Origin: Idiomarinaceae bacterium
GTDB taxonomy: Bacteria > Pseudomonadota > Gammaproteobacteria > Enterobacterales > Alteromonadaceae
Length of the DNA: 64,000 nucleotides
Direction: 5' to 3'
NCBI GenBank assembly: GCA_002685255.1
Contig: NYWU01000030.1
Location: 1-64,000, forward strand
The notes under the pieces are model-generated. The model worked only from the letters and a program-made list of their open reading frames with translations, was not told the DNA's origin and did no database searches. How positions within the stretch are numbered: position 1 is the first letter of the stretch; each line of letters opens with the position of its first letter. The translations under genes and the position numbers were made by a program. Below are positions 1-64,000 of the stretch, one piece after another.

Positions 1-80
1 GTAGGTGAAGCATCAACCAGATAATCCGATGAGATGCCGGTCTGTCTCACTCTCATGCAAAGGTAAGATCAACCATTTAA

Positions 81-236
81 TCCGCTTACCCGAATTTATT
101 TGCCACTACACGTTCACAAGTTGCAGACCACTATAGCTATGTTCAACGTGTTAAGCGAGTATTGGGCATAGCCAAAAAGTTAAAAGATTCATTTGTGAAA
201 AAGCTTTCAATCAAAAAACTAAAGCTGAAGTTTTAG
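81..236 (+). other. Open frame without a start codon, unrecognised
   Basis: A 52-codon frame is open between two stops and ends in a lysine-rich tail. It has no ATG and no visible ribosome binding site. I do not recognise the product. It lies at the window edge next to a degraded mobile element, so it may be a gene remnant, but chance is equally possible. Apart from this I see nothing assignable between bases 1 and 305. Confidence 0.15.
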
Positions 237-307
237 TAACAAGGTAAGTAACACGCTTGAATCTTAATATTTTTTATCCACTATAAAACAATAAGTTATT
301 AGATCTT

Positions 308-329
308 ATCGATTCCGCCTCCGGCACCA
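308..329 (+). repeat. tRNA-Leu 3'-end-like fragment (candidate attachment site)
   Basis: The stretch ending in CTCCGGCACCA resembles the T-loop, T-stem and acceptor 3' strand of a bacterial tRNA-Leu, as in genes that begin GCCGGAG. One base of the T-stem appears to be missing, and the rest of the tRNA is absent upstream. Tyrosine integrases often use tRNA 3' ends as attachment sites and leave such partial copies at element borders. A degraded integrase lies directly beside it. Calling it an att site is inference, because the intact tRNA is not in the window for comparison. Confidence 0.5.
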
Positions 330-694
330 CTATTCTAAAGGCCCTGCACTTTGTGCGGGGCTTTTTAGTTTCTGATGGTGTACCAGATTTGTACCAATCG
401 AGCCATCAACGTTACAAGCCACTCGTTTCAAGTGCTCGGTAGCCAAATGTGCATAACATGGTAACGGTTAGCCGTTGAGGCAGACGCTTCACTCCGAATA
501 TCAAACTTTACCTCGTCAATCAGACTTCGATTGATTTGGTCTAGATAGAGACCTCTAAAGTAAACGTCTAACCGTCTTAACTTACCAATATCTTTTTGGT
601 GGTCGCGTTTATCTTGCTTTTCAGTCAACCAACGGATTGGTGAGCCCGACAGCTTAACGTCTGACTCATGGTTAACGATTACGGAATCAGATCA
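330..694 (-). pseudogene. Collapsed tyrosine recombinase (integrase) remnant
   Basis: Reading the minus strand from about 694, the frame gives a typical island-integrase core-binding domain: IRWLTEKQDKRDHQKDIGKL, then a leucine- and arginine-rich helix, then ASTANRYHV. This frame stops at 428. In the next frame the same strand reads YAHLATEHLKRVA from about 455, which is the usual C-terminal signature carrying the catalytic tyrosine. The catalytic domain with the Arg-His-Arg residues, normally about 200 residues, is therefore deleted and the two ends are joined out of frame. The protein cannot be functional. Its tail runs into the tRNA-like fragment and terminator, the usual layout of an integrase beside its attachment site. 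Confidence 0.75.
332..366 (+). terminator. Rho-independent terminator, first copy of a direct repeat
   Basis: A 9-base-pair stem (341-349 with 353-361, one G-U pair, TTT loop) is followed by five T. The 35 bases from 332 recur at 1098-1132 with one mismatch. Its place immediately after a tRNA 3'-end-like fragment suggests it was the terminator of that tRNA gene and was copied with the attachment site. Confidence 0.7.
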
Positions 695-714
695 GTTATT
701 AGTAGTCAACGATC

Positions 715-978
715 ATGGCTCTAATTATGAATTTGCCAATACGTAATCCAATGAACCACAACCAAACACTCTACTCCGACAGTTCGTACAGAGGGCTTCC
801 GCTTTGGCCTCAGCATTTGCCTTATATTCAGGAACTCTTATTTGATCTACATGACACAATGACAAGAGCGATTGAGGAACATCCACGTACGCTGGCTGTT
901 CGCTTTGATTTGAAAGTGCCTGTAGCCCGTATTCCCTTGCACCATAAACCACGAAAGACCGCACGACTCACTCAATGA
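715..978 (+). pseudogene. Inovirus Gp2 / YfjJ-like protein, N-terminal fragment
   Basis: An 87-codon frame includes YRGLPLWPQHLPYIQELL and then EEHPRTLAVRFDLKVP. This matches my memory of the start of the YagK/YfjJ C-terminal family, also called inovirus-type Gp2, which is common on P4-like islands and filamentous phages and is thought to act in replication. Family members are usually 200 residues or more, so only the front is left. The likely original start is the ATG at 727 or 754. Its position between the integrase remnant and the second terminator copy fits a decayed island. The antisense frame 725-964 looks like a shadow. Confidence 0.55.
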
Positions 979-1097
979 TATGACACCGTTTGATTACCGA
1001 ACTGCGGCATAAATATTCTATCAGATGACTGTGTTATAAATGGGATATTTACACTTCTACCTGCCTAAAATATTCACGCTCGAAGTTGTTCGGTGAC

Positions 1098-1133
1098 ATT
1101 CTGAAGGCCCTGCACTTTGTGCGGGGCTTTTTT
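1098..1133 (+). terminator. Rho-independent terminator, second copy of the direct repeat
   Basis: The stem 1107-1115/1119-1127 with a TTT loop and six T duplicates the hairpin at 341-361. Sequence identity covers 35 bases with one mismatch. The bases just before it (TTCGGTGACATTCT) resemble a decayed version of the tRNA end and spacer before the first copy. The two copies bracket about 730 bases of integrase and Gp2 debris. Confidence 0.65.
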
Positions 1134-1210
1134 ATTTCTACAGACCGACTACCAACAATTATTCGTACCATGGAGCCGAATTCTAGAAGGGCTGTCGATC
1201 TCTTAAAACC

Positions 1211-1774
<564 letters not shown>

Positions 1775-1868
1775 TTTGTTTCACTGCTTACAGTTTGTAA
1801 CAAAGCAGATTCGCTTTTCGTCTCCACCGTGATTATTGTTTAATCAAAGTCAAAATGAGGGCGTTGAA

Positions 1869-2876
1869 ATGTACAGCGACAAAGATATTCGCGCAGCCGT
1901 CGAGGCAGGTGTCATGCCTAAACAAACGGCGAACGCGTTTCGTGATTTTATTCAACAACAGCGCGGTGGAGTCCTAAATCAAGACCAAGAGTATATTCCT
2001 TTGGTACACGGCTTTAACGACATTTTTGTCGTGATCGCCGCAGTGATTGCTTTGGCAGGTCTGTGGACGATTGGTAATACCATGTCGCCGCTGATCGGTG
2101 GCGGTTTAGTAGCTGTGGCAAGTTGGTTGTTGTCCGAGTACTTCACTCGCCGTCGACATATGGCGCTGCCATCGATCGTGCTATTGGTGACGGCATTGGG
2201 CGGTACCTTCGGTGGCGTGATTATGCAATTACTTGCCATGGCGGTTAGACCCGACCTTGCTAGCGGTGTCGCATTTATTGCTGCCAGTGCCGTTGCAACA
2301 GCGCATTGGTTTCGGTTCCGTGTTCCTATCACGCTCGCGGCTGGGATCGCTACGGTGGTTGGTATCATCGTGTCTTTCCTAAGCACCACCTGGTTGCTAG
2401 ACAGTATCTTAATTGACTTGGTGATCATGACAGGGGGTTTAGTCACCTTTGGCATCGCCATGTATTGGGATGCTTCGGACGTCGATCGCACCAGTCGCCG
2501 TTCTGATGTCGCATTTTGGCTTCATCTACTGGCGGCGCCGCTGATGATTCATCCTTTGTTTAACGTCATTCTTGGCAGTGATTTTGAAATCGGCGTTACT
2601 CAAGCAGCCGCCACACTGGTGGTTTATGTTGTGTTGAGTGTCGTATCTCTGATTATCGATCGTCGCGCCTTGATGGTATCAGCATTGGCCTACGTTATTT
2701 TTATTTTCAGTCAAGTGCTGACAAGCGTTGGCTTGGTCGACTTAGGTAGCGCGGTGATGGGCTTAATCGTGGGTGCTGGCTTACTACTTGTGTCGGTGTT
2801 CTGGCATCCGTTACGCAGTTCATTGGTATCTAAATTGCCGCCTGCGCTACTTAATAAGTTACCTTCACTGCAATAA
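1869..2876 (+). CDS. Polytopic inner-membrane protein of unknown function
   Basis: The 335-residue product begins with a soluble stretch of about 50 residues (MYSDKDIRAAVEAGVMPKQT) and continues with about nine or ten hydrophobic helices. Short charged loops occur near residues 96-101 (EYFTRRR) and 205-217. The ATG at 1869 is chosen because GAGGG lies about 10 bases upstream; an in-frame TTG at 1836 has no such signal. The N-terminal helix with an INxTQ-like turn and the following membrane array loosely recall DUF2157-type proteins, but I cannot assign a family. It is the first intact gene after the decayed island and ends at a clear terminator. Confidence 0.8.
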   Translation: MYSDKDIRAAVEAGVMPKQTANAFRDFIQQQRGGVLNQDQEYIPLVHGFNDIFVVIAAVIALAGLWTIGNTMSPLIGGGLVAVASWLLSEYFTRRRHMALPSIVLLVTALGGTFGGVIMQLLAMAVRPDLASGVAFIAASAVATAHWFRFRVPITLAAGIATVVGIIVSFLSTTWLLDSILIDLVIMTGGLVTFGIAMYWDASDVDRTSRRSDVAFWLHLLAAPLMIHPLFNVILGSDFEIGVTQAAATLVVYVVLSVVSLIIDRRALMVSALAYVIFIFSQVLTSVGLVDLGSAVMGLIVGAGLLLVSVFWHPLRSSLVSKLPPALLNKLPSLQ

Positions 2877-2882
2877 AGCAAT

Positions 2883-2905
2883 GAGCGGCGCAAGCCGCTC
2901 TTTCT
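2883..2905 (+). terminator. Rho-independent terminator after the membrane protein gene
   Basis: A perfect 7-base-pair stem, GAGCGGC with GCCGCTC, closes a GCAA tetraloop and is followed by TTTCT. It starts seven bases after the stop codon at 2876. Confidence 0.75.
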
Positions 2906-3013
2906 AATTTATTAGTTAAAAATTGTAGATATTTTGTAAAAATAAGCTTTGAAAAGCGCTTTAAGCGATCCATAATTTAACAATTAAACATTTAAATAAC
3001 ATTTGGAGCCGTT

Positions 3014-3658
3014 ATGGCTGTAAAATTTGAAGACCGTCCCCTGGATAAAGTTCGCGAAGAAGTGATAGACCAGCTGGTTATGAATTACAGTCATGGTGAA
3101 CTATCGCAAGAGGCTTTTGAGGCGCGGCTTGACCAAGCATTTGATGCGATCGCTCACCAGCAATTAGCCGACTTAGTAGAAGACTTACCCCTGCAAGTTG
3201 ATGCGAAGTATGAGCAAAGTAAAGCCGCACGTTTTGACGCACACTCCACCAAAATATTCGCTGGCAGCGAACATTCGGTTGTCGCAATACTGTCGTCGCA
3301 AAGCATGAAAGGTGCATGGCAAGTACCGGCTAAAATTAAAGCCTACAGTGTGCTGGGTTCACTCAAGATCGACTTTACTGATGCGCACTTCGAGAGCGAT
3401 GAAATTCATGTTCAACTACTCGACCTTGTTGGTGATATTAAAATTTTTGTTCCCGAGTTTGCCCGCGTGACCTGCAATGTCGCTAACATTATTAGCTCTC
3501 TCGATAATCATCTAGAGGCGCCAATACAAGCGCCTAAAGTGCACATCCATATTTCCGGCTATTCCGTACTCTCTTCTATTGATATCAAAGTACGCCAAAC
3601 AATGCGCGAGCGTTTTATTGCGTTTGCTGATAAGTTAAAGCGTAACTGGACCACCTAA
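3014..3658 (+). CDS. DUF1707 and LiaF-like C-terminal domain protein
   Basis: The 214-residue soluble protein has a DUF1707/SHOCT-like N-terminus (about residues 1-55, with LSQEAFEARLDQAFDAIAHQ). A C-terminal beta-rich part (about 75-200) resembles the right-handed beta region of LiaF/YvqF cell-envelope-response proteins. In other bacteria DUF1707 proteins are often linked to envelope stress sensing; here that role is inference only. GGAG lies eight bases before the ATG. It stands alone between a terminator and the GST gene, which follows after 24 bases and may be co-transcribed. Confidence 0.7.
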   Translation: MAVKFEDRPLDKVREEVIDQLVMNYSHGELSQEAFEARLDQAFDAIAHQQLADLVEDLPLQVDAKYEQSKAARFDAHSTKIFAGSEHSVVAILSSQSMKGAWQVPAKIKAYSVLGSLKIDFTDAHFESDEIHVQLLDLVGDIKIFVPEFARVTCNVANIISSLDNHLEAPIQAPKVHIHISGYSVLSSIDIKVRQTMRERFIAFADKLKRNWTT

Positions 3659-3682
3659 AAACAACAACATGGAGTCTAATCA

Positions 3683-4300
3683 ATGAAGCTCTACGAAATG
3701 GCGAAGGCGCCTAACCCGCGTCGCGTACGCATGTTTCTCGCAGAAAAGGGATTACTAGATAAAGTCGAACGGATTGAAATTGACTTGTCAAAAGGTGAAA
3801 ACCTCAGCGATTCTTTCAAAGCCAAAAACCCCATGCAAAAAGTCCCTGTACTTGAGCTCGATGACGGTAGCTTTATCTGCGAAACCACGGCAATTTGCCA
3901 TTATTTCGAAAACCAATATCCCGACTCACCTAAACTACTTGGCGACAATGCCAACGACAAAGCCATTATTGAACAATGGACGCGTTGGGTCGATTTTTAC
4001 TTGTTCTATCCAATTGGCATGGGCTTTCAGCACACGACCGACTATTTCAAGCACCGCATGCAACCCATCCGCGAATGGGGAGAGCACAATATCAAAGAGG
4101 CCGAGCGCTTTTTTGACTTTTTAAACGATCAACTCGAAGGTAAAGATTTTATTGCCTGCGGTCAGCTCACCGTCGCCGATATCAATGCGTTCTGCTCAGT
4201 CGACTTTGGCAAAGTCGTGAATCTACGCGTTGATGAAAGCCGTCCTAATTTATTCCGTTGGTATCAAGCGATGAAGCAACGCGCTTCTGCTAAAGTTTAA
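3683..4300 (+). CDS. Glutathione S-transferase family protein
   Basis: A protein of 205 residues with the canonical two-domain GST build. The thioredoxin-like N-terminal domain (about 1-80) has the cis-proline turn KVPVLEL at about 54-60, followed by DDGSFICETTAICHYFE, in which the usual E-S-x-A-I glutathione contact reads E-T-T-A-I. The helical C-terminal domain contains the conserved GQLTVADI motif near 160. Such proteins conjugate or reduce electrophiles in the cytoplasm; the substrate cannot be read from sequence. GGAG precedes the ATG. The mscS gene starts 12 bases after the stop, so the two probably share a transcript. Confidence 0.85.
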   Translation: MKLYEMAKAPNPRRVRMFLAEKGLLDKVERIEIDLSKGENLSDSFKAKNPMQKVPVLELDDGSFICETTAICHYFENQYPDSPKLLGDNANDKAIIEQWTRWVDFYLFYPIGMGFQHTTDYFKHRMQPIREWGEHNIKEAERFFDFLNDQLEGKDFIACGQLTVADINAFCSVDFGKVVNLRVDESRPNLFRWYQAMKQRASAKV

Positions 4301-4312
4301 TTCGAGCCTGAT

Positions 4313-5236
4313 ATGCAAGAAGAAGCATCAAGTTTGTGGGCGGAGTTTAGCTCCGCCTTTACTACCCTATGGCAAACACCACTTTATACCTCCGGCGATA
4401 CAAAAATCCATTTTAGCCAAGTGGTCATTGCGCTGACCATTATCATCGTTGGTGTTATTGTTGTTCGCATTATAGGTCGCCAACTACTGAACCGTGCCCT
4501 GCTGCGCAACGGCGCGTCGGAAAACACCCTATTTACCTTTCGTCGGCTATTTCAGTTTATTGCCTACTTGTTACTGGTTTTACTTGCTCTACCGTTAGCT
4601 GGTATTCCGATTACGATATTTGCAGTACTCGGTGGCGCGTTCGCCATTGGTGTGGGTTTTGGTGCGCAGAATTTGCTCAATAACCTGATATCGGGTTTTA
4701 TTCTATTAACCGAGAGTCCAATTCGTATTGGCGACATCGTTGAGCTTGAGAACGAGCAAGGTCGCATTGAAGAAATAGGTAATCGTTGTGTACGTATTCG
4801 TCGGTTTGACGGGATTCATGTACTGGTGCCAAACAGCTACTTTTTAGAGCAACGCGTAGTGAACTGGACACTGGTTTCAAAAGATATCCGCAGCAATGTC
4901 AGTGTTGGTGTCGCTTATGGTTCACCGGCTGAAAAGGTACGTGACTTAATGCTGGAGGCGGCGAAAGAGCATAAAAAGATTAACACCGAGTACCCCATCG
5001 AAGTGTTATTTGAAGACTTTGGTGATAACAGCCTTACCTTCAATTTGCTGTTCTGGACTTCGGTTAGTGCGCCGATGGATTTACGTCGGGTGCAGTCGGA
5101 CTTGCGCTACAAGATCGACTCACTATTCGCCGAGAATGATATCGTCATCGCCTTCCCACAACGGGATGTGCACCTCGATACATTAAGACCACTCGAAGTC
5201 TCTATTCAACGAGCAAAAAAAAGCGATGCTAATTAG
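4313..5236 (+). CDS. MscS-family mechanosensitive ion channel
   Basis: The 307-residue protein has two or three N-terminal transmembrane segments (about 38-60, 80-100, 105-130). The pore-lining helix carries the glycine/alanine pattern FAVLGGAFAIGVGFGAQNLL followed by ISGFILL. The beta domain (GDIVELENEQGRIEEIGNR) and the cytoplasmic alpha/beta domain follow, as in small MscS channels. It would open under membrane tension and release solutes during hypo-osmotic shock. The stop codon falls within the loop of the terminator that follows. Confidence 0.9.
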   Translation: MQEEASSLWAEFSSAFTTLWQTPLYTSGDTKIHFSQVVIALTIIIVGVIVVRIIGRQLLNRALLRNGASENTLFTFRRLFQFIAYLLLVLLALPLAGIPITIFAVLGGAFAIGVGFGAQNLLNNLISGFILLTESPIRIGDIVELENEQGRIEEIGNRCVRIRRFDGIHVLVPNSYFLEQRVVNWTLVSKDIRSNVSVGVAYGSPAEKVRDLMLEAAKEHKKINTEYPIEVLFEDFGDNSLTFNLLFWTSVSAPMDLRRVQSDLRYKIDSLFAENDIVIAFPQRDVHLDTLRPLEVSIQRAKKSDAN

Positions 5237-5245
5237 CATCGCTTT
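5222..5245. terminator. Bidirectional terminator between mscS and the TonB receptor gene
   Basis: A perfect stem, AGCGATGCT with AGCATCGCT around an AATT loop, has A-runs on the left and T-runs on the right, so it can stop transcription from both sides. The mscS stop codon lies at the loop (5234-5236). The convergent receptor gene ends 21 bases beyond. Confidence 0.85.
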
Positions 5246-5265
5246 TATCAAAACTCTCCGCGTAT

Positions 5266-7932
5266 TTAGAATTCACGCTTATACGTTAGCGAGAAACTAA
5301 CACCACGCGTTTCTGAACGAAGCAAGGTATCGTCAAACTCAATCTCTTTATCTTGATTCAAGATATTTTGCACCTTGAGCGTGATCTGAGAATTGAAGTC
5401 TGGATAGTAACTATAAACCGCGTCTAAACTGTGGAAAGGTTGCTCAAACGCATCGCCACGACCTTCGATACCTGGAATGATAATACGCTCACCAAACACG
5501 TTATAAACCAACGATGCAGAGTGCTTACCATTGTCAGAATCAAAGCCAAGCTGACTGTTGACCACCCATTTTGAGTGACCCGTTAAGCGACGTTCGGTAT
5601 TGGTAATCGACGTCGATACACCGGTTTGTTCAACAATCTTCTGAGTATCCAACTGGATTTCAGAGTCACTTAACGTAACGTTACCCGAAACAAAGAAGTT
5701 CGTGCTGAGTGATTTTAACCACTCCATTTCGACACCGTATACTTCACCGGTCTCAGCGTTAGCAATACGTACTAATGGAGGACCGTCTTGCGCGGGCGAC
5801 TGAACAGATTCAATCGGGTCAGTCATGTCCTTATAGAACATACCCAACGACAAGGTATCGCCATTTTCTTGATACCACTCCCAACGTGCGTCATAGTTCT
5901 TGATCGACGTTGTCCGCAAGCCTGGTGTACCGCCGACTGGGAACAAGGTCAACGGATCGAGGTACGTTGAACTAGAGACTTCGCGCAAGTCAGGACGGAC
6001 TACCGTTTGTCCGTAGCTGAAACGTAACTGCTGCTCGTCAGTTAAAAAGTAAGTCAACGCCAACGATGGATAGAAGTCATCCTCTTGGAATGCTAAATCA
6101 GCTAGATCGTTAGGTGTCGGGTTGGTTGGTAAATCGATTTCACCGGTCGTTGGTACCAGTGGTACCACAACTTGGCGGAAGTCTTCCCAACGAACACCCG
6201 CCGTAATACGCCACTTCTCTTTAAAGAACACGTCGCCTTCAACGTAGTATGCGTCGATTGCTTGCGCAGAAATATAATCATCGCCCGCTACCGTAGTATC
6301 GTTCAATATCGGCGTAAAACTAAGTTCAGTATTCGCTAATAAGTCATCATTAAGGATTTCGCCTAGCTGATGCCCTTGCAAAACGCTCGAGTCGGGGAAC
6401 GCACGCGTATTGATATCAAAACGACGGTTGGTGGCAAAACGCGTTTTCTGAACAAAGTCCGCGCCCGCCTTTAAGGTGATATCCCAATCATCGAGCATGA
6501 TTGGTAGAGTTACATTGCCGCCCCAGTTTTCAACTTCATCATCGAGATCTTGAAAAGAGTAACGTGCAGCCGTCGTCGCATTGGTTAGGTTACTCTCAGT
6601 TTGACGGTCAAAAACTCCATCTTCGTTACGGTCCGTCAAAATAAACCGAGTCTCTAAGTTACCCGGTGCATAACGGCTTGAACGTGCCTTTGAATACTTC
6701 CAATCAATACCCAAGAAGTTCCAGTCGGTAAAGGTATGCATCCCTTTAATTTGGTTAGCCACCATCCGACGCTCTTGGTAATTCACATCAAACTCACGAA
6801 TACGCTGGTCAGAGCCGAAGTTGATGTTGTTATTGTTACCCAATTTCTCGCGTAAACGATCCTCGGTATCGTTCAGAATGACATGGCTGAAGTCGACTTT
6901 GTGATTCGCGCCGTAGTTAATGCCCAGCGTGAACATACCTGACCACGTCACTTGGTGCTCGGTTGACTGCACATCATCCCAACCACGAACCAATGTATAG
7001 CTGTCATCAGGGTTTAAGCGGTAGTTTTCACCCAGAAACTGCTCAGAAACCTGCCACTCATTGCGGTACGCAGCCGTGGTCAAAAAACCAATCGCCCACT
7101 TGTCAGTTAAATCATAACGGTTACCGTAGGTCACATTGACACCATAATCAGGGTCAATAGACTGCATTTGAGGGTCATAATCTCGGTTCAGTGCCAACGC
7201 CACATCCCGATTATCTTCGATGCTAATTTCATCAAGGAATGTGCGTTGTCCCCACAACGCTTGCAACATTTGTGGTGCTGCACGAGTTCCGTCATCTTTA
7301 CCCTTCCATGAACTCCCGCCATCATACCAATATGAGTCATCGAAATTTTCTGAGTTGCCGCCCACTTTAATCGAGCCATTAAAAACTTCTTGCGTGGGGG
7401 CAGACTTCAGGCGGATATCAACATTACCGCCACCAAAGTTAGCCGGCATTGATGCTGAATACGACTTTTGAACAGCTAAACTTTCGATAATATCCGAGGG
7501 GAATAAATCGAGTGGAATAACGGCTCGGGTTGGATCAGGGCTCGGTACGGACATGCCGTTAAGTTGCGTACTCGAGTAACGCTCACCTAAGCCACGTACA
7601 TATATAAATTTACCGTCGACCAGTGTAAGACCTGTAATACGACGAAGCGCAGCAGCGGCATCAGTATCACCGGTACGCGAAATCTGGTCAGCACCCATGA
7701 TATCGGCCACGAACGCCTGTTCTTTACGCTCTTGAACTACCGCTGCGGCACTGCCCTGTAAACGAGTACCTGTGGTAACCACTTCCTCGATGACTTGCTC
7801 AGGGTTGCTTGCCTGCTGCTCTGCTTCAGCTTCGGTTTGCTCGGCGTCTTGCCAAGCGAGTGCCGCAGGTGTTGCCAAGCAGGCAAGCACTGCGAGAGAA
7901 ATATTTGCCAGAGGGAATCGGTTGGCACGCAT
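5266..7932 (-). CDS. TonB-dependent outer-membrane receptor
   Basis: The 888-residue precursor has a signal peptide of about 26 residues ending near ALAWQ and a glutamate/glutamine-rich linker. The plug domain (about 70-185) contains GADQISRTGDTDAAAALRRI, the RGLGERYSS signature and NFGGGNVDIRLK. A long 22-strand-type barrel ends in aromatic LTYKREF. Such receptors import scarce nutrients with energy from TonB-ExbBD. The substrate is not evident; the RGLGERYSS plug type is common in Alteromonadales and differs from siderophore receptors. The gene lies 91 bases after the tandem lipoprotein gene on the same strand and probably shares its PhoB-type promoter. Confidence 0.9.
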   Translation of the reverse strand: MRANRFPLANISLAVLACLATPAALAWQDAEQTEAEAEQQASNPEQVIEEVVTTGTRLQGSAAAVVQERKEQAFVADIMGADQISRTGDTDAAAALRRITGLTLVDGKFIYVRGLGERYSSTQLNGMSVPSPDPTRAVIPLDLFPSDIIESLAVQKSYSASMPANFGGGNVDIRLKSAPTQEVFNGSIKVGGNSENFDDSYWYDGGSSWKGKDDGTRAAPQMLQALWGQRTFLDEISIEDNRDVALALNRDYDPQMQSIDPDYGVNVTYGNRYDLTDKWAIGFLTTAAYRNEWQVSEQFLGENYRLNPDDSYTLVRGWDDVQSTEHQVTWSGMFTLGINYGANHKVDFSHVILNDTEDRLREKLGNNNNINFGSDQRIREFDVNYQERRMVANQIKGMHTFTDWNFLGIDWKYSKARSSRYAPGNLETRFILTDRNEDGVFDRQTESNLTNATTAARYSFQDLDDEVENWGGNVTLPIMLDDWDITLKAGADFVQKTRFATNRRFDINTRAFPDSSVLQGHQLGEILNDDLLANTELSFTPILNDTTVAGDDYISAQAIDAYYVEGDVFFKEKWRITAGVRWEDFRQVVVPLVPTTGEIDLPTNPTPNDLADLAFQEDDFYPSLALTYFLTDEQQLRFSYGQTVVRPDLREVSSSTYLDPLTLFPVGGTPGLRTTSIKNYDARWEWYQENGDTLSLGMFYKDMTDPIESVQSPAQDGPPLVRIANAETGEVYGVEMEWLKSLSTNFFVSGNVTLSDSEIQLDTQKIVEQTGVSTSITNTERRLTGHSKWVVNSQLGFDSDNGKHSASLVYNVFGERIIIPGIEGRGDAFEQPFHSLDAVYSYYPDFNSQITLKVQNILNQDKEIEFDDTLLRSETRGVSFSLTYKREF

Positions 7933-7961
7933 GATATTAGCTACCTCTTGTTACTATGGAA

Positions 7962-7992
7962 GCCGGAGGTGTCCCTAAGGTCACCTCACGGC
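7962..7992 (-). other. Intercistronic stem-loop
   Basis: GCCGGAGGTG (7962-7971) pairs with CACCTCACGGC (7982-7992) with one bulged base and a 10-base loop. It sits in the 91-base gap between the lipoprotein and receptor genes. On the transcribed minus strand no T-run follows, so it is more likely an mRNA-stability or attenuating structure than a full terminator. Its effect is inference. Confidence 0.5.
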
Positions 7993-8023
7993 TTTTAAAG
8001 AGCACTTTATGCTACTTAAGGGG

Positions 8024-10780
8024 TTACTCTAATCCTACAGTCCAACCTGCAGTCCAATCGTTACCTTCTTCAACTGCTCCAACGAATGTCGCGTTGTCGA
8101 AGAATGTATCGCCGCTGAGGTCTGCTGCAGTTGCGTCTGTAATGCTGAAGACACCGTTCAAAGTATCGCCTGCTGCGGCAATGCTATTACCTGCTTGACC
8201 TGTGAACCAAGTTTCCAAATTGACGTCAGTTGCGCCAAATTTAAAGTTTTCACCGTTGTCACACGCCATGACTGAGTGAGTCATTGCAATGCCACCATCT
8301 TGTAAGTGCTGCTGGCTGACCGGGCTACTCTCAACTTCTAAACATTCGCCCATGCCCGCAGGACCTGAAACGATCGTGTTATAGAACGTTGCTTTAGTAC
8401 CTTCGCGCAAGTAGATACCCTCTGAAGAGTCCTCGCCTTGGAACGTGTTTCCAATGATGGTTAAGTTCGCAATGGTTGGGTTCGACATTGGCGTTACAGC
8501 CGGATTGCTACCATCGTTGTCAGCTTCGATACCACGGTTTGCATCTGAGTTGTCAGGGTTTTGGCGGACCAATACATATTGCATCTTGCCTTGGTACCCA
8601 TTGTCCCAATCGATACTGTCATCTTGCATGTTGGTTAAAACAACATACTTGAAGTTAACCGCACCGCCGAACATTTCGATGCCATCATCTGAGTTGTTAT
8701 GAACTTGGAGGTATTCCACCTTGGTTCCTGAGCCAACACCGCCGAACGTAATACCGTTAAGTTCGTTATCCGGTGCGATTTCAAAACCACCGTTCATGAC
8801 ACGTACATACTGCAAGGTACCTGAACTATCGGTCGCATCAGTACCACCGAATACAGCACCTTCTGCCGCGCCTTCAACTTGCAATGCACAGTCAGAACCA
8901 TCAGATGGGCATTTGTTACTCGGTGCGTTACCCAAGATAACTAAGCCGCCCCACTGACCCGGCTGACCTTCGCCAGTCTCAACGTAAGCTGCGGAAGTAA
9001 ACGTGATAGGCTGTTCAACCGTACCTTCCGCCATAATGTCTGAACCACGGCTGATCACTAAGTAATCGCCACCAGTACGTCCATAAACGGTTGTACCCGG
9101 CTCAATAGTCAACGTCATTGAGTTCGCATTGTCACCACCGATGAAAACCGGTCCGCTCAATGCATAAATATTGTCCGCGCTCAGTGTTAAATCGTCCGTG
9201 TAAGAGCCCGCTAGCTGACAAGTTGTGGTAGATCCATCTACTGGGGTAATCGCTTCGGTGCCTGCTGGACAACCTGCTACAGGCGCTTCTGAACCGCCCG
9301 CAGTGACTTCACCGCCGCCAAAACCAAATGCCCAGCCTTGACGCCAATCGCTGTCACCCGGAACCGCACCAACAAAATCAACTGACTCAAAGAAGCTACC
9401 ATCAACGGTGTTCGCAACGTCTTGACCTGCACCTAATAACGGAGAGTTTGCCATGGGCTGACCGTTAGCACCTAGCATGATTGAAGTGCTGACTTGGTTG
9501 TTCGATTGCTGATTTAGGAACCAATCTTCGAGGTTTACATCGCCTGAACCGTACTTAAAGTTCTCACCATTGCTGCAAGCCATGAAAGAGTTTTCCATGG
9601 TGATAGTGCCGTCACCTAGATTGGTCTGAGATTGTGGGCTACCTTCAACTTCAAAGCATTCACCCATTTCCGAAGGACCTGTCACCACAACATTGTAAAA
9701 CTGTGCACCGGTACCCTCGCGTAAATAAATACCTTCCGAAGAGTCTTCACCTTTGAAGTTATTACCGATAATGGTTAAGTTCGCGATAGTCGGGTTAGAC
9801 ATCGGCGTTGCCGCAGGGTTACTGCCATCATTGTCTGCTTCGATACCACGGTTAGCGTCGCCACCGTTCGGATCTTGCTCAACGTAAACGTATTGCATTT
9901 TACCACGATAGCCGTTGTCCCAATCGATGCTGTCATCTTGCATGCTGGTTAATACAACGTGCTTAAAGTTGACCGTACCACCGAACATTTCGATACCGTC
10001 GTCCGCGTTACCGTGCACTTGTAAGTAGTCAACCGTCGTGCCAGAACCTACGCCACCAAATGTGATACCGTTCAATTCATTGTCAGGCGCGATTTCGAAA
10101 CCTGCGTGTTTAACAACCACGTAGCGTAACGTGCCTGAGTTATCATCGTCTTGAGAGCCGCCAAACACTGCGCCCTCTTCAGCACCTTCAACTTGCAATG
10201 CGCAGTCGGAGCCATCTGCTGGGCATTTGTTGCTTGATGCATTACCTAAGATAACCAAGCCGCCCCATTGGCCAGCGCCTGTTTCTTCGCCCACCACATC
10301 TTGTGATGATGTAAAGATAATGGGCGCATCAGAGGTGCCGTCTGCCATGATTTTTGAGCCGCGGCTTACAACCAAGTAATCATTACCCTGACGACCAAAT
10401 ACCACAGTACCCGGCTCAATGGTCAATGTTGCTGAATTCGCGTTGTCACCACCGACAAAGGTAGGTCCGTCGATAGCATACATAACTGTTGTGCCATCAC
10501 TTTTGCTGTTCACTAAGGTTGTGTCAGCGGTAATGCGTCCTGAGATGACTTGAACTTGTACTTCTTCGCCGAGCGCTTCTGACGCTGCTAACGATAGTGA
10601 ACCACTGGCTGTACCTGGCAAGTCAGCGCCCGTATCACCGCCGTTGTTACCACCATTGTCACCACCATTATCTGGCTGCTGTACTTCAGCACCCGAATTG
10701 ATATTGATGTCGCCACCGCAACCAGCAAGCGCTAACGCTGCTGCGATCGCAGATGCTTTGAACAAAGAATTCAGATTCAT
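8024..10780 (-). CDS. Surface lipoprotein with two tandem beta-helix-like halves
   Basis: The 918-residue protein has a lipoprotein signal ending LALAGC (Cys21) and a Gly/Asn/Asp-rich linker (about 37-55). Two homologous units follow at about 101-487 and 539-917. Each contains the series GGDNANSxTLTIEPGT, QWGGLVILGN, NKCPxDGSDCALQVEG, APDNELNGITFGGVGSGT, DDGIEMFGG, QDDSIDWDNGY and SNPTIANLTIIGN. Each unit repeats cysteine pairs and Asp-rich turns, suggesting parallel beta-helix folds with bound cations. Proteins with these motifs are widespread but to my knowledge uncharacterised. It is the first gene of a unit with a TonB receptor and may capture ligand for it (inference). GGGAGA precedes the ATG. 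Confidence 0.8.
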   Translation of the reverse strand: MNLNSLFKASAIAAALALAGCGGDININSGAEVQQPDNGGDNGGNNGGDTGADLPGTASGSLSLAASEALGEEVQVQVISGRITADTTLVNSKSDGTTVMYAIDGPTFVGGDNANSATLTIEPGTVVFGRQGNDYLVVSRGSKIMADGTSDAPIIFTSSQDVVGEETGAGQWGGLVILGNASSNKCPADGSDCALQVEGAEEGAVFGGSQDDDNSGTLRYVVVKHAGFEIAPDNELNGITFGGVGSGTTVDYLQVHGNADDGIEMFGGTVNFKHVVLTSMQDDSIDWDNGYRGKMQYVYVEQDPNGGDANRGIEADNDGSNPAATPMSNPTIANLTIIGNNFKGEDSSEGIYLREGTGAQFYNVVVTGPSEMGECFEVEGSPQSQTNLGDGTITMENSFMACSNGENFKYGSGDVNLEDWFLNQQSNNQVSTSIMLGANGQPMANSPLLGAGQDVANTVDGSFFESVDFVGAVPGDSDWRQGWAFGFGGGEVTAGGSEAPVAGCPAGTEAITPVDGSTTTCQLAGSYTDDLTLSADNIYALSGPVFIGGDNANSMTLTIEPGTTVYGRTGGDYLVISRGSDIMAEGTVEQPITFTSAAYVETGEGQPGQWGGLVILGNAPSNKCPSDGSDCALQVEGAAEGAVFGGTDATDSSGTLQYVRVMNGGFEIAPDNELNGITFGGVGSGTKVEYLQVHNNSDDGIEMFGGAVNFKYVVLTNMQDDSIDWDNGYQGKMQYVLVRQNPDNSDANRGIEADNDGSNPAVTPMSNPTIANLTIIGNTFQGEDSSEGIYLREGTKATFYNTIVSGPAGMGECLEVESSPVSQQHLQDGGIAMTHSVMACDNGENFKFGATDVNLETWFTGQAGNSIAAAGDTLNGVFSITDATAADLSGDTFFDNATFVGAVEEGNDWTAGWTVGLE

Positions 10781-10828
10781 TGGGTTCTCCCGACTTGGAT
10801 GTTATCCATAGGTTAAAAGTCGAGGAGA

Positions 10829-10834
10829 ATGGTA
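10829..10834 (-). promoter_or_regulatory. -10 element of the PhoB-type promoter
   Basis: On the minus strand TACCAT lies ten bases after the PhoB box, matching TATAAT at four of six positions. PhoB-activated promoters typically have the box in place of a -35 element at this distance. It would give a leader of about 45 bases before the lipoprotein start codon. Confidence 0.5.
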
Positions 10835-10844
10835 GGGAGCTAGC

Positions 10845-10862
10845 GTGACAAATTTGTGACAA
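10845..10862 (-). promoter_or_regulatory. PhoB box upstream of the lipoprotein/TonB receptor unit
   Basis: The minus strand reads TTGTCAC-AAAT-TTGTCAC: two direct heptamers spaced by four A/T bases, an 11-base period. This is the architecture of the Pho box (consensus CTGTCAT-AAAT-CTGTCAT), with the TGTCA core intact in both units. A -10-like element follows at the usual distance. A weaker divergent half-match, CTGTCAT-CAAA-TCTTCAT, lies at 10870-10887 on the plus strand. The binding protein is inferred; phoB is not in the window. Confidence 0.65.
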
Positions 10863-10925
10863 TTGCAAGCTGTCATCAAATCTTCATATTAGAGTAACTC
10901 AACTGCAATGTACGAAGTTAAGTTA

Positions 10926-10947
10926 ATGGGCTGCTTTTACAGCCCAT
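10926..10947 (-). terminator. Hairpin at the end of the arginine operon
   Basis: ATGGGCTG and CAGCCCAT form an 8-base-pair stem that spans the argH stop codon (10937-10939). Only a loosely T-rich stretch follows on the transcribed strand, so it is a weak terminator candidate. Confidence 0.4.
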
Positions 10948-12766
10948 ATTCCATCGCAATTTCATCGCAACAGTGTTTCTTAGGGCACAACTCACAGTCT
11001 TTCATTACCTTTTCTGGTAACTGTGCTTTATCGCACAGCGTAAAGCCTTGCTGCTTAAAAAAGTCAGGCACACGGGTCAACACAATCACGCGCTTTAATC
11101 GGATCTGACGCGCTTTCTGACACAAATGCTCAACCAACATACGACCTTGACCTCGCACCTGGCTTTGTGGATTGACTCCCAACGAACGTATCTCAGCTAA
11201 GCCCGTGGTATAGATATAGAGCGAAGCACACCCAGTGACTTTGCCATCGACTTCAGACACGGCAAATTCATTGATTGAGTGCACAATATCATCTTTGGCT
11301 CGTGGCAGGTTTTCGCCGGCACCCGCCCAATGACCGACCAAGCCGACAATCGCATCAATATCATCCAGCGTAGCATCACGAACCTTAATACGCAGACCTT
11401 GCTGAAGCTTCTTAAGCGCAGCTTGTGTCTGTTCAATGCTGGTGCCCCCGAGTGCATTTCGTTTTGCCAATAGCGCTTCAATGCTCAACCATTCATAAAC
11501 GTCAGGCATAATCACCGAATGCACTGCTTGCAAAGTACTGAGAGGCAAATCTTCGAGCGGTTGCTGGTGCTTAAGCGCTAACTGCACGCATTCCCCTACC
11601 ACTTCATGCGCGGTACGAAATGGAACGCCTTTGCTAACCAAATAATCAGCAAGCTCAGTCGCATTTGAATAGCCGCCCTTCGCTGCTTTTAGCGCCCTTG
11701 GCTGATTGACAGTGAGGCCGTTCACGCATTGCTGTGCAATATCGATAGAGGCTCCCCACTGGGTATAGCTGGCAAACAAGCCCTCTTTGTCTTCTTGCAT
11801 GTCTTTGTTGTACGCCAACGGGAGTGCTTTCAATGTCATCAACAGTCCCACTTGCGCGCCAACTACACGTCCCGACTTGCCGCGAATAAGTTCAAGCGCA
11901 TCGGGATTCTTTTTCTGGGGCATCAGTGACGAGCCGCTGCTCACATCATCGGCTAATTCAACAAACCCCGCTTCACCACTGGCATAAAAAATTAAATCTT
12001 CAGCCATGCGTGAAAGGTGAATCATCGACAGTGAAGCCACCGATAGCAGTTCGACAATAAAATCGCGATCGGATACGGCATCTAAACTGTTCGCCGCCGG
12101 CGCGCTAAACCCCAAACGAAGCGCTAAGTCCGTTCGATCGATCGGATAAGCCGTACCCGCTAGAGCGCCCGATCCGAGTGGACACACGTTGATACGCGCT
12201 AACGCATCTTTTAACCGTGCCTGATCACGCTTAAACATCTCAACATAGGCTAAGCACCAATGCGAAAATAGTACCGGTTGTGCGCGTTGCAAATGCGTAT
12301 ATCCAGGAATCACCGTTGTTGCCTCGCGCTCGGCCAAATTGGCCAGCGCTGCAATCAATTGTTCGAGTCGCTGCCACTGGGTCTCTACCTGCGCTCGGCA
12401 CCACAGTCGAATATCGGTGGCGACTTGGTCATTACGGCTACGACCTGTATGCAGTTTTTTACCCAGATCGCCAATGCGTTCGATCAGCTGACGTTCAATA
12501 AAGGCGTGAATGTCCTCATCACCCGCCACCGCGACATCACCTAAGCACCCACTCCAGTGTTGTAAAATGTCATGCAATGCATGCTGTATATGGCTGTACT
12601 CATCGGTCGTTAAAACGCCCACCTGTTGCAGCGATTGCGCCCAAGCAATACTGCCCCGAATATCAAACTCAAGCAGTACACAGTCAAATGGCAGAGAGTC
12701 ATTAAACTGCTGAAAAGCTTGGCTGGGAGGCGCACTAAACCGGCCTCCCCAAAGTCCGTTGGTCAT
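10937..12766 (-). CDS. argH: Argininosuccinate lyase fused to N-acetylglutamate synthase domain, ArgH(A)
   Basis: Residues 1 to about 460 form an argininosuccinate lyase (start [10 protein letters not shown]; signature [19 protein letters not shown]). Residues about 462-609 form a GNAT acetyltransferase with the acetyl-CoA loop [10 protein letters not shown] and a Cys-rich end, [10 protein letters not shown]. The lyase makes arginine and fumarate; the GNAT part makes N-acetylglutamate, the first step of the pathway, and a separate argA is not seen here. Such fusions are known from marine gammaproteobacteria. The ATG at 12766 is preferred over the GTG at 12772 because GGGGG lies six bases before it and overlaps the GTG. 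The gene closes the argCBFGH operon. Confidence 0.93.
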
Positions 12767-12775
12767 GTTCACCCC

Positions 12776-13978
12776 CTACACTTTTGCCGCTTGTTTTAAC
12801 GCGCGGATACGGCTCGATAATGAATAGAGGCGAATAAAGCCTGCGGCATGCTTTTGGTCATAAACATTATCGGCACCGAAGGTGGCAAACGCCTCGCTGT
12901 AAAGAGAATAAGGAGAACACTTTTGCGTGACAGTAACATTACCTTTATAGAGCTTAATCACGACTTCACCGGTTGCCACTTGGTTCAGACTTTCGGCTGC
13001 CGCTAACACCGATGCTTGGTTAGGGGTAAACCAACGCCCATCGTAAAGCAACTGCGCAAATTGCTCGCTTAACTGTGTTTTCCATGAGCGCGTCATTTTA
13101 TCGAGCACCAACTCATCAATGCCACGTAAAGCGTACATCATGATGGTCCCCCCCGGCGTTTCATAACAGCCACGGCTTTTCATACCCACTAGACGATTCT
13201 CGACAATATCAACGCGACCAATACCATGTTTCGCACCTAGTTTGTTCAGTTGTTCGAGGCATTTCAGAGGCGACAACGCTTCACCATTAACACTCACCAC
13301 AGCGCCTTGCTCAATCGCTAGACTGATATACTCAGGTTCATCGGGTGCTTGTTCAGGTGAGCAAGTCAATGTCCAGACTTCATCACTCGGTTCACACCAA
13401 GGATCTTCAAGCTCACCTCCCTCATGTGAGATATGCCACGCGTTGGCATCGCGACTATAGATTTTCTTGAGTGACGCAGAGCAGGGAATATTACGCTCTG
13501 CAAGATAAGCAAGTAAGCTCTCCCGACTACTTAAGTCCCACTCACGCCATGGCGCGATTACCGTCAGATCAGGCGCCAGCGCGGCGTAGCAAGACTCAAA
13601 GCGGATCTGGTCATTACCTTTGCCGGTGCACCCATGAGCCAAAGCATCCGCATTGACTTTGCGCGCCAATTCGACTTGCGCCTTAGCGATTACCGGGCGA
13701 GCCATCGCCGTGCCAAGTAAATAGGTCTGTTCGTATACGGCACCGGTTTTCAAGCTCGGGTAAATGTAATCGGCAGCAAACTCATCCTTAAGATCAACAA
13801 CATGGCATTCGCTAGCACCCGAGGCTTTTGCTTTTGCTTCCACACCTTCAAGTTCTTCTGCCCCCTGCCCCACGTCGGCGACAAAAGCCACCACTTCACA
13901 GCCATAATTTTCACGCAACCAAGGCACAATGACGGATGTATCTAAACCACCAGAATAAGCCAATACTACTTTGTTCAT
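12776..13978 (-). CDS. argG: Argininosuccinate synthase
   Basis: The 400-residue enzyme condenses citrulline and aspartate with ATP. The N-terminal P-loop-type motif [10 protein letters not shown] is at residues 7-16. The conserved [13 protein letters not shown] and the C-terminal [15 protein letters not shown] match the type I synthase family at normal length. It lies 10 bases after argF and 9 bases before the argH ATG, within one operon under the ArgR site at 16753. Confidence 0.96.
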
Positions 13979-13988
13979 TGTTTGCTCC

Positions 13989-14921
13989 TTAGCTCGCGTG
14001 TTGCAGGGTCAGTGTGTTTTTAGGGTTAAGTAAAAGATGAAGCAACGCATTTTGCGCAAATAGCCGATTTTCTGCCTGCTTAAGACATAGTGAATCGTCG
14101 CTATCCATTACTTCAGAAGTGATTTCGTAATCGCGATGGGCGGGCTGACAGTGCATCACTGCACTCGCACCGAGCCGTTTAATGAGTGCCGCGTTCACTT
14201 GATATGGCATAAACGTAGCTTTGACGTCATCAAGGCTTTGCTGTTGCCCCATCGAAACCCAAGTATCGGTATAAACAACGTCGCTCTGCACACAGGCCTC
14301 AGGATCATGAACCTGCTTAACGGAACCGATCCCGGCTTGATTAAGTTGATCAATATCCGTCGCGCTGAGACCATGACCGACAGGGGTTACTAAAGTGACA
14401 TGCATGCCGAGTAGACAACCATAAAGTGCCAGCGAACGCGCCACGTTGTTACCGTCTCCCCAGTAGCTCAACGCTTTACCACTCACATCACCATAATGCT
14501 CGACCAATGTAAGACTGTCAGCTAAGGCTTGGCAGGGATGAAACTGATCGCAAAGGCTATTAATCACCGGCACAGAGGCATGCTTAGCCAACTCTTGTAA
14601 GGTTGCATGGTGATTCACCCGTGCCACAATAGCATCGCACCAACATGAGAGGTTTTTTGCGTAATCCGCGATGGTTTCGCGTTGCCCGAGTTGGCCGTTT
14701 TGCTCGTCGAGGTAAACGCAATGGCCACCTAAGCGTTGGATGCCCACATCAAGAGATAGCCGTGTACGCAAACTAGGCTTTTCAAACAACGTCACGATGC
14801 TTTTTCCAGCTAGACTCTGAGTAAATTTTTGCGGCTGTAACTTTTGCTCAATAGCCGTATCTATCAACTGTATCAGTTGGCTTTGGGTAAGCTCATTACC
14901 CGTTAAAAAATGTGTGTTCAT
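13989..14921 (-). CDS. argF: Ornithine carbamoyltransferase
   Basis: The 310-residue protein transfers the carbamoyl group to ornithine to give citrulline. The carbamoyl-phosphate motif reads FEKPSLRTR (usually S-T-R-T-R), [11 protein letters not shown] is standard, and the SMG loop [10 protein letters not shown] points to ornithine rather than acetylornithine. The ornithine-binding motif is HCQPAHRD where most family members have HCLPAHRG. These are seen directly; whether they change activity is unknown. The gene lies between argB and argG in the operon, 22 bases after argB. Confidence 0.92.
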
Positions 14922-14943
14922 ACGAATCTCGAATATTAAAAAA

Positions 14944-15687
14944 CTAAGGGTTAATCAGTGTGCCGGAGTGATGACGGGTGTCGCACGAACACCCGCAGAT
15001 TCGCACTTGTTTTTGTAGGAATTGAGCAACGTTTAGCGCCTGCTCTACTTTAAGTCGCATGCCACCCATGAGAGTGCCCGACTGGATAAGCCGTTCGATA
15101 CTGTCACTATCGAGTTGCGCGATAGGTTGTTGTTGGTCGTCAAGCACCGCGGGGACGTCGCTGACAAAGGTCAACGGCGCTGACAGCGCTTTAGCGAGTC
15201 CCGCTGCTGCCTCGTCAGCGTTTACATTGAGCCATTGTCCTTGACTATCAAACCCGACGCAGCTCACGATAGGTAGGTGCTTCTGTTCTAATAACGTCAG
15301 TAATAACTCACTCACTTCAAAGGGCTCAATACAGTGACCCGTCATACCCAGTTCAGGTTGCCCTTGCTGCACAGCCAGACCCGTTTCAAACAATGTCAGT
15401 CCAACTGGCTTAAGTCCTTGCTGAATCGCCATGCCGAGCAGCTGCTTATTCACTGTGCCCGCGAGTGCCCCCACAATAAGCGGCATTTGCTCTGCCATAC
15501 TGACGCGTAAACCGTGATACTTAACAACTGACAGATTCAACTTGGCAAACAAGTCGTCAACCTGCTGGCCACCGCCATGAACGATAAGCGTGGGCTCTAA
15601 GTTTTGTTGCTGAGCAATATGTTGAAATAACGTCGTTAAACCTTGCGGATCATCAAGTACACGCCCACCGAGTTTGATGACATTCAT
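14944..15687 (-). CDS. argB: Acetylglutamate kinase
   Basis: A kinase of 247 residues with the amino-acid-kinase fold. The N-terminal lysine motif IKLGGRVL lacks any leader, VHGGGQQVD binds substrate, and NVNADEAAAGLAKAL and GGMRLKVEQA are typical. It phosphorylates N-acetylglutamate, the second step of the pathway. The short N-terminus lacks the helix that forms hexamers in arginine-inhibited kinases, so it is probably the E. coli-like dimeric type (inference). Its ATG overlaps the end of argC by four bases, implying translational coupling. Confidence 0.94.
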   Translation of the reverse strand: MNVIKLGGRVLDDPQGLTTLFQHIAQQQNLEPTLIVHGGGQQVDDLFAKLNLSVVKYHGLRVSMAEQMPLIVGALAGTVNKQLLGMAIQQGLKPVGLTLFETGLAVQQGQPELGMTGHCIEPFEVSELLLTLLEQKHLPIVSCVGFDSQGQWLNVNADEAAAGLAKALSAPLTFVSDVPAVLDDQQQPIAQLDSDSIERLIQSGTLMGGMRLKVEQALNVAQFLQKQVRICGCSCDTRHHSGTLINP

Positions 15688-16721
15688 AGCGGTACGCCCT
15701 CCTCACTCGGTAAACCTAACTTTAAGTTAAAGCATTGCAGAGCCTGACTCGAAGCGCCTTTGAGCAAGTTATCAATGGCACTGAAGATCACCAATGCGTT
15801 ACCATTCAAATGCCAGCCGATATGACACCGGCCGCTATTGACCACATCGCTCAGTGCCGGATATTCACCCTCAGCTATGTGAACGAGGGCGCTGGTTTGA
15901 TACACGTCGAAAACTGATTTTAATTGCGCCTGAGAAGGTGCTTCACTGAATTGAATAGTAATGGTCGCAAGTATGCCCCGTTTAAAGTCACCTAAGTGAG
16001 GCAAAAACAGCGTATTCAGTCCACTGTAGTAATCAATTTCTGGCTGATGACGGTGAACACCAGCCTTGTAGCCTTGTAGCGATAACTCGGCGGCTTGGGT
16101 TTTGAGGCTTACGGAACGACCCGCGCCGGTCACGCCTGACACCGCGTTAATGACGATATGATTTATTTGGTGGTTAAACACTGCAAGCGGTTTGAGCGCC
16201 AGCAGGCTAGCGGTGGGATAACAGCCCGGCACAGCTATCCAGCGGGCATTATCAAACCCTTCATCTAGCCATTCCGCTAATCCATAAACTGCTTTGGCCA
16301 ATGCCTCAGATGCTGGGTGTTCAAAGCCATAAAAGTGCGGATATAAGTCTGCAGTGGGCAACCGGAAGCCGCCTGACAAGTCAAACACGGTTGCCGTTAG
16401 CTGACTCAGCTGGGCATACCATTGGCAGCTCACTTCGTGCGAGGTACATAAGAACACGGCATCGGCATTAGCCAAAGCATCCGTAACCGTGCCTACGGGC
16501 AAACCGAGTAAAGGTAGATCAACACGCCCCTTAAAACGTGGGTAAAGCTGAGCAATAAACTTATCACGATCATGACTCTGCTCAGATACATATAGCGTCA
16601 GCTCGCCGACAAGCCGGTGATCATTTAACAATGACACTAACTCGGCGCCCGCGTAACCACTGGCACCGATGACCACTACATTCTGGAGTGAATATTTTTT
16701 TGCTGACTGCTTTCTTTCCAT
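15684..16721 (-). CDS. argC: N-acetyl-gamma-glutamyl-phosphate reductase
   Basis: The 345-residue NADPH-dependent reductase makes N-acetylglutamate semialdehyde. It has the Rossmann start VVIGASGYAGAELVSLL and the active-site cysteine in AVPGCYPTAS. GVTGAGRSVS and PHLGDFKRG are typical family motifs. It is the first gene of the minus-strand argCBFGH operon and is read from the divergent control region that carries the ArgR box. A lysine-rich N-terminal extension of about 12 residues precedes the Rossmann strand; the ATG at 16721 is the only nearby ATG. Confidence 0.94.
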   Translation of the reverse strand: MERKQSAKKYSLQNVVVIGASGYAGAELVSLLNDHRLVGELTLYVSEQSHDRDKFIAQLYPRFKGRVDLPLLGLPVGTVTDALANADAVFLCTSHEVSCQWYAQLSQLTATVFDLSGGFRLPTADLYPHFYGFEHPASEALAKAVYGLAEWLDEGFDNARWIAVPGCYPTASLLALKPLAVFNHQINHIVINAVSGVTGAGRSVSLKTQAAELSLQGYKAGVHRHQPEIDYYSGLNTLFLPHLGDFKRGILATITIQFSEAPSQAQLKSVFDVYQTSALVHIAEGEYPALSDVVNSGRCHIGWHLNGNALVIFSAIDNLLKGASSQALQCFNLKLGLPSEEGVPL

Positions 16722-16750
16722 CTCAAAGTCTGCTTACTTATTTGCATCTG

Positions 16751-16787
16751 GCTGAATTTGTATTCAGACTAACTAAATAAATATATT
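16751..16787. promoter_or_regulatory. ArgR operator between argC and argE
   Basis: TGAATTTGTATTCA at 16753-16766 matches the ARG-box core (TGAAT, four A/T-rich bases, ATTCA) in all ten fixed positions. A weaker second box at 16774-16787, TAAATAAATATATT, sits at the 21-base period usual for paired ARG boxes but matches only about six of ten fixed positions. The 92-base divergent region would let arginine-bound ArgR repress both argCBFGH and argE. Binding is inferred. Confidence 0.8.
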
Positions 16788-16813
16788 TATGCAACTTTTA
16801 TGGATAATTATCT

Positions 16814-17959
16814 ATGTCGATTCCATCCTTTTTTAAAATGTATCAAGCGCTGATAGCCCGCCCATCGATCAGCTCCCTCGACCCAAGCTGGGATCATTCC
16901 AATAAAGCAGTTATCGAGTTACTGGCGGATTGGTTGGAACAATTGGATTTCGATGTCGAAATTCAGCCGTTAAAAAATAAGCCCAATAAGTTTAACCTCT
17001 TGGCCACTAGGGGTGTTGGCTCAGGCGGACTATTGCTCTCTGGACACACAGACACGGTGCCCTATGATCAGAAACGTTGGAATTTTGACCCTTTCAAACT
17101 GACTGAACAGGACAACCGCTGGTATGGCTTAGGTGCTATTGATATGAAAGGCTTTTTCGCCTTTATCATCGAAGCACTGCGTGACTTACCGGCTAACCAG
17201 CAAACCAAGCCGATTCAGATTCTCGCCACGGCCGACGAGGAGACAACCATGGACGGTGCGCGTCAGCTCAATCATTTTAGTCAGCTCAAGCCCGATCACT
17301 GTATCATCGGAGAACCCACTGAAATGCGCCCCATTCGAGCGCATAAAGGCCATTTAACTGAGTCAATACGAGTTACGGGTCGCTCTGGACACAGCTCAAA
17401 CCCAGCCTTAGGCATTAACGCAATTGAGATCATGCATCAGGTTATCAGTCAGCTATTGGAATTCCGCAATGGCATTTCGCATAAATATTCAAATAAGTTA
17501 TTTGAAATTCCATACCCTACTTTGAACCTCGGAGCCATTCATGGTGGCGATAACGCTAACCGCATTTGCGGTTGTTGTGAGTTGCATATCGATATTCGTC
17601 CATTACCTGGGATGTCACTCGCCGATCTGTACAGCGAGCTCAATACTGCACTCAAGCAACTGATGCTCTCATCACCGGGAACAATAGAGCTGACTTCGAT
17701 GCATCCACCTATTCCGGGATTTGAGCAAGCGGAAAACTCAAAATTTGTGCAGTTAACAGAACAAATTTCTGGTGTTCAAGCAGAAGCGGTCAATTACTGC
17801 ACCGAAGCTCCATTTATTCAACAACTAGGCTGCGACACGCTGGTGCTCGGGCCCGGGTCAATTAAACAAGCGCATCAGCCCGATGAGTTCTTAGATTTAA
17901 GCACCATTAATCAAAGCCAGCAGGCCATAAATAATCTCATTCGACGCTTATGTTTTTAG
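16814..17959 (+). CDS. argE: Acetylornithine deacetylase
   Basis: The 381-residue M20-family metallopeptidase removes acetate from N-acetylornithine. Metal ligands lie in LLSGHTDTVP (about 75-84), GLGAIDMKGFFAF, and the ATADEETTMDGA glutamates. The dimerisation domain carries HKGHLTESIRVTGRSGHSS. Its presence with an ArgA-type domain shows a linear acetylated pathway rather than the ArgJ cycle. It is transcribed divergently from argC with the ArgR box between. Confidence 0.93.
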   Translation: MSIPSFFKMYQALIARPSISSLDPSWDHSNKAVIELLADWLEQLDFDVEIQPLKNKPNKFNLLATRGVGSGGLLLSGHTDTVPYDQKRWNFDPFKLTEQDNRWYGLGAIDMKGFFAFIIEALRDLPANQQTKPIQILATADEETTMDGARQLNHFSQLKPDHCIIGEPTEMRPIRAHKGHLTESIRVTGRSGHSSNPALGINAIEIMHQVISQLLEFRNGISHKYSNKLFEIPYPTLNLGAIHGGDNANRICGCCELHIDIRPLPGMSLADLYSELNTALKQLMLSSPGTIELTSMHPPIPGFEQAENSKFVQLTEQISGVQAEAVNYCTEAPFIQQLGCDTLVLGPGSIKQAHQPDEFLDLSTINQSQQAINNLIRRLCF

Positions 17960-18015
17960 CATTTGCAGCCGATACAACTGTATTAATTTTTGATTAGGTT
18001 TTGAGAGGTTATTTC

Positions 18016-19641
18016 ATGATTCGACAATATTCGGTGGGGGTGCGTGCCGCAGGTGCGTTTGGCTTAATCGGTCTACTTCTGCTTGCACTCGGTTTATTCG
18101 CACTCGACCGCTTGTCGAGCGTCGTTGAGCAAATGGATTTCATTACTGATGAGCAAGTCCCTGCTATTGATAACGTCAATGATCTCGACCGCGAGTTCTT
18201 GCGCGTGCGCGTACATTCAGCCAACGTCGCGGCGTATATCAATGACGAACAGCGGAAGCAGGCCTATGTAGAACGGTTAGACGATGCGAACCAAAGTTTA
18301 GAACGTAACCTTGATGAATATGAGGCTTTACTCAACGATGCTGAGAGCAAAAAGCTTTTCAAGGAACTCAAAGCCAACTTAAACGAATATTGGCAACTCA
18401 ACGATCAGTTTATGCAACTGGTTAATGCCAAGTTAGTCGAGCCTATTGCGTCCCTACGTGAATCGACGATTCTGCCATTGACCAATAAAATATCGACCAA
18501 CTTAGATAAGCTACTTGCTCATGAAATGGAGCTCATTAATACAGCAACTGATACCGCGGGTGACGTATCAAGTGCCGCATTCACAGGTATTGTTGTCGCT
18601 TTGGTGGTGGTATTGGTATTGACTGTACTGTTCGCTTGGGTGTTGACTCAAAGTATCGTCAAACCGATACAACAAGCCGTCGATTTCTCAAAAACAATTG
18701 CCGAGCGTGACCTCACTCATAGTATTGAAATTGATGGTAAAGACGAGCCTGCGCAGCTGCTCAAACAATTGCGTAAAACCCAAGAAGAGCTGCGCCAATC
18801 CATCGGTCACATTGCTCAGTCTTCGCAACAACTCGCTTCGACTTCGGAGGAACTCAGTTCCGTTACCGAAGATTCGACACGCACAATCCAGCAACAAACC
18901 GAAGAACTCGAGCAAGCGGCGACTGCAGTCAATGAGCTCACCACAGCGGTTGAAAACGTAGCGCAAGATGCGCAAAGCGCGTCTGAAGCTTCAGAGGCAG
19001 CCGATGAGCAAGCCCAATTTGGTAACGACCGAGTGGCCAAGACGGTCACCGCTATCGAAGAGTTATCACAAGAAATTGGTGATTCATCAAGTAATGTTAC
19101 AGAACTGGCTGACAAAGTTACTGGGATCACCAAAGTACTTGAAGTTATTCGAGGCATTGCCGAGCAAACTAACTTACTCGCACTCAATGCAGCTATCGAG
19201 GCTGCTCGCGCCGGTGAGTCGGGCCGTGGTTTTGCGGTAGTCGCTGATGAAGTGCGGTCATTGGCCCACAAGACTCAACAGTCAACGGTCGAAATTGAAG
19301 AAATGGTTTCAGCCATAAACGAATCCAGTGACCGTTCAGTTTCTACTATGAAGCAGAGTCTCGAACGCGCTGCCAAAACACTCGATATCGCGCGTGAGGC
19401 TGGGACTGCGTTGAAGCAAATAGCGACCGCCGTGAGCGAAATCAATACGCACAATACGTCGATTGCGAGTGCATCAGAAGAACAAGCAAACGTAGCGCGT
19501 GATGTTGATAAGAACTTAGTCAGTATTCGCGACTTATCTAATTCCACCGCCTCAGGTGCTGAGCAAACCAGCGCTTCGAGCCAAGAGCTATCGCGGTTAG
19601 CGGTTGAGTTGAATAATTTAGTCGAGCGCTTCAAAGTGTAA
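18016..19641 (+). CDS. Methyl-accepting chemotaxis protein
   Basis: The 541-residue transducer has a first membrane segment at about 10-32 and a periplasmic four-helix-type sensor (about 33-190) with [21 protein letters not shown] second segment follows at about 191-215, a HAMP domain, and a long signalling coiled coil with the tip [20 protein letters not shown]. It would signal through CheW/CheA to the flagellar motor; the ligand is unknown. The ATG at 18016 is chosen because GAGAGG lies eight bases upstream, whereas a frame-opening TTG at 18001 has none. No other chemotaxis gene is nearby. Confidence 0.92.
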
Positions 19642-19648
19642 GACTCAA

Positions 19649-19680
19649 TGTGCGGGGATAGATGTCCCCGCACAATTTTT
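19649..19680 (+). terminator. Rho-independent terminator after the chemoreceptor gene
   Basis: A perfect 10-base-pair stem (TGTGCGGGGA with TCCCCGCACA, loop TAGATG) is followed by ATTTTT. It starts eight bases past the stop codon. Confidence 0.88.
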
Positions 19681-19809
19681 AATCGCCTAGAGACCATAAG
19701 TAAAATAAGTATAGAAAATAGCCACCATCATCCGTATAAATTAGACGAATATCACACCCCACTCTAAGCTGAATCTGTGTTAACAAACTACTAACATCAG
19801 GTTCAGGTT

Positions 19810-21393
19810 ATGACATCTCGACTTTCATTTAATGCGAAATCAGTGCCCCATCAAGCGCGCTTATTTACGCCACAATTTATGTCCTATTTTGCCGACTTGT
19901 GCGAACGCTTCATGCCACGTCATGCAGAATTGCTAGATACTCGGTCAAAAAGACAACAGCGTATCGATGCAGGCGAACTACCCGACTTTGATCCGAGCAC
20001 CCAAACCATTCGCGAGGGCGATTGGCATATTCGCCCATTACCCAAAGATCTGACTCGTCGTCGCATTGAAATCACCGGTCCGGTTGATCGTAAAATGGTT
20101 ATTAACGCTCTCAACGCCAATGTTGACTGCTATATGGCCGACTTCGAGGACTCCCAATCACCGACTTGGGATGGATTGCTCGACGGCCAAGTTAATTTAA
20201 TTGACGCCAACCGCAACACGCTGAGTTACCAAGACCCTAAGAGCGGCAAAGCATACAACGTGAACCCCAACCCCGCGCTGTTAATTGCGCGGGTACGTGG
20301 ATTACATCTGCCAGAAAAGCATTTGTGCTTTGAAGATACGCCCGTGCCGGGCGCTCTGCTTGATTTTGCATTGTATTTTTACCACAACTATCGCGTCCGA
20401 TTAGATGAAGGTACGGGCGTCTATTTCTATTTGCCCAAATTAGAACACAGTAGCGAAGCACTGTGGTGGAGCGACGTGTTTCACTACTCGGAACAGCGTT
20501 TTCAGCTCAAGCCGGGTACCATTCGTGCCACTGTACTTATCGAAACACTACCAGCCGTTTTTCAGATGCATGAAATTTTGCATGCACTTCGTGACCATAT
20601 CGCAGCCCTCAATTGCGGTCGTTGGGATTATATTTTTAGTTATATAAAAACCCTGAAAAACCATCCTGACCGAGTGCTCCCTGATCGCCAGCAAGTCACC
20701 ATGTCTAAGCCGTTCCTTAACGCTTACTCTCGCTTACTGGTATATACCTGCCACAAACGGGGCGCGCTCGCAATGGGCGGTATGGCGGCGTTTATTCCGA
20801 GTAAAGATGCCAGTGAGAATGAACAAATTCTCGCTAAAGTCGCCAAGGACAAGCAGCTCGAGTTTGATAATGGCCATGATGGTACTTGGATTGCGCATCC
20901 TGGACTTGCCGACACCGTTAGCGCGATATTTGTAGACCAGCTCAGCGGCGATAATCAACTGCATGTCTTGCGTGAGCAAGATCACGCCATCACTGCATCA
21001 CAGTTACTCACCCCATGTGACGGTGAGCGCACTGAGGCAGGCATGCGCACCAATATCCGGGTTGCATTGCAATACATCAGCGCTTGGCTCGATGGCCGCG
21101 GTTGCGTGCCTATATACGGATTGATGGAAGATGCTGCCACCGCAGAAATTTCGCGGGCATCAATTTGGCAGTGGATCAAACACGAAAAATCCCTCAGTAA
21201 CGGGACTTCTGTCACTAAGGCTCTATTCAAACAATTCCTCGCCGAAGAAGCAGCGAAAGTGAAACAAGAAGTGGGCGAATCAATGTGGCAACAGCAGCCT
21301 TTTGATAAAGCCGTCGCGTTACTCGAGGACATCACAACTGCCGATGAGTTAGTGGAGTTCCTCACACTGCCCGGCTACCAACAACTTGATTAA
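19810..21393 (+). CDS. aceB: Malate synthase A
   Basis: The 527-residue enzyme condenses glyoxylate with acetyl-CoA to malate in the glyoxylate shunt. Diagnostic segments are MADFEDSQSPTWDG, RATVLIETLPAVFQMHEIL (active-site region), GRWDYIFSYIKT, and GMAAFIPSKDAS. Length and motifs fit the A isoform. aceA follows after 24 bases, so the two form an operon for growth on acetate or fatty acids. The 168 bases upstream hold only the terminator of the previous gene and an A/T-rich stretch with no operator I can name. Confidence 0.95.
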   Translation: MTSRLSFNAKSVPHQARLFTPQFMSYFADLCERFMPRHAELLDTRSKRQQRIDAGELPDFDPSTQTIREGDWHIRPLPKDLTRRRIEITGPVDRKMVINALNANVDCYMADFEDSQSPTWDGLLDGQVNLIDANRNTLSYQDPKSGKAYNVNPNPALLIARVRGLHLPEKHLCFEDTPVPGALLDFALYFYHNYRVRLDEGTGVYFYLPKLEHSSEALWWSDVFHYSEQRFQLKPGTIRATVLIETLPAVFQMHEILHALRDHIAALNCGRWDYIFSYIKTLKNHPDRVLPDRQQVTMSKPFLNAYSRLLVYTCHKRGALAMGGMAAFIPSKDASENEQILAKVAKDKQLEFDNGHDGTWIAHPGLADTVSAIFVDQLSGDNQLHVLREQDHAITASQLLTPCDGERTEAGMRTNIRVALQYISAWLDGRGCVPIYGLMEDAATAEISRASIWQWIKHEKSLSNGTSVTKALFKQFLAEEAAKVKQEVGESMWQQQPFDKAVALLEDITTADELVEFLTLPGYQQLD

Positions 21394-21417
21394 TTAACCA
21401 GACAACAGGACAACATC

Positions 21418-22752
21418 ATGACTTTATCAACACAACAAGCAGAACAAGCTAAAGCGCTTGAGCAAAGCTGGAAAAACGATGCCCGTTGGGCACAGGTTAA
21501 ACGCCCCTATAGCGCCGAAGAGGTGGTAAAGCTTAGAGGCTCATTGCAAGTGCAACACACATACGCGCAACACGGTGCCGACAAACTATGGCGCTTGATT
21601 AACGGTGAAGCTCAGCAAAAGTTTGGCAAAGACTACGTCAATGCACTCGGCGCTTTGACCGGTGGTCAAGCGGTTCAACAAGTCAAAGCGGGATTACAGG
21701 CGATTTACCTCTCCGGCTGGCAGGTTGCAGCTGACAATAACTCGTCACGCAATATGTATCCTGATCAGTCGCTCTATCCGGTCGATTCTGTACCAACTGT
21801 CGTTGAGCGCATCAACAACTCGTTTGCTCGTGCTGACCAAATTCAATGGTCAAAAGGTATCAGCCCAGATGATGAGCAATACATTGACTATTTTGCGCCT
21901 ATCGTCGCGGATGCCGAGGCAGGCTTTGGTGGGGTATTAAACGCCTATGAATTGATGAAGCGTATGATTCAATGTGGTGCGGCGGGCGTGCACTTTGAAG
22001 ATCAGTTAGCGTCAGTTAAAAAGTGCGGCCATATGGGTGGTAAGGTTTTAGTACCTACCCAAGAGGCGGTGCAAAAACTCATAGCAGCGCGTTTTGCGAC
22101 CGATGTTGAGGGCGTACCTACGTTGATCGTAGCACGCACCGACGCCAATGCCGCCGACCTGCTAACGTCGGACTTCGACGATAACGATAAACCATTCGTT
22201 ACCGGTGAACGCACCGCTGAAGGTTTTTACCGTGTGAAACCCGGTATTGAGCAAGCTATTTCGCGCGGTCTTGCTTATGCGCCTTATGCGGATTTAATTT
22301 GGTGTGAAACAGCCAAGCCTGACCTCGACGAGGCACGTCAATTTGCCGAGGCGGTGCATGCTAAGTATCCGGGCAAACTCTTAGCCTACAACTGTTCACC
22401 TTCGTTTAACTGGAAGCGCAACCTCGACGATGCCACTATCGCGAAGTTCCAACGCGAACTGGCTGCCATGGGCTATAAGTTCCAGTTCATTACCTTAGCG
22501 GGTGTTCACAACATGTGGTATCACATGTTTGAGCTCGCACACGACTATGCTCGTAACGATATGTCAGCGTACGTTCGCCTACAACAGCAAGAGTTCGATG
22601 CAGCAGAAAAAGGTTATACGTTCGTGGCTCACCAACAAGAAGTTGGAACTGGCTACTTTGATTCACTCACTAATGCGATTCAAGGCGGCAGCTCATCTGT
22701 CACCGCATTAACCGGTTCAACTGAAGAAGATCAGTTTAAAACGACCGCGTAA
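21418..22752 (+). CDS. aceA: Isocitrate lyase
   Basis: The 444-residue enzyme splits isocitrate to succinate and glyoxylate. The catalytic cysteine motif [14 protein letters not shown] is at about 201-214, with DADAGFGG-like metal/substrate motif ADAEAGFGG upstream and [13 protein letters not shown] downstream. The length is close to that of the E. coli enzyme (434). It follows aceB. Its last 17 bases are also the end of the convergent aceK gene. Confidence 0.96.
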
Positions 22753-24436
22753 AGCGTAAATCGGCAGCGTACGGGAAGATATCTTTAATCACCCCCTCCT
22801 TGATATCTTGCTGGCGCTGCCGCCAATACATCGGGTCGACCAACTCGGGGTGAGCACTTAACAGGAGTTCGCGGTAGCGTGGTTGTGGCACCGCGAATAT
22901 AGCCAACTGTTCGGGAAACACATCGTCCGGCGCAAAAGACACCTCATGGTCGGCTTTCGCAAGGGATTTGAAATTCATATCAGTGAGATAACGCACTTCG
23001 TCATAATCGTAAAAAACCACGCGCTTGTGGCGTGTCACGCCGAAGTTCTTGAGTAGCATATCGCCAGGGAATATATTCGCTGCGATCATATCTTTAATCG
23101 CACGACCATAGTCATCGATAGCCGCTGCCTGTTCAGCCTCACTGGCATACTCTAAATACATGTTGAGCGGTATCATACGACGCTCAACAAAACACTGGCT
23201 AATCACCAGCAAATCGCCTTCGAAACGAATACTGCTGCCAACGGTCGCTAGCAGCTCATCCATTAAGTCATCAGCAATACGGTGTTTAGGGATCGCCACG
23301 TCAGAGAACTCGAGCGTATCTGCCATGCGTCCTACACGGTCGTGTTGTTTAACCATGCGATAGCGTTCGACCACCGTACTACGACCGAAGCCTTTGGTAT
23401 CGCCTAGCTCGTCCTTAATCACTTTAAACACGTAAGGGAACGATGGGAGTGTAAATACCGTCATCACCATTCCTTTTACCCCAGGGGCTGCGCTAAGTTG
23501 CTCATTTGAGTTAGCAAGTTGCCTTAAAAAGTCGCGATAAAACTCGGTCTTAGCCTGCTTATGAAAGCCAATTGAAGAATAGAGTTCGGAAAAAGTCTTA
23601 CGTGGCATGAGTTGTTTCAAAAAACGCACTAATGCCGACGGTGCCTCGGTTCGCACCATAAAATACGAACGCGCAAACCCAAATATCGCCGCCATTCTGT
23701 CCGACTGGGTAATAAAGGCATCCACATACAACCGTCCTTCCGGGTTAATCAAGATGGGTACAATGAACGGATAGCTGTGTTGCTGAGTGACTATACGGCC
23801 AACTACGTAGGCTGCTTTATTTCGATAAAAGGGCGTTTTCAGTACATCGATACGCACTTCGTGCGGTTCTACTTCGTCTTCTATAGCACGTTGCAAAAAG
23901 GTGGCACGCAGCTGTTCGACATCATGCTTAAGATTCTCGAAGGTATCCCCTAAGCCTAAATCTAAAAATAGCTGCTCTAATGTTTGAGTGAAGCCTTGAT
24001 AGACAGGGAAATAAGACTGATAAACGTGCTCAATAGGAACCGGGGTACGTTCCTCTAGCGTCGACTCGACAAAAATAAAGGCATTATGAAAGTACTGACG
24101 TTCAAACGCACTACAGAACACCGAATTATAAAAAGTTTCGGCTAAATCCGCTTGCGGATGAAACTGCAACAGCGACTGGTAGCGTTGCCGAACGCTCAAC
24201 CATAAGGCTTCATCAAATTGCGTTTGATACTGCAACAACTCATCGCTGGTTAGCGCCACTTGCTTGTCATAGTAACTTATCCGCTCTGCCGCCGCGCCAA
24301 TCACGTCTTGCCAACGTTGCGCTAAAAAGCGTTCAGCAGCGCCCTGCGTAAGCAGTTGGAAACGACTAAAGTGACTGTGAAAGCCCGCTAAGATAAGTCG
24401 TGCAAGTTCATCGGCTTGGTTTAAATCAGTACTCAT
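22736..24436 (-). CDS. aceK: Isocitrate dehydrogenase kinase/phosphatase
   Basis: The 566-residue bifunctional enzyme phosphorylates isocitrate dehydrogenase to divert carbon into the glyoxylate shunt, and reverses this. The ATP-binding loop [16 protein letters not shown] is at about 318-333, followed by [20 protein letters not shown]; the kinase core has [21 protein letters not shown]. In E. coli aceK is the third gene of aceBAK. Here it is on the opposite strand, convergent with aceA, and the two coding ends overlap by 17 bases. It must therefore have its own promoter, and the two transcripts may be antisense at their 3' ends. Confidence 0.95.
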
Positions 24437-24547
24437 TCAGCTTTTTCTCACGGTTGATATATCTGCTTACATTCTTACACACATCAAAATACAACCCTTT
24501 TCTCTCTTATAGCGACTTATTAATCAAGTTAAATCAGAGGGAACCTT

Positions 24548-25819
24548 ATGACTAAGATATCAGACACCAGCGGACAAGACGTTGTTCGCGCACCTAAAAA
24601 AACACCTTGGATCAAATGGGGGATGGGCGGTATTGCCGCTGCGGCCCTTATCGCTGTGAGTATTCCGATGCTCACCACCTGGTCTTCAGCCGAGGCGGCT
24701 GTAGAGTCAAGTGAGCTGCGCTATGCAACCGTAGAGCAAGGCAACTTTACGCGCGATGTATCGATTCAGGGCAAAGTGGTTGCTGCCGTGAGTCCCACTT
24801 TGTATGCGCCAGCTGAAGGGGTGATTACTTATCACGTGGGAGCAGGCGATGCGGTGGAGCAAGGCCAAGCATTGGCGACCATCGAAAGTCCCGAGCTAAA
24901 AAGCAAGCTCGAGCAAGAACAGGCGAGTTTAGCCAGCTTAAAAATGGAACTGGACCGCCAGCGCATCAACTCCAAAAAAGCCGCTTTAGAAAATCAAAAA
25001 TTAGTTGATTTAGCACACGTCACCCTGACAGCCGCGGATCGCGAAAAGCGCCGTGCTGACAGAGCTTGGGAAAAGCAAGCCATCAGCGAAATCGACTATG
25101 AAAAAGCGCAAGACGAATTAGATAACGCGCAAGTCGTGTATAAGCACGCGGTGCAGGACGCCAAACTCAATAGCGAGAGCTTGGCTTTCGATATTCAGTC
25201 GCTGCAACTTAAAGTGGACCGCCAACAATTACTCGTGAATGAATTGCAACGTCAAGTCGATGGTTTGACTATCGCTTCGCCAGTTAACGGTATTGTGGGT
25301 AACTTAGAAGTCGATCAAAAGAATCAAGTCGCCAAAAACCAAGCCGTGTTGGGTGTTGTCGACTTATCAGAGTTTGAGGTTGAACTCGGTATTCCAGAAA
25401 GCTACGCCGATGACCTCGCCATTGGTATGGCGGCTGAAATCAATTACAACGGCCAACTCCATAAAGCCACTCTCGTCGCGGTTTCGCCTGAAATTCGCAA
25501 TAACGAAGTCATCGGCACATTGCGTTTCAGCGAAGACACACCCGCGGGGCTGCGCCAAAACCAACGTTTAACAAGCCGCATTATTCTCGACCAAAAAGAC
25601 GACGTGATGACTCTGCAGCGGGGACCTTTCCTGCAGAATCAAGGTGGTCGCGTTGCTTACGTGGTTAGCGACGGTATCGCACTAAAAACGCCTATTCAAA
25701 CAGGCGCTAGTAGCCTATCAAAAGTGGAAATCATTTCGGGTCTGAAGGTCGGCGATCGCGTCATCATTTCTGATACTCAATCATTCAACGGTGCCGAAAG
25801 CGTCGTTATCAATCAATAA
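24548..25819 (+). CDS. HlyD/MacA-like periplasmic adaptor of an ABC exporter
   Basis: The 423-residue protein has one N-terminal membrane anchor (about 24-45). A split lipoyl-like domain (YAPAEGVITYHVGAGDAVEQ at about 94-113, and IASPVNGIVGNL later) brackets a long coiled-coil hairpin (about 120-235). A beta-barrel and membrane-proximal domain follow. It would link the ABC permeases encoded downstream to an outer-membrane channel; no TolC-like gene is in the window. AGAGGGAA precedes the ATG. The ATPase gene follows after only 10 bases. Confidence 0.85.
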   Translation: MTKISDTSGQDVVRAPKKTPWIKWGMGGIAAAALIAVSIPMLTTWSSAEAAVESSELRYATVEQGNFTRDVSIQGKVVAAVSPTLYAPAEGVITYHVGAGDAVEQGQALATIESPELKSKLEQEQASLASLKMELDRQRINSKKAALENQKLVDLAHVTLTAADREKRRADRAWEKQAISEIDYEKAQDELDNAQVVYKHAVQDAKLNSESLAFDIQSLQLKVDRQQLLVNELQRQVDGLTIASPVNGIVGNLEVDQKNQVAKNQAVLGVVDLSEFEVELGIPESYADDLAIGMAAEINYNGQLHKATLVAVSPEIRNNEVIGTLRFSEDTPAGLRQNQRLTSRIILDQKDDVMTLQRGPFLQNQGGRVAYVVSDGIALKTPIQTGASSLSKVEIISGLKVGDRVIISDTQSFNGAESVVINQ

Positions 25820-25829
25820 GGAATACACC

Positions 25830-26531
25830 ATGCTTGTAATGAACAACATCACTAAAGTATTTCGTACAGAGACTGTCGAAACACACGCACTTAAGCAATT
25901 TAGTCTCACCGTTAATGAAGGTGATTTCGTTGCGGTCACCGGCCCTTCAGGCTCTGGCAAAACGACCTTTTTAAATATCGCAGGTTTGCTCGAGTCGTTT
26001 GATGACGGCGAGTACACGCTTGACGGGCGCTCAGTTAAGAACCTTAACGACAAGCAACTCTCGCAACTGCGGAACGAAAAAATTGGCTTTATCTTTCAAA
26101 GCTTCAATCTCATCCCAGATCTCAATTTATTTGATAACGTCGACGTGCCACTGCGCTATCGCAAACTGAGTAAAGCTGAGCGCAAAGAGCGTATCGAACA
26201 TAGCTTAGATGTCGTGGGTCTCGCCAACCGTATGCGTCACCTGCCATCACAACTCTCGGGCGGACAACAACAGCGCGTTGCGATCGCTCGCGCATTAGCG
26301 GGAAACCCGTTGTTTCTACTCGCCGATGAACCTACCGGTAACCTCGATAGCAAAATGGCCGACAGTGTCATGAGTTTGCTCGAGGAAATTAATCAGTCTG
26401 GAACGACGATTGTCATGGTCACCCATGACTTGTCACAAGCTGAACGTGCCCACCGCCATATTCAAGTGCTCGATGGGCAAGTCACCGAGCAAAAGCGCGT
26501 TGCCCCTGAACTCACCACAGTGAATGCATAG
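25830..26531 (+). CDS. MacB/LolD-type ABC transporter ATPase
   Basis: A 233-residue ATPase with Walker [14 protein letters not shown] (about 39-51), Q-loop in [17 protein letters not shown], signature [15 protein letters not shown], and Walker [13 protein letters not shown]. The LFDN and LNIAGLLE features fit the subfamily that powers MacB/FtsX-type permeases. The ATG at 25830 with AAGGA upstream is preferred; the open frame continues 39 bases into the adaptor gene without a signal. Two permease genes follow after 9 and 14 bases. Confidence 0.92.
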
Positions 26532-26540
26532 GAGACGCTT

Positions 26541-27854
26541 ATGTGGTTATATTATACTCGACTTGCTTGGCTCAGCTTAAAACGTCATCCGCTGTTATCA
26601 CTACTCATGAGCGGTGCTATTGCATTAGGCATCGGTGCTGCCATGACGACAATTACCATCAATTATTTAATGTCGGCGGATCCTATTCCTGAAAAAAGCG
26701 ACCGCTTGTTTTATGTACAGTTAGACAATTGGTCACCTAATGAACCCTATGATGAGCCCAATGAGCCACCCGATCAGTTGACGTACACCGACGCAACCGC
26801 ACTAAAAGCGCAAGCGCCTGCTCAACTGCAAACCGCTTTAGCGCAGTCGGGTGGTGTTATTGAACCACAAGGCTTGGGTAAAGAACCGTTCTTGGCACGC
26901 TTGCGCCTCACCCACAACGACTTTTTTACCATGTTCAATTCACCCTTTTTATATGGTCAAGGCTGGAGCGATAGCGCAGATGAAACGGGCGACAGAAGCA
27001 TCGTGCTGAGCAAAAATGCCAATGAGGCGATCTTTGCTGGCGAAAATTCAGTGGGTCGCACAGTCAGGTTAGAAGGTAAAGAATTTCGTGTGGTCGGCGT
27101 GCTCGATGAATGGGTACTTAAACCTCGTTTTTACGATGTCACGACCGGTGCGTTTAACGAAATGGAAGATGCTTACGTACCGTTTAAGGTGAAAGAAACC
27201 ATGGAGCTTCCCAACAGCGGCAATACGAACTGCTGGAAGATGCCCGAGGGAGAAGGCTTTAAATCATTTTTGACCTCTGAATGCGTGAACTTTCAATTTT
27301 GGGTGCAGCTCAACAGCGCGCAAGAACAACAAGAGTACATGAGTTTTCTCAACGCGTATGTCGAAGAACAAAAGAAACTCGGTCGCTTTCAGCGTCCTCT
27401 GAACAATCGGCTTACCGATGTCATGGGCTGGATGGAGCATGAGAATGTGGTTGATGACGATGCTGAAGTGATGATGTATCTGTCGCTTATGTTCTTAGCC
27501 GTATGCTTACTGAATACTATCGGGCTATTACTGACCAAGTTTAGCTTTAAAACCGGCGAAATCGCACTGCGACGTGCGGTAGGCGCAACCCGCATGCAGC
27601 TCTATCAACAACAGTTGGTAGAAACGGTATTCATTGGCGTTGCTGGCGGTATCGGTGGCCTTATTTTGGCCGCATTAGGTCTGCTGGGTATTGAATACTT
27701 ATACGGTGATCAGGTCAAAGATCTTGCCTCACTCAACCTGCCGCTGCTGGGTATCGGTATTTTGCTCGCCATCATAAGCAGTGCATTGGCCGGTGCCTAC
27801 CCAACCTGGCGCACTTGTCGTATTCCGCCTGCTTCACAACTTAAATCAGAGTAA
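26541..27854 (+). CDS. MacB/FtsX-type ABC permease, first subunit
   Basis: The 437-residue protein has one N-terminal membrane helix (about 20-42) and a large periplasmic MacB-type core domain (about 43-310). Three C-terminal helices form the FtsX domain, with the conserved FSFKTGEIALRRAVGATRMQ loop. Proteins of this type use ATP to drive substrates from the periplasm outward or for envelope remodelling. Tandem unequal permeases suggest a heterodimer. Two cysteines occur in the periplasmic domain (NCWKMPEG and SECVNFQF). The substrate is unknown. Confidence 0.87.
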   Translation: MWLYYTRLAWLSLKRHPLLSLLMSGAIALGIGAAMTTITINYLMSADPIPEKSDRLFYVQLDNWSPNEPYDEPNEPPDQLTYTDATALKAQAPAQLQTALAQSGGVIEPQGLGKEPFLARLRLTHNDFFTMFNSPFLYGQGWSDSADETGDRSIVLSKNANEAIFAGENSVGRTVRLEGKEFRVVGVLDEWVLKPRFYDVTTGAFNEMEDAYVPFKVKETMELPNSGNTNCWKMPEGEGFKSFLTSECVNFQFWVQLNSAQEQQEYMSFLNAYVEEQKKLGRFQRPLNNRLTDVMGWMEHENVVDDDAEVMMYLSLMFLAVCLLNTIGLLLTKFSFKTGEIALRRAVGATRMQLYQQQLVETVFIGVAGGIGGLILAALGLLGIEYLYGDQVKDLASLNLPLLGIGILLAIISSALAGAYPTWRTCRIPPASQLKSE

Positions 27855-27868
27855 TTAAGGAGATAATT

Positions 27869-29086
27869 ATGAGTCAGATAGGACCCATTTTCAGAGCTCT
27901 GATGCGCAATAAAGTCGGTGCCCTGCTCATCGCACTACAAGTGGCTGTGACCATGACTATTATCGTCAATGCGATACACCTTATTAATGCCCGCGGCGAT
28001 CTCATGGGTCGTTCATCAGGCCTTGATGAAGCCAACCAGCTTTACGTGACCAGTGTCGGCTATGCCAATGATTTTGATGCGCCGTACGTGATCGATACCG
28101 ACTTGGACGGCATCCGCCAACTCCCGAGTGTGGATGATGCGGTACAGATTAATGCGATCCCGATGAGCAACGGTGGCTGGTCAATGGGCTTACAAACCAA
28201 AGCCGGTGAAGGCGAAAACTCGGTGCCAACGGCGCTCTATATGACCGATGAACACGGACTTAATACGCTCGATGTTGAGTTGATTGCTGGCGAGAACTTT
28301 AAAGCCACCGAAATCAGTTATCGCGATCGCAACACTCGGGATTGGCCGCAGTCGGTAATACTGACCGAAGCGTTAGCAAAGAGTCTGTTTCCTGACTTGA
28401 GCCCAACAGAAATCGTTGGCCAAACGGTTTACATTCAAAGTAATGAGCCGTTGACCATTATCGGTATTATGGATCATTTACAAGCCCCATGGACAGGCTG
28501 GACAACGGTCAATCACTCAATGCTAGTACCGAACAAATTCGACTCGCCTTATTCGCGTTATCTGGTGCGAGCTAAGCCTGGACAACGCGAACAAGCCATC
28601 GAGCAAGTTGAACAGTTTATGAAACAACGCGAAGTAGGTCGTATGGTCAGAGAAACTGAAACCATGACTCAAGTGCGTATGGATAGCTATCGCGGCGACT
28701 CTGCGTTACAAGCGATTCTGTGGACCATCATTGTCGTACTCTGCATCATCACAGCTTTGGGTATTGTCGGCTTAGTCAGCTTTTCGATTAACCGTCGCCG
28801 TCGCCAAATTGGCACACGTCGGGCACTCGGCGCTCAAAAAGCGGACATCATGAGCTATTTCCTCACCGAGAACGTGATGATTACCAGCGTGGGTGTGATA
28901 CTGGGCATCGCTGGCAGTGTTGCGCTCAACATGTGGCTTGTTTCGAGTTTTAACTTACCAAGGTTGAGCTATATCTACTTACCCATTGCCATGATAGCCA
29001 TGTGGACAATCGGGCTCATCGCGGTATGGGGGCCTGCCTTGCGCGCTACGCAAATATCGCCCGCTATTGCAACTCGTAACGTATAA
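27869..29086 (+). CDS. MacB/FtsX-type ABC permease, second subunit
   Basis: The 405-residue partner of the preceding permease has an N-terminal helix (about 17-37) and a periplasmic domain of about 240 residues. The C-terminal FtsX domain contains SFSINRRRRQIGTRRALGA and three helices. It lacks the cysteines of the first subunit. AAGGAG lies ahead of the ATG. It ends the four-gene transport operon; a strong hairpin follows 28 bases after the stop. Confidence 0.87.
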   Translation: MSQIGPIFRALMRNKVGALLIALQVAVTMTIIVNAIHLINARGDLMGRSSGLDEANQLYVTSVGYANDFDAPYVIDTDLDGIRQLPSVDDAVQINAIPMSNGGWSMGLQTKAGEGENSVPTALYMTDEHGLNTLDVELIAGENFKATEISYRDRNTRDWPQSVILTEALAKSLFPDLSPTEIVGQTVYIQSNEPLTIIGIMDHLQAPWTGWTTVNHSMLVPNKFDSPYSRYLVRAKPGQREQAIEQVEQFMKQREVGRMVRETETMTQVRMDSYRGDSALQAILWTIIVVLCIITALGIVGLVSFSINRRRRQIGTRRALGAQKADIMSYFLTENVMITSVGVILGIAGSVALNMWLVSSFNLPRLSYIYLPIAMIAMWTIGLIAVWGPALRATQISPAIATRNV

Positions 29087-29113
29087 CACTAGCGTTACAC
29101 ATTCATAACATTT

Positions 29114-29146
29114 ATAATCCCGATACATGCTTTGTATCGGGATTAT
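29114..29146 (+). terminator. Long perfect hairpin between the ABC operon and the LysR gene
   Basis: A 14-base-pair perfect stem (29114-29127 with 29133-29146, five-base loop) lies 28 bases after the permease stop. Its right arm ends nine bases before the LysR start codon. It is followed by TGCGTTTT. It can act as terminator for the ABC operon and would also occupy the ribosome-binding region of the LysR mRNA. Confidence 0.7.
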
Positions 29147-29154
29147 TGCGTTTT

Positions 29155-30096
29155 ATGAACACCATCAAGGACATCGACCTTAACCTCTTAGTTTATCTAG
29201 ACGTGCTGTTGCGAGAACGCAACGTCACCCGCGCAGCAGCACAATTGAATATTACTCAACCGGCCATGAGTAATGGGTTAAAACGTTTACGTAACCTCCT
29301 CAACGATCCGATTTTAGTGCGAACCTCCGACGGCATGACACCCACTCAAAGGGCTTTAGACATGCAGGAGTCATTGCGCACGGTGCTCTACTCTGTGGAA
29401 GAAATGATCCAGCCCGTACGTGAGTTTGATGCCCCCACCAGTAAGCGCGTTTTTCGCATCATGGCGTCCGATTATGCAGCTTCAACACTGATGCCGCGAT
29501 TACTCAGTCAGCTTGAAGAGCAGGCACCTCATGTATCCTTAGATATCATGACACCAAGCGACATCAGTTTTCACGACGTTGAAAATGGTAAAGTCGACTT
29601 AGCCATTAATCGCTTTGAAAAACTACCACAGTCGTTTCATCAAAAAGTACTTTGGCAGGATGAATTCTCTTGTCTCATCCATCGTGAGCATCCGCTACTA
29701 AATAGCTACACGTTAGACGAATATTTAAAAGCCCAACACGTATGGGTATCAAAAACGGGGTTTGGCGTGGGTGTCGGTATGGACCCTCAAGACGTACAGA
29801 AGCTGGGCTGGGTTGACGAAGCTCTAGCAGAGCTAGGTAAACGTCGACAAATTAAAGTATTTACCCGCAACTACCACGTCGCTATGTACCTGGCTCGACA
29901 AGGACTGATTGCCACGCTGCCGACCCGAGCAGCCGCGCTATACAAAGACGACGATCACTTGGTCACAAAAGAGCCACCGTTTCGCATTCCTGGCCTGACC
30001 TTGACCATGATCTGGAGTCCATTGCTACAGCATGATGCGGGGCATCGTTGGTTCCGCCAACTGGTCGCTGATACTGCAGCAAACGAAGCCTTTTGA
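29155..30096 (+). CDS. LysR-family transcriptional regulator
   Basis: The 313-residue regulator has an N-terminal winged helix (about 8-65, LLRERNVTRAAAQLNITQPA) and a periplasmic-binding-protein-like effector domain. The DIDLNLLVYLDVLL start is typical of the NodD/PA0477-like subgroup. The ATG at 29155 is used; a TTG at 29146 falls inside the hairpin. No clear Shine-Dalgarno sequence is free, since the stem covers that region. It lies just downstream of the ABC export operon, a possible target, but LysR genes usually face their targets divergently. Confidence 0.85.
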   Translation: MNTIKDIDLNLLVYLDVLLRERNVTRAAAQLNITQPAMSNGLKRLRNLLNDPILVRTSDGMTPTQRALDMQESLRTVLYSVEEMIQPVREFDAPTSKRVFRIMASDYAASTLMPRLLSQLEEQAPHVSLDIMTPSDISFHDVENGKVDLAINRFEKLPQSFHQKVLWQDEFSCLIHREHPLLNSYTLDEYLKAQHVWVSKTGFGVGVGMDPQDVQKLGWVDEALAELGKRRQIKVFTRNYHVAMYLARQGLIATLPTRAAALYKDDDHLVTKEPPFRIPGLTLTMIWSPLLQHDAGHRWFRQLVADTAANEAF

Positions 30097-30161
30097 TGAA
30101 GGATTCGACAATAAGCTCCACTGTTGTATAGTGGGGCTACAAGCAATCGATAAATAATGTC

Positions 30162-31526
30162 ATGGTCGAGAAACTCGAGAATATCCTCTTGCAGGTTTCT
30201 AAGTCGCCTATTATCGACGAAGGAAAACTCGAAGAAGCTACCCAGTTGATTATAAAATCAGTCATTGAAGGGCTTGATATTAGTCGTGTTGGCGTCTGGT
30301 TGTACGATGATGAAAGCGCCTGCATTACCAGTCAGTATTTGCTAGACGCAAATAAAGGTGAACAATCGTCAGCGACCATCTGCGCCACCGACTTCCCCAA
30401 TTACTTTAATGCACTCAAGCAGGAACGTACCATTATCGCTAATCGCGCGATTGAGCATCCTGCGACCTCGGAACTTAAAGCTTACCTGGAACAGTTTGGT
30501 ATCGTAGCGATGCTTGATGTACCACTACGCCATAAAGGTAAAATGATAGGTGTAATGTGTTGTGAAAGCATCAAACCCGAGCGTCAATGGAGCGGTGATG
30601 AAGTCGCATTCGTCGGCATTCTCGCTGATATCTATGGTCGCGCTGTCAGTGCAGCAGAACGCGTACGATATGAACAGCTTCTCATAAAACATAATGAAGA
30701 TCTCGAACAACGCGTAGCAGAACGTACGAAATCGCTAGAAGACGCACTCAGTAACTTTAAACAGGCCCAAGATCGCCTCGTTGAAACGGAAAAAATGGCC
30801 GCTTTAGGAAAGCTGGTAGCCGGCGTTGCACATGAGGTCAATACGCCACTGGGCATTGCCGTTACAGCCACGACACACTGCGAACACCGTCTAAAAAAAC
30901 TCAAACAAAGCTTTGATGAGGGCAAAATATCCCGCAACGCGCTCACGCAATACATCAATGACACGCTGGATGCATACACCTTAATGAATAGCAATTTAGA
31001 GCGCGCGGCAAGCCTCATTCAGAACTTTAAGAAAACCGCGGTAGACCAGTCGAGCTTTGAGCTGGTCGAGTGCTCATTAGGTGACTACATTAGCTCACTT
31101 GTGATCAGCTTACGCCCGATGGTGAAGAAGAAGAAAGTCACTATCCAAACGCACTGCGAGCAAGAACTCACCATAAAAACATACCGGGGTGCACTCGCTC
31201 AAGTAATCACCAACTTAATCAGTAATTGTGCTGAACATGCCTTTAAGACCCCTGATGAAAACCATCAAATTGATATTTTCGTAGAAAAAGAAAATGCTGA
31301 TGCGGTGGTGCGGATTATCGATAATGGCGCAGGAATCGCACCTGATATTCAGCATAAGATATTTGAACCGTTTTATACCACGGCTAGGGATGATGGTGGT
31401 TCGGGGTTGGGTTTGTCGATCGTCTACAACCTAGTACAACGTAAGTTAAATGGAACCATTGATGTGCAATCGCAACTAAATAAAGGAACCACTTTTACTG
31501 TGCGTTTGCCCAATATCATCGACTGA
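30162..31526 (+). CDS. GAF-domain sensor histidine kinase
   Basis: The 454-residue soluble kinase has an N-terminal GAF domain (about 20-165). A coiled coil (about 166-205, EDLEQRVAERTKSLEDAL) leads to the phosphoacceptor helix KLVAGVAHEVNTPLGIA with His224. The HATPase domain has NLISNCAEHAF (N box), DNGAGIAPDIQ (G1) and GGSGLGLSIVYN (G2). The pre-kinase coiled coil is of the UhpB/RsbT co-antagonist type often seen in PAS/GAF kinases. No response regulator gene adjoins it, so the partner is encoded elsewhere. A TerB-like gene and a binding-protein gene follow closely. Confidence 0.88.
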   Translation: MVEKLENILLQVSKSPIIDEGKLEEATQLIIKSVIEGLDISRVGVWLYDDESACITSQYLLDANKGEQSSATICATDFPNYFNALKQERTIIANRAIEHPATSELKAYLEQFGIVAMLDVPLRHKGKMIGVMCCESIKPERQWSGDEVAFVGILADIYGRAVSAAERVRYEQLLIKHNEDLEQRVAERTKSLEDALSNFKQAQDRLVETEKMAALGKLVAGVAHEVNTPLGIAVTATTHCEHRLKKLKQSFDEGKISRNALTQYINDTLDAYTLMNSNLERAASLIQNFKKTAVDQSSFELVECSLGDYISSLVISLRPMVKKKKVTIQTHCEQELTIKTYRGALAQVITNLISNCAEHAFKTPDENHQIDIFVEKENADAVVRIIDNGAGIAPDIQHKIFEPFYTTARDDGGSGLGLSIVYNLVQRKLNGTIDVQSQLNKGTTFTVRLPNIID

Positions 31527-31548
31527 ACATGAGAGTGAAAGAAGTATC

Positions 31549-32010
31549 ATGCTACAAAAATTAAAAACCTGGTTAAGTACCCGTGTCGCGGATGAAAGTG
31601 ACACGCGTCCACATTTCGGCAGTTTAGATGCGAACGAGACACTGAGCGTTATTTTAATGATGGAAATTGCACTGGCTGATGGCAAGTTCGAGCAAAGCGA
31701 ACATGACTACTTAGTCCGTGAACTAAAACGTGACTTCGACCAAGCTAAAGAAGCTGCAGACGAAATCATCACCCACGCCAAACTGCATGTCCGCGATGCA
31801 GCCTCGCTGCAAGAGTCAACCGCCCCGCTCAAAGCACTCGCATACGCAGACAAAGTCGTACTGCTTGAGTCGCTATGGGAAGTCGCCTATGCCGATGGTG
31901 AGCTCGACCCGTTAGAAGAAAGCATGTTGCGTAAACTTGCCGACTTACTATATATCGACCATTCAGATTATATTCGTTGTAAGTTAGCAGCCCAAGAGTC
32001 GGTTGGATGA
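31549..32010 (+). CDS. TerB-family protein
   Basis: The 153-residue all-helical protein has two TerB-type acidic motifs: MEIALADGKFEQSEHDYL (about 41-58) and WEVAYADGELDPLEESML (about 110-127). TerB proteins bind divalent metals at such Asp/Glu clusters and occur in stress and phage-defence ter gene sets, but single copies also occur alone. There are no other ter genes here. The start lies 22 bases after the kinase gene and the stop overlaps the next start (ATGA), so the three genes are probably co-transcribed. Confidence 0.8.
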   Translation: MLQKLKTWLSTRVADESDTRPHFGSLDANETLSVILMMEIALADGKFEQSEHDYLVRELKRDFDQAKEAADEIITHAKLHVRDAASLQESTAPLKALAYADKVVLLESLWEVAYADGELDPLEESMLRKLADLLYIDHSDYIRCKLAAQESVG

Positions 32011-32756
32011 GAACTTACCACTGGCTTTTACTCATCGGCGTAACCGCCTTTGGACCGCCCCTAGCGAATTCAAAGGACGCGCTCACTGTTGGTTTAGCTA
32101 AAGGCTACGAGCCTTATCAGTTTATTGACGACAAAGGCCTCGCAAGCGGTTTTGATATTGATGTTGCAAAAGCCGTTTTTGATAAGCTAAAGCTCAATTA
32201 CCAGTTTAGTGCATACAGTTGGGATGATGTCATGAGCCTGCTGCGCCACAATGCGATTGACGTCGCGGTAGGAGCAGAGATAAGTGCAGCTCGAATGCCC
32301 TATTTTTTATTTACTGAGGGGTATTATACCCGCCAACCCGCGTTGCTCACACTGGCAGATAACACACAAGTACAACGAGTGAAGGATTTGATCGGTCAGC
32401 ATATCACTGGCGACCGCCACTCTTCCCTGGAAGCCTACCTCAGTCAACTGGGTCTAAAAACCCAGTTCCGGATCGAACAAATGGAATCGAAAAAAGAGGC
32501 AATATCTGCCTTAGCCAAAGGCAACGTGAAAGCTGTGATTATGCCTAAGCGCGTTGCGTTTTATCTTGCCAATAAGATCGGCATCAAGCTGAAAGTGCTA
32601 TGGCAGTCTCCACAACCCACGCAAGTGGCTTTTGGCGTGTCGAACAATAACCCTGATTTAGTCAATCAGATTAATGATGCCCTTGATGCACTGCGTGCCG
32701 ACGGCACTTTGCAACGCATCAAGGACAAATGGTCGATTAATGTCCCTGTTGATTAG
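32007..32756 (+). CDS. Periplasmic amino-acid-type solute-binding protein
   Basis: The 249-residue protein has a signal peptide (about 1-21) and a family 3 binding-protein fold. Motifs are GYEPYQFIDDKGLASGFDIDVAKAV and DVAVGAEISAARMPYFLFTEGYY, with DALRADGTLQRIKDKW at the end. These normally bind amino acids and feed an ABC importer, or sense ligands for a kinase. There is no permease here. It overlaps the TerB gene by four bases and sits in a unit with a histidine kinase, which hints at ligand sensing (inference). Its last 20 bases overlap the convergent RND gene. Confidence 0.85.
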   Translation: MRTYHWLLLIGVTAFGPPLANSKDALTVGLAKGYEPYQFIDDKGLASGFDIDVAKAVFDKLKLNYQFSAYSWDDVMSLLRHNAIDVAVGAEISAARMPYFLFTEGYYTRQPALLTLADNTQVQRVKDLIGQHITGDRHSSLEAYLSQLGLKTQFRIEQMESKKEAISALAKGNVKAVIMPKRVAFYLANKIGIKLKVLWQSPQPTQVAFGVSNNNPDLVNQINDALDALRADGTLQRIKDKWSINVPVD

Positions 32757-35700
32757 CCGCTTCTAACTCGTCGTGCAAACGCTGAGCTTCATCTGCACGC
32801 GGTTTGGTAAAGCGCGCTAGCCAAAGGTATAGAACGGGCGTTAGATATAACGTAAACACGGTAGCCAAACCTAGGCCGCCGAATACGACCCAACCAATTG
32901 AGTTACGCGCTTCTGCACCCGCACCGGTTGATAGAATCAGTGGCAATCCACCTAAAATGGTTGAGACCAAGGTCATCATAATAGGACGTAAGCGGATAGA
33001 TGCCGCTTGCTCCACCGCATCACGCACCGAAAGTCCACGGTCGCGCAATTGGTCCGCGAACTCGACCAACAATACCGAGTTTTTCGCCAACAACCCGATT
33101 AACATCACCAAACCTATTTGCGAGTAAATGTTGAGTGAAATACCTGTAAGCGCCAAGGCATAAATCGCTGCAGCAATACCAAAAGGCACCGTCAACATCA
33201 CCACGAAAGCACTATTTACACTCTCAAATTGAGCAGCGAGTACTAATAACACAATCAAGAATGCCAAGATGTATGTCATCGCCACTTCGCGATTCGTGTC
33301 TTCAAATGTTTGTGCTTCGCCCAAGAAAATAAGTCCCATACTATCAGGCAACACATCCTGAGCAATCGCACGTAGCTCGTCGGTCGCTTCAGATAATGGA
33401 TATTCTGGCGGAATTTCAACTTCAACCTCAATAGCGCGCCGTTGAGCATGTCGCTCGAGTTCTGCAGACACCCCTTCCTCGACAATTTCAGCCACACTTG
33501 AGATAGGCACTAGCTCACCTGATGTCGACGACACATAGAGATTCTGCATGTCTTGTGGCGACTTAATTGAGCTTAAACGGGTCTGTAAAATCACCGGGAT
33601 TTGCTGGTCGCCTACATTAAGATCGGCCACGTCATCGCCGTTGATAGCCGCACGCAATGTCGACGAAACGTCATTTAACGATACGCCTAGCTCAGCGGCT
33701 CGACGGCGATCAATTTTAAAGCGCAACTGCGGCTGCGTGGGTTGATATGAAATATTGGGGTTGGTGTACGTTTCAGAGCGTTCTTGAATCGCCGCAGTGA
33801 ACTTCCGTGCAGCTTGGAAAATATCGCCATAGCTCTCACCCGTAATGGCCATCTGCACGGCACCGCCGCCTTGGCCGCCGCGAACATTTAACGAATTGCT
33901 GCCAAACGCACGCCCGGGCGCGCCAGGGTTTTGTCCGAGTGGCCCGCGTATTTCGTTGATCACTTCCTGTTGCGTGATATCGCGTTCTTCCCACGGGTAC
34001 ATATTCGCCGTGATAAAGACGATATTCGGGTCCCACTGCCCCACCACAGTATAAAGCGTCTCGAACGCGCCTTCCTGTTGATAGGGGATTAAGACTTCCT
34101 CAAGTGCACGTGCCTGACGATCCATAAAGTTAAGGCCAACACCATCGGGACCCCGCGCAAAAATACGCACGACGCCGCGGTCTTCATTCGGTAGTAGCTC
34201 ACTAGCCACTTTATCATAGACAAATACAGCGCCGGTAGCCGCTACCAAAGATAGCGCAACAATCAACCATGACGTATTCAACGCAACTTTAAGCGTGCGT
34301 TCATAGCCCGTCTTGAACCAGTGCCCGACAGGACCGAAAATATTATTTTTTCCGGCATTTTTCGGTAATCGCGCGGTAAACGCAGGCACAAGTGATAAGG
34401 CTACAAATGAGGATATGACAACAGCGACCGCTAACACGCCACCAAACTCTCGGAATAAGCGACCCGCAGTCGATGGGAGAAACGCGATAGGTACAAAAAC
34501 TGCTGCCAACACGGCTGTTGTTGCGACAACGGCAAAGAACACCTCACGCGTGGCGAGTACCGCTGCAGCTCGACTACCTAACCCCATCGAGCGCCGCCGT
34601 TGAATGTTTTCGGCGACAACAATCGCGTCATCGACAATAAGCCCCGTGGCAAGCACCAATGCTAACAACGTGAGAATATTGATAGAAAAGCCCATCAACC
34701 ATATCGCGGCAACTGCGCCGAATAACGCAACCGGTATCGATAATGCGGGCACGATGGTGGCACGAAACGAGCCAATAAAGACCCACAGCGTGGCGACAAC
34801 CAACGCGATGGTAATTGCCAAGGTAGTGACCACTTCAGCGACTGATTTACGAATAAATAGCGCATCATCGTTAGTCACTGTCATTTCCATATCGGGAAAA
34901 CGGTCGCGCAAACGCTCAAGCATCGCTAACGCTTGATCCGAAATCTCAATAGTATTTGAGCCGGCTTGGCGAATCACACCAACACCAACCACAGGTTTTC
35001 CGTTTAAGCGAACGAAGCTATCCGCATCGGCAGGACTAAAATAGGCTTGCGCTACATCACCGATACGGGTATCGCCGGAGATAATAATATTTTCAACTTG
35101 CTCGGCATTAATCGACGTTGCATCGGCACGAATAATAATACGTTGATCCGTTGAGCGTAAGCTCCCTGCAGGCACGTCAAAAGGTGCCTGACGCAATGCG
35201 TCGGCAACATCAGTCACCGAAAGCCCGAAACTGGTCAAACGCAGGGGATCGAGCGCAACGCGCAGCACGCGCTCACGAGCACCGTTCAGACGAACATCCG
35301 CCACGCCCTCGATAGACAAAAACTCGGGCGCGAAATCTGTCTCTAATCGACGTGTTAGTTCCTCTAAGCTTAAACTTTCACTCGATACGGCAATATCCAG
35401 AACTGCACGCGCATCATCGTCTGCTTTTACAACGTTTACTTGCTCAACGTCTTCGGGTAGTTCGCGCCTAACTTGGTTAACCGCCTCGCGAACTTCGGCT
35501 GCCACGACATCAAGGTCAACACTCGGCTGGAACTCAACCACGGTGCGAGCAGAGTTTTCTTCTGACTGCGAACGAATCGATTTCACGCCAGACACACGGG
35601 CTGCAGCTCCCTCTAAGATACTCGTTACTTCAGCATCAACGGTTTCTGGCGCTCCCCCCGGTAGCGTAGCCCGAACGGTCACTACAGGTTGGTCTACATC

Positions 35701-35850
35701 GGGTAATTCACGTACTTCGACACCCATAAGTGCCGCGATGCCAGCAAGCGCAATTAAAATGTTGAGTACAACAATGAGGACGGGCCGACGTATTGAGACT
35801 GACGGTAAGTCATTACCCTCATGTGCCGGTAGCTGTTGTTTGTCAGACAT
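32737..35850 (-). CDS. RND efflux pump inner-membrane transporter (HAE1 type)
   Basis: The 1037-residue protein has the 12-helix, two-periplasmic-domain layout of AcrB/MexF-like pumps. The proton-relay aspartates appear in ATGLIVDDAIVVAENIQRR (TM4). FGGVLAVAVVISSFVALSLV and GAEARNSIGWVVFGG are typical segments. It would expel drugs or other amphiphiles with the adaptor encoded just upstream, whose stop codon overlaps this start by one base. No TolC gene adjoins. The 3' end overlaps the convergent binding-protein gene by 20 bases. Confidence 0.93.
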   Translation of the reverse strand: MSDKQQLPAHEGNDLPSVSIRRPVLIVVLNILIALAGIAALMGVEVRELPDVDQPVVTVRATLPGGAPETVDAEVTSILEGAAARVSGVKSIRSQSEENSARTVVEFQPSVDLDVVAAEVREAVNQVRRELPEDVEQVNVVKADDDARAVLDIAVSSESLSLEELTRRLETDFAPEFLSIEGVADVRLNGARERVLRVALDPLRLTSFGLSVTDVADALRQAPFDVPAGSLRSTDQRIIIRADATSINAEQVENIIISGDTRIGDVAQAYFSPADADSFVRLNGKPVVGVGVIRQAGSNTIEISDQALAMLERLRDRFPDMEMTVTNDDALFIRKSVAEVVTTLAITIALVVATLWVFIGSFRATIVPALSIPVALFGAVAAIWLMGFSINILTLLALVLATGLIVDDAIVVAENIQRRRSMGLGSRAAAVLATREVFFAVVATTAVLAAVFVPIAFLPSTAGRLFREFGGVLAVAVVISSFVALSLVPAFTARLPKNAGKNNIFGPVGHWFKTGYERTLKVALNTSWLIVALSLVAATGAVFVYDKVASELLPNEDRGVVRIFARGPDGVGLNFMDRQARALEEVLIPYQQEGAFETLYTVVGQWDPNIVFITANMYPWEERDITQQEVINEIRGPLGQNPGAPGRAFGSNSLNVRGGQGGGAVQMAITGESYGDIFQAARKFTAAIQERSETYTNPNISYQPTQPQLRFKIDRRRAAELGVSLNDVSSTLRAAINGDDVADLNVGDQQIPVILQTRLSSIKSPQDMQNLYVSSTSGELVPISSVAEIVEEGVSAELERHAQRRAIEVEVEIPPEYPLSEATDELRAIAQDVLPDSMGLIFLGEAQTFEDTNREVAMTYILAFLIVLLVLAAQFESVNSAFVVMLTVPFGIAAAIYALALTGISLNIYSQIGLVMLIGLLAKNSVLLVEFADQLRDRGLSVRDAVEQAASIRLRPIMMTLVSTILGGLPLILSTGAGAEARNSIGWVVFGGLGLATVFTLYLTPVLYLWLARFTKPRADEAQRLHDELEAANQQGH

Positions 35851-36911
35851 TACTCAACCACCTCTTCAGTGCCCGTATCCAACTCACTCATCTCATATTT
35901 AATAGGCTGACCATTACGAAGACTCTGAACACCTTCAACAATCAATGTATCGTCGCGGTTGATATCCCCAGAAACAAGAACGCGTCCTTCTAAACGTTGT
36001 TCGATCTGAACCTCAATGCGTTTTGCCTTACTATCTTCTGCAATCCATATATAAGGATTATCTGCGCCCCACGAGAGCGCAACTTCTGGAATTGAAGCAA
36101 ACTCTTCGCCTGCGAGTTCTATCGCTGTGCGAAAACTGGTACCGGGCAGGAAGTCGTCGTTTTTATTATCAACTTTCGCACGCGCTCTGAACATGCGCGT
36201 CGTCGGATTAATACGGGAATCGAGTTCTACAATTTCAGCATTGACAGGCTGTCCTGAATAGCGCCAAGGCTCGACTTCAAGTGTCACGCCCGGCTTAAGT
36301 AAATAGACCGCGGCTTCAGGGATTTGAAAATTAATGAGCAGCGTATCGCGATCGTCTATTGTCGCGATTTGCGTCTGTTCATTGATACGGTCGCCTTCTT
36401 CAACATCGGTGATACCCACGATACCATCAAAGGGTGCGATAATCTTTCGATCAGCTATCTCGGTCTCTACGCGATCGACTTCTACTTCTGCCAAATCACG
36501 CAACAAGATAGCATTATCAAGCTCCGATTGTGGCACCGCACCTTGTTCGAAGCTTTGTTTTAGACGTTCTACTGTGCGCTCGGCATCTTTTAAACTGATT
36601 TGTGCCTGTCGCAAAGCAACTTGCTCACGTCGGTCATCAAGTTGCACGAGTAAGTCGCCCGCTTGCACACGATCACCCGGTTCAAAATTAACCTGAGTAA
36701 CACGTTCACTGACCGGTGAAAATAGCGTGACAGCACGCTGCGCTTCGGCCGTACCAACAGCTTCAACGCGATTTTTTTCATTTTCAAATTGAACCGGCGC
36801 AACATTAACGAGTGCTTCACGCGCACCGTAGCTCTGAGCGGTTGCTCCAGCCGATGCAACCAATAATGAGACTAACGCAGTAACCTGCAAACACCATGTA
36901 AAACGTTTCAT
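35850..36911 (-). CDS. RND efflux pump periplasmic adaptor
   Basis: The 353-residue membrane-fusion protein has a signal peptide of about 25 residues ending ATAQ. Two lipoyl halves follow (FSPVSERVTQVNFEPGDRVQAGDLL and IAPFDGIVGITDVEEGDRI), with a short coiled-coil hairpin between them and a beta-barrel behind. It couples the RND transporter to an outer-membrane channel. It is the first gene of the two-gene pump operon and is separated from azurin upstream by a terminator. Confidence 0.92.
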   Translation of the reverse strand: MKRFTWCLQVTALVSLLVASAGATAQSYGAREALVNVAPVQFENEKNRVEAVGTAEAQRAVTLFSPVSERVTQVNFEPGDRVQAGDLLVQLDDRREQVALRQAQISLKDAERTVERLKQSFEQGAVPQSELDNAILLRDLAEVEVDRVETEIADRKIIAPFDGIVGITDVEEGDRINEQTQIATIDDRDTLLINFQIPEAAVYLLKPGVTLEVEPWRYSGQPVNAEIVELDSRINPTTRMFRARAKVDNKNDDFLPGTSFRTAIELAGEEFASIPEVALSWGADNPYIWIAEDSKAKRIEVQIEQRLEGRVLVSGDINRDDTLIVEGVQSLRNGQPIKYEMSELDTGTEEVVE

Positions 36912-36920
36912 AATTCCCTA

Positions 36921-36952
36921 TAAAAACCCGCGGGTGCAGAGCAACCGCGGGT
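36921..36952 (-). terminator. Terminator of the azurin gene
   Basis: ACCCGCGG and CCGCGGGT form a perfect 8-base-pair stem with an 11-base loop. On the minus strand it is followed by TTTTTAT. It lies between azurin and the RND adaptor start, separating the two units. Confidence 0.8.
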
Positions 36953-36975
36953 CTTTTAACTCGCTTGGATTCAGA

Positions 36976-37425
36976 TTATTGAGTCAGTTTAAACTGACCT
37001 TTCATGATCGCCGAGTGACCTGGGAATGTGCAGTAAAACATATAGTCTCCACCTGCGCTCATTCCTTCAGTAGAAAAAGTCACACTCGTTGATTCACCAC
37101 CACCGATAACATCAGTTGCAGCAATCACTTTATCCGAGTCAGGCACGTATTGGTTATCTAGGCCTGCCGACATACCTTGTTGCACTACTGACTGCATATC
37201 GCTTGATTTGCTCAACACCCAGTTGTGACCCATTACTTTCTTACCCATTTTGCCTGAGTGTTCTAAAGTAAGGGTTACTTCAGAACAGCTAGCAGGTACA
37301 GAAAGTTCACTTTTATCATAACGCATGTTATCCGTACCAGTGATTGTAAGTTCACATTCGTTAGCAAGTGCTGAGTTTGCGACTAACAACACTGAACCCG
37401 CGATTAAAGCTTTTAACAAACGCAT
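36976..37425 (-). CDS. azu: Azurin (type 1 blue copper protein)
   Basis: The 149-residue precursor has a signal peptide (MRLLKALIAGSVLLVANSALA) and a mature cupredoxin starting NECELTI. The copper ligands are visible: His in VMGHNW, and Cys, His and Met in YCTFPGHSAIMKG. It shuttles electrons in the periplasm, for example to peroxidases or oxidases. Two upstream in-frame ATG codons exist, but GAGG lies six bases before the ATG at 37425 and the signal peptide begins there. It appears monocistronic. Confidence 0.93.
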   Translation of the reverse strand: MRLLKALIAGSVLLVANSALANECELTITGTDNMRYDKSELSVPASCSEVTLTLEHSGKMGKKVMGHNWVLSKSSDMQSVVQQGMSAGLDNQYVPDSDKVIAATDVIGGGESTSVTFSTEGMSAGGDYMFYCTFPGHSAIMKGQFKLTQ

Positions 37426-37507
37426 TGCATTACCTCTCATTTTGAGACCAAAATACACTCAGATCATACGCAATTGAGCTAAATTAGATTACTGAGTAAG
37501 CGATTTT

Positions 37508-38659
37508 ATGACAAAAAAGATAGATGACAGTTTTCAAACATCTCTCGCACAAGGCGGTGAGAACACTACACAACCTTTCAAGCCGATTATCCCGGGTATT
37601 TTTACATCAACGACCTATCAAAGAGATGAGGATAATCAATATCGTAGCGGAAGAGTCTATTCTCGCGCCGATAATCCAACTTACGATGCGCCAGAAAAGT
37701 TAATCGCTCAACTAGAGCACGCCGCCGACGCGAAACTATTTGCCTCGGGCATGGCAGCCGCGACCGCTGTATTTCAAGCACTGAAGCCCGGCGACACGGT
37801 ATTGGCGCCAGACATCATGTACTGGGCATTACGTAATTGGTTAAAGGGTTTGGCAACCGATGCCGGGCTTAACGTTCACTTTGTCGATATGACGCAACTC
37901 GATAAAGTCGAAAATAAAGTCACGCAGCTCCAACCCAAACTGATTTGGCTCGAAACGCCCGGCAACCCGATGTGGACCGTGAGTGACATTCGCGCCATTG
38001 CCGATATTGCTACGCAACATGGCGCGCGAGTAGCTGTCGATTCAACCGTAGCCACACCGATACTAACACGTCCACTCGAATTGGGCGCTGATATCGTTAT
38101 GCATTCTGCGACTAAGTATCTGAACGGCCACTCTGATGTTATCGCCGGCGCACTCGCCACGCGAGAAAAAGATGATTTCTGGCAGCGTATTTTGGCAATA
38201 CGTGCACAAGGCGGCGCAGTACCGTCCCCGATGGATGCAGCTCAGCTATTACGAGGGATGCGTACTTTATATCTGCGTGTGCGCGAAAGCTGTGACTCGG
38301 CCATGTTTCTTGCTGAGCAATTGGAGCAACACCCCATGGTTTGCGAAGTGCTCTACCCAGGGTTACCGTCTTTTACTGGTTATGCAATCGCCCTTAAACA
38401 AATGCAAGGCGGCTTTGGTGGCATGCTATCGATTCGATTAGTCGGGGGCGAGCACCAAGCGGTCGGCACTGCTGCCAAAACACGGCTATGGCACCGCGCC
38501 ACCTCGCTTGGCGGCGTCGAGAGCCTCATTGAGCATCGTGCCAGTATTGAAGGGTCGGGCACGCCTGTACCCGACGACTTACTCAGGCTGTCTGTTGGCA
38601 TTGAGCGAAAAGAAGATTTACTCGCCGATTTAGTTCATGCCATCGAGGCGTCAGCTTAA
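37508..38659 (+). CDS. PLP-dependent Cys/Met metabolism enzyme
   Basis: The 383-residue enzyme of the cystathionine gamma-synthase/beta-lyase fold has the substrate-channel motif [35 protein letters not shown] follows, with the PLP-binding lysine in [17 protein letters not shown] and the C-terminal [12 protein letters not shown]. It could be a cystathionine gamma-synthase, beta- or gamma-lyase, or methionine gamma-lyase; the motifs do not decide. It lies alone on the plus strand. Its last four bases overlap the convergent malic enzyme gene. Confidence 0.85.
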
Positions 38660-40347
38660 ATGCTGACGCGCTTGTAACGACGGTACTCAGGTGACCAGAA
38701 GTTTTTCTCAATACGTTGCTTGAGTACCTCATCGTCGATTTCAAGCGCAACGCCCTCTTCTTGTGCCACTTTCGCAACCGCAAAGGCAATGTCTTTACTC
38801 AATTGAGCCAGCTCGGTAAAACCGGGTAATAAGTTCTTATTCTTACCGTTGGCGCTCGGCGAGGCTTTCGCCAGCGTCTTGCTGGCCACTCGGAACATCT
38901 CATCACTGACACGTGTCGCCTTCACCGCGATAACACCTAAACCGATGCCCGGAAAGATGTAGCTGTTATTACACTGCGCTATCGGATACGTGGTACCTTC
39001 CCACTCAACTTCGCCGAATGGACTGCCGGTTGCGACAATCGCTTTGCCCTGCGTCCACTTAATTACGTCGTGGGGATGCGCTTCAACGTGTTTAGACGGG
39101 TTCGATAGTGGGAAAATAATCGGCTGCTCCACGTAACGTGCCATCGTGGTAATTACTTGTTCAGTGAATAACCCCGCCTGACCCGAAACACCAATCAATA
39201 CATCCGGTTCAGCACAATGAATCACATCCAACAGCGACGGATAGTCGCCACTGTATTGCCAGTCTTTTAGGCTATCAATCGGTTGCGCTAACGCCTGCTG
39301 GAAGTCACGTAGGTCACTCATGCTATCGACTACTAAGCCATAGCGGTCGACCATGAAAATCTGCTTTTTAGCTTGTTCTTCGCTCAGCCCTTCAGCAACC
39401 ATCTGAATCATCACTTGTTCAGCGATACCACAACCGGCCGACCCTGCGCCAACAAACACGACTTTCTGCTCACTCAGCTTTTTGCCTTTCTGACGACACG
39501 CAGCGAGCAACGTACCGACTGTGACAGACGCAGTGCCTTGAATATCATCGTTGAAACAACACACTTCATCACGATAGCGGCGAAGCAACGGCATTGCATT
39601 AGGCTGGGCGAAGTCCTCAAACTGCAACATGACGCCCGGCCAACGCCGTGTTACTGCCTTGATGAACTTCTCTAAGAACTCATCATACTGCTCTTGATTG
39701 ATGCGTTTGTGACGTGCGCCCATATACATCGGGTCATTCAGCAATTTTTCATTATTCGTGCCGACATCAAGCATCACGGGCAGCGTATACGCTGGACTGA
39801 TGCCGCCGCAGGCAGTGTAAAGCGACAGTTTACCAATGGGGATGCCCATCCCACCGATGCCTTGGTCACCCAAACCAAGAATACGTTCACCGTCGGTGAC
39901 CACGATAACTTTAACTTTTTGCTTGGTCGCATTGCGTAAAATATCGTCGAGCTGATCGCGCTCGGAATAGGAGATAAACAAGCCTCGTGAACTGCGATAA
40001 ATATCAGAGAATTTTTCGCACGCATCGCCTACTGTAGGAGTATAAATAATCGGCATCATTTCTTCTAAATGATCGGTCAGCAAGCGATAAAACAAGGTTT
40101 CGTTGTTATCTTGAATGGCGCGCAAATAGATATGCTTATTGAGTGGAGTCTCAAAGCTTTTATACTGCATATAGGCACGTTCGGCCTGTTCTTCAATGGA
40201 TTCATAACGGGGCGGTAACAAGCCCGTTAAGTTAAATGCCGCTCGCTCTTCTTTACTAAACGCGCTGCCTTTATTCAGCAACGGTGTTTCTAACAACGAT
40301 GGTCCAGCATAGGGAATATACAAAGGACGTTTTTGTTCGTCAGACAT
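38656..40347 (-). CDS. maeA: NAD-dependent malic enzyme
   Basis: The 563-residue enzyme decarboxylates malate to pyruvate. Typical segments are [68 protein letters not shown], and the nucleotide loop [15 protein letters not shown]. Length and the N-terminal PLLNKGSAF motif fit the large SfcA/MaeA type rather than the MaeB fusion. It overlaps the PLP enzyme end by four bases. The 198 bases upstream, up to the small gene at 40546, hold no feature I can name. Confidence 0.93.
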
Positions 40348-40545
40348 GCGCTCGGACTCCTAAACCAAGATAAATTGACTGCCGAGATGATAGCAGAAAA
40401 TCCAGCGGTTAGGTTGAACGAAACACACACTCAAAAAACAGGACTGACCAGATGCGGTTAATCTCCTATAATAATAGATGAACTTATTCGACAAGAAACC
40501 AGTATCTGATGCACAATAGATTAAATTTTTTAGAACTTAAGAGTT

Positions 40546-40953
40546 ATGGATAACTGTACGCTATCAGACGAGGCGTTTCTTAACGCAATTAAACAAGGCG
40601 AGTTTTCTCGAGATAGTACCGATCACAGTTGGCACTTGCGTTTGGCATGGATACATTTAAAACGTGCACCTTGGCCGATCGCACTTGCCGAGGTGGTCGC
40701 CACGTTGCGTGCCAACCAACATATCATGTCATTGAACGAACGCTATCATCATACCTTAACGGTCGCGACACTACGTATTATGAGCCAACGTTTAAGCGAG
40801 CAACCCTGCTCTGACTTCACAGAGTTTAAACAACAGAACGCTGACTTAGTCAACGACTTAAAAGCCGTACTCGCACAGCACTATAAGCCAGAGACACTGG
40901 ACTCACCAACAGCCAGACGTACGTTCGTGAGCCCGGATAAGAAACCGCTTTAG
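40546..40953 (+). CDS. Small conserved protein of unknown function
   Basis: The 135-residue soluble, helical protein carries HSWHLRLAWIHLKR (about 26-39) and NERYHHTLTVATLRIM (about 65-80). From memory, paired H-x-x-H-L-R-L-A-W and Y-H-x-T-x-T motifs mark an uncharacterised family in many proteobacteria. The repeated histidines could bind metal (inference). It stands between divergent maeA and the convergent MAPEG gene, which ends two bases after its stop. Confidence 0.7.
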   Translation: MDNCTLSDEAFLNAIKQGEFSRDSTDHSWHLRLAWIHLKRAPWPIALAEVVATLRANQHIMSLNERYHHTLTVATLRIMSQRLSEQPCSDFTEFKQQNADLVNDLKAVLAQHYKPETLDSPTARRTFVSPDKKPL

Positions 40954-40955
40954 CC

Positions 40956-41378
40956 TTACTTCGTCACTAAGTGAACAAGCGTAAACACTAATAGAGCCAC
41001 GTTAGCTAACCAACCCAACATAAAAAAGTAGCTACGCGGACTCGGATTTTTGTTTGTCGCTATCACATAATAAAGAATCATGTGAAGAATACGCGCGACC
41101 GCAAAAAAGCCCGTCAGTAAAGCGGTCCAAAACGGGTTGGCGCCACTTAGTACGGCTAAAAATACCGTGCCTAACATGACACTTAAGTTTTCGATGCTGT
41201 TTTGGTGCGTGCGCCACGCTCTAAAGGTAAAACTCTCATGGCCTTGTTGCTGAGGCGGCTTGCCTGGAATTGCACCGTCTTCTTTTGCTTTCCTACCACT
41301 GGCAATCAACCATTGTAGTAGGACCGTTGCCAATATCACTGCAAGGGCAATAAAGGTTCCATTGTACGCTTCAAACAT
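40956..41378 (-). CDS. MAPEG-family membrane protein
   Basis: The 140-residue protein has four hydrophobic helices (about 5-24, 63-82, 85-105, 115-135). The MAPEG pattern shows in FRAWRTHQNSIENL and in ARILHMILYYV. Bacterial members are poorly characterised relatives of microsomal glutathione transferases. It is the last gene of a five-gene minus-strand run after murI, with a nine-base gap. Confidence 0.82.
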   Translation of the reverse strand: MFEAYNGTFIALAVILATVLLQWLIASGRKAKEDGAIPGKPPQQQGHESFTFRAWRTHQNSIENLSVMLGTVFLAVLSGANPFWTALLTGFFAVARILHMILYYVIATNKNPSPRSYFFMLGWLANVALLVFTLVHLVTK

Positions 41379-41387
41379 GGCTCTTCC

Positions 41388-42134
41388 TTATAAGTTAAGT
41401 TGCCACCGTTTTGCCACCCGACGCACCGCTTCGACATTTTCTGAAGCGTGGATGGTTATCGGTGTTTCGTCAAACTGACGTTTTAGTTCTAAATGCTGAC
41501 TTAACCACTGTACCATTGCTTCGCCCGAATGGATCGTTTTTGCGCCACTGAAATATTCACTGATCGCATCGCTAATCAGTGGAAAGTGAGTACATCCTAA
41601 CAGCACAACGTCTGGCCGCTCTAGCGCGCTAAAGTAATGCTCAAAGGTGGCATGTAAAATCGCGCCGTCGTAAAGTTCCTCCTCGACAATCGGCACAAAC
41701 AAAGGCGTCGCCATCGCCGTGGCATGCTCAAAACCAAGCTGCTTTATACGCCGTTGGTATTCGCCGGATTGAATCGTCGAGCGTGTTGCAATCACCAGTA
41801 CCTGGCTTTCATGGTCTACTTCGGTTGCTTGTTCAAGCGCCATCACGCCCGGCTCTAACACCCCATACACCGGTTTATTAGAAAACTTCTGCATGGTTTC
41901 CAGCGCCACTACACTGACCGTATTACAGGCAACGATTAAGGCATCGACATCGGTACCGTTAAAAAACTCGACCGCTTCGAGTGCGTAGCGAGTCACGGTA
42001 TTACTATCCTTACTACCGTAGGGTACGCGCGCCGTGTCTCCAAAATAGAGTAATTCGGAAAAATAACGACTCCGTTGCAATGAGCGGGCAACAGTCAAAC
42101 CGCCCACCCCGCTATCAAAAACGCCTAACTTCAC
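41388..42134 (-). CDS. murI: Glutamate racemase
   Basis: The 248-residue cytoplasmic enzyme makes D-glutamate for peptidoglycan. Both catalytic cysteines are visible: VACNTVSVVAL (about residue 70) and LLGCTHFPLI (about residue 181). FDSGVGGLTVARSL at the start is the family signature. It lies nine bases after copA, which is an unusual neighbour, and nine bases before the MAPEG gene. Confidence 0.95.
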   Translation of the reverse strand: MKLGVFDSGVGGLTVARSLQRSRYFSELLYFGDTARVPYGSKDSNTVTRYALEAVEFFNGTDVDALIVACNTVSVVALETMQKFSNKPVYGVLEPGVMALEQATEVDHESQVLVIATRSTIQSGEYQRRIKQLGFEHATAMATPLFVPIVEEELYDGAILHATFEHYFSALERPDVVLLGCTHFPLISDAISEYFSGAKTIHSGEAMVQWLSQHLELKRQFDETPITIHASENVEAVRRVAKRWQLNL

Positions 42135-42143
42135 TGAGGCTCC

Positions 42144-44384
42144 TTACAAAGTAATACGTTTAAGACGTAACGCATTAGAGATCACAAAAACACTTGAGAG
42201 CGCCATAGCGCCTGCGGCTAGCATTGGTGACAGCGTAATGCCCCAAAACGGGTACAATAAGCCTGCCGCCACTGGAATCAACGCCGTATTGTAGGCGAAC
42301 GCCCAAAATAAATTTTGGCGGATATTGCGCATGGTCTGACGCGATAGACTGAATGCATTACGCACTCCATTCAAGTCATCTGACATCATCACTACATCAG
42401 CACTTTCGATCGCCACGTCTGTACCTGTTCCAACGGCAATACCGATGTCCGCAGCCGCCAGTGCGGGCGCATCATTAATACCGTCACCGACAAAAATGAG
42501 CTTACCGTGCTGAGCTTGCAGCTTTTCCACCGCAGCCACTTTGCCATCGGGCTTAACACCGGCCACCACGTCACTGATACCAAGTTCTTTTGCTACTTTT
42601 TGTGCGGTCGCCTCGGCATCGCCGGTGACCATCGCGGTACGTATGTTCTGTTCCGCTAAATGTTCAATCAAAGTCTTGGCCGAAGGTCGAATAGGATCAG
42701 CGACCGAGAACACCGCGGCTAGCTGGCCATCAATGGCTACATAAAGGGGCGTTTGACCATTGCGCTCGATGGTTTGAGTCTGTTTCTGCGCGTTGTCAAC
42801 TGCAATAGACTGCTCGTCCATTAAGGTACGTGAGCCGACTAATAGCGCTCGATCATCAACCTCGCCCTCAACACCAAGGCCTGCTAGAGCATTAAAGTTA
42901 TTCGGTTGGATCAACTGCTTGCTTTGTTCTTCAGCGTAATTAACCAGCGCCTGAGCCGTTGGGTGCTCTGAGCGTTGCTCTAGACTCGCCGCTAGCATTA
43001 ACGCATCATTATCGGCTTGTATTGCCTCCCAGCTCACCACCTCGGGGTGACCCGCGGTCAGCGTTCCAGTCTTATCAAATACTACAATACGCGCGTTCTC
43101 AATTTGCTGTAACGCACTGCCTTGTCGAAACAATACGCCCTCATCGGCACCTCGCCCGGTGCCAACCATGATCGAAGTCGGTGTAGCAAGCCCCATAGCA
43201 CAAGGGCAGGCAATAATGAGTACCGCTACTGCGTTAATTAAGGCAAACGTGAGCGCATTGTCGCCTTTAGCAAAGAACCACACCAAAAAGGTTAATGCCG
43301 CCGCCGCCATAACCGCTGGGACAAACCACAGCGTGATGCGGTTAACGGTATCTTGAATAGGTAGCTTCGCGCCTTGTGCTTGTTCAACCATGCGGATAAT
43401 TTGCGCCAGCACCGTAGTTTCGCCTATCGCAGTTGCTTTAAAGCGGAAACTTCCCTGCTGATTAATGGTGCCGCCAACCACCTTGTCGCCGGTTTCTTTC
43501 GCGACAGGCTCGGCCTCGCCGGTAATCATCGACTCATTCACATAACTGTCGCCACTCACGATGGTGCCATCGACAGGCACCTGCTCGCCCGGACGTACTT
43601 CGATAATATCGCCTTTACTCAGTGACTTAATATCAACAGTCTCGCTACTGTCGTCGTCACTGACACGACGCGCCGTTTTGCTTTGTAAGTTCAATAAGCG
43701 TTTAATCGCATCGGACGTGTGACTTTTCGCTCGCGCTTCTAGAAAGCGACCAGCCAAAATCAACGTTACTATCACTGCGGAGGCTTCGAAATAGACATTC
43801 ACCGCATGCGCAGGAAGCCACTGTGGCATGAGCGTGGCGACAACCGAATATCCCCACGCAGCCGTCGCACCTAGCACGACAAGTGAATTCATATCAGGCG
43901 CACGACGCAGTAGCGCAGGAATACCTATTTGATAAAAGCGACGCCCAGGCCATGCCAACACCACTGTTGTCAGCAGCATTTGTATCCAAAAATTGGTGGT
44001 TTGGCCTAAGCTGGAGTCAACCCACTCGCCAAATGCTGGGATCAAATGGCTGCCCATTGCAATAACAAAAACGGGCAAGGTAAACAGCACTGCGATGATC
44101 AGGTCGCGCTTTAATTGTTTAAATTCGTTCGCCTTTTGCTGCTCTTGTCGCGCCATTTCCGCCTCGCGATCGACAATTGCATGGGCGTCATAACCTGCGT
44201 CCCTTATCGCCTGAATCGCATCCTCTTTTGATGCGGTGACTAGCGTCATTTCTGCGGCATCAGACGCTAAGTTAACACTTACATCCTCAATACCTTTGAC
44301 ACTATTTAACGCTTTATCAACGCGACTCGCACAGGAGCCACAGTTCATTCCTTCGACCGATAAACGTATTTGTGTGCGTGCCAT
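42144..44384 (-). CDS. copA: Copper-exporting P-type ATPase
   Basis: The 746-residue P1B-ATPase has one heavy-metal domain ([15 protein letters not shown], about 13-27) and eight membrane helices. The copper site is [13 protein letters not shown], the phosphorylation site [15 protein letters not shown], the nucleotide-domain motif SEHPTAQAL and the hinge [16 protein letters not shown]. It pumps Cu+ out of the cytoplasm. Many gammaproteobacterial CopA have two N-terminal metal domains; this has one. It is in the middle of a minus-strand run, nine bases after the DUF998 gene. I saw no CueR operator upstream of the run. Confidence 0.95.
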
Positions 44385-44392
44385 ACTGCCCT

Positions 44393-45028
44393 CTATTCGT
44401 TTGAGGAGTGTTTACCGGTGATTCCAAGTAGTAGCCAGAATACAGCTAACTGGGCAATTTCGAGGTACCGTTGAATTGCGCCTCGAACCGGTTCGAGATT
44501 TTCGGTTGGCATGATGAAAAAGCCTAACCCGATAATGATCGCCAATAACACAAAGACAATTCGCAACACCCAATGCGCGCGAGGGGTAAAGGCGAGCAAC
44601 AACGTACCGGCGGCAAAGCCCAAGTAACTTAGAATACCGATCCAATTGTGAATCGTCTGCGATGCCGAACCGTCAATCGGACAACCCGCATCGCAAGGCG
44701 CAAGCGCTGCGCCCAAATAAGCAAAGGGGTAAAAGAACAGTAATGCGTAGCCGAGTGCACTGATACCCTCAACACGTACTCGGCTACGCGCAGACACCAA
44801 GAAACTTAACACCACAATCGCAAAGGGTACAAAGCCCACCCAGCCTAGAACGCCGGCTGCCGTTGTGCCGGTGGCATTAATTTCGCTGATGTATTGGCTC
44901 ATGTGGCTGTAATCGGGTTTAACCCAGCTTGCCACCAACAGTAAGCCCAGCCAAAAAATCGATACCACCACAAGTTGTGGCGTCATCGCTTGTTTTGCGG
45001 ACGTGTGATCGGGTGTTGATGTCTGCAC
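44393..45028 (-). CDS. DUF998-family membrane protein
   Basis: The 211-residue protein has six hydrophobic helices with the DUF998 traits [14 protein letters not shown] near the first loop and [24 protein letters not shown] in the middle. The function of the family is unknown. It lies nine bases from both copA and the YbjQ-like gene, so it belongs to the same transcript. Confidence 0.8.
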
Positions 45029-45037
45029 TGTTGCTCC

Positions 45038-45361
45038 TTATTTTTTAAGTTTAACGGCGGTACCGCTGACGCTGACCATCATCATAGCACCTTTTTGACC
45101 AACCACTTCATAGTCGATATCAATGCCAATCACCGCATCAGCGCCTAATAACTTGGCTTTTTCTTCAACCTCTGCAAACGCAATTTCACGCGCCCGGGTC
45201 ATCTCACGTTCATAAGCGCCAGCGCGTCCGCCGACGATGTCGCGTACCGCACCAAAAATATCTTTGAATACATTGGCACCTAGGATCGCCTCACCTACCA
45301 CAATATCGAGATACTGTTCTACTTCATGACCCTGGATGGTTGCAGTTGTTGTTTTTATCAT
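45038..45361 (-). CDS. YbjQ/UPF0145-family protein
   Basis: The 107-residue protein of the YbjQ family (heavy-metal-binding domain fold by name, function unproven) contains [47 protein letters not shown] completes the family pattern. AGGAGA precedes the ATG. It is the first gene of the run ybjQ-like, DUF998, copA, murI, MAPEG. Confidence 0.88.
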
Positions 45362-45475
45362 CTCATTCTCCTTCGAGTTGTCTGGAATAATCCTAACGAA
45401 TCCTATTTCGAACTGGCAATTAAATCGATACTATAGTTGTAACGATAAGTGTCCTCTTTTTATAACAGGTGTGCA

Positions 45476-46222
45476 ATGTTTCGAGTGCTAGGCAGTAGTG
45501 GTGGGCTCAGCGGTAACCCGCAAAAAGGGTCGACCTGCATCCAATTAAACGGTGAAACGCTCATTGATGCCGGAACCGGCTTATCGTCGCTACAACTCAG
45601 CGAAATGAAAGCCATTCGCCATATTTTTTTGACCCATGCCCACATGGACCATATCGCTGCTCTGCCAACTTTCGTCAGTAACCTATTTGACCAAAGTCGT
45701 TTACCGCTCAAAGTGTATGGCCTCGCCCATAGCTTAGCGCGCCTTAAACAGCATATTTTTAATAATGATATTTGGCCCGACTTTACTCAGGTGCAAGATA
45801 ACGGCACGTCCATGCTCGAGTTGGTGGAGATTAAGCCAGGCCAAGTCATTGAGCATCAAGGCATGACGCTCACCGCGTTCGAAGTGCCACACGCCATACC
45901 CACCATTGGGTACGCAGTGCAACAACCCAAAGTCAGTGAACACTCACATTTTGTTTTTTGTGCCGACTGCATCGTGACCGACGCCCTTGTCTCAACGCTC
46001 AATGAATTACCGCCCATTAGCACACTGATGGTGGAATGTTCGTTCCCAGACAGACTGGAGGAAGTTGCGGTCAAAACCCAACACATGACACCGTCATTAG
46101 TCAGCCGCTTATTAGAGCGACTCGAAAAGCCGCCACGCAACGTCTGGATAACACATCTTAAACCGAGCTATGAGGAAGAGCTCCGCGACGTATTACGCGC
46201 AGAGCCCTGGCATGTGCTTTAG
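45476..46222 (+). CDS. Metallo-beta-lactamase-fold hydrolase, class II cyclic-nucleotide phosphodiesterase-like
   Basis: The 248-residue enzyme has the metal motif THAHMDHIAALPTF (about 53-66). Further metal residues appear in FEVPHAIPTIGY, CADC, ECSFPD and WITHLKPSY. The build resembles class II 3',5'-cyclic-nucleotide phosphodiesterases (PDE1/CpdP type), so cAMP hydrolysis is likely but not proven. The ATG at 45476 is chosen because it follows CAGGTG and starts the conserved MFRVLGSSGG; the frame is open back to a GTG at 45449. Its stop abuts the convergent rlpA-like gene without a gap. Confidence 0.8.
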   Translation: MFRVLGSSGGLSGNPQKGSTCIQLNGETLIDAGTGLSSLQLSEMKAIRHIFLTHAHMDHIAALPTFVSNLFDQSRLPLKVYGLAHSLARLKQHIFNNDIWPDFTQVQDNGTSMLELVEIKPGQVIEHQGMTLTAFEVPHAIPTIGYAVQQPKVSEHSHFVFCADCIVTDALVSTLNELPPISTLMVECSFPDRLEEVAVKTQHMTPSLVSRLLERLEKPPRNVWITHLKPSYEEELRDVLRAEPWHVL

Positions 46223-46603
46223 TTAGTCAGTAATCACTTGCATTTTTACATCAATGATACCGACATCGAGGTCGGCAATTTCGTCAAAAGCGGAACGGGA
46301 AAGATCAATAATACGCCCTTTGATAAACGGACCCCGGTCATTGATTTTCACCACCACCGACTCACCATTGGCGAGATTGGTCACACGCACCAAGGTGCCG
46401 AACGGCAAGGTTTTATGTGCTGCGGTATCGTCAAAATGGCTGTAACGCTCGCCACTGGCGGTGGTGCGAAATTGATACTTCATCGCATAATAAGACGCCT
46501 TACCAGTCTCTACCTGACCCACCAAATGCGCTGGGCTATGCGTTGGAATAGAACTACACGCCGACATCAATAGCGACACCATACCAAGCCATACGTATTT
46601 CAT
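46223..46603 (-). CDS. RlpA-like septal lipoprotein
   Basis: The 126-residue lipoprotein precursor has a lipobox SLLMSACSS (Cys16) and a double-psi beta-barrel domain. Motifs are GKASYYAMKYQFRTTASGERY, TAAHKTLPFGTLVRVTNLANG and KINDRGPFIKGRIIDLSRSAF. RlpA proteins cleave or bind denuded peptidoglycan at the septum. The catalytic Asp (NDRGP) is present. It lacks the C-terminal SPOR domain of full-length RlpA, which makes septal targeting less certain. Confidence 0.88.
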   Translation of the reverse strand: MKYVWLGMVSLLMSACSSIPTHSPAHLVGQVETGKASYYAMKYQFRTTASGERYSHFDDTAAHKTLPFGTLVRVTNLANGESVVVKINDRGPFIKGRIIDLSRSAFDEIADLDVGIIDVKMQVITD

Positions 46604-46703
46604 TATTATCTCCGCTTAATTGAACCGCGCGTAGCATACGCGATTCCGCCAACCGCTTCTGTAAAGGCTCGGTAAGGTTTATGCAAAGCTCTGCGTCAGG
46701 CAT

Positions 46704-46735
46704 AAAAAAAGCGAACCCGGAGGTTCGCTTTTTGC
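46704..46735 (-). terminator. Terminator of the gcv operon
   Basis: A 12-base-pair perfect stem, AAAAAGCGAACC with GGTTCGCTTTTT around CGGA, is flanked by an A-run on the plus strand. Reading the minus strand it ends in seven T, 30 bases after the gcvP stop. Confidence 0.85.
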
Positions 46736-46762
46736 GACTATGGGAACAACTAACCCATCAAC

Positions 46763-49651
46763 TTACCGATATTCTTCAATACTCGGGCACGAGCACATCA
46801 GGTTACGGTCGCCATATACGTCATCAATACGATTTACGGTTGGCCAGAACTTGTCGTAGCTTACCGCGTCAACCGGATAGGTTGCGGTGTGACGGTCGTA
46901 TGGACGATCCCACTCAGCATCGGTGATGTCGGCGAGCGTGTGCGGTGCATTAACCAACGGGTTGTTGTCTTGCGGCCATTCGCCTGCGGCGATTTTGTCG
47001 GCTTCTTGCTTGATGCAAACCAACGCTTCAATAAAGCGATCGAGTTCCGCTTTAGATTCAGATTCCGTTGGCTCAACCATGATGGTGCCCGCAACTGGGA
47101 AGCTCATCGTTGGTGAGTGGAAGCCGTAATCCTGCAAACGCTTAGCCACATCAATCTCGGCAATACCCGCGTCTTCTTTCATTTGACGCAAGTCGATGAT
47201 GCATTCGTGCGCAACGCGGTTGTTACGGCCACGGTACAAGATCTTGAAGTGCTTGCTGAGTTTCTCGGCAACGTAGTTAGCATTCAGAATCGCAGTTTCT
47301 GACGCTTCACGTAAACCACGACCGCCCATCATCGCGATGTACATCCACGAAATAGGCAAAATGCTTGCACTACCATAAGGTGCTGCTGATACCGCGCCAT
47401 TACCCAACTCAGTGGTCTTCAAGTTGATGATGCTGTGGTTTGGCAAGAACGGTTTTAAGTGCTCTTTCACGCCAATCGGACCCATACCTGGACCGCCACC
47501 ACCGTGTGGGATACAGAAGGTCTTATGTAGGTTCAAGTGCGATACATCCGAGCCAATATAGCCTGGAGAAGTAACACCCACCTGCGCGTTCATGTTGGCA
47601 CCGTCCATGTAAACTTGGCCACCAAACTCGTGAACTAGCTCACAAATTTCGCGGATGCCTTCTTCATACACACCGTGTGTCGATGGGTAGGTCACCATGA
47701 TGCATGACAGGTGATCGCCCGCCTCTTCGGCTTTAGCTTTCAGGTCTGCCATATCCACGTTACCGTTTTTATCGCAATCAACCACGACCACTTTCATGTT
47801 CATCATCTGTGCTGAAGCCGGGTTGGTACCGTGCGCTGAGCTTGGGATCAAGCAGATATTACGGTGACCTTCACCACGGCTTTCGTGGTATTTCTGAATC
47901 GCCAATAAGCCAGCATACTCGCCCTGCGCTCCTGAGTTCGGTTGCATTGAAAGCGCATCGTAACCGGTGATATCAACCAACCACTCAGACAATGATGAAA
48001 TCATTTCTGCGTAGCCTTGCGCTTGCTCGACAGGGCAGAATGGGTGCAACTGAGCAAACTCAGGCCAAGTCACTGGGATCATCTCAGCGGTGGCGTTCAG
48101 CTTCATGGTGCATGAACCCAAAGAGATCATTGAGTGGTTCAATGCTAAATCTTTGTTTTCCAGCTTTTTGATGTAACGCAGCATCTCGGTTTCTGAGTGA
48201 TACTCGTTAAATACGGGGTGCGTTAGGTAGTCCGATTCGCGTACCAATTGCGCTGGAATTGATTCGACTTCTTTGCTCGCTACGCGGCTATCGAGGACTT
48301 CAACATCCAGACCATGGTCATCACCGAACAAGACGTTAAATAGAACTTCAACGTCTGCACGTGTTTTGGCTTCGTCCATGCTGATACCAAACACGGCTTC
48401 ACCGTCATTACGCAGGTTAATGCCAGCCGCTTTAGCGCGCGCCAACACGTCGGTCGCGTTCTCTTTCATCTCAAAAGTCAGCGTATCAAACCAATGTGCG
48501 TTGGTGATTTGCACGCCTTTATCTTGCATGCCCAGCGCCACGATATCGGTTAATCGGTGGATACGGTTAGCAATGCGACGCAAGCCTTGTGGGCCATGAT
48601 ACACCGCGTAAAACGATGCCATGTTGGCCAGTAATACCTGCGCGGTACAGATGTTCGAGTTAGCCTTCTCGCGACGAATATGCTGTTCGCGAGTTTGCAT
48701 TGCCATACGCAACGCAGGGCGACCACGTGAATCTTTAGACACACCAATGATACGGCCGGGCAGTGAACGTTTGAACTTATCACGAGTTGCAAAGAATGCG
48801 GCGTGTGGACCACCATAGCCCATTGGTACACCAAAGCGTTGTGCGTTACCAAATACGATATCCGCACCCATTTCTCCCGGAGATTTCAGCATCAACAAGC
48901 TCATCAGATCGGAAGCCACCGAAACAATCGCTTTCTTCTCTTGTAGCTCGCCAATCAGCTGTTCAATGTTGTGCAGTTCGCCGGTTTTGTCGGGGTACTG
49001 CAATAACGCACCAAACACATCGTGGTCAGATGCTTCGCGCGCCGGGCCGACAATAATGTCAAAGCCAAAGTATTCAGCGCGAGTTTTCACCACGTCGATG
49101 GTTTGCGTGTACACGTTGTCCGCAATGTAAAACGCGTTTGATTTTTTGTTTTTCGATACTCGCTTCGCCATCGCCATTGCTTCGGCAGCTGCCGTGGCTT
49201 CATCAAGCAATGAGGCACTCGCAAGATCTAAACCGGTTAAGTCCATGGTCATTTGTTGGAAGTTCAATAAGGCTTCTAAACGACCTTGTGCGATTTCGGG
49301 CTGGTAAGGCGTGTATGCGGTATACCAACCTGGGTTTTCTAATACGTTACGCAAAATAACGTTGGGCGTTACCGTATCGTAGTAACCCATACCAATGTAC
49401 GAGGTAAAGATCTGGTTCTTTTTCGCAATGGCTTTGAGTTCAGCCAATGCTTCACGCTCAGTTTTAGGCTCGCCGACTTTTAAAAAGGGGTCGCGTAAAA
49501 TAGAGCCTGGAACCGTATCTTTGGTCAACGCTTCTAAAGTATCTACGCCAAGCTCTTTGAGCATGGCTTGCTGCTCATCATGACTGGGACCGATGTGACG
49601 GCCAATAAATTCATCGTGATGTTCTAACTGCGTAAGGGTAGTACTGGTCAT
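46763..49651 (-). CDS. gcvP: Glycine dehydrogenase (decarboxylating), P-protein
   Basis: The 962-residue single-chain P-protein decarboxylates glycine with PLP and passes aminomethyl to lipoyl-GcvH. The PLP lysine lies in [20 protein letters not shown] (about 706-725). The N-terminal half starts with FIGRHIGPS, and [15 protein letters not shown] and [14 protein letters not shown] are typical. It is the last gene of gcvT-gcvH-gcvP, the usual order, but a terminator-like hairpin precedes it. Confidence 0.96.
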
Positions 49652-49690
49652 TTACCTCGGCCTCGTACAAATTGGGAATCGAACAGTGCA

Positions 49691-49725
49691 AAAAAACACG
49701 GAACCCCGGAGCATGCCGGGGTCCT
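49691..49725 (-). terminator. Terminator-like hairpin between gcvH and gcvP
   Basis: GGAACCCCGG and CCGGGGTCC form a GC-rich stem with a loop of about six bases and one bulge. On the minus strand it is followed by GTG and seven T, a complete intrinsic-terminator layout in the 103-base gap. It could lower gcvP relative to gcvTH or mark a separate gcvP promoter; this is inference. Confidence 0.7.
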
Positions 49726-49754
49726 TCACTTTCCTTGTGGCGTTACATTAACGC

Positions 49755-50144
49755 TTAATCTTCGTCGATAGACGCTTCATACGCGTCGGCGTCGAGCAAG
49801 TTACCTAGCTCACCGCTGTCTTCCGCTTTAATGCGGAACAACCAACCGTCACCATACGGGTCGTTGTTGACGTTTTCTGGCGCGTCTTCAAGGTCTTCAT
49901 TAATCGCGATAACTTCACCGCTAATCGGTGCGTAGATGTCTGAAGCTGCTTTAACAGACTCCGCAACCGCTACGTCATCGCCGACTGACACTTTGTCACC
50001 CACTTCGGGTAACTCAACAAACACCATGTCGCCCAAAAGGTCTTGCGCGTGCTCGGTGATACCGATAGTGAAAGTGCCATCGCCTTCGTCACGTACCCAC
50101 TCGTGAGTTGACGCATATTTAAGATCCGCTGGAATGTTGCTCAT
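49755..50144 (-). CDS. gcvH: Glycine cleavage system H protein
   Basis: The 129-residue lipoyl carrier has the lipoylation site [20 protein letters not shown] (Lys at about 65). The N-terminus [18 protein letters not shown] and the acidic C-terminus are typical. It shuttles the aminomethyl group from GcvP to GcvT. It lies 68 bases after gcvT on the same strand and ends before the hairpin that precedes gcvP. Confidence 0.97.
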
Positions 50145-50212
50145 AACTCTATCCTTCTCAATCCAACTGCCGCTGGCAGGTTGTCTGACTATTTAACTAA
50201 ATTCTGACGCTA

Positions 50213-51292
50213 TTATAAAACAGATTGACCGTTTCGCACGAATGCAGGTTTCACAACCTTCACAGTGACCTGTTTTTTGCGCATCTCAACTTGTGCGGTA
50301 TCACCCACGTTCGCAGGCACGCGTGCCATTGCGATTGAAAAACCAAGTGATGGTGAGAATGTACCAGAAGTGATGACACCCTCGCCACCATCAACGATCA
50401 CTTTCAGACCGTGGCGCAGGACACCTTTGTCTTCCATCACCAAGCCAACCAGTTTGTGGTGACCGGCTTGTTTTTGCTGTTCGAGCGCTTGGCGACCAAT
50501 AAAGTCGCGGTCAGTCGGTTCAAATGCAACACTCCAGCCCATATTTGACTCAAGTGGGGTGACCGACTCATCCATGTCTTGTCCGTAAAGGTTCATACCG
50601 GCTTCTAAACGCAACGTATCGCGCGCACCTAAACCACAAGGGGCCACGTCAGCAGCGAGTAGTTGCTTCCACAAATCATTGACTTGGTCAGCAGGCACGA
50701 TGATTTCGTAACCTTTTTCGCCTGTGTAGCCCGTGGTTGCGATGAATAAATCGCCCACTTGCTTACCCAAGAAAGGCTTCATGCCTTCGATGGTTGCGAA
50801 GTCTTCGCTGCTCAACACAGCTTTTAACTTAGCTTCTGACTCGGGGCCTTGCACGGCGATCATCGCCATGTCGTCACGTTCGTTAATGGTGACATCAAAG
50901 TCAGCAGCGACTTTTTCGATCCAACCGAGGTCACGTTCGCGAGTCGCTGAGTTAACCACTAAACGGTAAGAGGTGTCGCTAAAGTGATAAACAATCAGGT
51001 CATCAATGACGCCGCCCTGCTCGTTCAGCATGCTGGTGTACTGCGCCTTGCCTTCGGTTTTTAATTTAGCAACGTCGTTGACTAATAAGTAGCGTAAGAA
51101 CGCTTGGGCTTGCTGCCCCGCTACATCAACAATGGTCATGTGCGACACGTCGAACATGCCGCAAGAACGGCGAACGGCGTGGTGCTCTTCAATTTGTGAG
51201 CCATAGTTCAACGGCATATCCCAACCGTGAAAATCGACCATTTTTGCGCCGGCTTCAACGTGCGCATCATAGAGCGGAGTTCTGCTGCCCAT
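50213..51292 (-). CDS. gcvT: Glycine cleavage system T protein (aminomethyltransferase)
   Basis: The 359-residue folate-dependent enzyme releases ammonia from the lipoyl-bound aminomethyl group and makes methylene-THF. It shows [20 protein letters not shown] at the start, [12 protein letters not shown], and [15 protein letters not shown] around the folate site. AAGGATG precedes the ATG. It opens the gcv operon and is divergent from a LysR gene across 142 bases. That gap is A/T-rich; I found no glycine-riboswitch-like structure in it. Confidence 0.96.
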
Positions 51293-51434
51293 AAGACATC
51301 CTTTTGCTTTAAATTTAGCCAGTAATATGGGCGCAAATTATAGGCGTCTTGCACTTAAGTTTAAAATCAATAATGCTTATAATTGCATTTATTTTTTAAA
51401 TACCCGAAACGTTAACTATTTAAGCATTTAATTT

Positions 51435-52277
51435 ATGAAACATTTATCCACGGATGCCCTGCGCAGTTTCGTTGCAGTGATTGAGTTTGGAGGCATTACC
51501 GCCGCCGGCGAACGTTTAGGTCGCTCACAACCGGCCATCTCGATCCAAATCAAAAAACTGGAGCAACAATTAGGTGCTGAATTATTGCAGCGCCAAGGGC
51601 AACGCTTATCGCTCACCCCCGATGGCGAGCGCGTTTACGATTATGCGCAACGTATTATCAGTTTACATGAGCAACTGCTTGCGCAGTTTCAGCCGCAAGC
51701 GGTATCCGGTGATATCCGGCTGGGGATTACCAGCGAATTCGCGTCGAGCTTGTTACCCAACGTGCTGGGCCAGTTCGCGCAGGTTTATCCACAAATCGCA
51801 TTGCAGGTCACCTCGGCATTGAGCAAGGATCTCTTTGCGGGTTTAGGTGAGCGTTTTGATATGATTTTGGCGCTCAGGGAGCAACGTAACCCCAACGACA
51901 TGCTGTTACAAAACGATGCCTTAGTCTGGGTCGGCACACCCGCTGCATTTGAGCAACGCCCGCTACCATTGGTCGTTGCACCGGAAGGCTGTATCTATCG
52001 CAAACGGGCTGAACAAGCGTTGCAACGTGCGCGCATCGATTATCGCATTAGCTATACGAACTCAGACTACTCCGGCTTAACCGCCGCCCTAAACAGTAAC
52101 TTAGGCGTTACGGTACTCGCCAAAAGTACCATTCCGGATAGCCAAAGCTTAATCAGTAGTCCACAGTTGAAGGAACGATTACCTTCACCAGGCGATATTA
52201 ATATCGTATTACGTTTGGATAGCCGTGCGTCATCCGCAGCAAAACAGCTTGCCGAGTACCTAAGCGCTCGGATTTAA
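51435..52277 (+). CDS. LysR-family transcriptional regulator
   Basis: The 280-residue regulator has a winged helix at about 5-62 (FGGITAAGERLGRSQPAISIQIKKLE) and an effector domain from about 88. The DNA-binding domain differs from GcvA, whose helix reads quite differently. It is divergent from gcvT, so it may control the gcv operon or itself from the shared gap (inference from LysR habit). In E. coli visC and gcvT are adjacent without this gene, so it is inserted in an otherwise conserved order. Confidence 0.86.
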   Translation: MKHLSTDALRSFVAVIEFGGITAAGERLGRSQPAISIQIKKLEQQLGAELLQRQGQRLSLTPDGERVYDYAQRIISLHEQLLAQFQPQAVSGDIRLGITSEFASSLLPNVLGQFAQVYPQIALQVTSALSKDLFAGLGERFDMILALREQRNPNDMLLQNDALVWVGTPAAFEQRPLPLVVAPEGCIYRKRAEQALQRARIDYRISYTNSDYSGLTAALNSNLGVTVLAKSTIPDSQSLISSPQLKERLPSPGDINIVLRLDSRASSAAKQLAEYLSARI

Positions 52278-52285
52278 CTCGGCGC

Positions 52286-53452
52286 TTAGCGGCCGAGCGC
52301 GACCTCTGCTAACTTTTGTTTGAGCGGCGTGATTCGCTCTGCGGCGAGAAACCCAAGCGAGCGAACCGCTTTGATTAACGGATTCGACGTACCAAAACCT
52401 CGTTTAAACAGCTCCATCGCTGCGATCATCGTTTGTGTATCGGCTTTGCGCTCGCGTTGATAACGCCCAAGGCTACGGGTCAGGCTATTCAGGTCCGCTA
52501 GCTCACGCTGCTTTAAGTTCTCTAATAGGCAAACGCAGTCCGCAAACCCTAAATTAGCGCCTTGTCCCGCAAGGGGGTGAATGGTGTGCGCGGCATCACC
52601 TACCAACACGACGCGTTGCGCATGCCACTGTTGTGCATATTGCATACGTAGAGGAAAGCCTTTCACATCAGAAATCAGCTCAGCTTCGCCTAGGCACCGT
52701 CCACTTTCGGCGGTTACAAACTGCGCCAGCTGTGCCTTATTCGCTAAGCGCGCCTGCGCCAGTGAGCTATCCATACTCCACACAATAGATACGACATCGG
52801 CATCAGGAGTTGGCAGTAAGGCTAATGGCCCCGTGGGTAAAAACACTTGGCGTGCAACACCGTTGTGCAGTTTCTCCATACGGAGGTTCGCAACTACGCC
52901 CACTTGCTCGTAATCCCAAAATCGCACCGATAAACCCGCTTGTTGTCGCAATCGCGAGCGTCCGCCGTCAGCGCCAATAACCAAATGAGCTTGCGCGCGT
53001 TGTTGCGCTCCGTACTCAATTTCTGCAGGCTGATGTGCGCTACCACTGTCACGCAAGCGCCATTGTGCGGTTTTCGCAATCACAACACCGGCGGCTTCTG
53101 CGCGTTGCCACAAAAAGTGCTCGAGCGCTCGGTTTTCTGTAATCGCGCCTAAGTCTTCGGCATTAGCCTCGGTTGCTGAAAAATGAATGTCGGCCGGGCT
53201 GTCTTTATCCCATACATGCATATCGGTATAGGGACCGACGCGAAAAGCACTGACCAACGGCCAGACACCTAACTCATCGAGTAACGCTCGGCTACGATGA
53301 TTAAGTGCGCTAACACGCAATTCTAACTCATTGGGTAATGCGGGCTGCTCATGCTGCTCAATCACCATCACGGAGCGACCCTGTTGCTTTAGTCCTAGCG
53401 CCATGGTGAGCCCGATCATGCCGCCACCGATGACAATCACATCGTAATTCAT
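52286..53452 (-). CDS. ubiI: Ubiquinone biosynthesis FAD hydroxylase, UbiI/VisC type
   Basis: The 388-residue flavoprotein monooxygenase has the dinucleotide motif VIVIGGGMIGLTMALGL, the second FAD motif LVIGADGGRSRLRQQ, and VVLVGDAAHTIHPLAGQGANLG. UbiI (VisC), UbiF and UbiH are close paralogues that hydroxylate different ring carbons of the quinone precursor. The call UbiI rests on its place after ubiH, as in E. coli ygfB-pepP-ubiH-visC; a UbiF-like activity is possible. ATGA overlap couples it to ubiH. Confidence 0.82.
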   Translation of the reverse strand: MNYDVIVIGGGMIGLTMALGLKQQGRSVMVIEQHEQPALPNELELRVSALNHRSRALLDELGVWPLVSAFRVGPYTDMHVWDKDSPADIHFSATEANAEDLGAITENRALEHFLWQRAEAAGVVIAKTAQWRLRDSGSAHQPAEIEYGAQQRAQAHLVIGADGGRSRLRQQAGLSVRFWDYEQVGVVANLRMEKLHNGVARQVFLPTGPLALLPTPDADVVSIVWSMDSSLAQARLANKAQLAQFVTAESGRCLGEAELISDVKGFPLRMQYAQQWHAQRVVLVGDAAHTIHPLAGQGANLGFADCVCLLENLKQRELADLNSLTRSLGRYQRERKADTQTMIAAMELFKRGFGTSNPLIKAVRSLGFLAAERITPLKQKLAEVALGR

Positions 53453-54615
53453 GACTTCATTCCCATGGTAAGTCGTGCAAAGCGACTACGTAACGGTGCG
53501 CAGTGCTGTAACGTCATTAAAGCTAAGTTGCGTGGCACCACCATCAAGCGATTATTATTTGAGAAACCCCGCACTAAGCCGTCCGTCAAGTTGATGATGG
53601 CGTCATAATCCCGCGTGCGTGACTGCTGATAAGCATCAAGCACGGCAAATGCTCCCGGATCAACTGCCTCTGTGAGCACTTGCACAAGGCATTCCACATC
53701 ACGTAAACCCAGATTAAAGCCCTGACCCGCGATTGGGTGCAATGCGTGCGATGCATTGCCGATAATCACTGTTCGGTGATAGGTCGAGCGCAATGCCTTT
53801 TTAAGTTGTAGTGGATAGAACACCGGCTCTGAACGGGCTGTAAGGCGCCCTGCGCGGTAGCCAAACGCGCGCTGACAGCGGGTCAAAAATTCCGCGCTAC
53901 TCCATTGTTTCGCGGTCTCGGCCTGTTCCGGATTGAAGGTCCAGACGAGCGATGCCTGTTGGTTTGCCATGGGCAGAAGTGCCATGGGACCAAACTCGGT
54001 AAAGCGTTCGTACGCCCAGCCTTGCAAATCACGATCGAGTTTAACGGTACTGATACAGCCAATTTGTTGGTAATCCTCAACCTGCCAAGGTAACTGGCAT
54101 AACGAGCGGATCTTTGAGTTCTGTCCGTCCGCACCAATCACGAGCTGAGCATCGATGACTGCACCGCTTACGGTTTCAACCTGCACTTTGTCGGTCTCGT
54201 GATGCAGCTGTTCAACTGACTCTCCCGCTAACCAGGTGACGTTATCCAGTTGCTGACAGGCTAAATAAAAGCGATTAACGAGCTCTGCGGCGGATACGAC
54301 ATAGCCTAATGCGTCTACCTGCTCTTGCTCTGCATGGATTTCTGTCGCCCCTAAGTAGCCCTTATCGCTAATATGGATATGTCGAATGGGCGTGGCATCG
54401 GTCAGCTCGCCCAATACGCCAAGCCGTTGTAGTCGCGCAGCCGAAGCAGCTGCAAGAGCAATAATACGCTTATCGTTAGGTGGCCCCTCTAAGCGCGGTT
54501 CGCACACCACGACCTGCCAATCTGGACGTTGTCGCGCCAGCATCACACCGGTCAAAGCGCCGACCAAACTACCGCCGGCAATGACAACGTCAGCTGTTAT
54601 TTGTTTTGCATCCAA
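53449..54615 (-). CDS. ubiH: 2-octaprenyl-6-methoxyphenol hydroxylase
   Basis: The 388-residue paralogue of the next gene has ADVVIAGGSLVGALTGVMLA, LVIGADGQNSKIRSL, and VIIGNASHALHPIAGQGFNLGLRD. It hydroxylates a ubiquinone precursor. The only possible start is the TTG at 54615: the frame is closed by a TGA 18 bases upstream, and no ATG or GTG follows before the first beta strand. AGAGA lies just upstream. The start is inside the end of pepP (19-base overlap), implying translational coupling. Confidence 0.87.
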   Translation of the reverse strand: MDAKQITADVVIAGGSLVGALTGVMLARQRPDWQVVVCEPRLEGPPNDKRIIALAAASAARLQRLGVLGELTDATPIRHIHISDKGYLGATEIHAEQEQVDALGYVVSAAELVNRFYLACQQLDNVTWLAGESVEQLHHETDKVQVETVSGAVIDAQLVIGADGQNSKIRSLCQLPWQVEDYQQIGCISTVKLDRDLQGWAYERFTEFGPMALLPMANQQASLVWTFNPEQAETAKQWSSAEFLTRCQRAFGYRAGRLTARSEPVFYPLQLKKALRSTYHRTVIIGNASHALHPIAGQGFNLGLRDVECLVQVLTEAVDPGAFAVLDAYQQSRTRDYDAIINLTDGLVRGFSNNNRLMVVPRNLALMTLQHCAPLRSRFARLTMGMKS

Positions 54616-55919
54616 GACTCTATCTCTTCAATAGTTTTTGGTACGGCTTGAGTCATGTTTTCAAAGCCGTCCTCTGTCACAATTAAATCGTCTTCGATTC
54701 GCACGCCGATGCCGCGCCAGCGTTCATCGACGCCTGATTCACGTGAAATATAAATGCCCGGTTCGACCGTTAGCACCATACCGGGTTGGAATGTAAGCGG
54801 CTCGCCATCGGTCGACTTATAGCGACCCACATCATGAACGTCTAATCCTAGCCAGTGACCCAGCCCATGAATAAAGAATTTCTTCCAACGGTTGTTGGCA
54901 AAGTTCTCTTCGGCATCACCTGACAATATTTCCAATAAAGTCAGCTCATCATTAATGACTTTTGCCGCCGCTTCGGTGGCCGCCTTGAGTGTGTCACCAG
55001 GCTTAATGTGCGCAAATGCCGCTTGTTGTGCTTTTAACACGATATTGTAAATCATCGCTTGTTCTTCAGAGAAGCGGCCGTTAACCGGAAACGTACGCGT
55101 AATATCCGCAGCATAGCCCTGATACTCTGCCCCCGCATCGACCAGTACTAAATCTCCGTCATGTAGAACGTCACGGTTGTCGGTGTAATGCAAAATGCAA
55201 GCATTAGCACCACCGCCACAGATAATGCCATAGGCAGGTGCTGGCGCGCCTTGCATCGCAAACTCATGCTGCAATTCTGCTTCAAGTTGGTATTCCATGG
55301 CGCCGGGTTTGCAGAACTTCATGATGCGCTTAAACGCATCACTACTAATACGCGCAGCTTCACGCATCACTGCAAGCTCCTGAGTCGACTTAAATTGCCG
55401 CATAGCATCCAATGTCGGACGTAAATCCTCAATACGGTGCGGAGCAACGTACCCTTTGCGTTCATTGGCACGAAGAAAATCAATGGCATCGCGCACTTGT
55501 GCTTCAAGCACACTGTCTTCACCCATTAACACAAGCACACTGCTCGCACCATTGAGCAGTTCGCTGACATCATCCTCGAAACTATCAATATCTCGACCCT
55601 CGTCGACCGCCAACGCATGCACCGCATTGTGGAAACCTAACCGAAGCCCATGCCAGACCTCGGCCTCTGGATCTTTATTTTGACAAAAAAGAAGACTTCT
55701 TGGCTGTCCCTCAATTTTACTCAGTACCAACACGGCATCCGGCTCGTTAAACCCAGTCAGATAATGAAAGTAGCTGTTCTGCCGAAACGGGTACTCTGTA
55801 TCGTTGCTACGCGTCAGCTCACTGTGTCCCGATACAATTGCGACGGTGTTTTGAGGCATACGAGATAATACTCGTTCACGACGCTGTAAAAACTCATCTT
55901 GAGGAATAACCGGTTGCAT
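54597..55919 (-). CDS. pepP: Xaa-Pro aminopeptidase
   Basis: The 440-residue M24B metallopeptidase has the family-typical N-terminal domain (DTEYPFRQNSYFHYLTGFNE). The dinuclear metal site shows in LVLVDAGAEYQGYAADITR, FFIHGLGHWLGLDVHDVG, TVEPGIYI and GIGVRIEDDLIVT. It removes N-terminal residues before proline. It lies between ygfB (23-base gap) and ubiH (overlap), the order known from E. coli. Confidence 0.95.
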   Translation of the reverse strand: MQPVIPQDEFLQRRERVLSRMPQNTVAIVSGHSELTRSNDTEYPFRQNSYFHYLTGFNEPDAVLVLSKIEGQPRSLLFCQNKDPEAEVWHGLRLGFHNAVHALAVDEGRDIDSFEDDVSELLNGASSVLVLMGEDSVLEAQVRDAIDFLRANERKGYVAPHRIEDLRPTLDAMRQFKSTQELAVMREAARISSDAFKRIMKFCKPGAMEYQLEAELQHEFAMQGAPAPAYGIICGGGANACILHYTDNRDVLHDGDLVLVDAGAEYQGYAADITRTFPVNGRFSEEQAMIYNIVLKAQQAAFAHIKPGDTLKAATEAAAKVINDELTLLEILSGDAEENFANNRWKKFFIHGLGHWLGLDVHDVGRYKSTDGEPLTFQPGMVLTVEPGIYISRESGVDERWRGIGVRIEDDLIVTEDGFENMTQAVPKTIEEIESWMQNK

Positions 55920-55942
55920 AGCCGCTCCTATGAAGTCTGTAC

Positions 55943-56512
55943 TTAATGTAACGTTTTTGAATCGGGTTTAGATTGAGCTAGCTCACGTGCACCGAGTTCT
56001 GTAAAACACATCATCGCTGATACACGTAAATATTCTACGATTTCAAAGTAAGCGCGCTCGGACTCTTCTGAGTCATCAACTTCAAACTCCAGCTTGGCGA
56101 TCTCGATCATGTCATCGAGCGCCTCACGCAAGTCACCGCTGGTGGCCGCGATATTCGCTTGGTTAACCCCAAAGCCTACTAAAAATGATTGCACCCAACC
56201 CGCTAGCGCATTTAAGCGCTCTTGCAAGGGGGCATTGTCTTCCGGCAACAACAGTTGAAAGCCGAGGTCACGGTCAGCCAAAGCATGTTGAATTTCCGTG
56301 GCCTGCTGCTTTAATAACTTGGCAAGTTCCGCAGGTAGTTGTTGACCGTCGTAAATCAGGTCACTGAGCAACCCGTCAAGATCGGGTGAATCGGGCTGTG
56401 TACCTGTTGCCACGAGACCAGCCAGTATCCCTTGTACTTCGGCAGGCTGCGGCGTCACATCATGTTGCGCATAAAGTGATGAGATGCGATCATAGTTAAA
56501 TCGAGCTGTCAT
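55943..56512 (-). CDS. ygfB: YgfB/UPF0149-family protein
   Basis: The 189-residue helical protein of the YecA/YgfB family contains EVQGILAGLVATG (about 25-37), NALAGWVQSFLVGFG (about 103-117) and a C-terminal acidic helix. In Pseudomonas aeruginosa YgfB affects antibiotic-response genes; its role here is unknown. It starts the ygfB-pepP-ubiH-ubiI operon and is divergent from zapA across 152 bases. Confidence 0.88.
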   Translation of the reverse strand: MTARFNYDRISSLYAQHDVTPQPAEVQGILAGLVATGTQPDSPDLDGLLSDLIYDGQQLPAELAKLLKQQATEIQHALADRDLGFQLLLPEDNAPLQERLNALAGWVQSFLVGFGVNQANIAATSGDLREALDDMIEIAKLEFEVDDSEESERAYFEIVEYLRVSAMMCFTELGARELAQSKPDSKTLH

Positions 56513-56664
56513 AGATATCGTTCTATTTAAAATCTGGTGTTGTCATCCTAACACTCGGCTTTGCAATTCGCTAGCTGACAAACATCGCTAAGACATGCCA
56601 TAATAAGCATCAGAACGCATGCAGCGCATGCATTTAACACAATGTGTAGCAGGGAGTCGGCATC

Positions 56665-56982
56665 ATGGCGAGTCGCACAATGGACATCACTTTATTGGAC
56701 CGAAGCTATCGGGTAAACTGTCCGGTAGGTCAAGAAAGTGCTTTGCAAGAAGCGGCTGATGCGTTGAACGAACGGCTTAATGACACAAAAGAACGCACCA
56801 ATTTGCACAATGTTGAGCAAATTGCCGTCATGACAGCGCTGAACTTGTGTCATGAGTGGATGAACGATCAAAAAGAGCAAGCCGCTAAAACGGCGAAGCT
56901 TGAAGAAAAGATTCAATTGCTGCAGGCAACGATTGAACAAGCCATGAGCGAACAACGCGCTCAACGCGGCCCGCAGCGTTAA
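56665..56982 (+). CDS. zapA: Cell division protein ZapA
   Basis: The 105-residue protein has the small globular head (DITLLDRSYRVNCPVGQESALQEAA) and a C-terminal coiled coil (about 60-100). ZapA binds and bundles FtsZ at midcell. The place beside 6S RNA and opposite ygfB matches E. coli. The 6S RNA begins about eight bases after its stop, so processing from a zapA transcript is possible. Confidence 0.92.
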   Translation: MASRTMDITLLDRSYRVNCPVGQESALQEAADALNERLNDTKERTNLHNVEQIAVMTALNLCHEWMNDQKEQAAKTAKLEEKIQLLQATIEQAMSEQRAQRGPQR

Positions 56983-56990
56983 CAGTTTAG

Positions 56991-57175
56991 GGTTTCCTGG
57001 GTCGTACGCTAATAGACGTATGTCCCTGAGCCGATGCTTTTACTTAAGGGGATCACTGGCCCGTCATGAGCAAGCCCGGCACGCACCGGGAAGCCTACGA
57101 TGGATCCCACTTGCTCCCCGCCTTGAACCAATGGGTTCAAGGGCTACCGTCAGATGGCGGCGTCACCGGGAAACC
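56991..57175 (+). ncRNA. ssrS: 6S RNA
   Basis: The 185-base region has the 6S hallmarks. The ends pair (GGTTTCCTGGGT with ACCGGGAAACC), GTCCCTGAGCCGATG is close to the E. coli sequence, and CCTTGAACC-xx-GGGTTCAAGGG forms the conserved right-hand hairpin. The large central bubble mimics an open promoter and binds sigma70 RNA polymerase in stationary phase. It lies directly after zapA, as in many gammaproteobacteria. End positions are estimated from the closing stem. Confidence 0.92.
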
Positions 57176-57190
57176 ACCCTTTGTTTGCTT

Positions 57191-57219
57191 AAAGCCTCAC
57201 GATTCTCGTGAGGCTTTTT
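57191..57219. terminator. Bidirectional terminator shared by 6S RNA and the amidohydrolase gene
   Basis: AAAGCCTCACGA pairs perfectly with TCGTGAGGCTTT around a TTC loop, followed by TT on the plus strand. It ends 6S transcripts 16 bases past the mature end. On the minus strand it lies over the last codons and stop (57197-57199) of the amidohydrolase gene and is followed by a T-rich run only weakly, so its plus-strand role is stronger. Confidence 0.8.
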
Positions 57220-58765
57220 CTTTGGCTACTATCTCACGCACATCCTTGAGCAATTGTTGCGCATCAAAAACAATGCCGTCCTTAATGGTATAACGAATGC
57301 CCTGCGTGCGGATCGGCTGGTTATCTTCATTAAGCTTAAAGTGGCCTGTACCATACAGCACTTTAAAGTTCGCTAACGGATTCTCTTTTACAATGACCAT
57401 GTCCGCCTTTTTGCCAATCGCGACACTGCCGATATCATCATCCATGTTGAGCGCTTCAGCACCGCCCATGGAGGCCGCATAAATAACTTCGAGCGGATTG
57501 AGCCCCGCCTCTTGCAGCAGTTCCATTTCTCGGATGTAGCCAAAGCCGTAAATCTTGTAAATGTAACCCGCATCAGAACCCAGCGTGAGTCGACCACCGT
57601 GGTTGTGAAAATCATTTAAGAAGGTCATCCATTTTTGGTAATTATGCTTCCAAGCAATTTCATCTTCCGTCGTCCAATCAAACCAATAGGAACCGTGTGC
57701 ATAGCGGCTTGGCTCAAAGAAATCCCATAAACGCGGTAAGGTGTAATCTTCGTGCCATACTGCTTGACGCTCACGCATTAAGTCTCGTGACGCCTCGTAA
57801 ATGGTTAACGTCGGATCGATAGTGAAATCGAGTTCAATTAACTCGTCACGCACCGCATTCCATTTTTCAGACCCCGGTTCTGCTGCTTGTTTCCAGAGGC
57901 GACCGGCTTCCTCAAAACGATTCTGCTCGTCGTTGTAGTTATAATCAGCCGGGTAGTTCTGAATCGTTTGGTCTTCAAATAATGCCTCGGGTAAGCCATA
58001 CCAGTGCTCCATCGACGTCAGGCCCAGTCGCGCTGAATCCAATGCATTCATCGATTTCACGTTCAGTTGTGCATGATGCATCATGGTACCTAAACCTTGT
58101 TTGTTCGCCTCGTCGAGTGCTGCTTCCATGACACGTCGTGAAGCGCCAAAGAACTTAATCCCTGCTGCGCCCTGCGATTTGATATAACGCACCCAATCGC
58201 GAGCTTGCTCAGCCGTATAGATAGGCTCTTCACGTCCCATACCAAATCCTACATACGGTACGATCCGCGGTGCCGTAATGCGGTTATCTGCTGCGCGTTG
58301 TTGATGCCATTTCACCCAGTCTAAGCCATTAAAACTGCCGGGCTCACGAATGGTAGTAATGCCATGCGCCAGCCACAATTTGAGTACATATTCAGCGGGA
58401 ATTCCCTCCGCTGAGCCACCAATATGCGCGTGCATATCAACAAACCCAGGTAAGATGTAATGACCACTAACGTCCATCTCTTTATCACCCGATCTAGCCT
58501 CTGGGCGACCGTCGGGTTTAATGGGCACACCGGGATGCCCGACACTGACGATATTTACGATTCGATCATTCTCGATCACGATATCAACCGGTCCCTGTGG
58601 TGGTGCACCCTCGCCAGTGACCAAAGTTGCTCCGCGCAAGATCAAGCGCTCATATGGACCTTCGCCGCGATCACGCTCAGGTGCTTTCGGTGGTCCCTGT
58701 TGCGCCACTGCACTGGACGCGATGATAAAACCACACAAAAGGCATATCGTTTTTATCATTTTCAT
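57197..58765 (-). CDS. Exported amidohydrolase
   Basis: The 522-residue enzyme has a signal peptide (about 1-21, ending AVAQQ) and an amidohydrolase-superfamily barrel. Metal ligands are seen in ILPGFVDMHAHIGGSAEG (about 110-127), MMHHAQLN, SMEHWYG and TLGSDAGYIYKIYG. The C-terminal NMDDDIGSVAIGKKADMVIV returns to the beta-sandwich. Periplasmic relatives cleave peptides such as Xaa-Pro dipeptides or cyclic amides; the substrate cannot be told. It interrupts the ssrS-ygfA pair conserved in other bacteria. Confidence 0.85.
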   Translation of the reverse strand: MKMIKTICLLCGFIIASSAVAQQGPPKAPERDRGEGPYERLILRGATLVTGEGAPPQGPVDIVIENDRIVNIVSVGHPGVPIKPDGRPEARSGDKEMDVSGHYILPGFVDMHAHIGGSAEGIPAEYVLKLWLAHGITTIREPGSFNGLDWVKWHQQRAADNRITAPRIVPYVGFGMGREEPIYTAEQARDWVRYIKSQGAAGIKFFGASRRVMEAALDEANKQGLGTMMHHAQLNVKSMNALDSARLGLTSMEHWYGLPEALFEDQTIQNYPADYNYNDEQNRFEEAGRLWKQAAEPGSEKWNAVRDELIELDFTIDPTLTIYEASRDLMRERQAVWHEDYTLPRLWDFFEPSRYAHGSYWFDWTTEDEIAWKHNYQKWMTFLNDFHNHGGRLTLGSDAGYIYKIYGFGYIREMELLQEAGLNPLEVIYAASMGGAEALNMDDDIGSVAIGKKADMVIVKENPLANFKVLYGTGHFKLNEDNQPIRTQGIRYTIKDGIVFDAQQLLKDVREIVAKEKASRES

Positions 58766-58805
58766 AAGGTATGCTCTGTTTCATGTTAAAAAGATCGGAG
58801 TAAGC

Positions 58806-59405
58806 ATGACCCGAGATGAATGGCGACGCAAGTTAAAAGCACGTCGAGCCGCTATTTCTGAACCGATGCAACGGCAAGCGAGCCACGATGTTGCCGCTCG
58901 TGTTGCAGAGCGCGCACAACAATCATCGGGATACGCTGCCATTTTTTTAAGTTTTGCCAACGAGCTCAATACGACACCGGCTATCGAGGCATTATGGCAA
59001 GCCAACATGGCTACCGTGGTGCCTGTCTTACACCCATTTAGCCCTGGTCATTTACTATTTTTAAAGTTAACCCCCGATACGCGACTGACTAAAAACCGAT
59101 ATGGCATAGAAGAGCCACAACTGCGTGTCGACAACGTGGTTCCGCTTAGCGACATTGGTTGTATGTTTATGCCGTTGGTTGGGTTCGATCCACAGGGTAA
59201 CCGTTTAGGCATGGGCGGTGGTTACTATGACCGCACACTCGCCGCTTGGCGCGCCGGTCGACTACCTCAACTGCAACCGATTGGTATCGCCTACGATGAG
59301 CAATATGTTGAACAATTACCAATACAAGCGTGGGATGTGGCGATACCTGAAGTGATCACACCGACACGCCATTGGTGCTTTAAACAAGAGCCTAAGTTTT
59401 CTTAG
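58806..59405 (+). CDS. ygfA: 5-formyltetrahydrofolate cyclo-ligase
   Basis: The 199-residue enzyme converts 5-formyl-THF to methenyl-THF with ATP. The N-terminal basic helix RRKLKARRAAI binds phosphate, and MPLVGFDPQGNRLGMGGGYYDRTL is the signature at the active site. The ATG at 58806 follows GGAG by five bases; the frame is open upstream without a signal. It normally follows 6S RNA, but an amidohydrolase gene lies between here. It handles a folate made as a by-product of glycine/serine metabolism, in line with gcv and serA nearby. Confidence 0.93.
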   Translation: MTRDEWRRKLKARRAAISEPMQRQASHDVAARVAERAQQSSGYAAIFLSFANELNTTPAIEALWQANMATVVPVLHPFSPGHLLFLKLTPDTRLTKNRYGIEEPQLRVDNVVPLSDIGCMFMPLVGFDPQGNRLGMGGGYYDRTLAAWRAGRLPQLQPIGIAYDEQYVEQLPIQAWDVAIPEVITPTRHWCFKQEPKFS

Positions 59406-59475
59406 CGATGAGTCATCAAAATAGGTATACTGATGTGCCATCAAGTATCACAACAATCTGTATGGGAACCCCGCT

Positions 59476-60144
59476 ATGTCCGCTTCCGATAAGTTAAAAC
59501 AACAAGCCGCGCGAGCTGCCATTAAGTATGTCGAGAAAGGCGCTATTGTCGGCGTCGGTACTGGCTCTACTGTTAACTTCTTTATTGATGAACTGGCTAA
59601 GATCAAAGACGATATCGAAGGCGCTGTCTCAAGCTCCGACGCCTCAACCGAACGATTAAAACAACATGGCATTGAGGTTTTCGAACTTAACAGCGCCCCC
59701 GAGGTTCCTGTTTATATTGATGGCGCGGACGAAATTGACGAACACGGTCAAATGATTAAAGGAGGCGGTGCCGCGCTTACACGTGAGAAAATCGTCGCTG
59801 CGGTTGCCAAAAAGTTCGTCTGCATCGCAGATGAAAGCAAATTAGTCGGTCGACTGGGTACATTTCCGTTGCCCGTTGAGGTGATTCCCATGGCACGTTC
59901 CTATGTTGCGCGTGAAATAGTCAAACTCGGCGGCGATCCTGTTTGGCGTCAAGGCGTGACCACCGACAACGGTAACTGGATACTTGATGTGCACAACTTC
60001 GATATCCTTAATGCCGTTGAACTCGAAGAACAACTGAACAATGTCGTCGGTGTTGTCACCAACGGACTCTTTGCAGCCCGTTCTGCCGATGTTGCCTTAC
60101 TGGCAACCTCAGCGGGTGTTAAAGAGCTGACTTGGGGAAACTAA
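59476..60144 (+). CDS. rpiA: Ribose-5-phosphate isomerase A
   Basis: The 222-residue enzyme interconverts ribose 5-phosphate and ribulose 5-phosphate. It shows [14 protein letters not shown], the active-site [20 protein letters not shown], and [19 protein letters not shown]. Only a weak GGGAA precedes the ATG. Its stop codon is directly followed by the serA ATG (TAAATG), giving likely coupling. Confidence 0.96.
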
Positions 60145-61374
60145 ATGACCGTTACATCACTCGCAAAAGATAAGATTAAAGTACTACTACTCGAAGGTGT
60201 CCATGACAGCGCCATCGAGTTACTTAAGCAACAAGGCTATGATCAGCTCGAGATTCTCAAAGGCTCACTCGATGAAGATGAACTGTGCGAGAAAATCAAA
60301 GACGTACACATGATTGGTATCCGCTCGCGCACGCAGTTAACTGAGAAAGTGTTCGCTGCGGCAGAGAAGCTTATCGCGGTTGGATGCTTTTGTATTGGTA
60401 CTAATCAAGTCGACTTAAAAGCCGCACAAAAGCACGGCGTAGTCGTATTCAATGCACCGTTTTCAAATACACGCAGCGTCGCTGAATTGGTGCTAGCCGA
60501 AACCATTATGTTGTTGCGTGGAATTCCGCAAAAAAACGCACAAGCGCATAAGGGAGGCTGGCTGAAGTCGGCCAACCATGCGTACGAGGTGCGCGGAAAA
60601 GTGCTTGGTATCGTCGGTTATGGTCATATCGGTAGTCAATTGAGCGTATTGGCTGAGCAGCTCGGCATGCAGGTTATCTATTACGATGTCGAGACCAAAC
60701 TGCCTATGGGTAACGCGCGCTCTATCAAACGCCTGGATGATCTACTCGCAAAAGCCGATGTGGTGACTTTGCACGTGCCAGAAACACCCTCAACTCGCTG
60801 GATGATAGGTTCTGCCCAACTGGCTAAAATGAAGCCAAATAGTTTGCTGATTAATGCTTCTCGTGGCACCGTCGTTGACATCGAAGCGCTTGCTGAAGCA
60901 TTAACTAGCGGTCATTTAGCCGGAGCCGCAATCGACGTATTCCCAGTCGAACCGCAGAGCAACCAAGACACCTTTGAATCACCGTTATGTGGTATCGAAA
61001 ACTGCTTACTAACGCCGCATATTGGTGGCTCGACTGTTGAGGCACAAGAAAATATTGGTATCGAAGTCGCCGGTAAGCTGGTGCATTACTCTGATAACGG
61101 TTCAACGCTGTCGGCGGTGAATTTTCCGGAGGTCTCATTACCACAGCACGCAACCGCTCGTCGTTTATTGCATATCCATAAAAACCAACCCGGTATGATG
61201 AATGCGATTAACGGTATCTTAAGTGATTTTGAGATTAACGTCGCAGGCCAATATCTACAGACAGATGAAAACGTCGGTTATGTGGTGATGGATATCGATA
61301 CCGACAATGGCACCGAACTGCTCGAAAAAATGAAAGCGATTCCGGGCACGATCCGTGCCCGGCAATTGTTCTAA
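60145..61374 (+). CDS. serA: D-3-phosphoglycerate dehydrogenase
   Basis: The 409-residue E. coli-type enzyme makes the first step to serine. It shows the NAD site [20 protein letters not shown] (about 154-173), [32 protein letters not shown] with the catalytic histidine, and a C-terminal ACT domain (about 335-409), which gives serine inhibition. It follows rpiA with no gap. Its end overlaps phoU by four bases on the opposite strand. Confidence 0.96.
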
Positions 61375-62093
61375 GGGGCCTTGTCACCTTTGACTGTGCG
61401 CTCGATGCTCTCGGGAGAGACATGGCGCACATCTTTTCCTTTAACAAAAAAGATGATGTATTCGGCAATATTCTGGCAACGATCGCCCATGCGCTCCAGT
61501 GAACGCGCGGACCACAATACGTTCATAATTTTAGGAATTGAGCGCGAATCTTCCATCATGTAAGTCATCAACTGACGTGTCAGTGCCTCATACTGACGGT
61601 CCGCCTGCTCATCTTGGCGGTGTACTTCATAGGCAGCATCAAGATCCATGCGGGCAAACGCGTCGAGTACCTTACGTAACATTGTCAAAATTTGATGACC
61701 TAAATTCTCTAAGCTGACCAGTAACTGCTGTTGATCATTACTGAAGCTCTCCTTCGCCACTTTAGCAATGCGCTCAGCTTCATCACCAATACGTTCTAAA
61801 TCAGCAATCGTCTTGATAATGGCAATAACTAACCGCAAGTCACTGGCGGCGGGCTGTCGTTTGGCAATAATGTGCACGCATTCTTCGTCAATTTGGACTT
61901 CGAGTTTATTGACCTTGTGGTCATTACTCAGCACTTTTTCAGCTAACTCAACATCAGCGGTTTGAATCGCGGTAATGGCATCGCTTAATTGTTGCTCAAC
62001 TAAACCACCCATACTCAATACGCGGTTACGCACGGCTTCCAACTCCTCGTTAAACTTGTTGGAAATGTGCTTACCCATGTTTAATTTATCCAT
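61371..62093 (-). CDS. phoU: Phosphate signalling protein PhoU
   Basis: The 240-residue protein consists of two three-helix bundles, each with the metal-binding E/D-x-x-x-D motif. [12 protein letters not shown] occurs in the first repeat and [14 protein letters not shown] in the second. PhoU links the Pst transporter to the PhoR/PhoB system and keeps the regulon off when phosphate is plentiful. It is the last gene of the pst operon, 11 bases after pstB. Its 3' end overlaps serA by four bases. Confidence 0.95.
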
Positions 62094-62104
62094 GCCTGTA
62101 CTCC

Positions 62105-62923
62105 TTAACCGTACCGTCCAGTGATGTAATCTTCCGTACGTTTTTCCATGGGCGTGGTAAACAACGTGTCGGTGTTGGCATATTCAATGAGCTGACCCAT
62201 ATACAAGAATGCGGTCTGATCAGACACACGTGCCGCCTGTTGCATGTTGTGCGTGACAATCACGACGGTATATTTTTGCTTTAAATCGGTGATGAGCTCT
62301 TCAATCGTCAATGTCGAAATCGGGTCCAACGCTGAGGTCGGCTCATCTAACAGTAAAATTTCCGGCTCAATCGCGATCGACCGAGCAATGACCAAGCGCT
62401 GCTGCTGACCACCCGATAAGCTAAAGGCACTCGCATTCAGTCGATCTTTTACCTCATCCCACAGTGCCGCGCCTCTCAGCGAGCGCTCAACAGCCTCGTC
62501 CAACACACGGCGATCTTTAACGCCTTGCAAACGCAAACCATAGACCACGTTCTCATACACCGATTTTGGAAAAGGATTTGGGCGCTGGAAAACCATACCA
62601 ATACGGCGTCGTAACGCGGCAACATCCACGCCCTTGTCATAGATGTTTTTACCGTGCAGTAAAATATCGCCTTTAACTTTGCAGCTCTCAACCAGATCGT
62701 TCATGCGGTTTATGCAGCGCAGTAATGTCGATTTACCACAGCCAGATGGACCAATGAATGCAGTGACACCGTGTTTAGGGACACTCATCGAGATGTCGTG
62801 CAACGCACGATCTTCTCCATAGTATAGACTCAAATTCTTAATTTCGAGTGCGCGCTGTTCGTCTGTTAAATTCGCCAGATCCAATTTTTCGCTGGCGCTA
62901 TTTGGACTAACCGAAATCATCAA
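62105..62923 (-). CDS. pstB: Phosphate ABC transporter ATPase PstB
   Basis: The 272-residue ATPase shows Walker [21 protein letters not shown] (about 57-76), Q-loop [20 protein letters not shown], signature [15 protein letters not shown] and Walker [16 protein letters not shown] after Walker A and PNPFP are specific for PstB. It powers high-affinity phosphate import with PstA and PstC. It lies 24 bases after pstA. Confidence 0.97.
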
Positions 62924-62947
62924 TGCTGCCCTTCTATTGGTAAGTGA

Positions 62948-64000
62948 TTATTGCTCAAGTGCACGATATTTCTCGCGTAAGTGATTACGCACACCGATAG
63001 CCGTAAGGTTGAGCCCTACTATCACAGTAATCAGTAAAAACGATGTGGCATAAACCAATGGCCGCGAAGCCTCTACGTTTGGACTCTGAAAGCCGACATC
63101 ATAAATATGGAATCCTAAATGCATAAACTTGCGATCAAGGTGGAAGTAAGGAAAGTTACCATCAACCGGAAGCATTGGTGCAGATTTAACCACGCCCACC
63201 AACATCAACGGCGCCACTTCGCCTGCCGCCCGTGCCACAGCAAGAATAAGGCCGGTCATTATTGCCGGAGACGCCATTGGCACGATAATTCGCCAGATGG
63301 TTTCCCACTTGGTGGCGCCTAGCGCAAGCGAACCTTCACGCAAGGTACTTGGAATACGGGCAAGCCCTTCCTCCGTTGATACAATCACCACTGGCAAGGT
63401 TAAGATCGCTAAGGTAATCGCAGACCACAGCACGCCTGGTGTACCAAAAGTTGGATTCGGTAATGCCTCAGGATAAAACACCTGGTCAATGCTTCCCCCC
63501 ACCATATAGACGAAAAAGCCGAGACCAAATACCCCATAAACGATTGAAGGCACGCCGGCGAGGTTAATCACGGCAATCCGAATCAGCTTGGTCACCGGAT
63601 TTTTGCCTGCGTACTCGTGTAAGTAAATCGCCGCAACCACACCAAAAGGTGTGACAATGACCGACATCAACAACACCATGAAAACCGTGCCAAAGATGGC
63701 TGGAAAAACACCGCCTTCAGTATTCGCCTCGCGGGGTGGTTCAGAGACAAACTTGCCAATCTGTTGGAAGAAGTGGCCGATCTTTGCAAGTAAATGCATA
63801 TCGTTCGGGAAGTTAACATCCAACACACGGTACAACGGGATAGCGACCTCTTCTCCTCGAAAGTCCTCGACAATAAGCGTATCGCGCGAGGCTTTATCGC
63901 GTATCGCAAACAGCTGCTTTTCTAGCTGTTGATAATCGGCTTGTAGCCGTTCTCGCTCCGCATCAAGTTCTGCCAGCGCCTGTTCAGTTAATTGACCTTC
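62948..64000 (-). CDS. pstA: Phosphate ABC transporter permease PstA (5' end outside window)
   Basis: At least 350 C-terminal codons are present, and the frame remains open to the window edge, so the start lies beyond 64000. The membrane part has five or six helices with the permease loop REGSLALGATKWETIWRIIVP and SAPMLPVDGNFPYFHL. The upstream segment is hydrophilic and partly coiled (EQALAELDAERERLQADYQQ, then DTLIVEDFRGEEVAIPLYRV). This matches the long periplasmic insertion of the ~550-residue PstA of many marine gammaproteobacteria. PstC and PstS are not visible. Confidence 0.93.
   Translation of the reverse strand, partial: EGQLTEQALAELDAERERLQADYQQLEKQLFAIRDKASRDTLIVEDFRGEEVAIPLYRVLDVNFPNDMHLLAKIGHFFQQIGKFVSEPPREANTEGGVFPAIFGTVFMVLLMSVIVTPFGVVAAIYLHEYAGKNPVTKLIRIAVINLAGVPSIVYGVFGLGFFVYMVGGSIDQVFYPEALPNPTFGTPGVLWSAITLAILTLPVVIVSTEEGLARIPSTLREGSLALGATKWETIWRIIVPMASPAIMTGLILAVARAAGEVAPLMLVGVVKSAPMLPVDGNFPYFHLDRKFMHLGFHIYDVGFQSPNVEASRPLVYATSFLLITVIVGLNLTAIGVRNHLREKYRALEQ

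Follow-up and report, generated by a model that had tools for sequence, protein, structure and literature searches.

A two-unit ElpS-type lipoprotein gene and a TonB-dependent receptor gene behind a PhoB box: a putative phosphorus-import module of Alteromonadaceae

The closest described system is that of Caulobacter crescentus, where the gene for the lipoprotein ElpS (CC0170), produced under phosphate starvation, adjoins that of the TonB-dependent receptor (TBDR) CC0171 (PMC2996285). In the portion of that paper available, ElpS homologs are noted in Shewanella and Bacteroides, and in tandem with type II secretion system (T2SS) genes in Xanthomonas, Sphingomonas and Hyphomonas; overproduction of ElpS was accompanied by raised secreted alkaline phosphatase activity, and this extracellular activity, not uptake, is the only experimental link described there. 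The same portion reports that cc0171 is expressed in both rich and poor media, that ElpS was still produced upon its deletion, and that no significant change in intracellular phosphate was detected (PMC2996285). For Flavobacterium johnsoniae, the available part of PMC8115612 describes the Pi-inducible lipoproteins FI, FII and FIII, which are encoded beside TBDTs and are 31-36% identical to ElpS; FII carries IPR011050 (pectin-lyase fold) and sits in the phoBR operon, FI and FII show modelled similarity to a polygalacturonase, and pf13715 is listed for the TBDTs. That part also reports the induction of PusCD by Pi depletion, and its descriptions of the F. johnsoniae loci contain no TtpB/TtpC block. 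Such a block is the TonB2 system of Vibrio vulnificus, arranged as TtpB-TtpC-ExbB-ExbD-TonB-TtpD with TtpB2 (DUF3450) as its first gene and, in the text available, serving siderophore-iron uptake (PMC6957404). The original prediction, made for the locus presented here, knew of no described system of its make-up; as far as the two former papers could be consulted, ElpS/CC0171 and the FI and FII loci are of like make-up, and we reject the idea of a system without precedent (PMC2996285, PMC8115612).

The window, the whole stretch of 64,000 nucleotides that was analysed, stems from an Idiomarinaceae bacterium and carries on its minus strand a gene for a 918-aa lipoprotein (8024-10780; lipobox LALAGC) followed, across a gap of 91 bp, by a gene for an 888-aa TBDR (5266-7932). 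The gap (7933-8023, minus strand) is predicted to fold into a stem-loop (MFE -29.4, z -3.9 against mononucleotide shuffles), and junction stem-loops with z < -2 recur in 19 of 24 genomes with sequences that are not alike. An inverted repeat flanked by runs of A and T (5220-5246) is likely a bidirectional terminator closing the operon. In one relative, G052, the next downstream gene encodes a CorA-like magnesium transporter.

The lipoprotein is predicted to be a two-unit right-handed beta-helix of the ElpS type, and its units are 65% identical across 408 aa, which bears out the double-unit architecture proposed originally. Its lipobox cysteine is invariant in all 24 genomes, whose lipoprotein start codons were picked by a script that preferred a lipobox. 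An acidic ladder is kept in both units, with D260-D261-E264, D282-D283-D286 and E314-D316 invariant in unit 1 and equivalents in unit 2. The AlphaFold2 model (pLDDT 84, pTM 0.54) is beta-helix-like, the match to Pfam Beta_helix falls slightly under the cut-off (25.4 against 25.9 bits), and the modelled fold is that of the pectin-lyase type. The TBDR carries the Pfam domains TonB_dep_Rec_b-barrel and Plug (PF00593, PF07715) and matches TIGR01782 at 211 bits, under the cut-off of 310. Searches of PDB sequences gave chance-level matches only for the lipoprotein and no match for the TBDR, PHROGs gave no match and NCBIfam sub-threshold matches only. The pair resembles SusCD and PusCD in combining a surface lipoprotein with a TBDR, but its lipoprotein lacks a SusD domain and its TBDR a carboxypeptidase-regulatory domain, the like of which we take pf13715 to be. 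A SusD-like lipoprotein was rejected because the domain search found neither PF07980 nor PF14322.

Set against ElpS, which at about 50 kDa corresponds to one unit, the window lipoprotein has two; T2SS genes belong to the ElpS arrangement, whereas the window pair has none beside it; and CC0171 is expressed in rich and poor media in the available account (PMC2996285), whereas a single box precedes both genes here. In Flavobacterium, two lipoprotein genes lie downstream of TBDT genes in the loci as described in the part available (PMC8115612), while here the TBDR gene lies downstream of the lipoprotein gene. Relatives of the window lipoprotein in Alphaproteobacteria and SAR86 do, like ElpS loci, show the order lipoprotein-TBDR-gspD-gspE. 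Judged by synteny, unit size and the statements of the papers, the window pair looks like a member of the ElpS/CC0171 type, of which the two-unit size is a variant and no bar to membership. Single-unit relatives exist, and in the part of a unit tree considered, judged by its topology, the units cluster by lineage, which suggests several duplications or concerted evolution.

Of the 79 named loci, 13 have gspD and gspE near the lipoprotein gene, 11 of these with the gsp genes downstream on the same strand; of 19 other regions, 9 have them nearby, 8 in that orientation. Genes gspF and gspG were found near it in one of 23 order regions. The window has no T2SS genes beside the pair, a T2SS being encoded elsewhere in the same genome, and no gsp genes were found at the Hyphomonas atlantica locus or at two loci of Caulobacterales MAGs. 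Since gsp neighbours occur in some relatives and not in all, a T2SS neighbourhood was not taken as defining. The genome harboring the window encodes gspC and gspD, with a Pho-like site upstream of gspC scoring 19.0; because the gspC site reaches p≤0.05 (mononucleotide shuffles) in only 9 of 24 genomes, we do not claim a general PhoB control of the T2SS.

Ahead of the pair lies the PhoB box TTGTCACAAATTTGTCAC (10845-10862, minus strand), with the -10 element TACCAT (10829-10834, minus strand) 10 nt beyond it, so that ORFs, domains and box scan together confirm the layout initially described. With a matrix built from E. coli boxes, this box ranks first in the 64-kb scan (18.9), ahead of a runner-up on the opposite strand 25 bp off (15.5) and a third site (14.4). 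Under a matrix refined on pstS and phoB upstream regions it reaches 18.8 bits, where shuffled sequences average 1.4 (p 0.005, the lowest value reachable with 200 shuffles). The genome has three perfect matches to the degenerate Pho pattern, namely this box, the pstS box and a site before a DUF47 (PhoU_div) gene. A reading in which the box arose by coincidence and PhoB does not govern the pair could be argued from the modest genome-wide enrichment of that pattern, which at up to one mismatch gives 17 sites against 12 for a reversed control and is thus weak by itself. We hold this to be very improbable, and reject it, in view of conservation, promoter spacing and cluster context. Every one of the 24 genomes has a significant box ahead of the lipoprotein gene (shuffle p≤0.05 throughout, p≤0.01 in 13), compared with one of 24 for the TBDR gene; absence of the box before orthologous pairs had been named originally as an outcome that would speak against PhoB control. 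The motif TANNNT stands exactly at +10 behind all six strong lipoprotein boxes among the 24 genomes and in 14 of 20 strong-box lipoprotein promoters among the named loci, with two matches altogether at other offsets from 4 to 19, and behind five of six TtpB boxes; pstS and phoB promoters have the strict motif there in only 10 of 40 cases.

Among the named loci, 38 of 78 have a box scoring at least 12 (unshuffled scores), divided into 1/7 in Shewanella, 1/7 in Bacteroidota, 6/16 in Alphaproteobacteria and 30/48 in the rest, and the lipoprotein box is weak in the first two groups. The pstS upstream regions score below 4 in five of 24 genomes (minimum -5.0), in four of which pstS follows phoB at a short distance on the same strand, the fifth being different. 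In G052 the lipoprotein gene and phoB have one divergent upstream region, so that matrix refinement and test overlap there. Scores of at least 7.8 were reached by 26 of the 133 other upstream sequences in these regions, many of which, by position and with partial labelling, belong to phoB, pstS, TtpB or shared divergent regions.

The TBDR gene lies directly downstream of the lipoprotein gene in the window, in all 23 other genomes and in 64 of 78 processed named loci (79 named, one unprocessed). Two of the 23 order regions and seven of the 79 named loci have the whole series joined in the order phoB-phoR-pstS-lipoprotein-TBDR-TtpB(DUF3450)-TtpC-ExbB-ExbD. Because the box is kept before orthologous pairs and some relatives have the pair next to phoB, phoR and pstS, PhoB control, as originally proposed, is strongly supported at the sequence level.

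The pst and phoU genes cited in favor of that proposal are indeed present, as phoU, pstB and part of pstA (61371-63835, minus strand). Beyond the window, the same contig carries pstC and pstS (66968-67951, box at 68019), phoR and phoB (69376-70062, box at 70114), a porin gene (71159-72100) and a TonB system (72237-77236). The latter lay outside the stretch on which the original prediction was made. It adjoins pst-phoBR about 60 kb from the pair, has its own Pho boxes (at about 77310-77350) and consists of genes for DUF3450, a large MotA/ExbB, ExbB, ExbD, TonB and a TPR protein. With DUF3450, two MotA/ExbB, ExbD, TonB_C and a TPR gene, the block is of the TtpC type; its genes are named after the available text of PMC6957404, the TPR gene being at a guess TtpD. 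The gene order is that given for Vibrio TonB2, which serves siderophore-iron, whereas the block here has Pho boxes and lies beside pst-phoBR (PMC6957404, in part). A box precedes the Pho-type TtpB in 9 of 9 cases and paralogous TtpB in 3 of 21. In the order sample of 148 genomes, all nine with TtpB were among the 24 with the lipoprotein; since this co-occurrence is confounded by family, the count was repeated within the family. Of 395 family genomes, 263 had both the Pho-type TtpB and a lipoprotein match, 2 only TtpB, 55 only the lipoprotein and 75 neither, in a raw count that ignores kinship. Thus, 263 of 265 genomes with the Pho-type TtpB have a lipoprotein match, while 55 of 318 with such a match lack TtpB, the 318 including weak matches (E 1e-20 to 1e-60) that were mostly counted by sequence match. 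Among the matches listed from open-licence PMC literature, no description of a Pho-linked TtpB/TtpC system was recognised.

What the pair does under phosphate stress could be read in other ways than as phosphorus import. The lipoprotein could itself be a surface beta-helix hydrolase, or it could activate a secreted phosphatase, in either case to set phosphate free or to remove glycans that bear it, with the TBDR taking up the product or an unrelated ligand needed at the same time. The phosphatase activity raised on ElpS overproduction and the polygalacturonase-like models of FI and FII, in the portions of the papers available, would agree with this (PMC2996285, PMC8115612). So would the best Foldseek matches of the lipoprotein model, which are PL6 polysaccharide lyases, and the invariant acidic residues of both units could be catalytic. 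Those matches are weak, however (best E 3e-5; PL6 TM by query 0.12-0.19), and none of the enzyme families in Pfam or NCBIfam matches the lipoprotein at or above its threshold. Moreover, acidic ladders also act as calcium or ligand sites. On balance we regard an enzyme or helper role as rather unlikely. Less likely still, to the point of being improbable, is import of something other than phosphorus that phosphate stress calls for, for example a metal or some compound that contains no phosphorus. The TBDR model resembles PhuR and other TBDRs, with iron and haem receptors as closest solved structures among the matches listed, Vibrio TonB2 with its TtpB serves siderophore uptake in the available text (PMC6957404), and the magnesium transporter gene of G052 would also fit. 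The fold matches are nevertheless generic (9-14% identity among the 50 listed), and in some relatives the pair is placed within phoBR-pstS clusters.

We favor, as fairly probable, a Pho-regulon outer-membrane module of the ElpS/CC0171 type that imports a phosphorus-bearing ligand and is powered by the co-regulated TtpB/TtpC/ExbB/ExbD/TonB system. Gene order, box, promoter layout, family and co-occurrence with the TonB system are supported by the sequences compared. For the course of events, we infer that upon phosphate limitation PhoB would act on the box and both genes would be co-transcribed, the lipoprotein gene and then, via the stem-loop junction, the TBDR gene. The T2SS probably delivers the beta-helix lipoprotein to the cell surface, where its acidic ladder may bind a phosphorus-bearing polymer or a metal-phosphate ligand and, as originally supposed, present it to the TBDR, which would import it, presumably energised by the co-regulated TonB system. 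What may be new with respect to the known ElpS type is the two-unit lipoprotein and the tie to a TonB system that is possibly its own and Pho-boxed.

How organic or polymeric phosphorus passes the bacterial outer membrane is, in our judgement, largely open, and the 2010 paper, in the portion available, left the role of ElpS open (PMC2996285). It is possible, and we put this forward tentatively, that marine Alteromonadaceae and related lineages have in their outer membrane a complete importer for phosphorus, controlled by PhoB and energised through TonB, whose parts are phoBR, PstS, a beta-helix lipoprotein of one to three units, a TBDR and a dedicated TtpB/TtpC-type TonB complex. This would be a SusCD-like device built of unrelated surface parts, in which the number of units may set the reach for the ligand. 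A locus that links a lipoprotein and a TBDR with PhoB and with a single TonB system opens the question to experiment in marine bacteria that can be cultured.

The lipoprotein gene (8024-10780, minus strand, 918 aa) and, 91 bp after it, the gene for the TonB-dependent receptor (TBDR; 5266-7932, minus strand, 888 aa) lie behind the PhoB box TTGTCACAAATTTGTCAC (10845-10862, minus strand), which is followed after 10 nt by TACCAT. The ORFs, the Pfam matches of the receptor (barrel and plug domains) and the box with its hexamer thus confirm the arrangement of the original prediction, two same-strand genes behind a PhoB box with a -10 element ten bases on. Since Idiomarina proteins are the closest named relatives (I. 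fontislapidosi at 92%), the window very probably derives from Idiomarina. An argininosuccinate lyase ORF at 10937-12772 carries a C-terminal GNAT acetyltransferase domain.

Pho sites were scored with a matrix seeded with E. coli boxes and refined on pstS and phoB upstreams (43 of 48 contributing) of the 24 lipoprotein-bearing genomes among 148 sampled in the order, the best site per 300 bp on either strand being compared with 200 dinucleotide shuffles. With the refined matrix, all 24 lipoprotein upstreams had a site at p<=0.05 (13 at p<=0.01) versus 1/24 TBDR upstreams, so that the box is conserved ahead of orthologous pairs, although several values (G040, G098, G044, G147) are borderline. Sites also preceded 9/9 Pho-type TtpB genes (the DUF3450 gene of the TtpB-TtpC-ExbB-ExbD TonB block) and 3/21 paralogous copies. 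The layout is not uniform, because six of the 24 genomes have a strong site at 58-69 bp from the lipoprotein start codon and the remainder a weaker, more distant or reversed one. Among named loci, 38/78 scored at least 12, including only 1/7 from Shewanella and 1/7 from Bacteroidota.

In PhoB-activated promoters the -10 element typically lies about 10 bp beyond the box. For boxes scoring at least 17, TANNNT was found exactly at +10 in 6/6 lipoprotein promoters of the genome set, 14/20 of the named loci and 5/6 TtpB promoters, with a total of 2 matches in these sets at offsets of 4-19 other than +10. The pstS and phoB promoters had TANNNT at +10 in 10/40 cases, and many of those without it have a different hexamer there, e.g. 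AATAAT. The predicted PhoB control is supported, and at the sequence level it is well supported that phosphate limitation would drive transcription of lipoprotein and receptor through PhoB. The gap between the two genes (7933-8023 and its orthologs) contains a stem-loop of conserved position and variable sequence, with z < -2 in 19/24 genomes by mononucleotide shuffles, which flatter structure; it would fit a higher output of lipoprotein than of receptor.

Further Pho-like sites were seen in the window's own genome (G000; C, contig; L, locus). A perfect pattern match (22.7; G000:C13:994-1011, L269) lies ahead of a DUF47 (PhoU_div) gene, and another site (17.0; G000:C8:121397, L276) is upstream of a polyphosphate kinase gene. 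Two sites (L272, L273) lie at G000:C3:68096-68331 between divergent genes for a CarboxypepD_reg-plus-barrel outer-membrane protein and an Exo_endo_phos enzyme, likely another Pho-controlled unit.

The sole Pfam match of the lipoprotein is Beta_helix, 0.5 bit below cut-off. Its two halves, or units, are 65% identical across 408 aa and were modeled by AlphaFold2 (24-sequence input) as two strand-rich halves with pLDDT 84, their mutual placement being uncertain because pTM is 0.54. PL6 alginate lyases, a group of beta-helix enzymes, are the nearest PDB structures, with a best E of 3e-5, identities of 8-10% and query-based TM scores of 0.12-0.19. A single unit is present in 2/24 genomes; by motif count, the 78 named loci have one (5), two (60), three (12) or four units (1). 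Three-unit proteins (about 1360 aa; L157, L158, L160, L162, L211) include those of Alteromonas abrolhosensis, A. hispanica, two Pseudoalteromonas and Aliikangiella. Units cluster by lineage in a tree read for its topology only, a hint that expansion took place more than once. Alignment of the 24 sequences shows that an acidic ladder (D260 D261 E264, D282 D283 D286, E314 D316) is kept in the first unit of all 24 sequences and in the second unit of all 22 possessing one.

In regions of limited length, some ended by a contig edge, phoB was found in 5 and Pho-type TtpB in 6 of 23 ortholog regions, and in 14 and 15, respectively, of 79 named loci. The complete order phoB-phoR-pstS-lipoprotein-TBDR-TtpB-TtpC-ExbB-ExbD occurs in 2/23 regions (G090, G106) and 7/79 named loci (e.g. 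Alteromonas marina, L147). The block is split in the window's genome: 50-60 kb separate the pair from pst-phoBR. There phoBR is adjoined by the TonB block (TtpB, TtpC, ExbB, ExbD, TonB and a TPR gene), whose operon is preceded by an overlapping run of Pho half-sites (G000:C25:77310-77350; L059 17310-17350). Across 395 family genomes (E-value limits 1e-20 for lipoprotein, 1e-68 for TtpB), 318 matched the lipoprotein and 265 Pho-type TtpB: 263 had both, 2 TtpB alone, 55 lipoprotein alone and 75 neither (Fisher p 3e-42, a statistic ignoring relatedness). The 318 include weak matches; in the window's genus (n=19), E was 0 in 7 and 1e-49 to 1e-57 in 11, with no match in 1.

The original prediction held the system to be undescribed, a claim that finds no support for the pair. 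According to PMC2996285, Caulobacter ElpS (CC0170) is made in phosphate starvation and secreted by the type II secretion system (T2SS), and ElpS/CC0171 has the lipoprotein-TBDR-gspD-gspE order often seen in Alphaproteobacteria and SAR86 relatives. The Flavobacterium johnsoniae lipoproteins FI/FII/FIII are described as Pi-induced and stated to be 31-36% identical to ElpS (PMC8115612), and the Caulobacter PhoB regulon is reported to take in the T2SS and various TonB receptors (PMC11208175). As this arrangement and these relatives are published, the pair is of a known kind, the ElpS type, to which gene arrangement, unit size and published descriptions link it. We found gspD/gspE near the lipoprotein in 13/79 named loci (one a Halothiobacillus MAG) and 9/19 further regions, and in 11 and 8 of these, respectively, they follow the lipoprotein gene in its own direction; they were not found within the regions of limited length at the Hyphomonas atlantica locus or two Caulobacterales MAG loci. 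Both gspC and gspD are present in the window's own genome. A Pho-like site (19.0; G000:C3, L249 7785-7802) lies about 190 bp ahead of gspC of the T2SS operon, where it overlaps the beginning of a divergently oriented S4-domain gene; it is conserved among only part of the relatives.

By the precedent of ElpS, the lipoprotein may be exported to the surface through the T2SS. Co-occurrence and neighbourhood suggest that it could there bind a phosphorus-bearing polymer or metal-phosphate and hand this ligand to the TBDR, which a TtpB/TtpC-type TonB system would energise. The leading alternative makes the lipoprotein itself an enzyme or a phosphatase helper, a role to which the functional result on ElpS points. 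Among the papers listed by our literature searches, none was found to describe the Pho-boxed TonB block together with this pair. The new part is the coupling of the pair to a co-inherited TonB system, which is worth testing.
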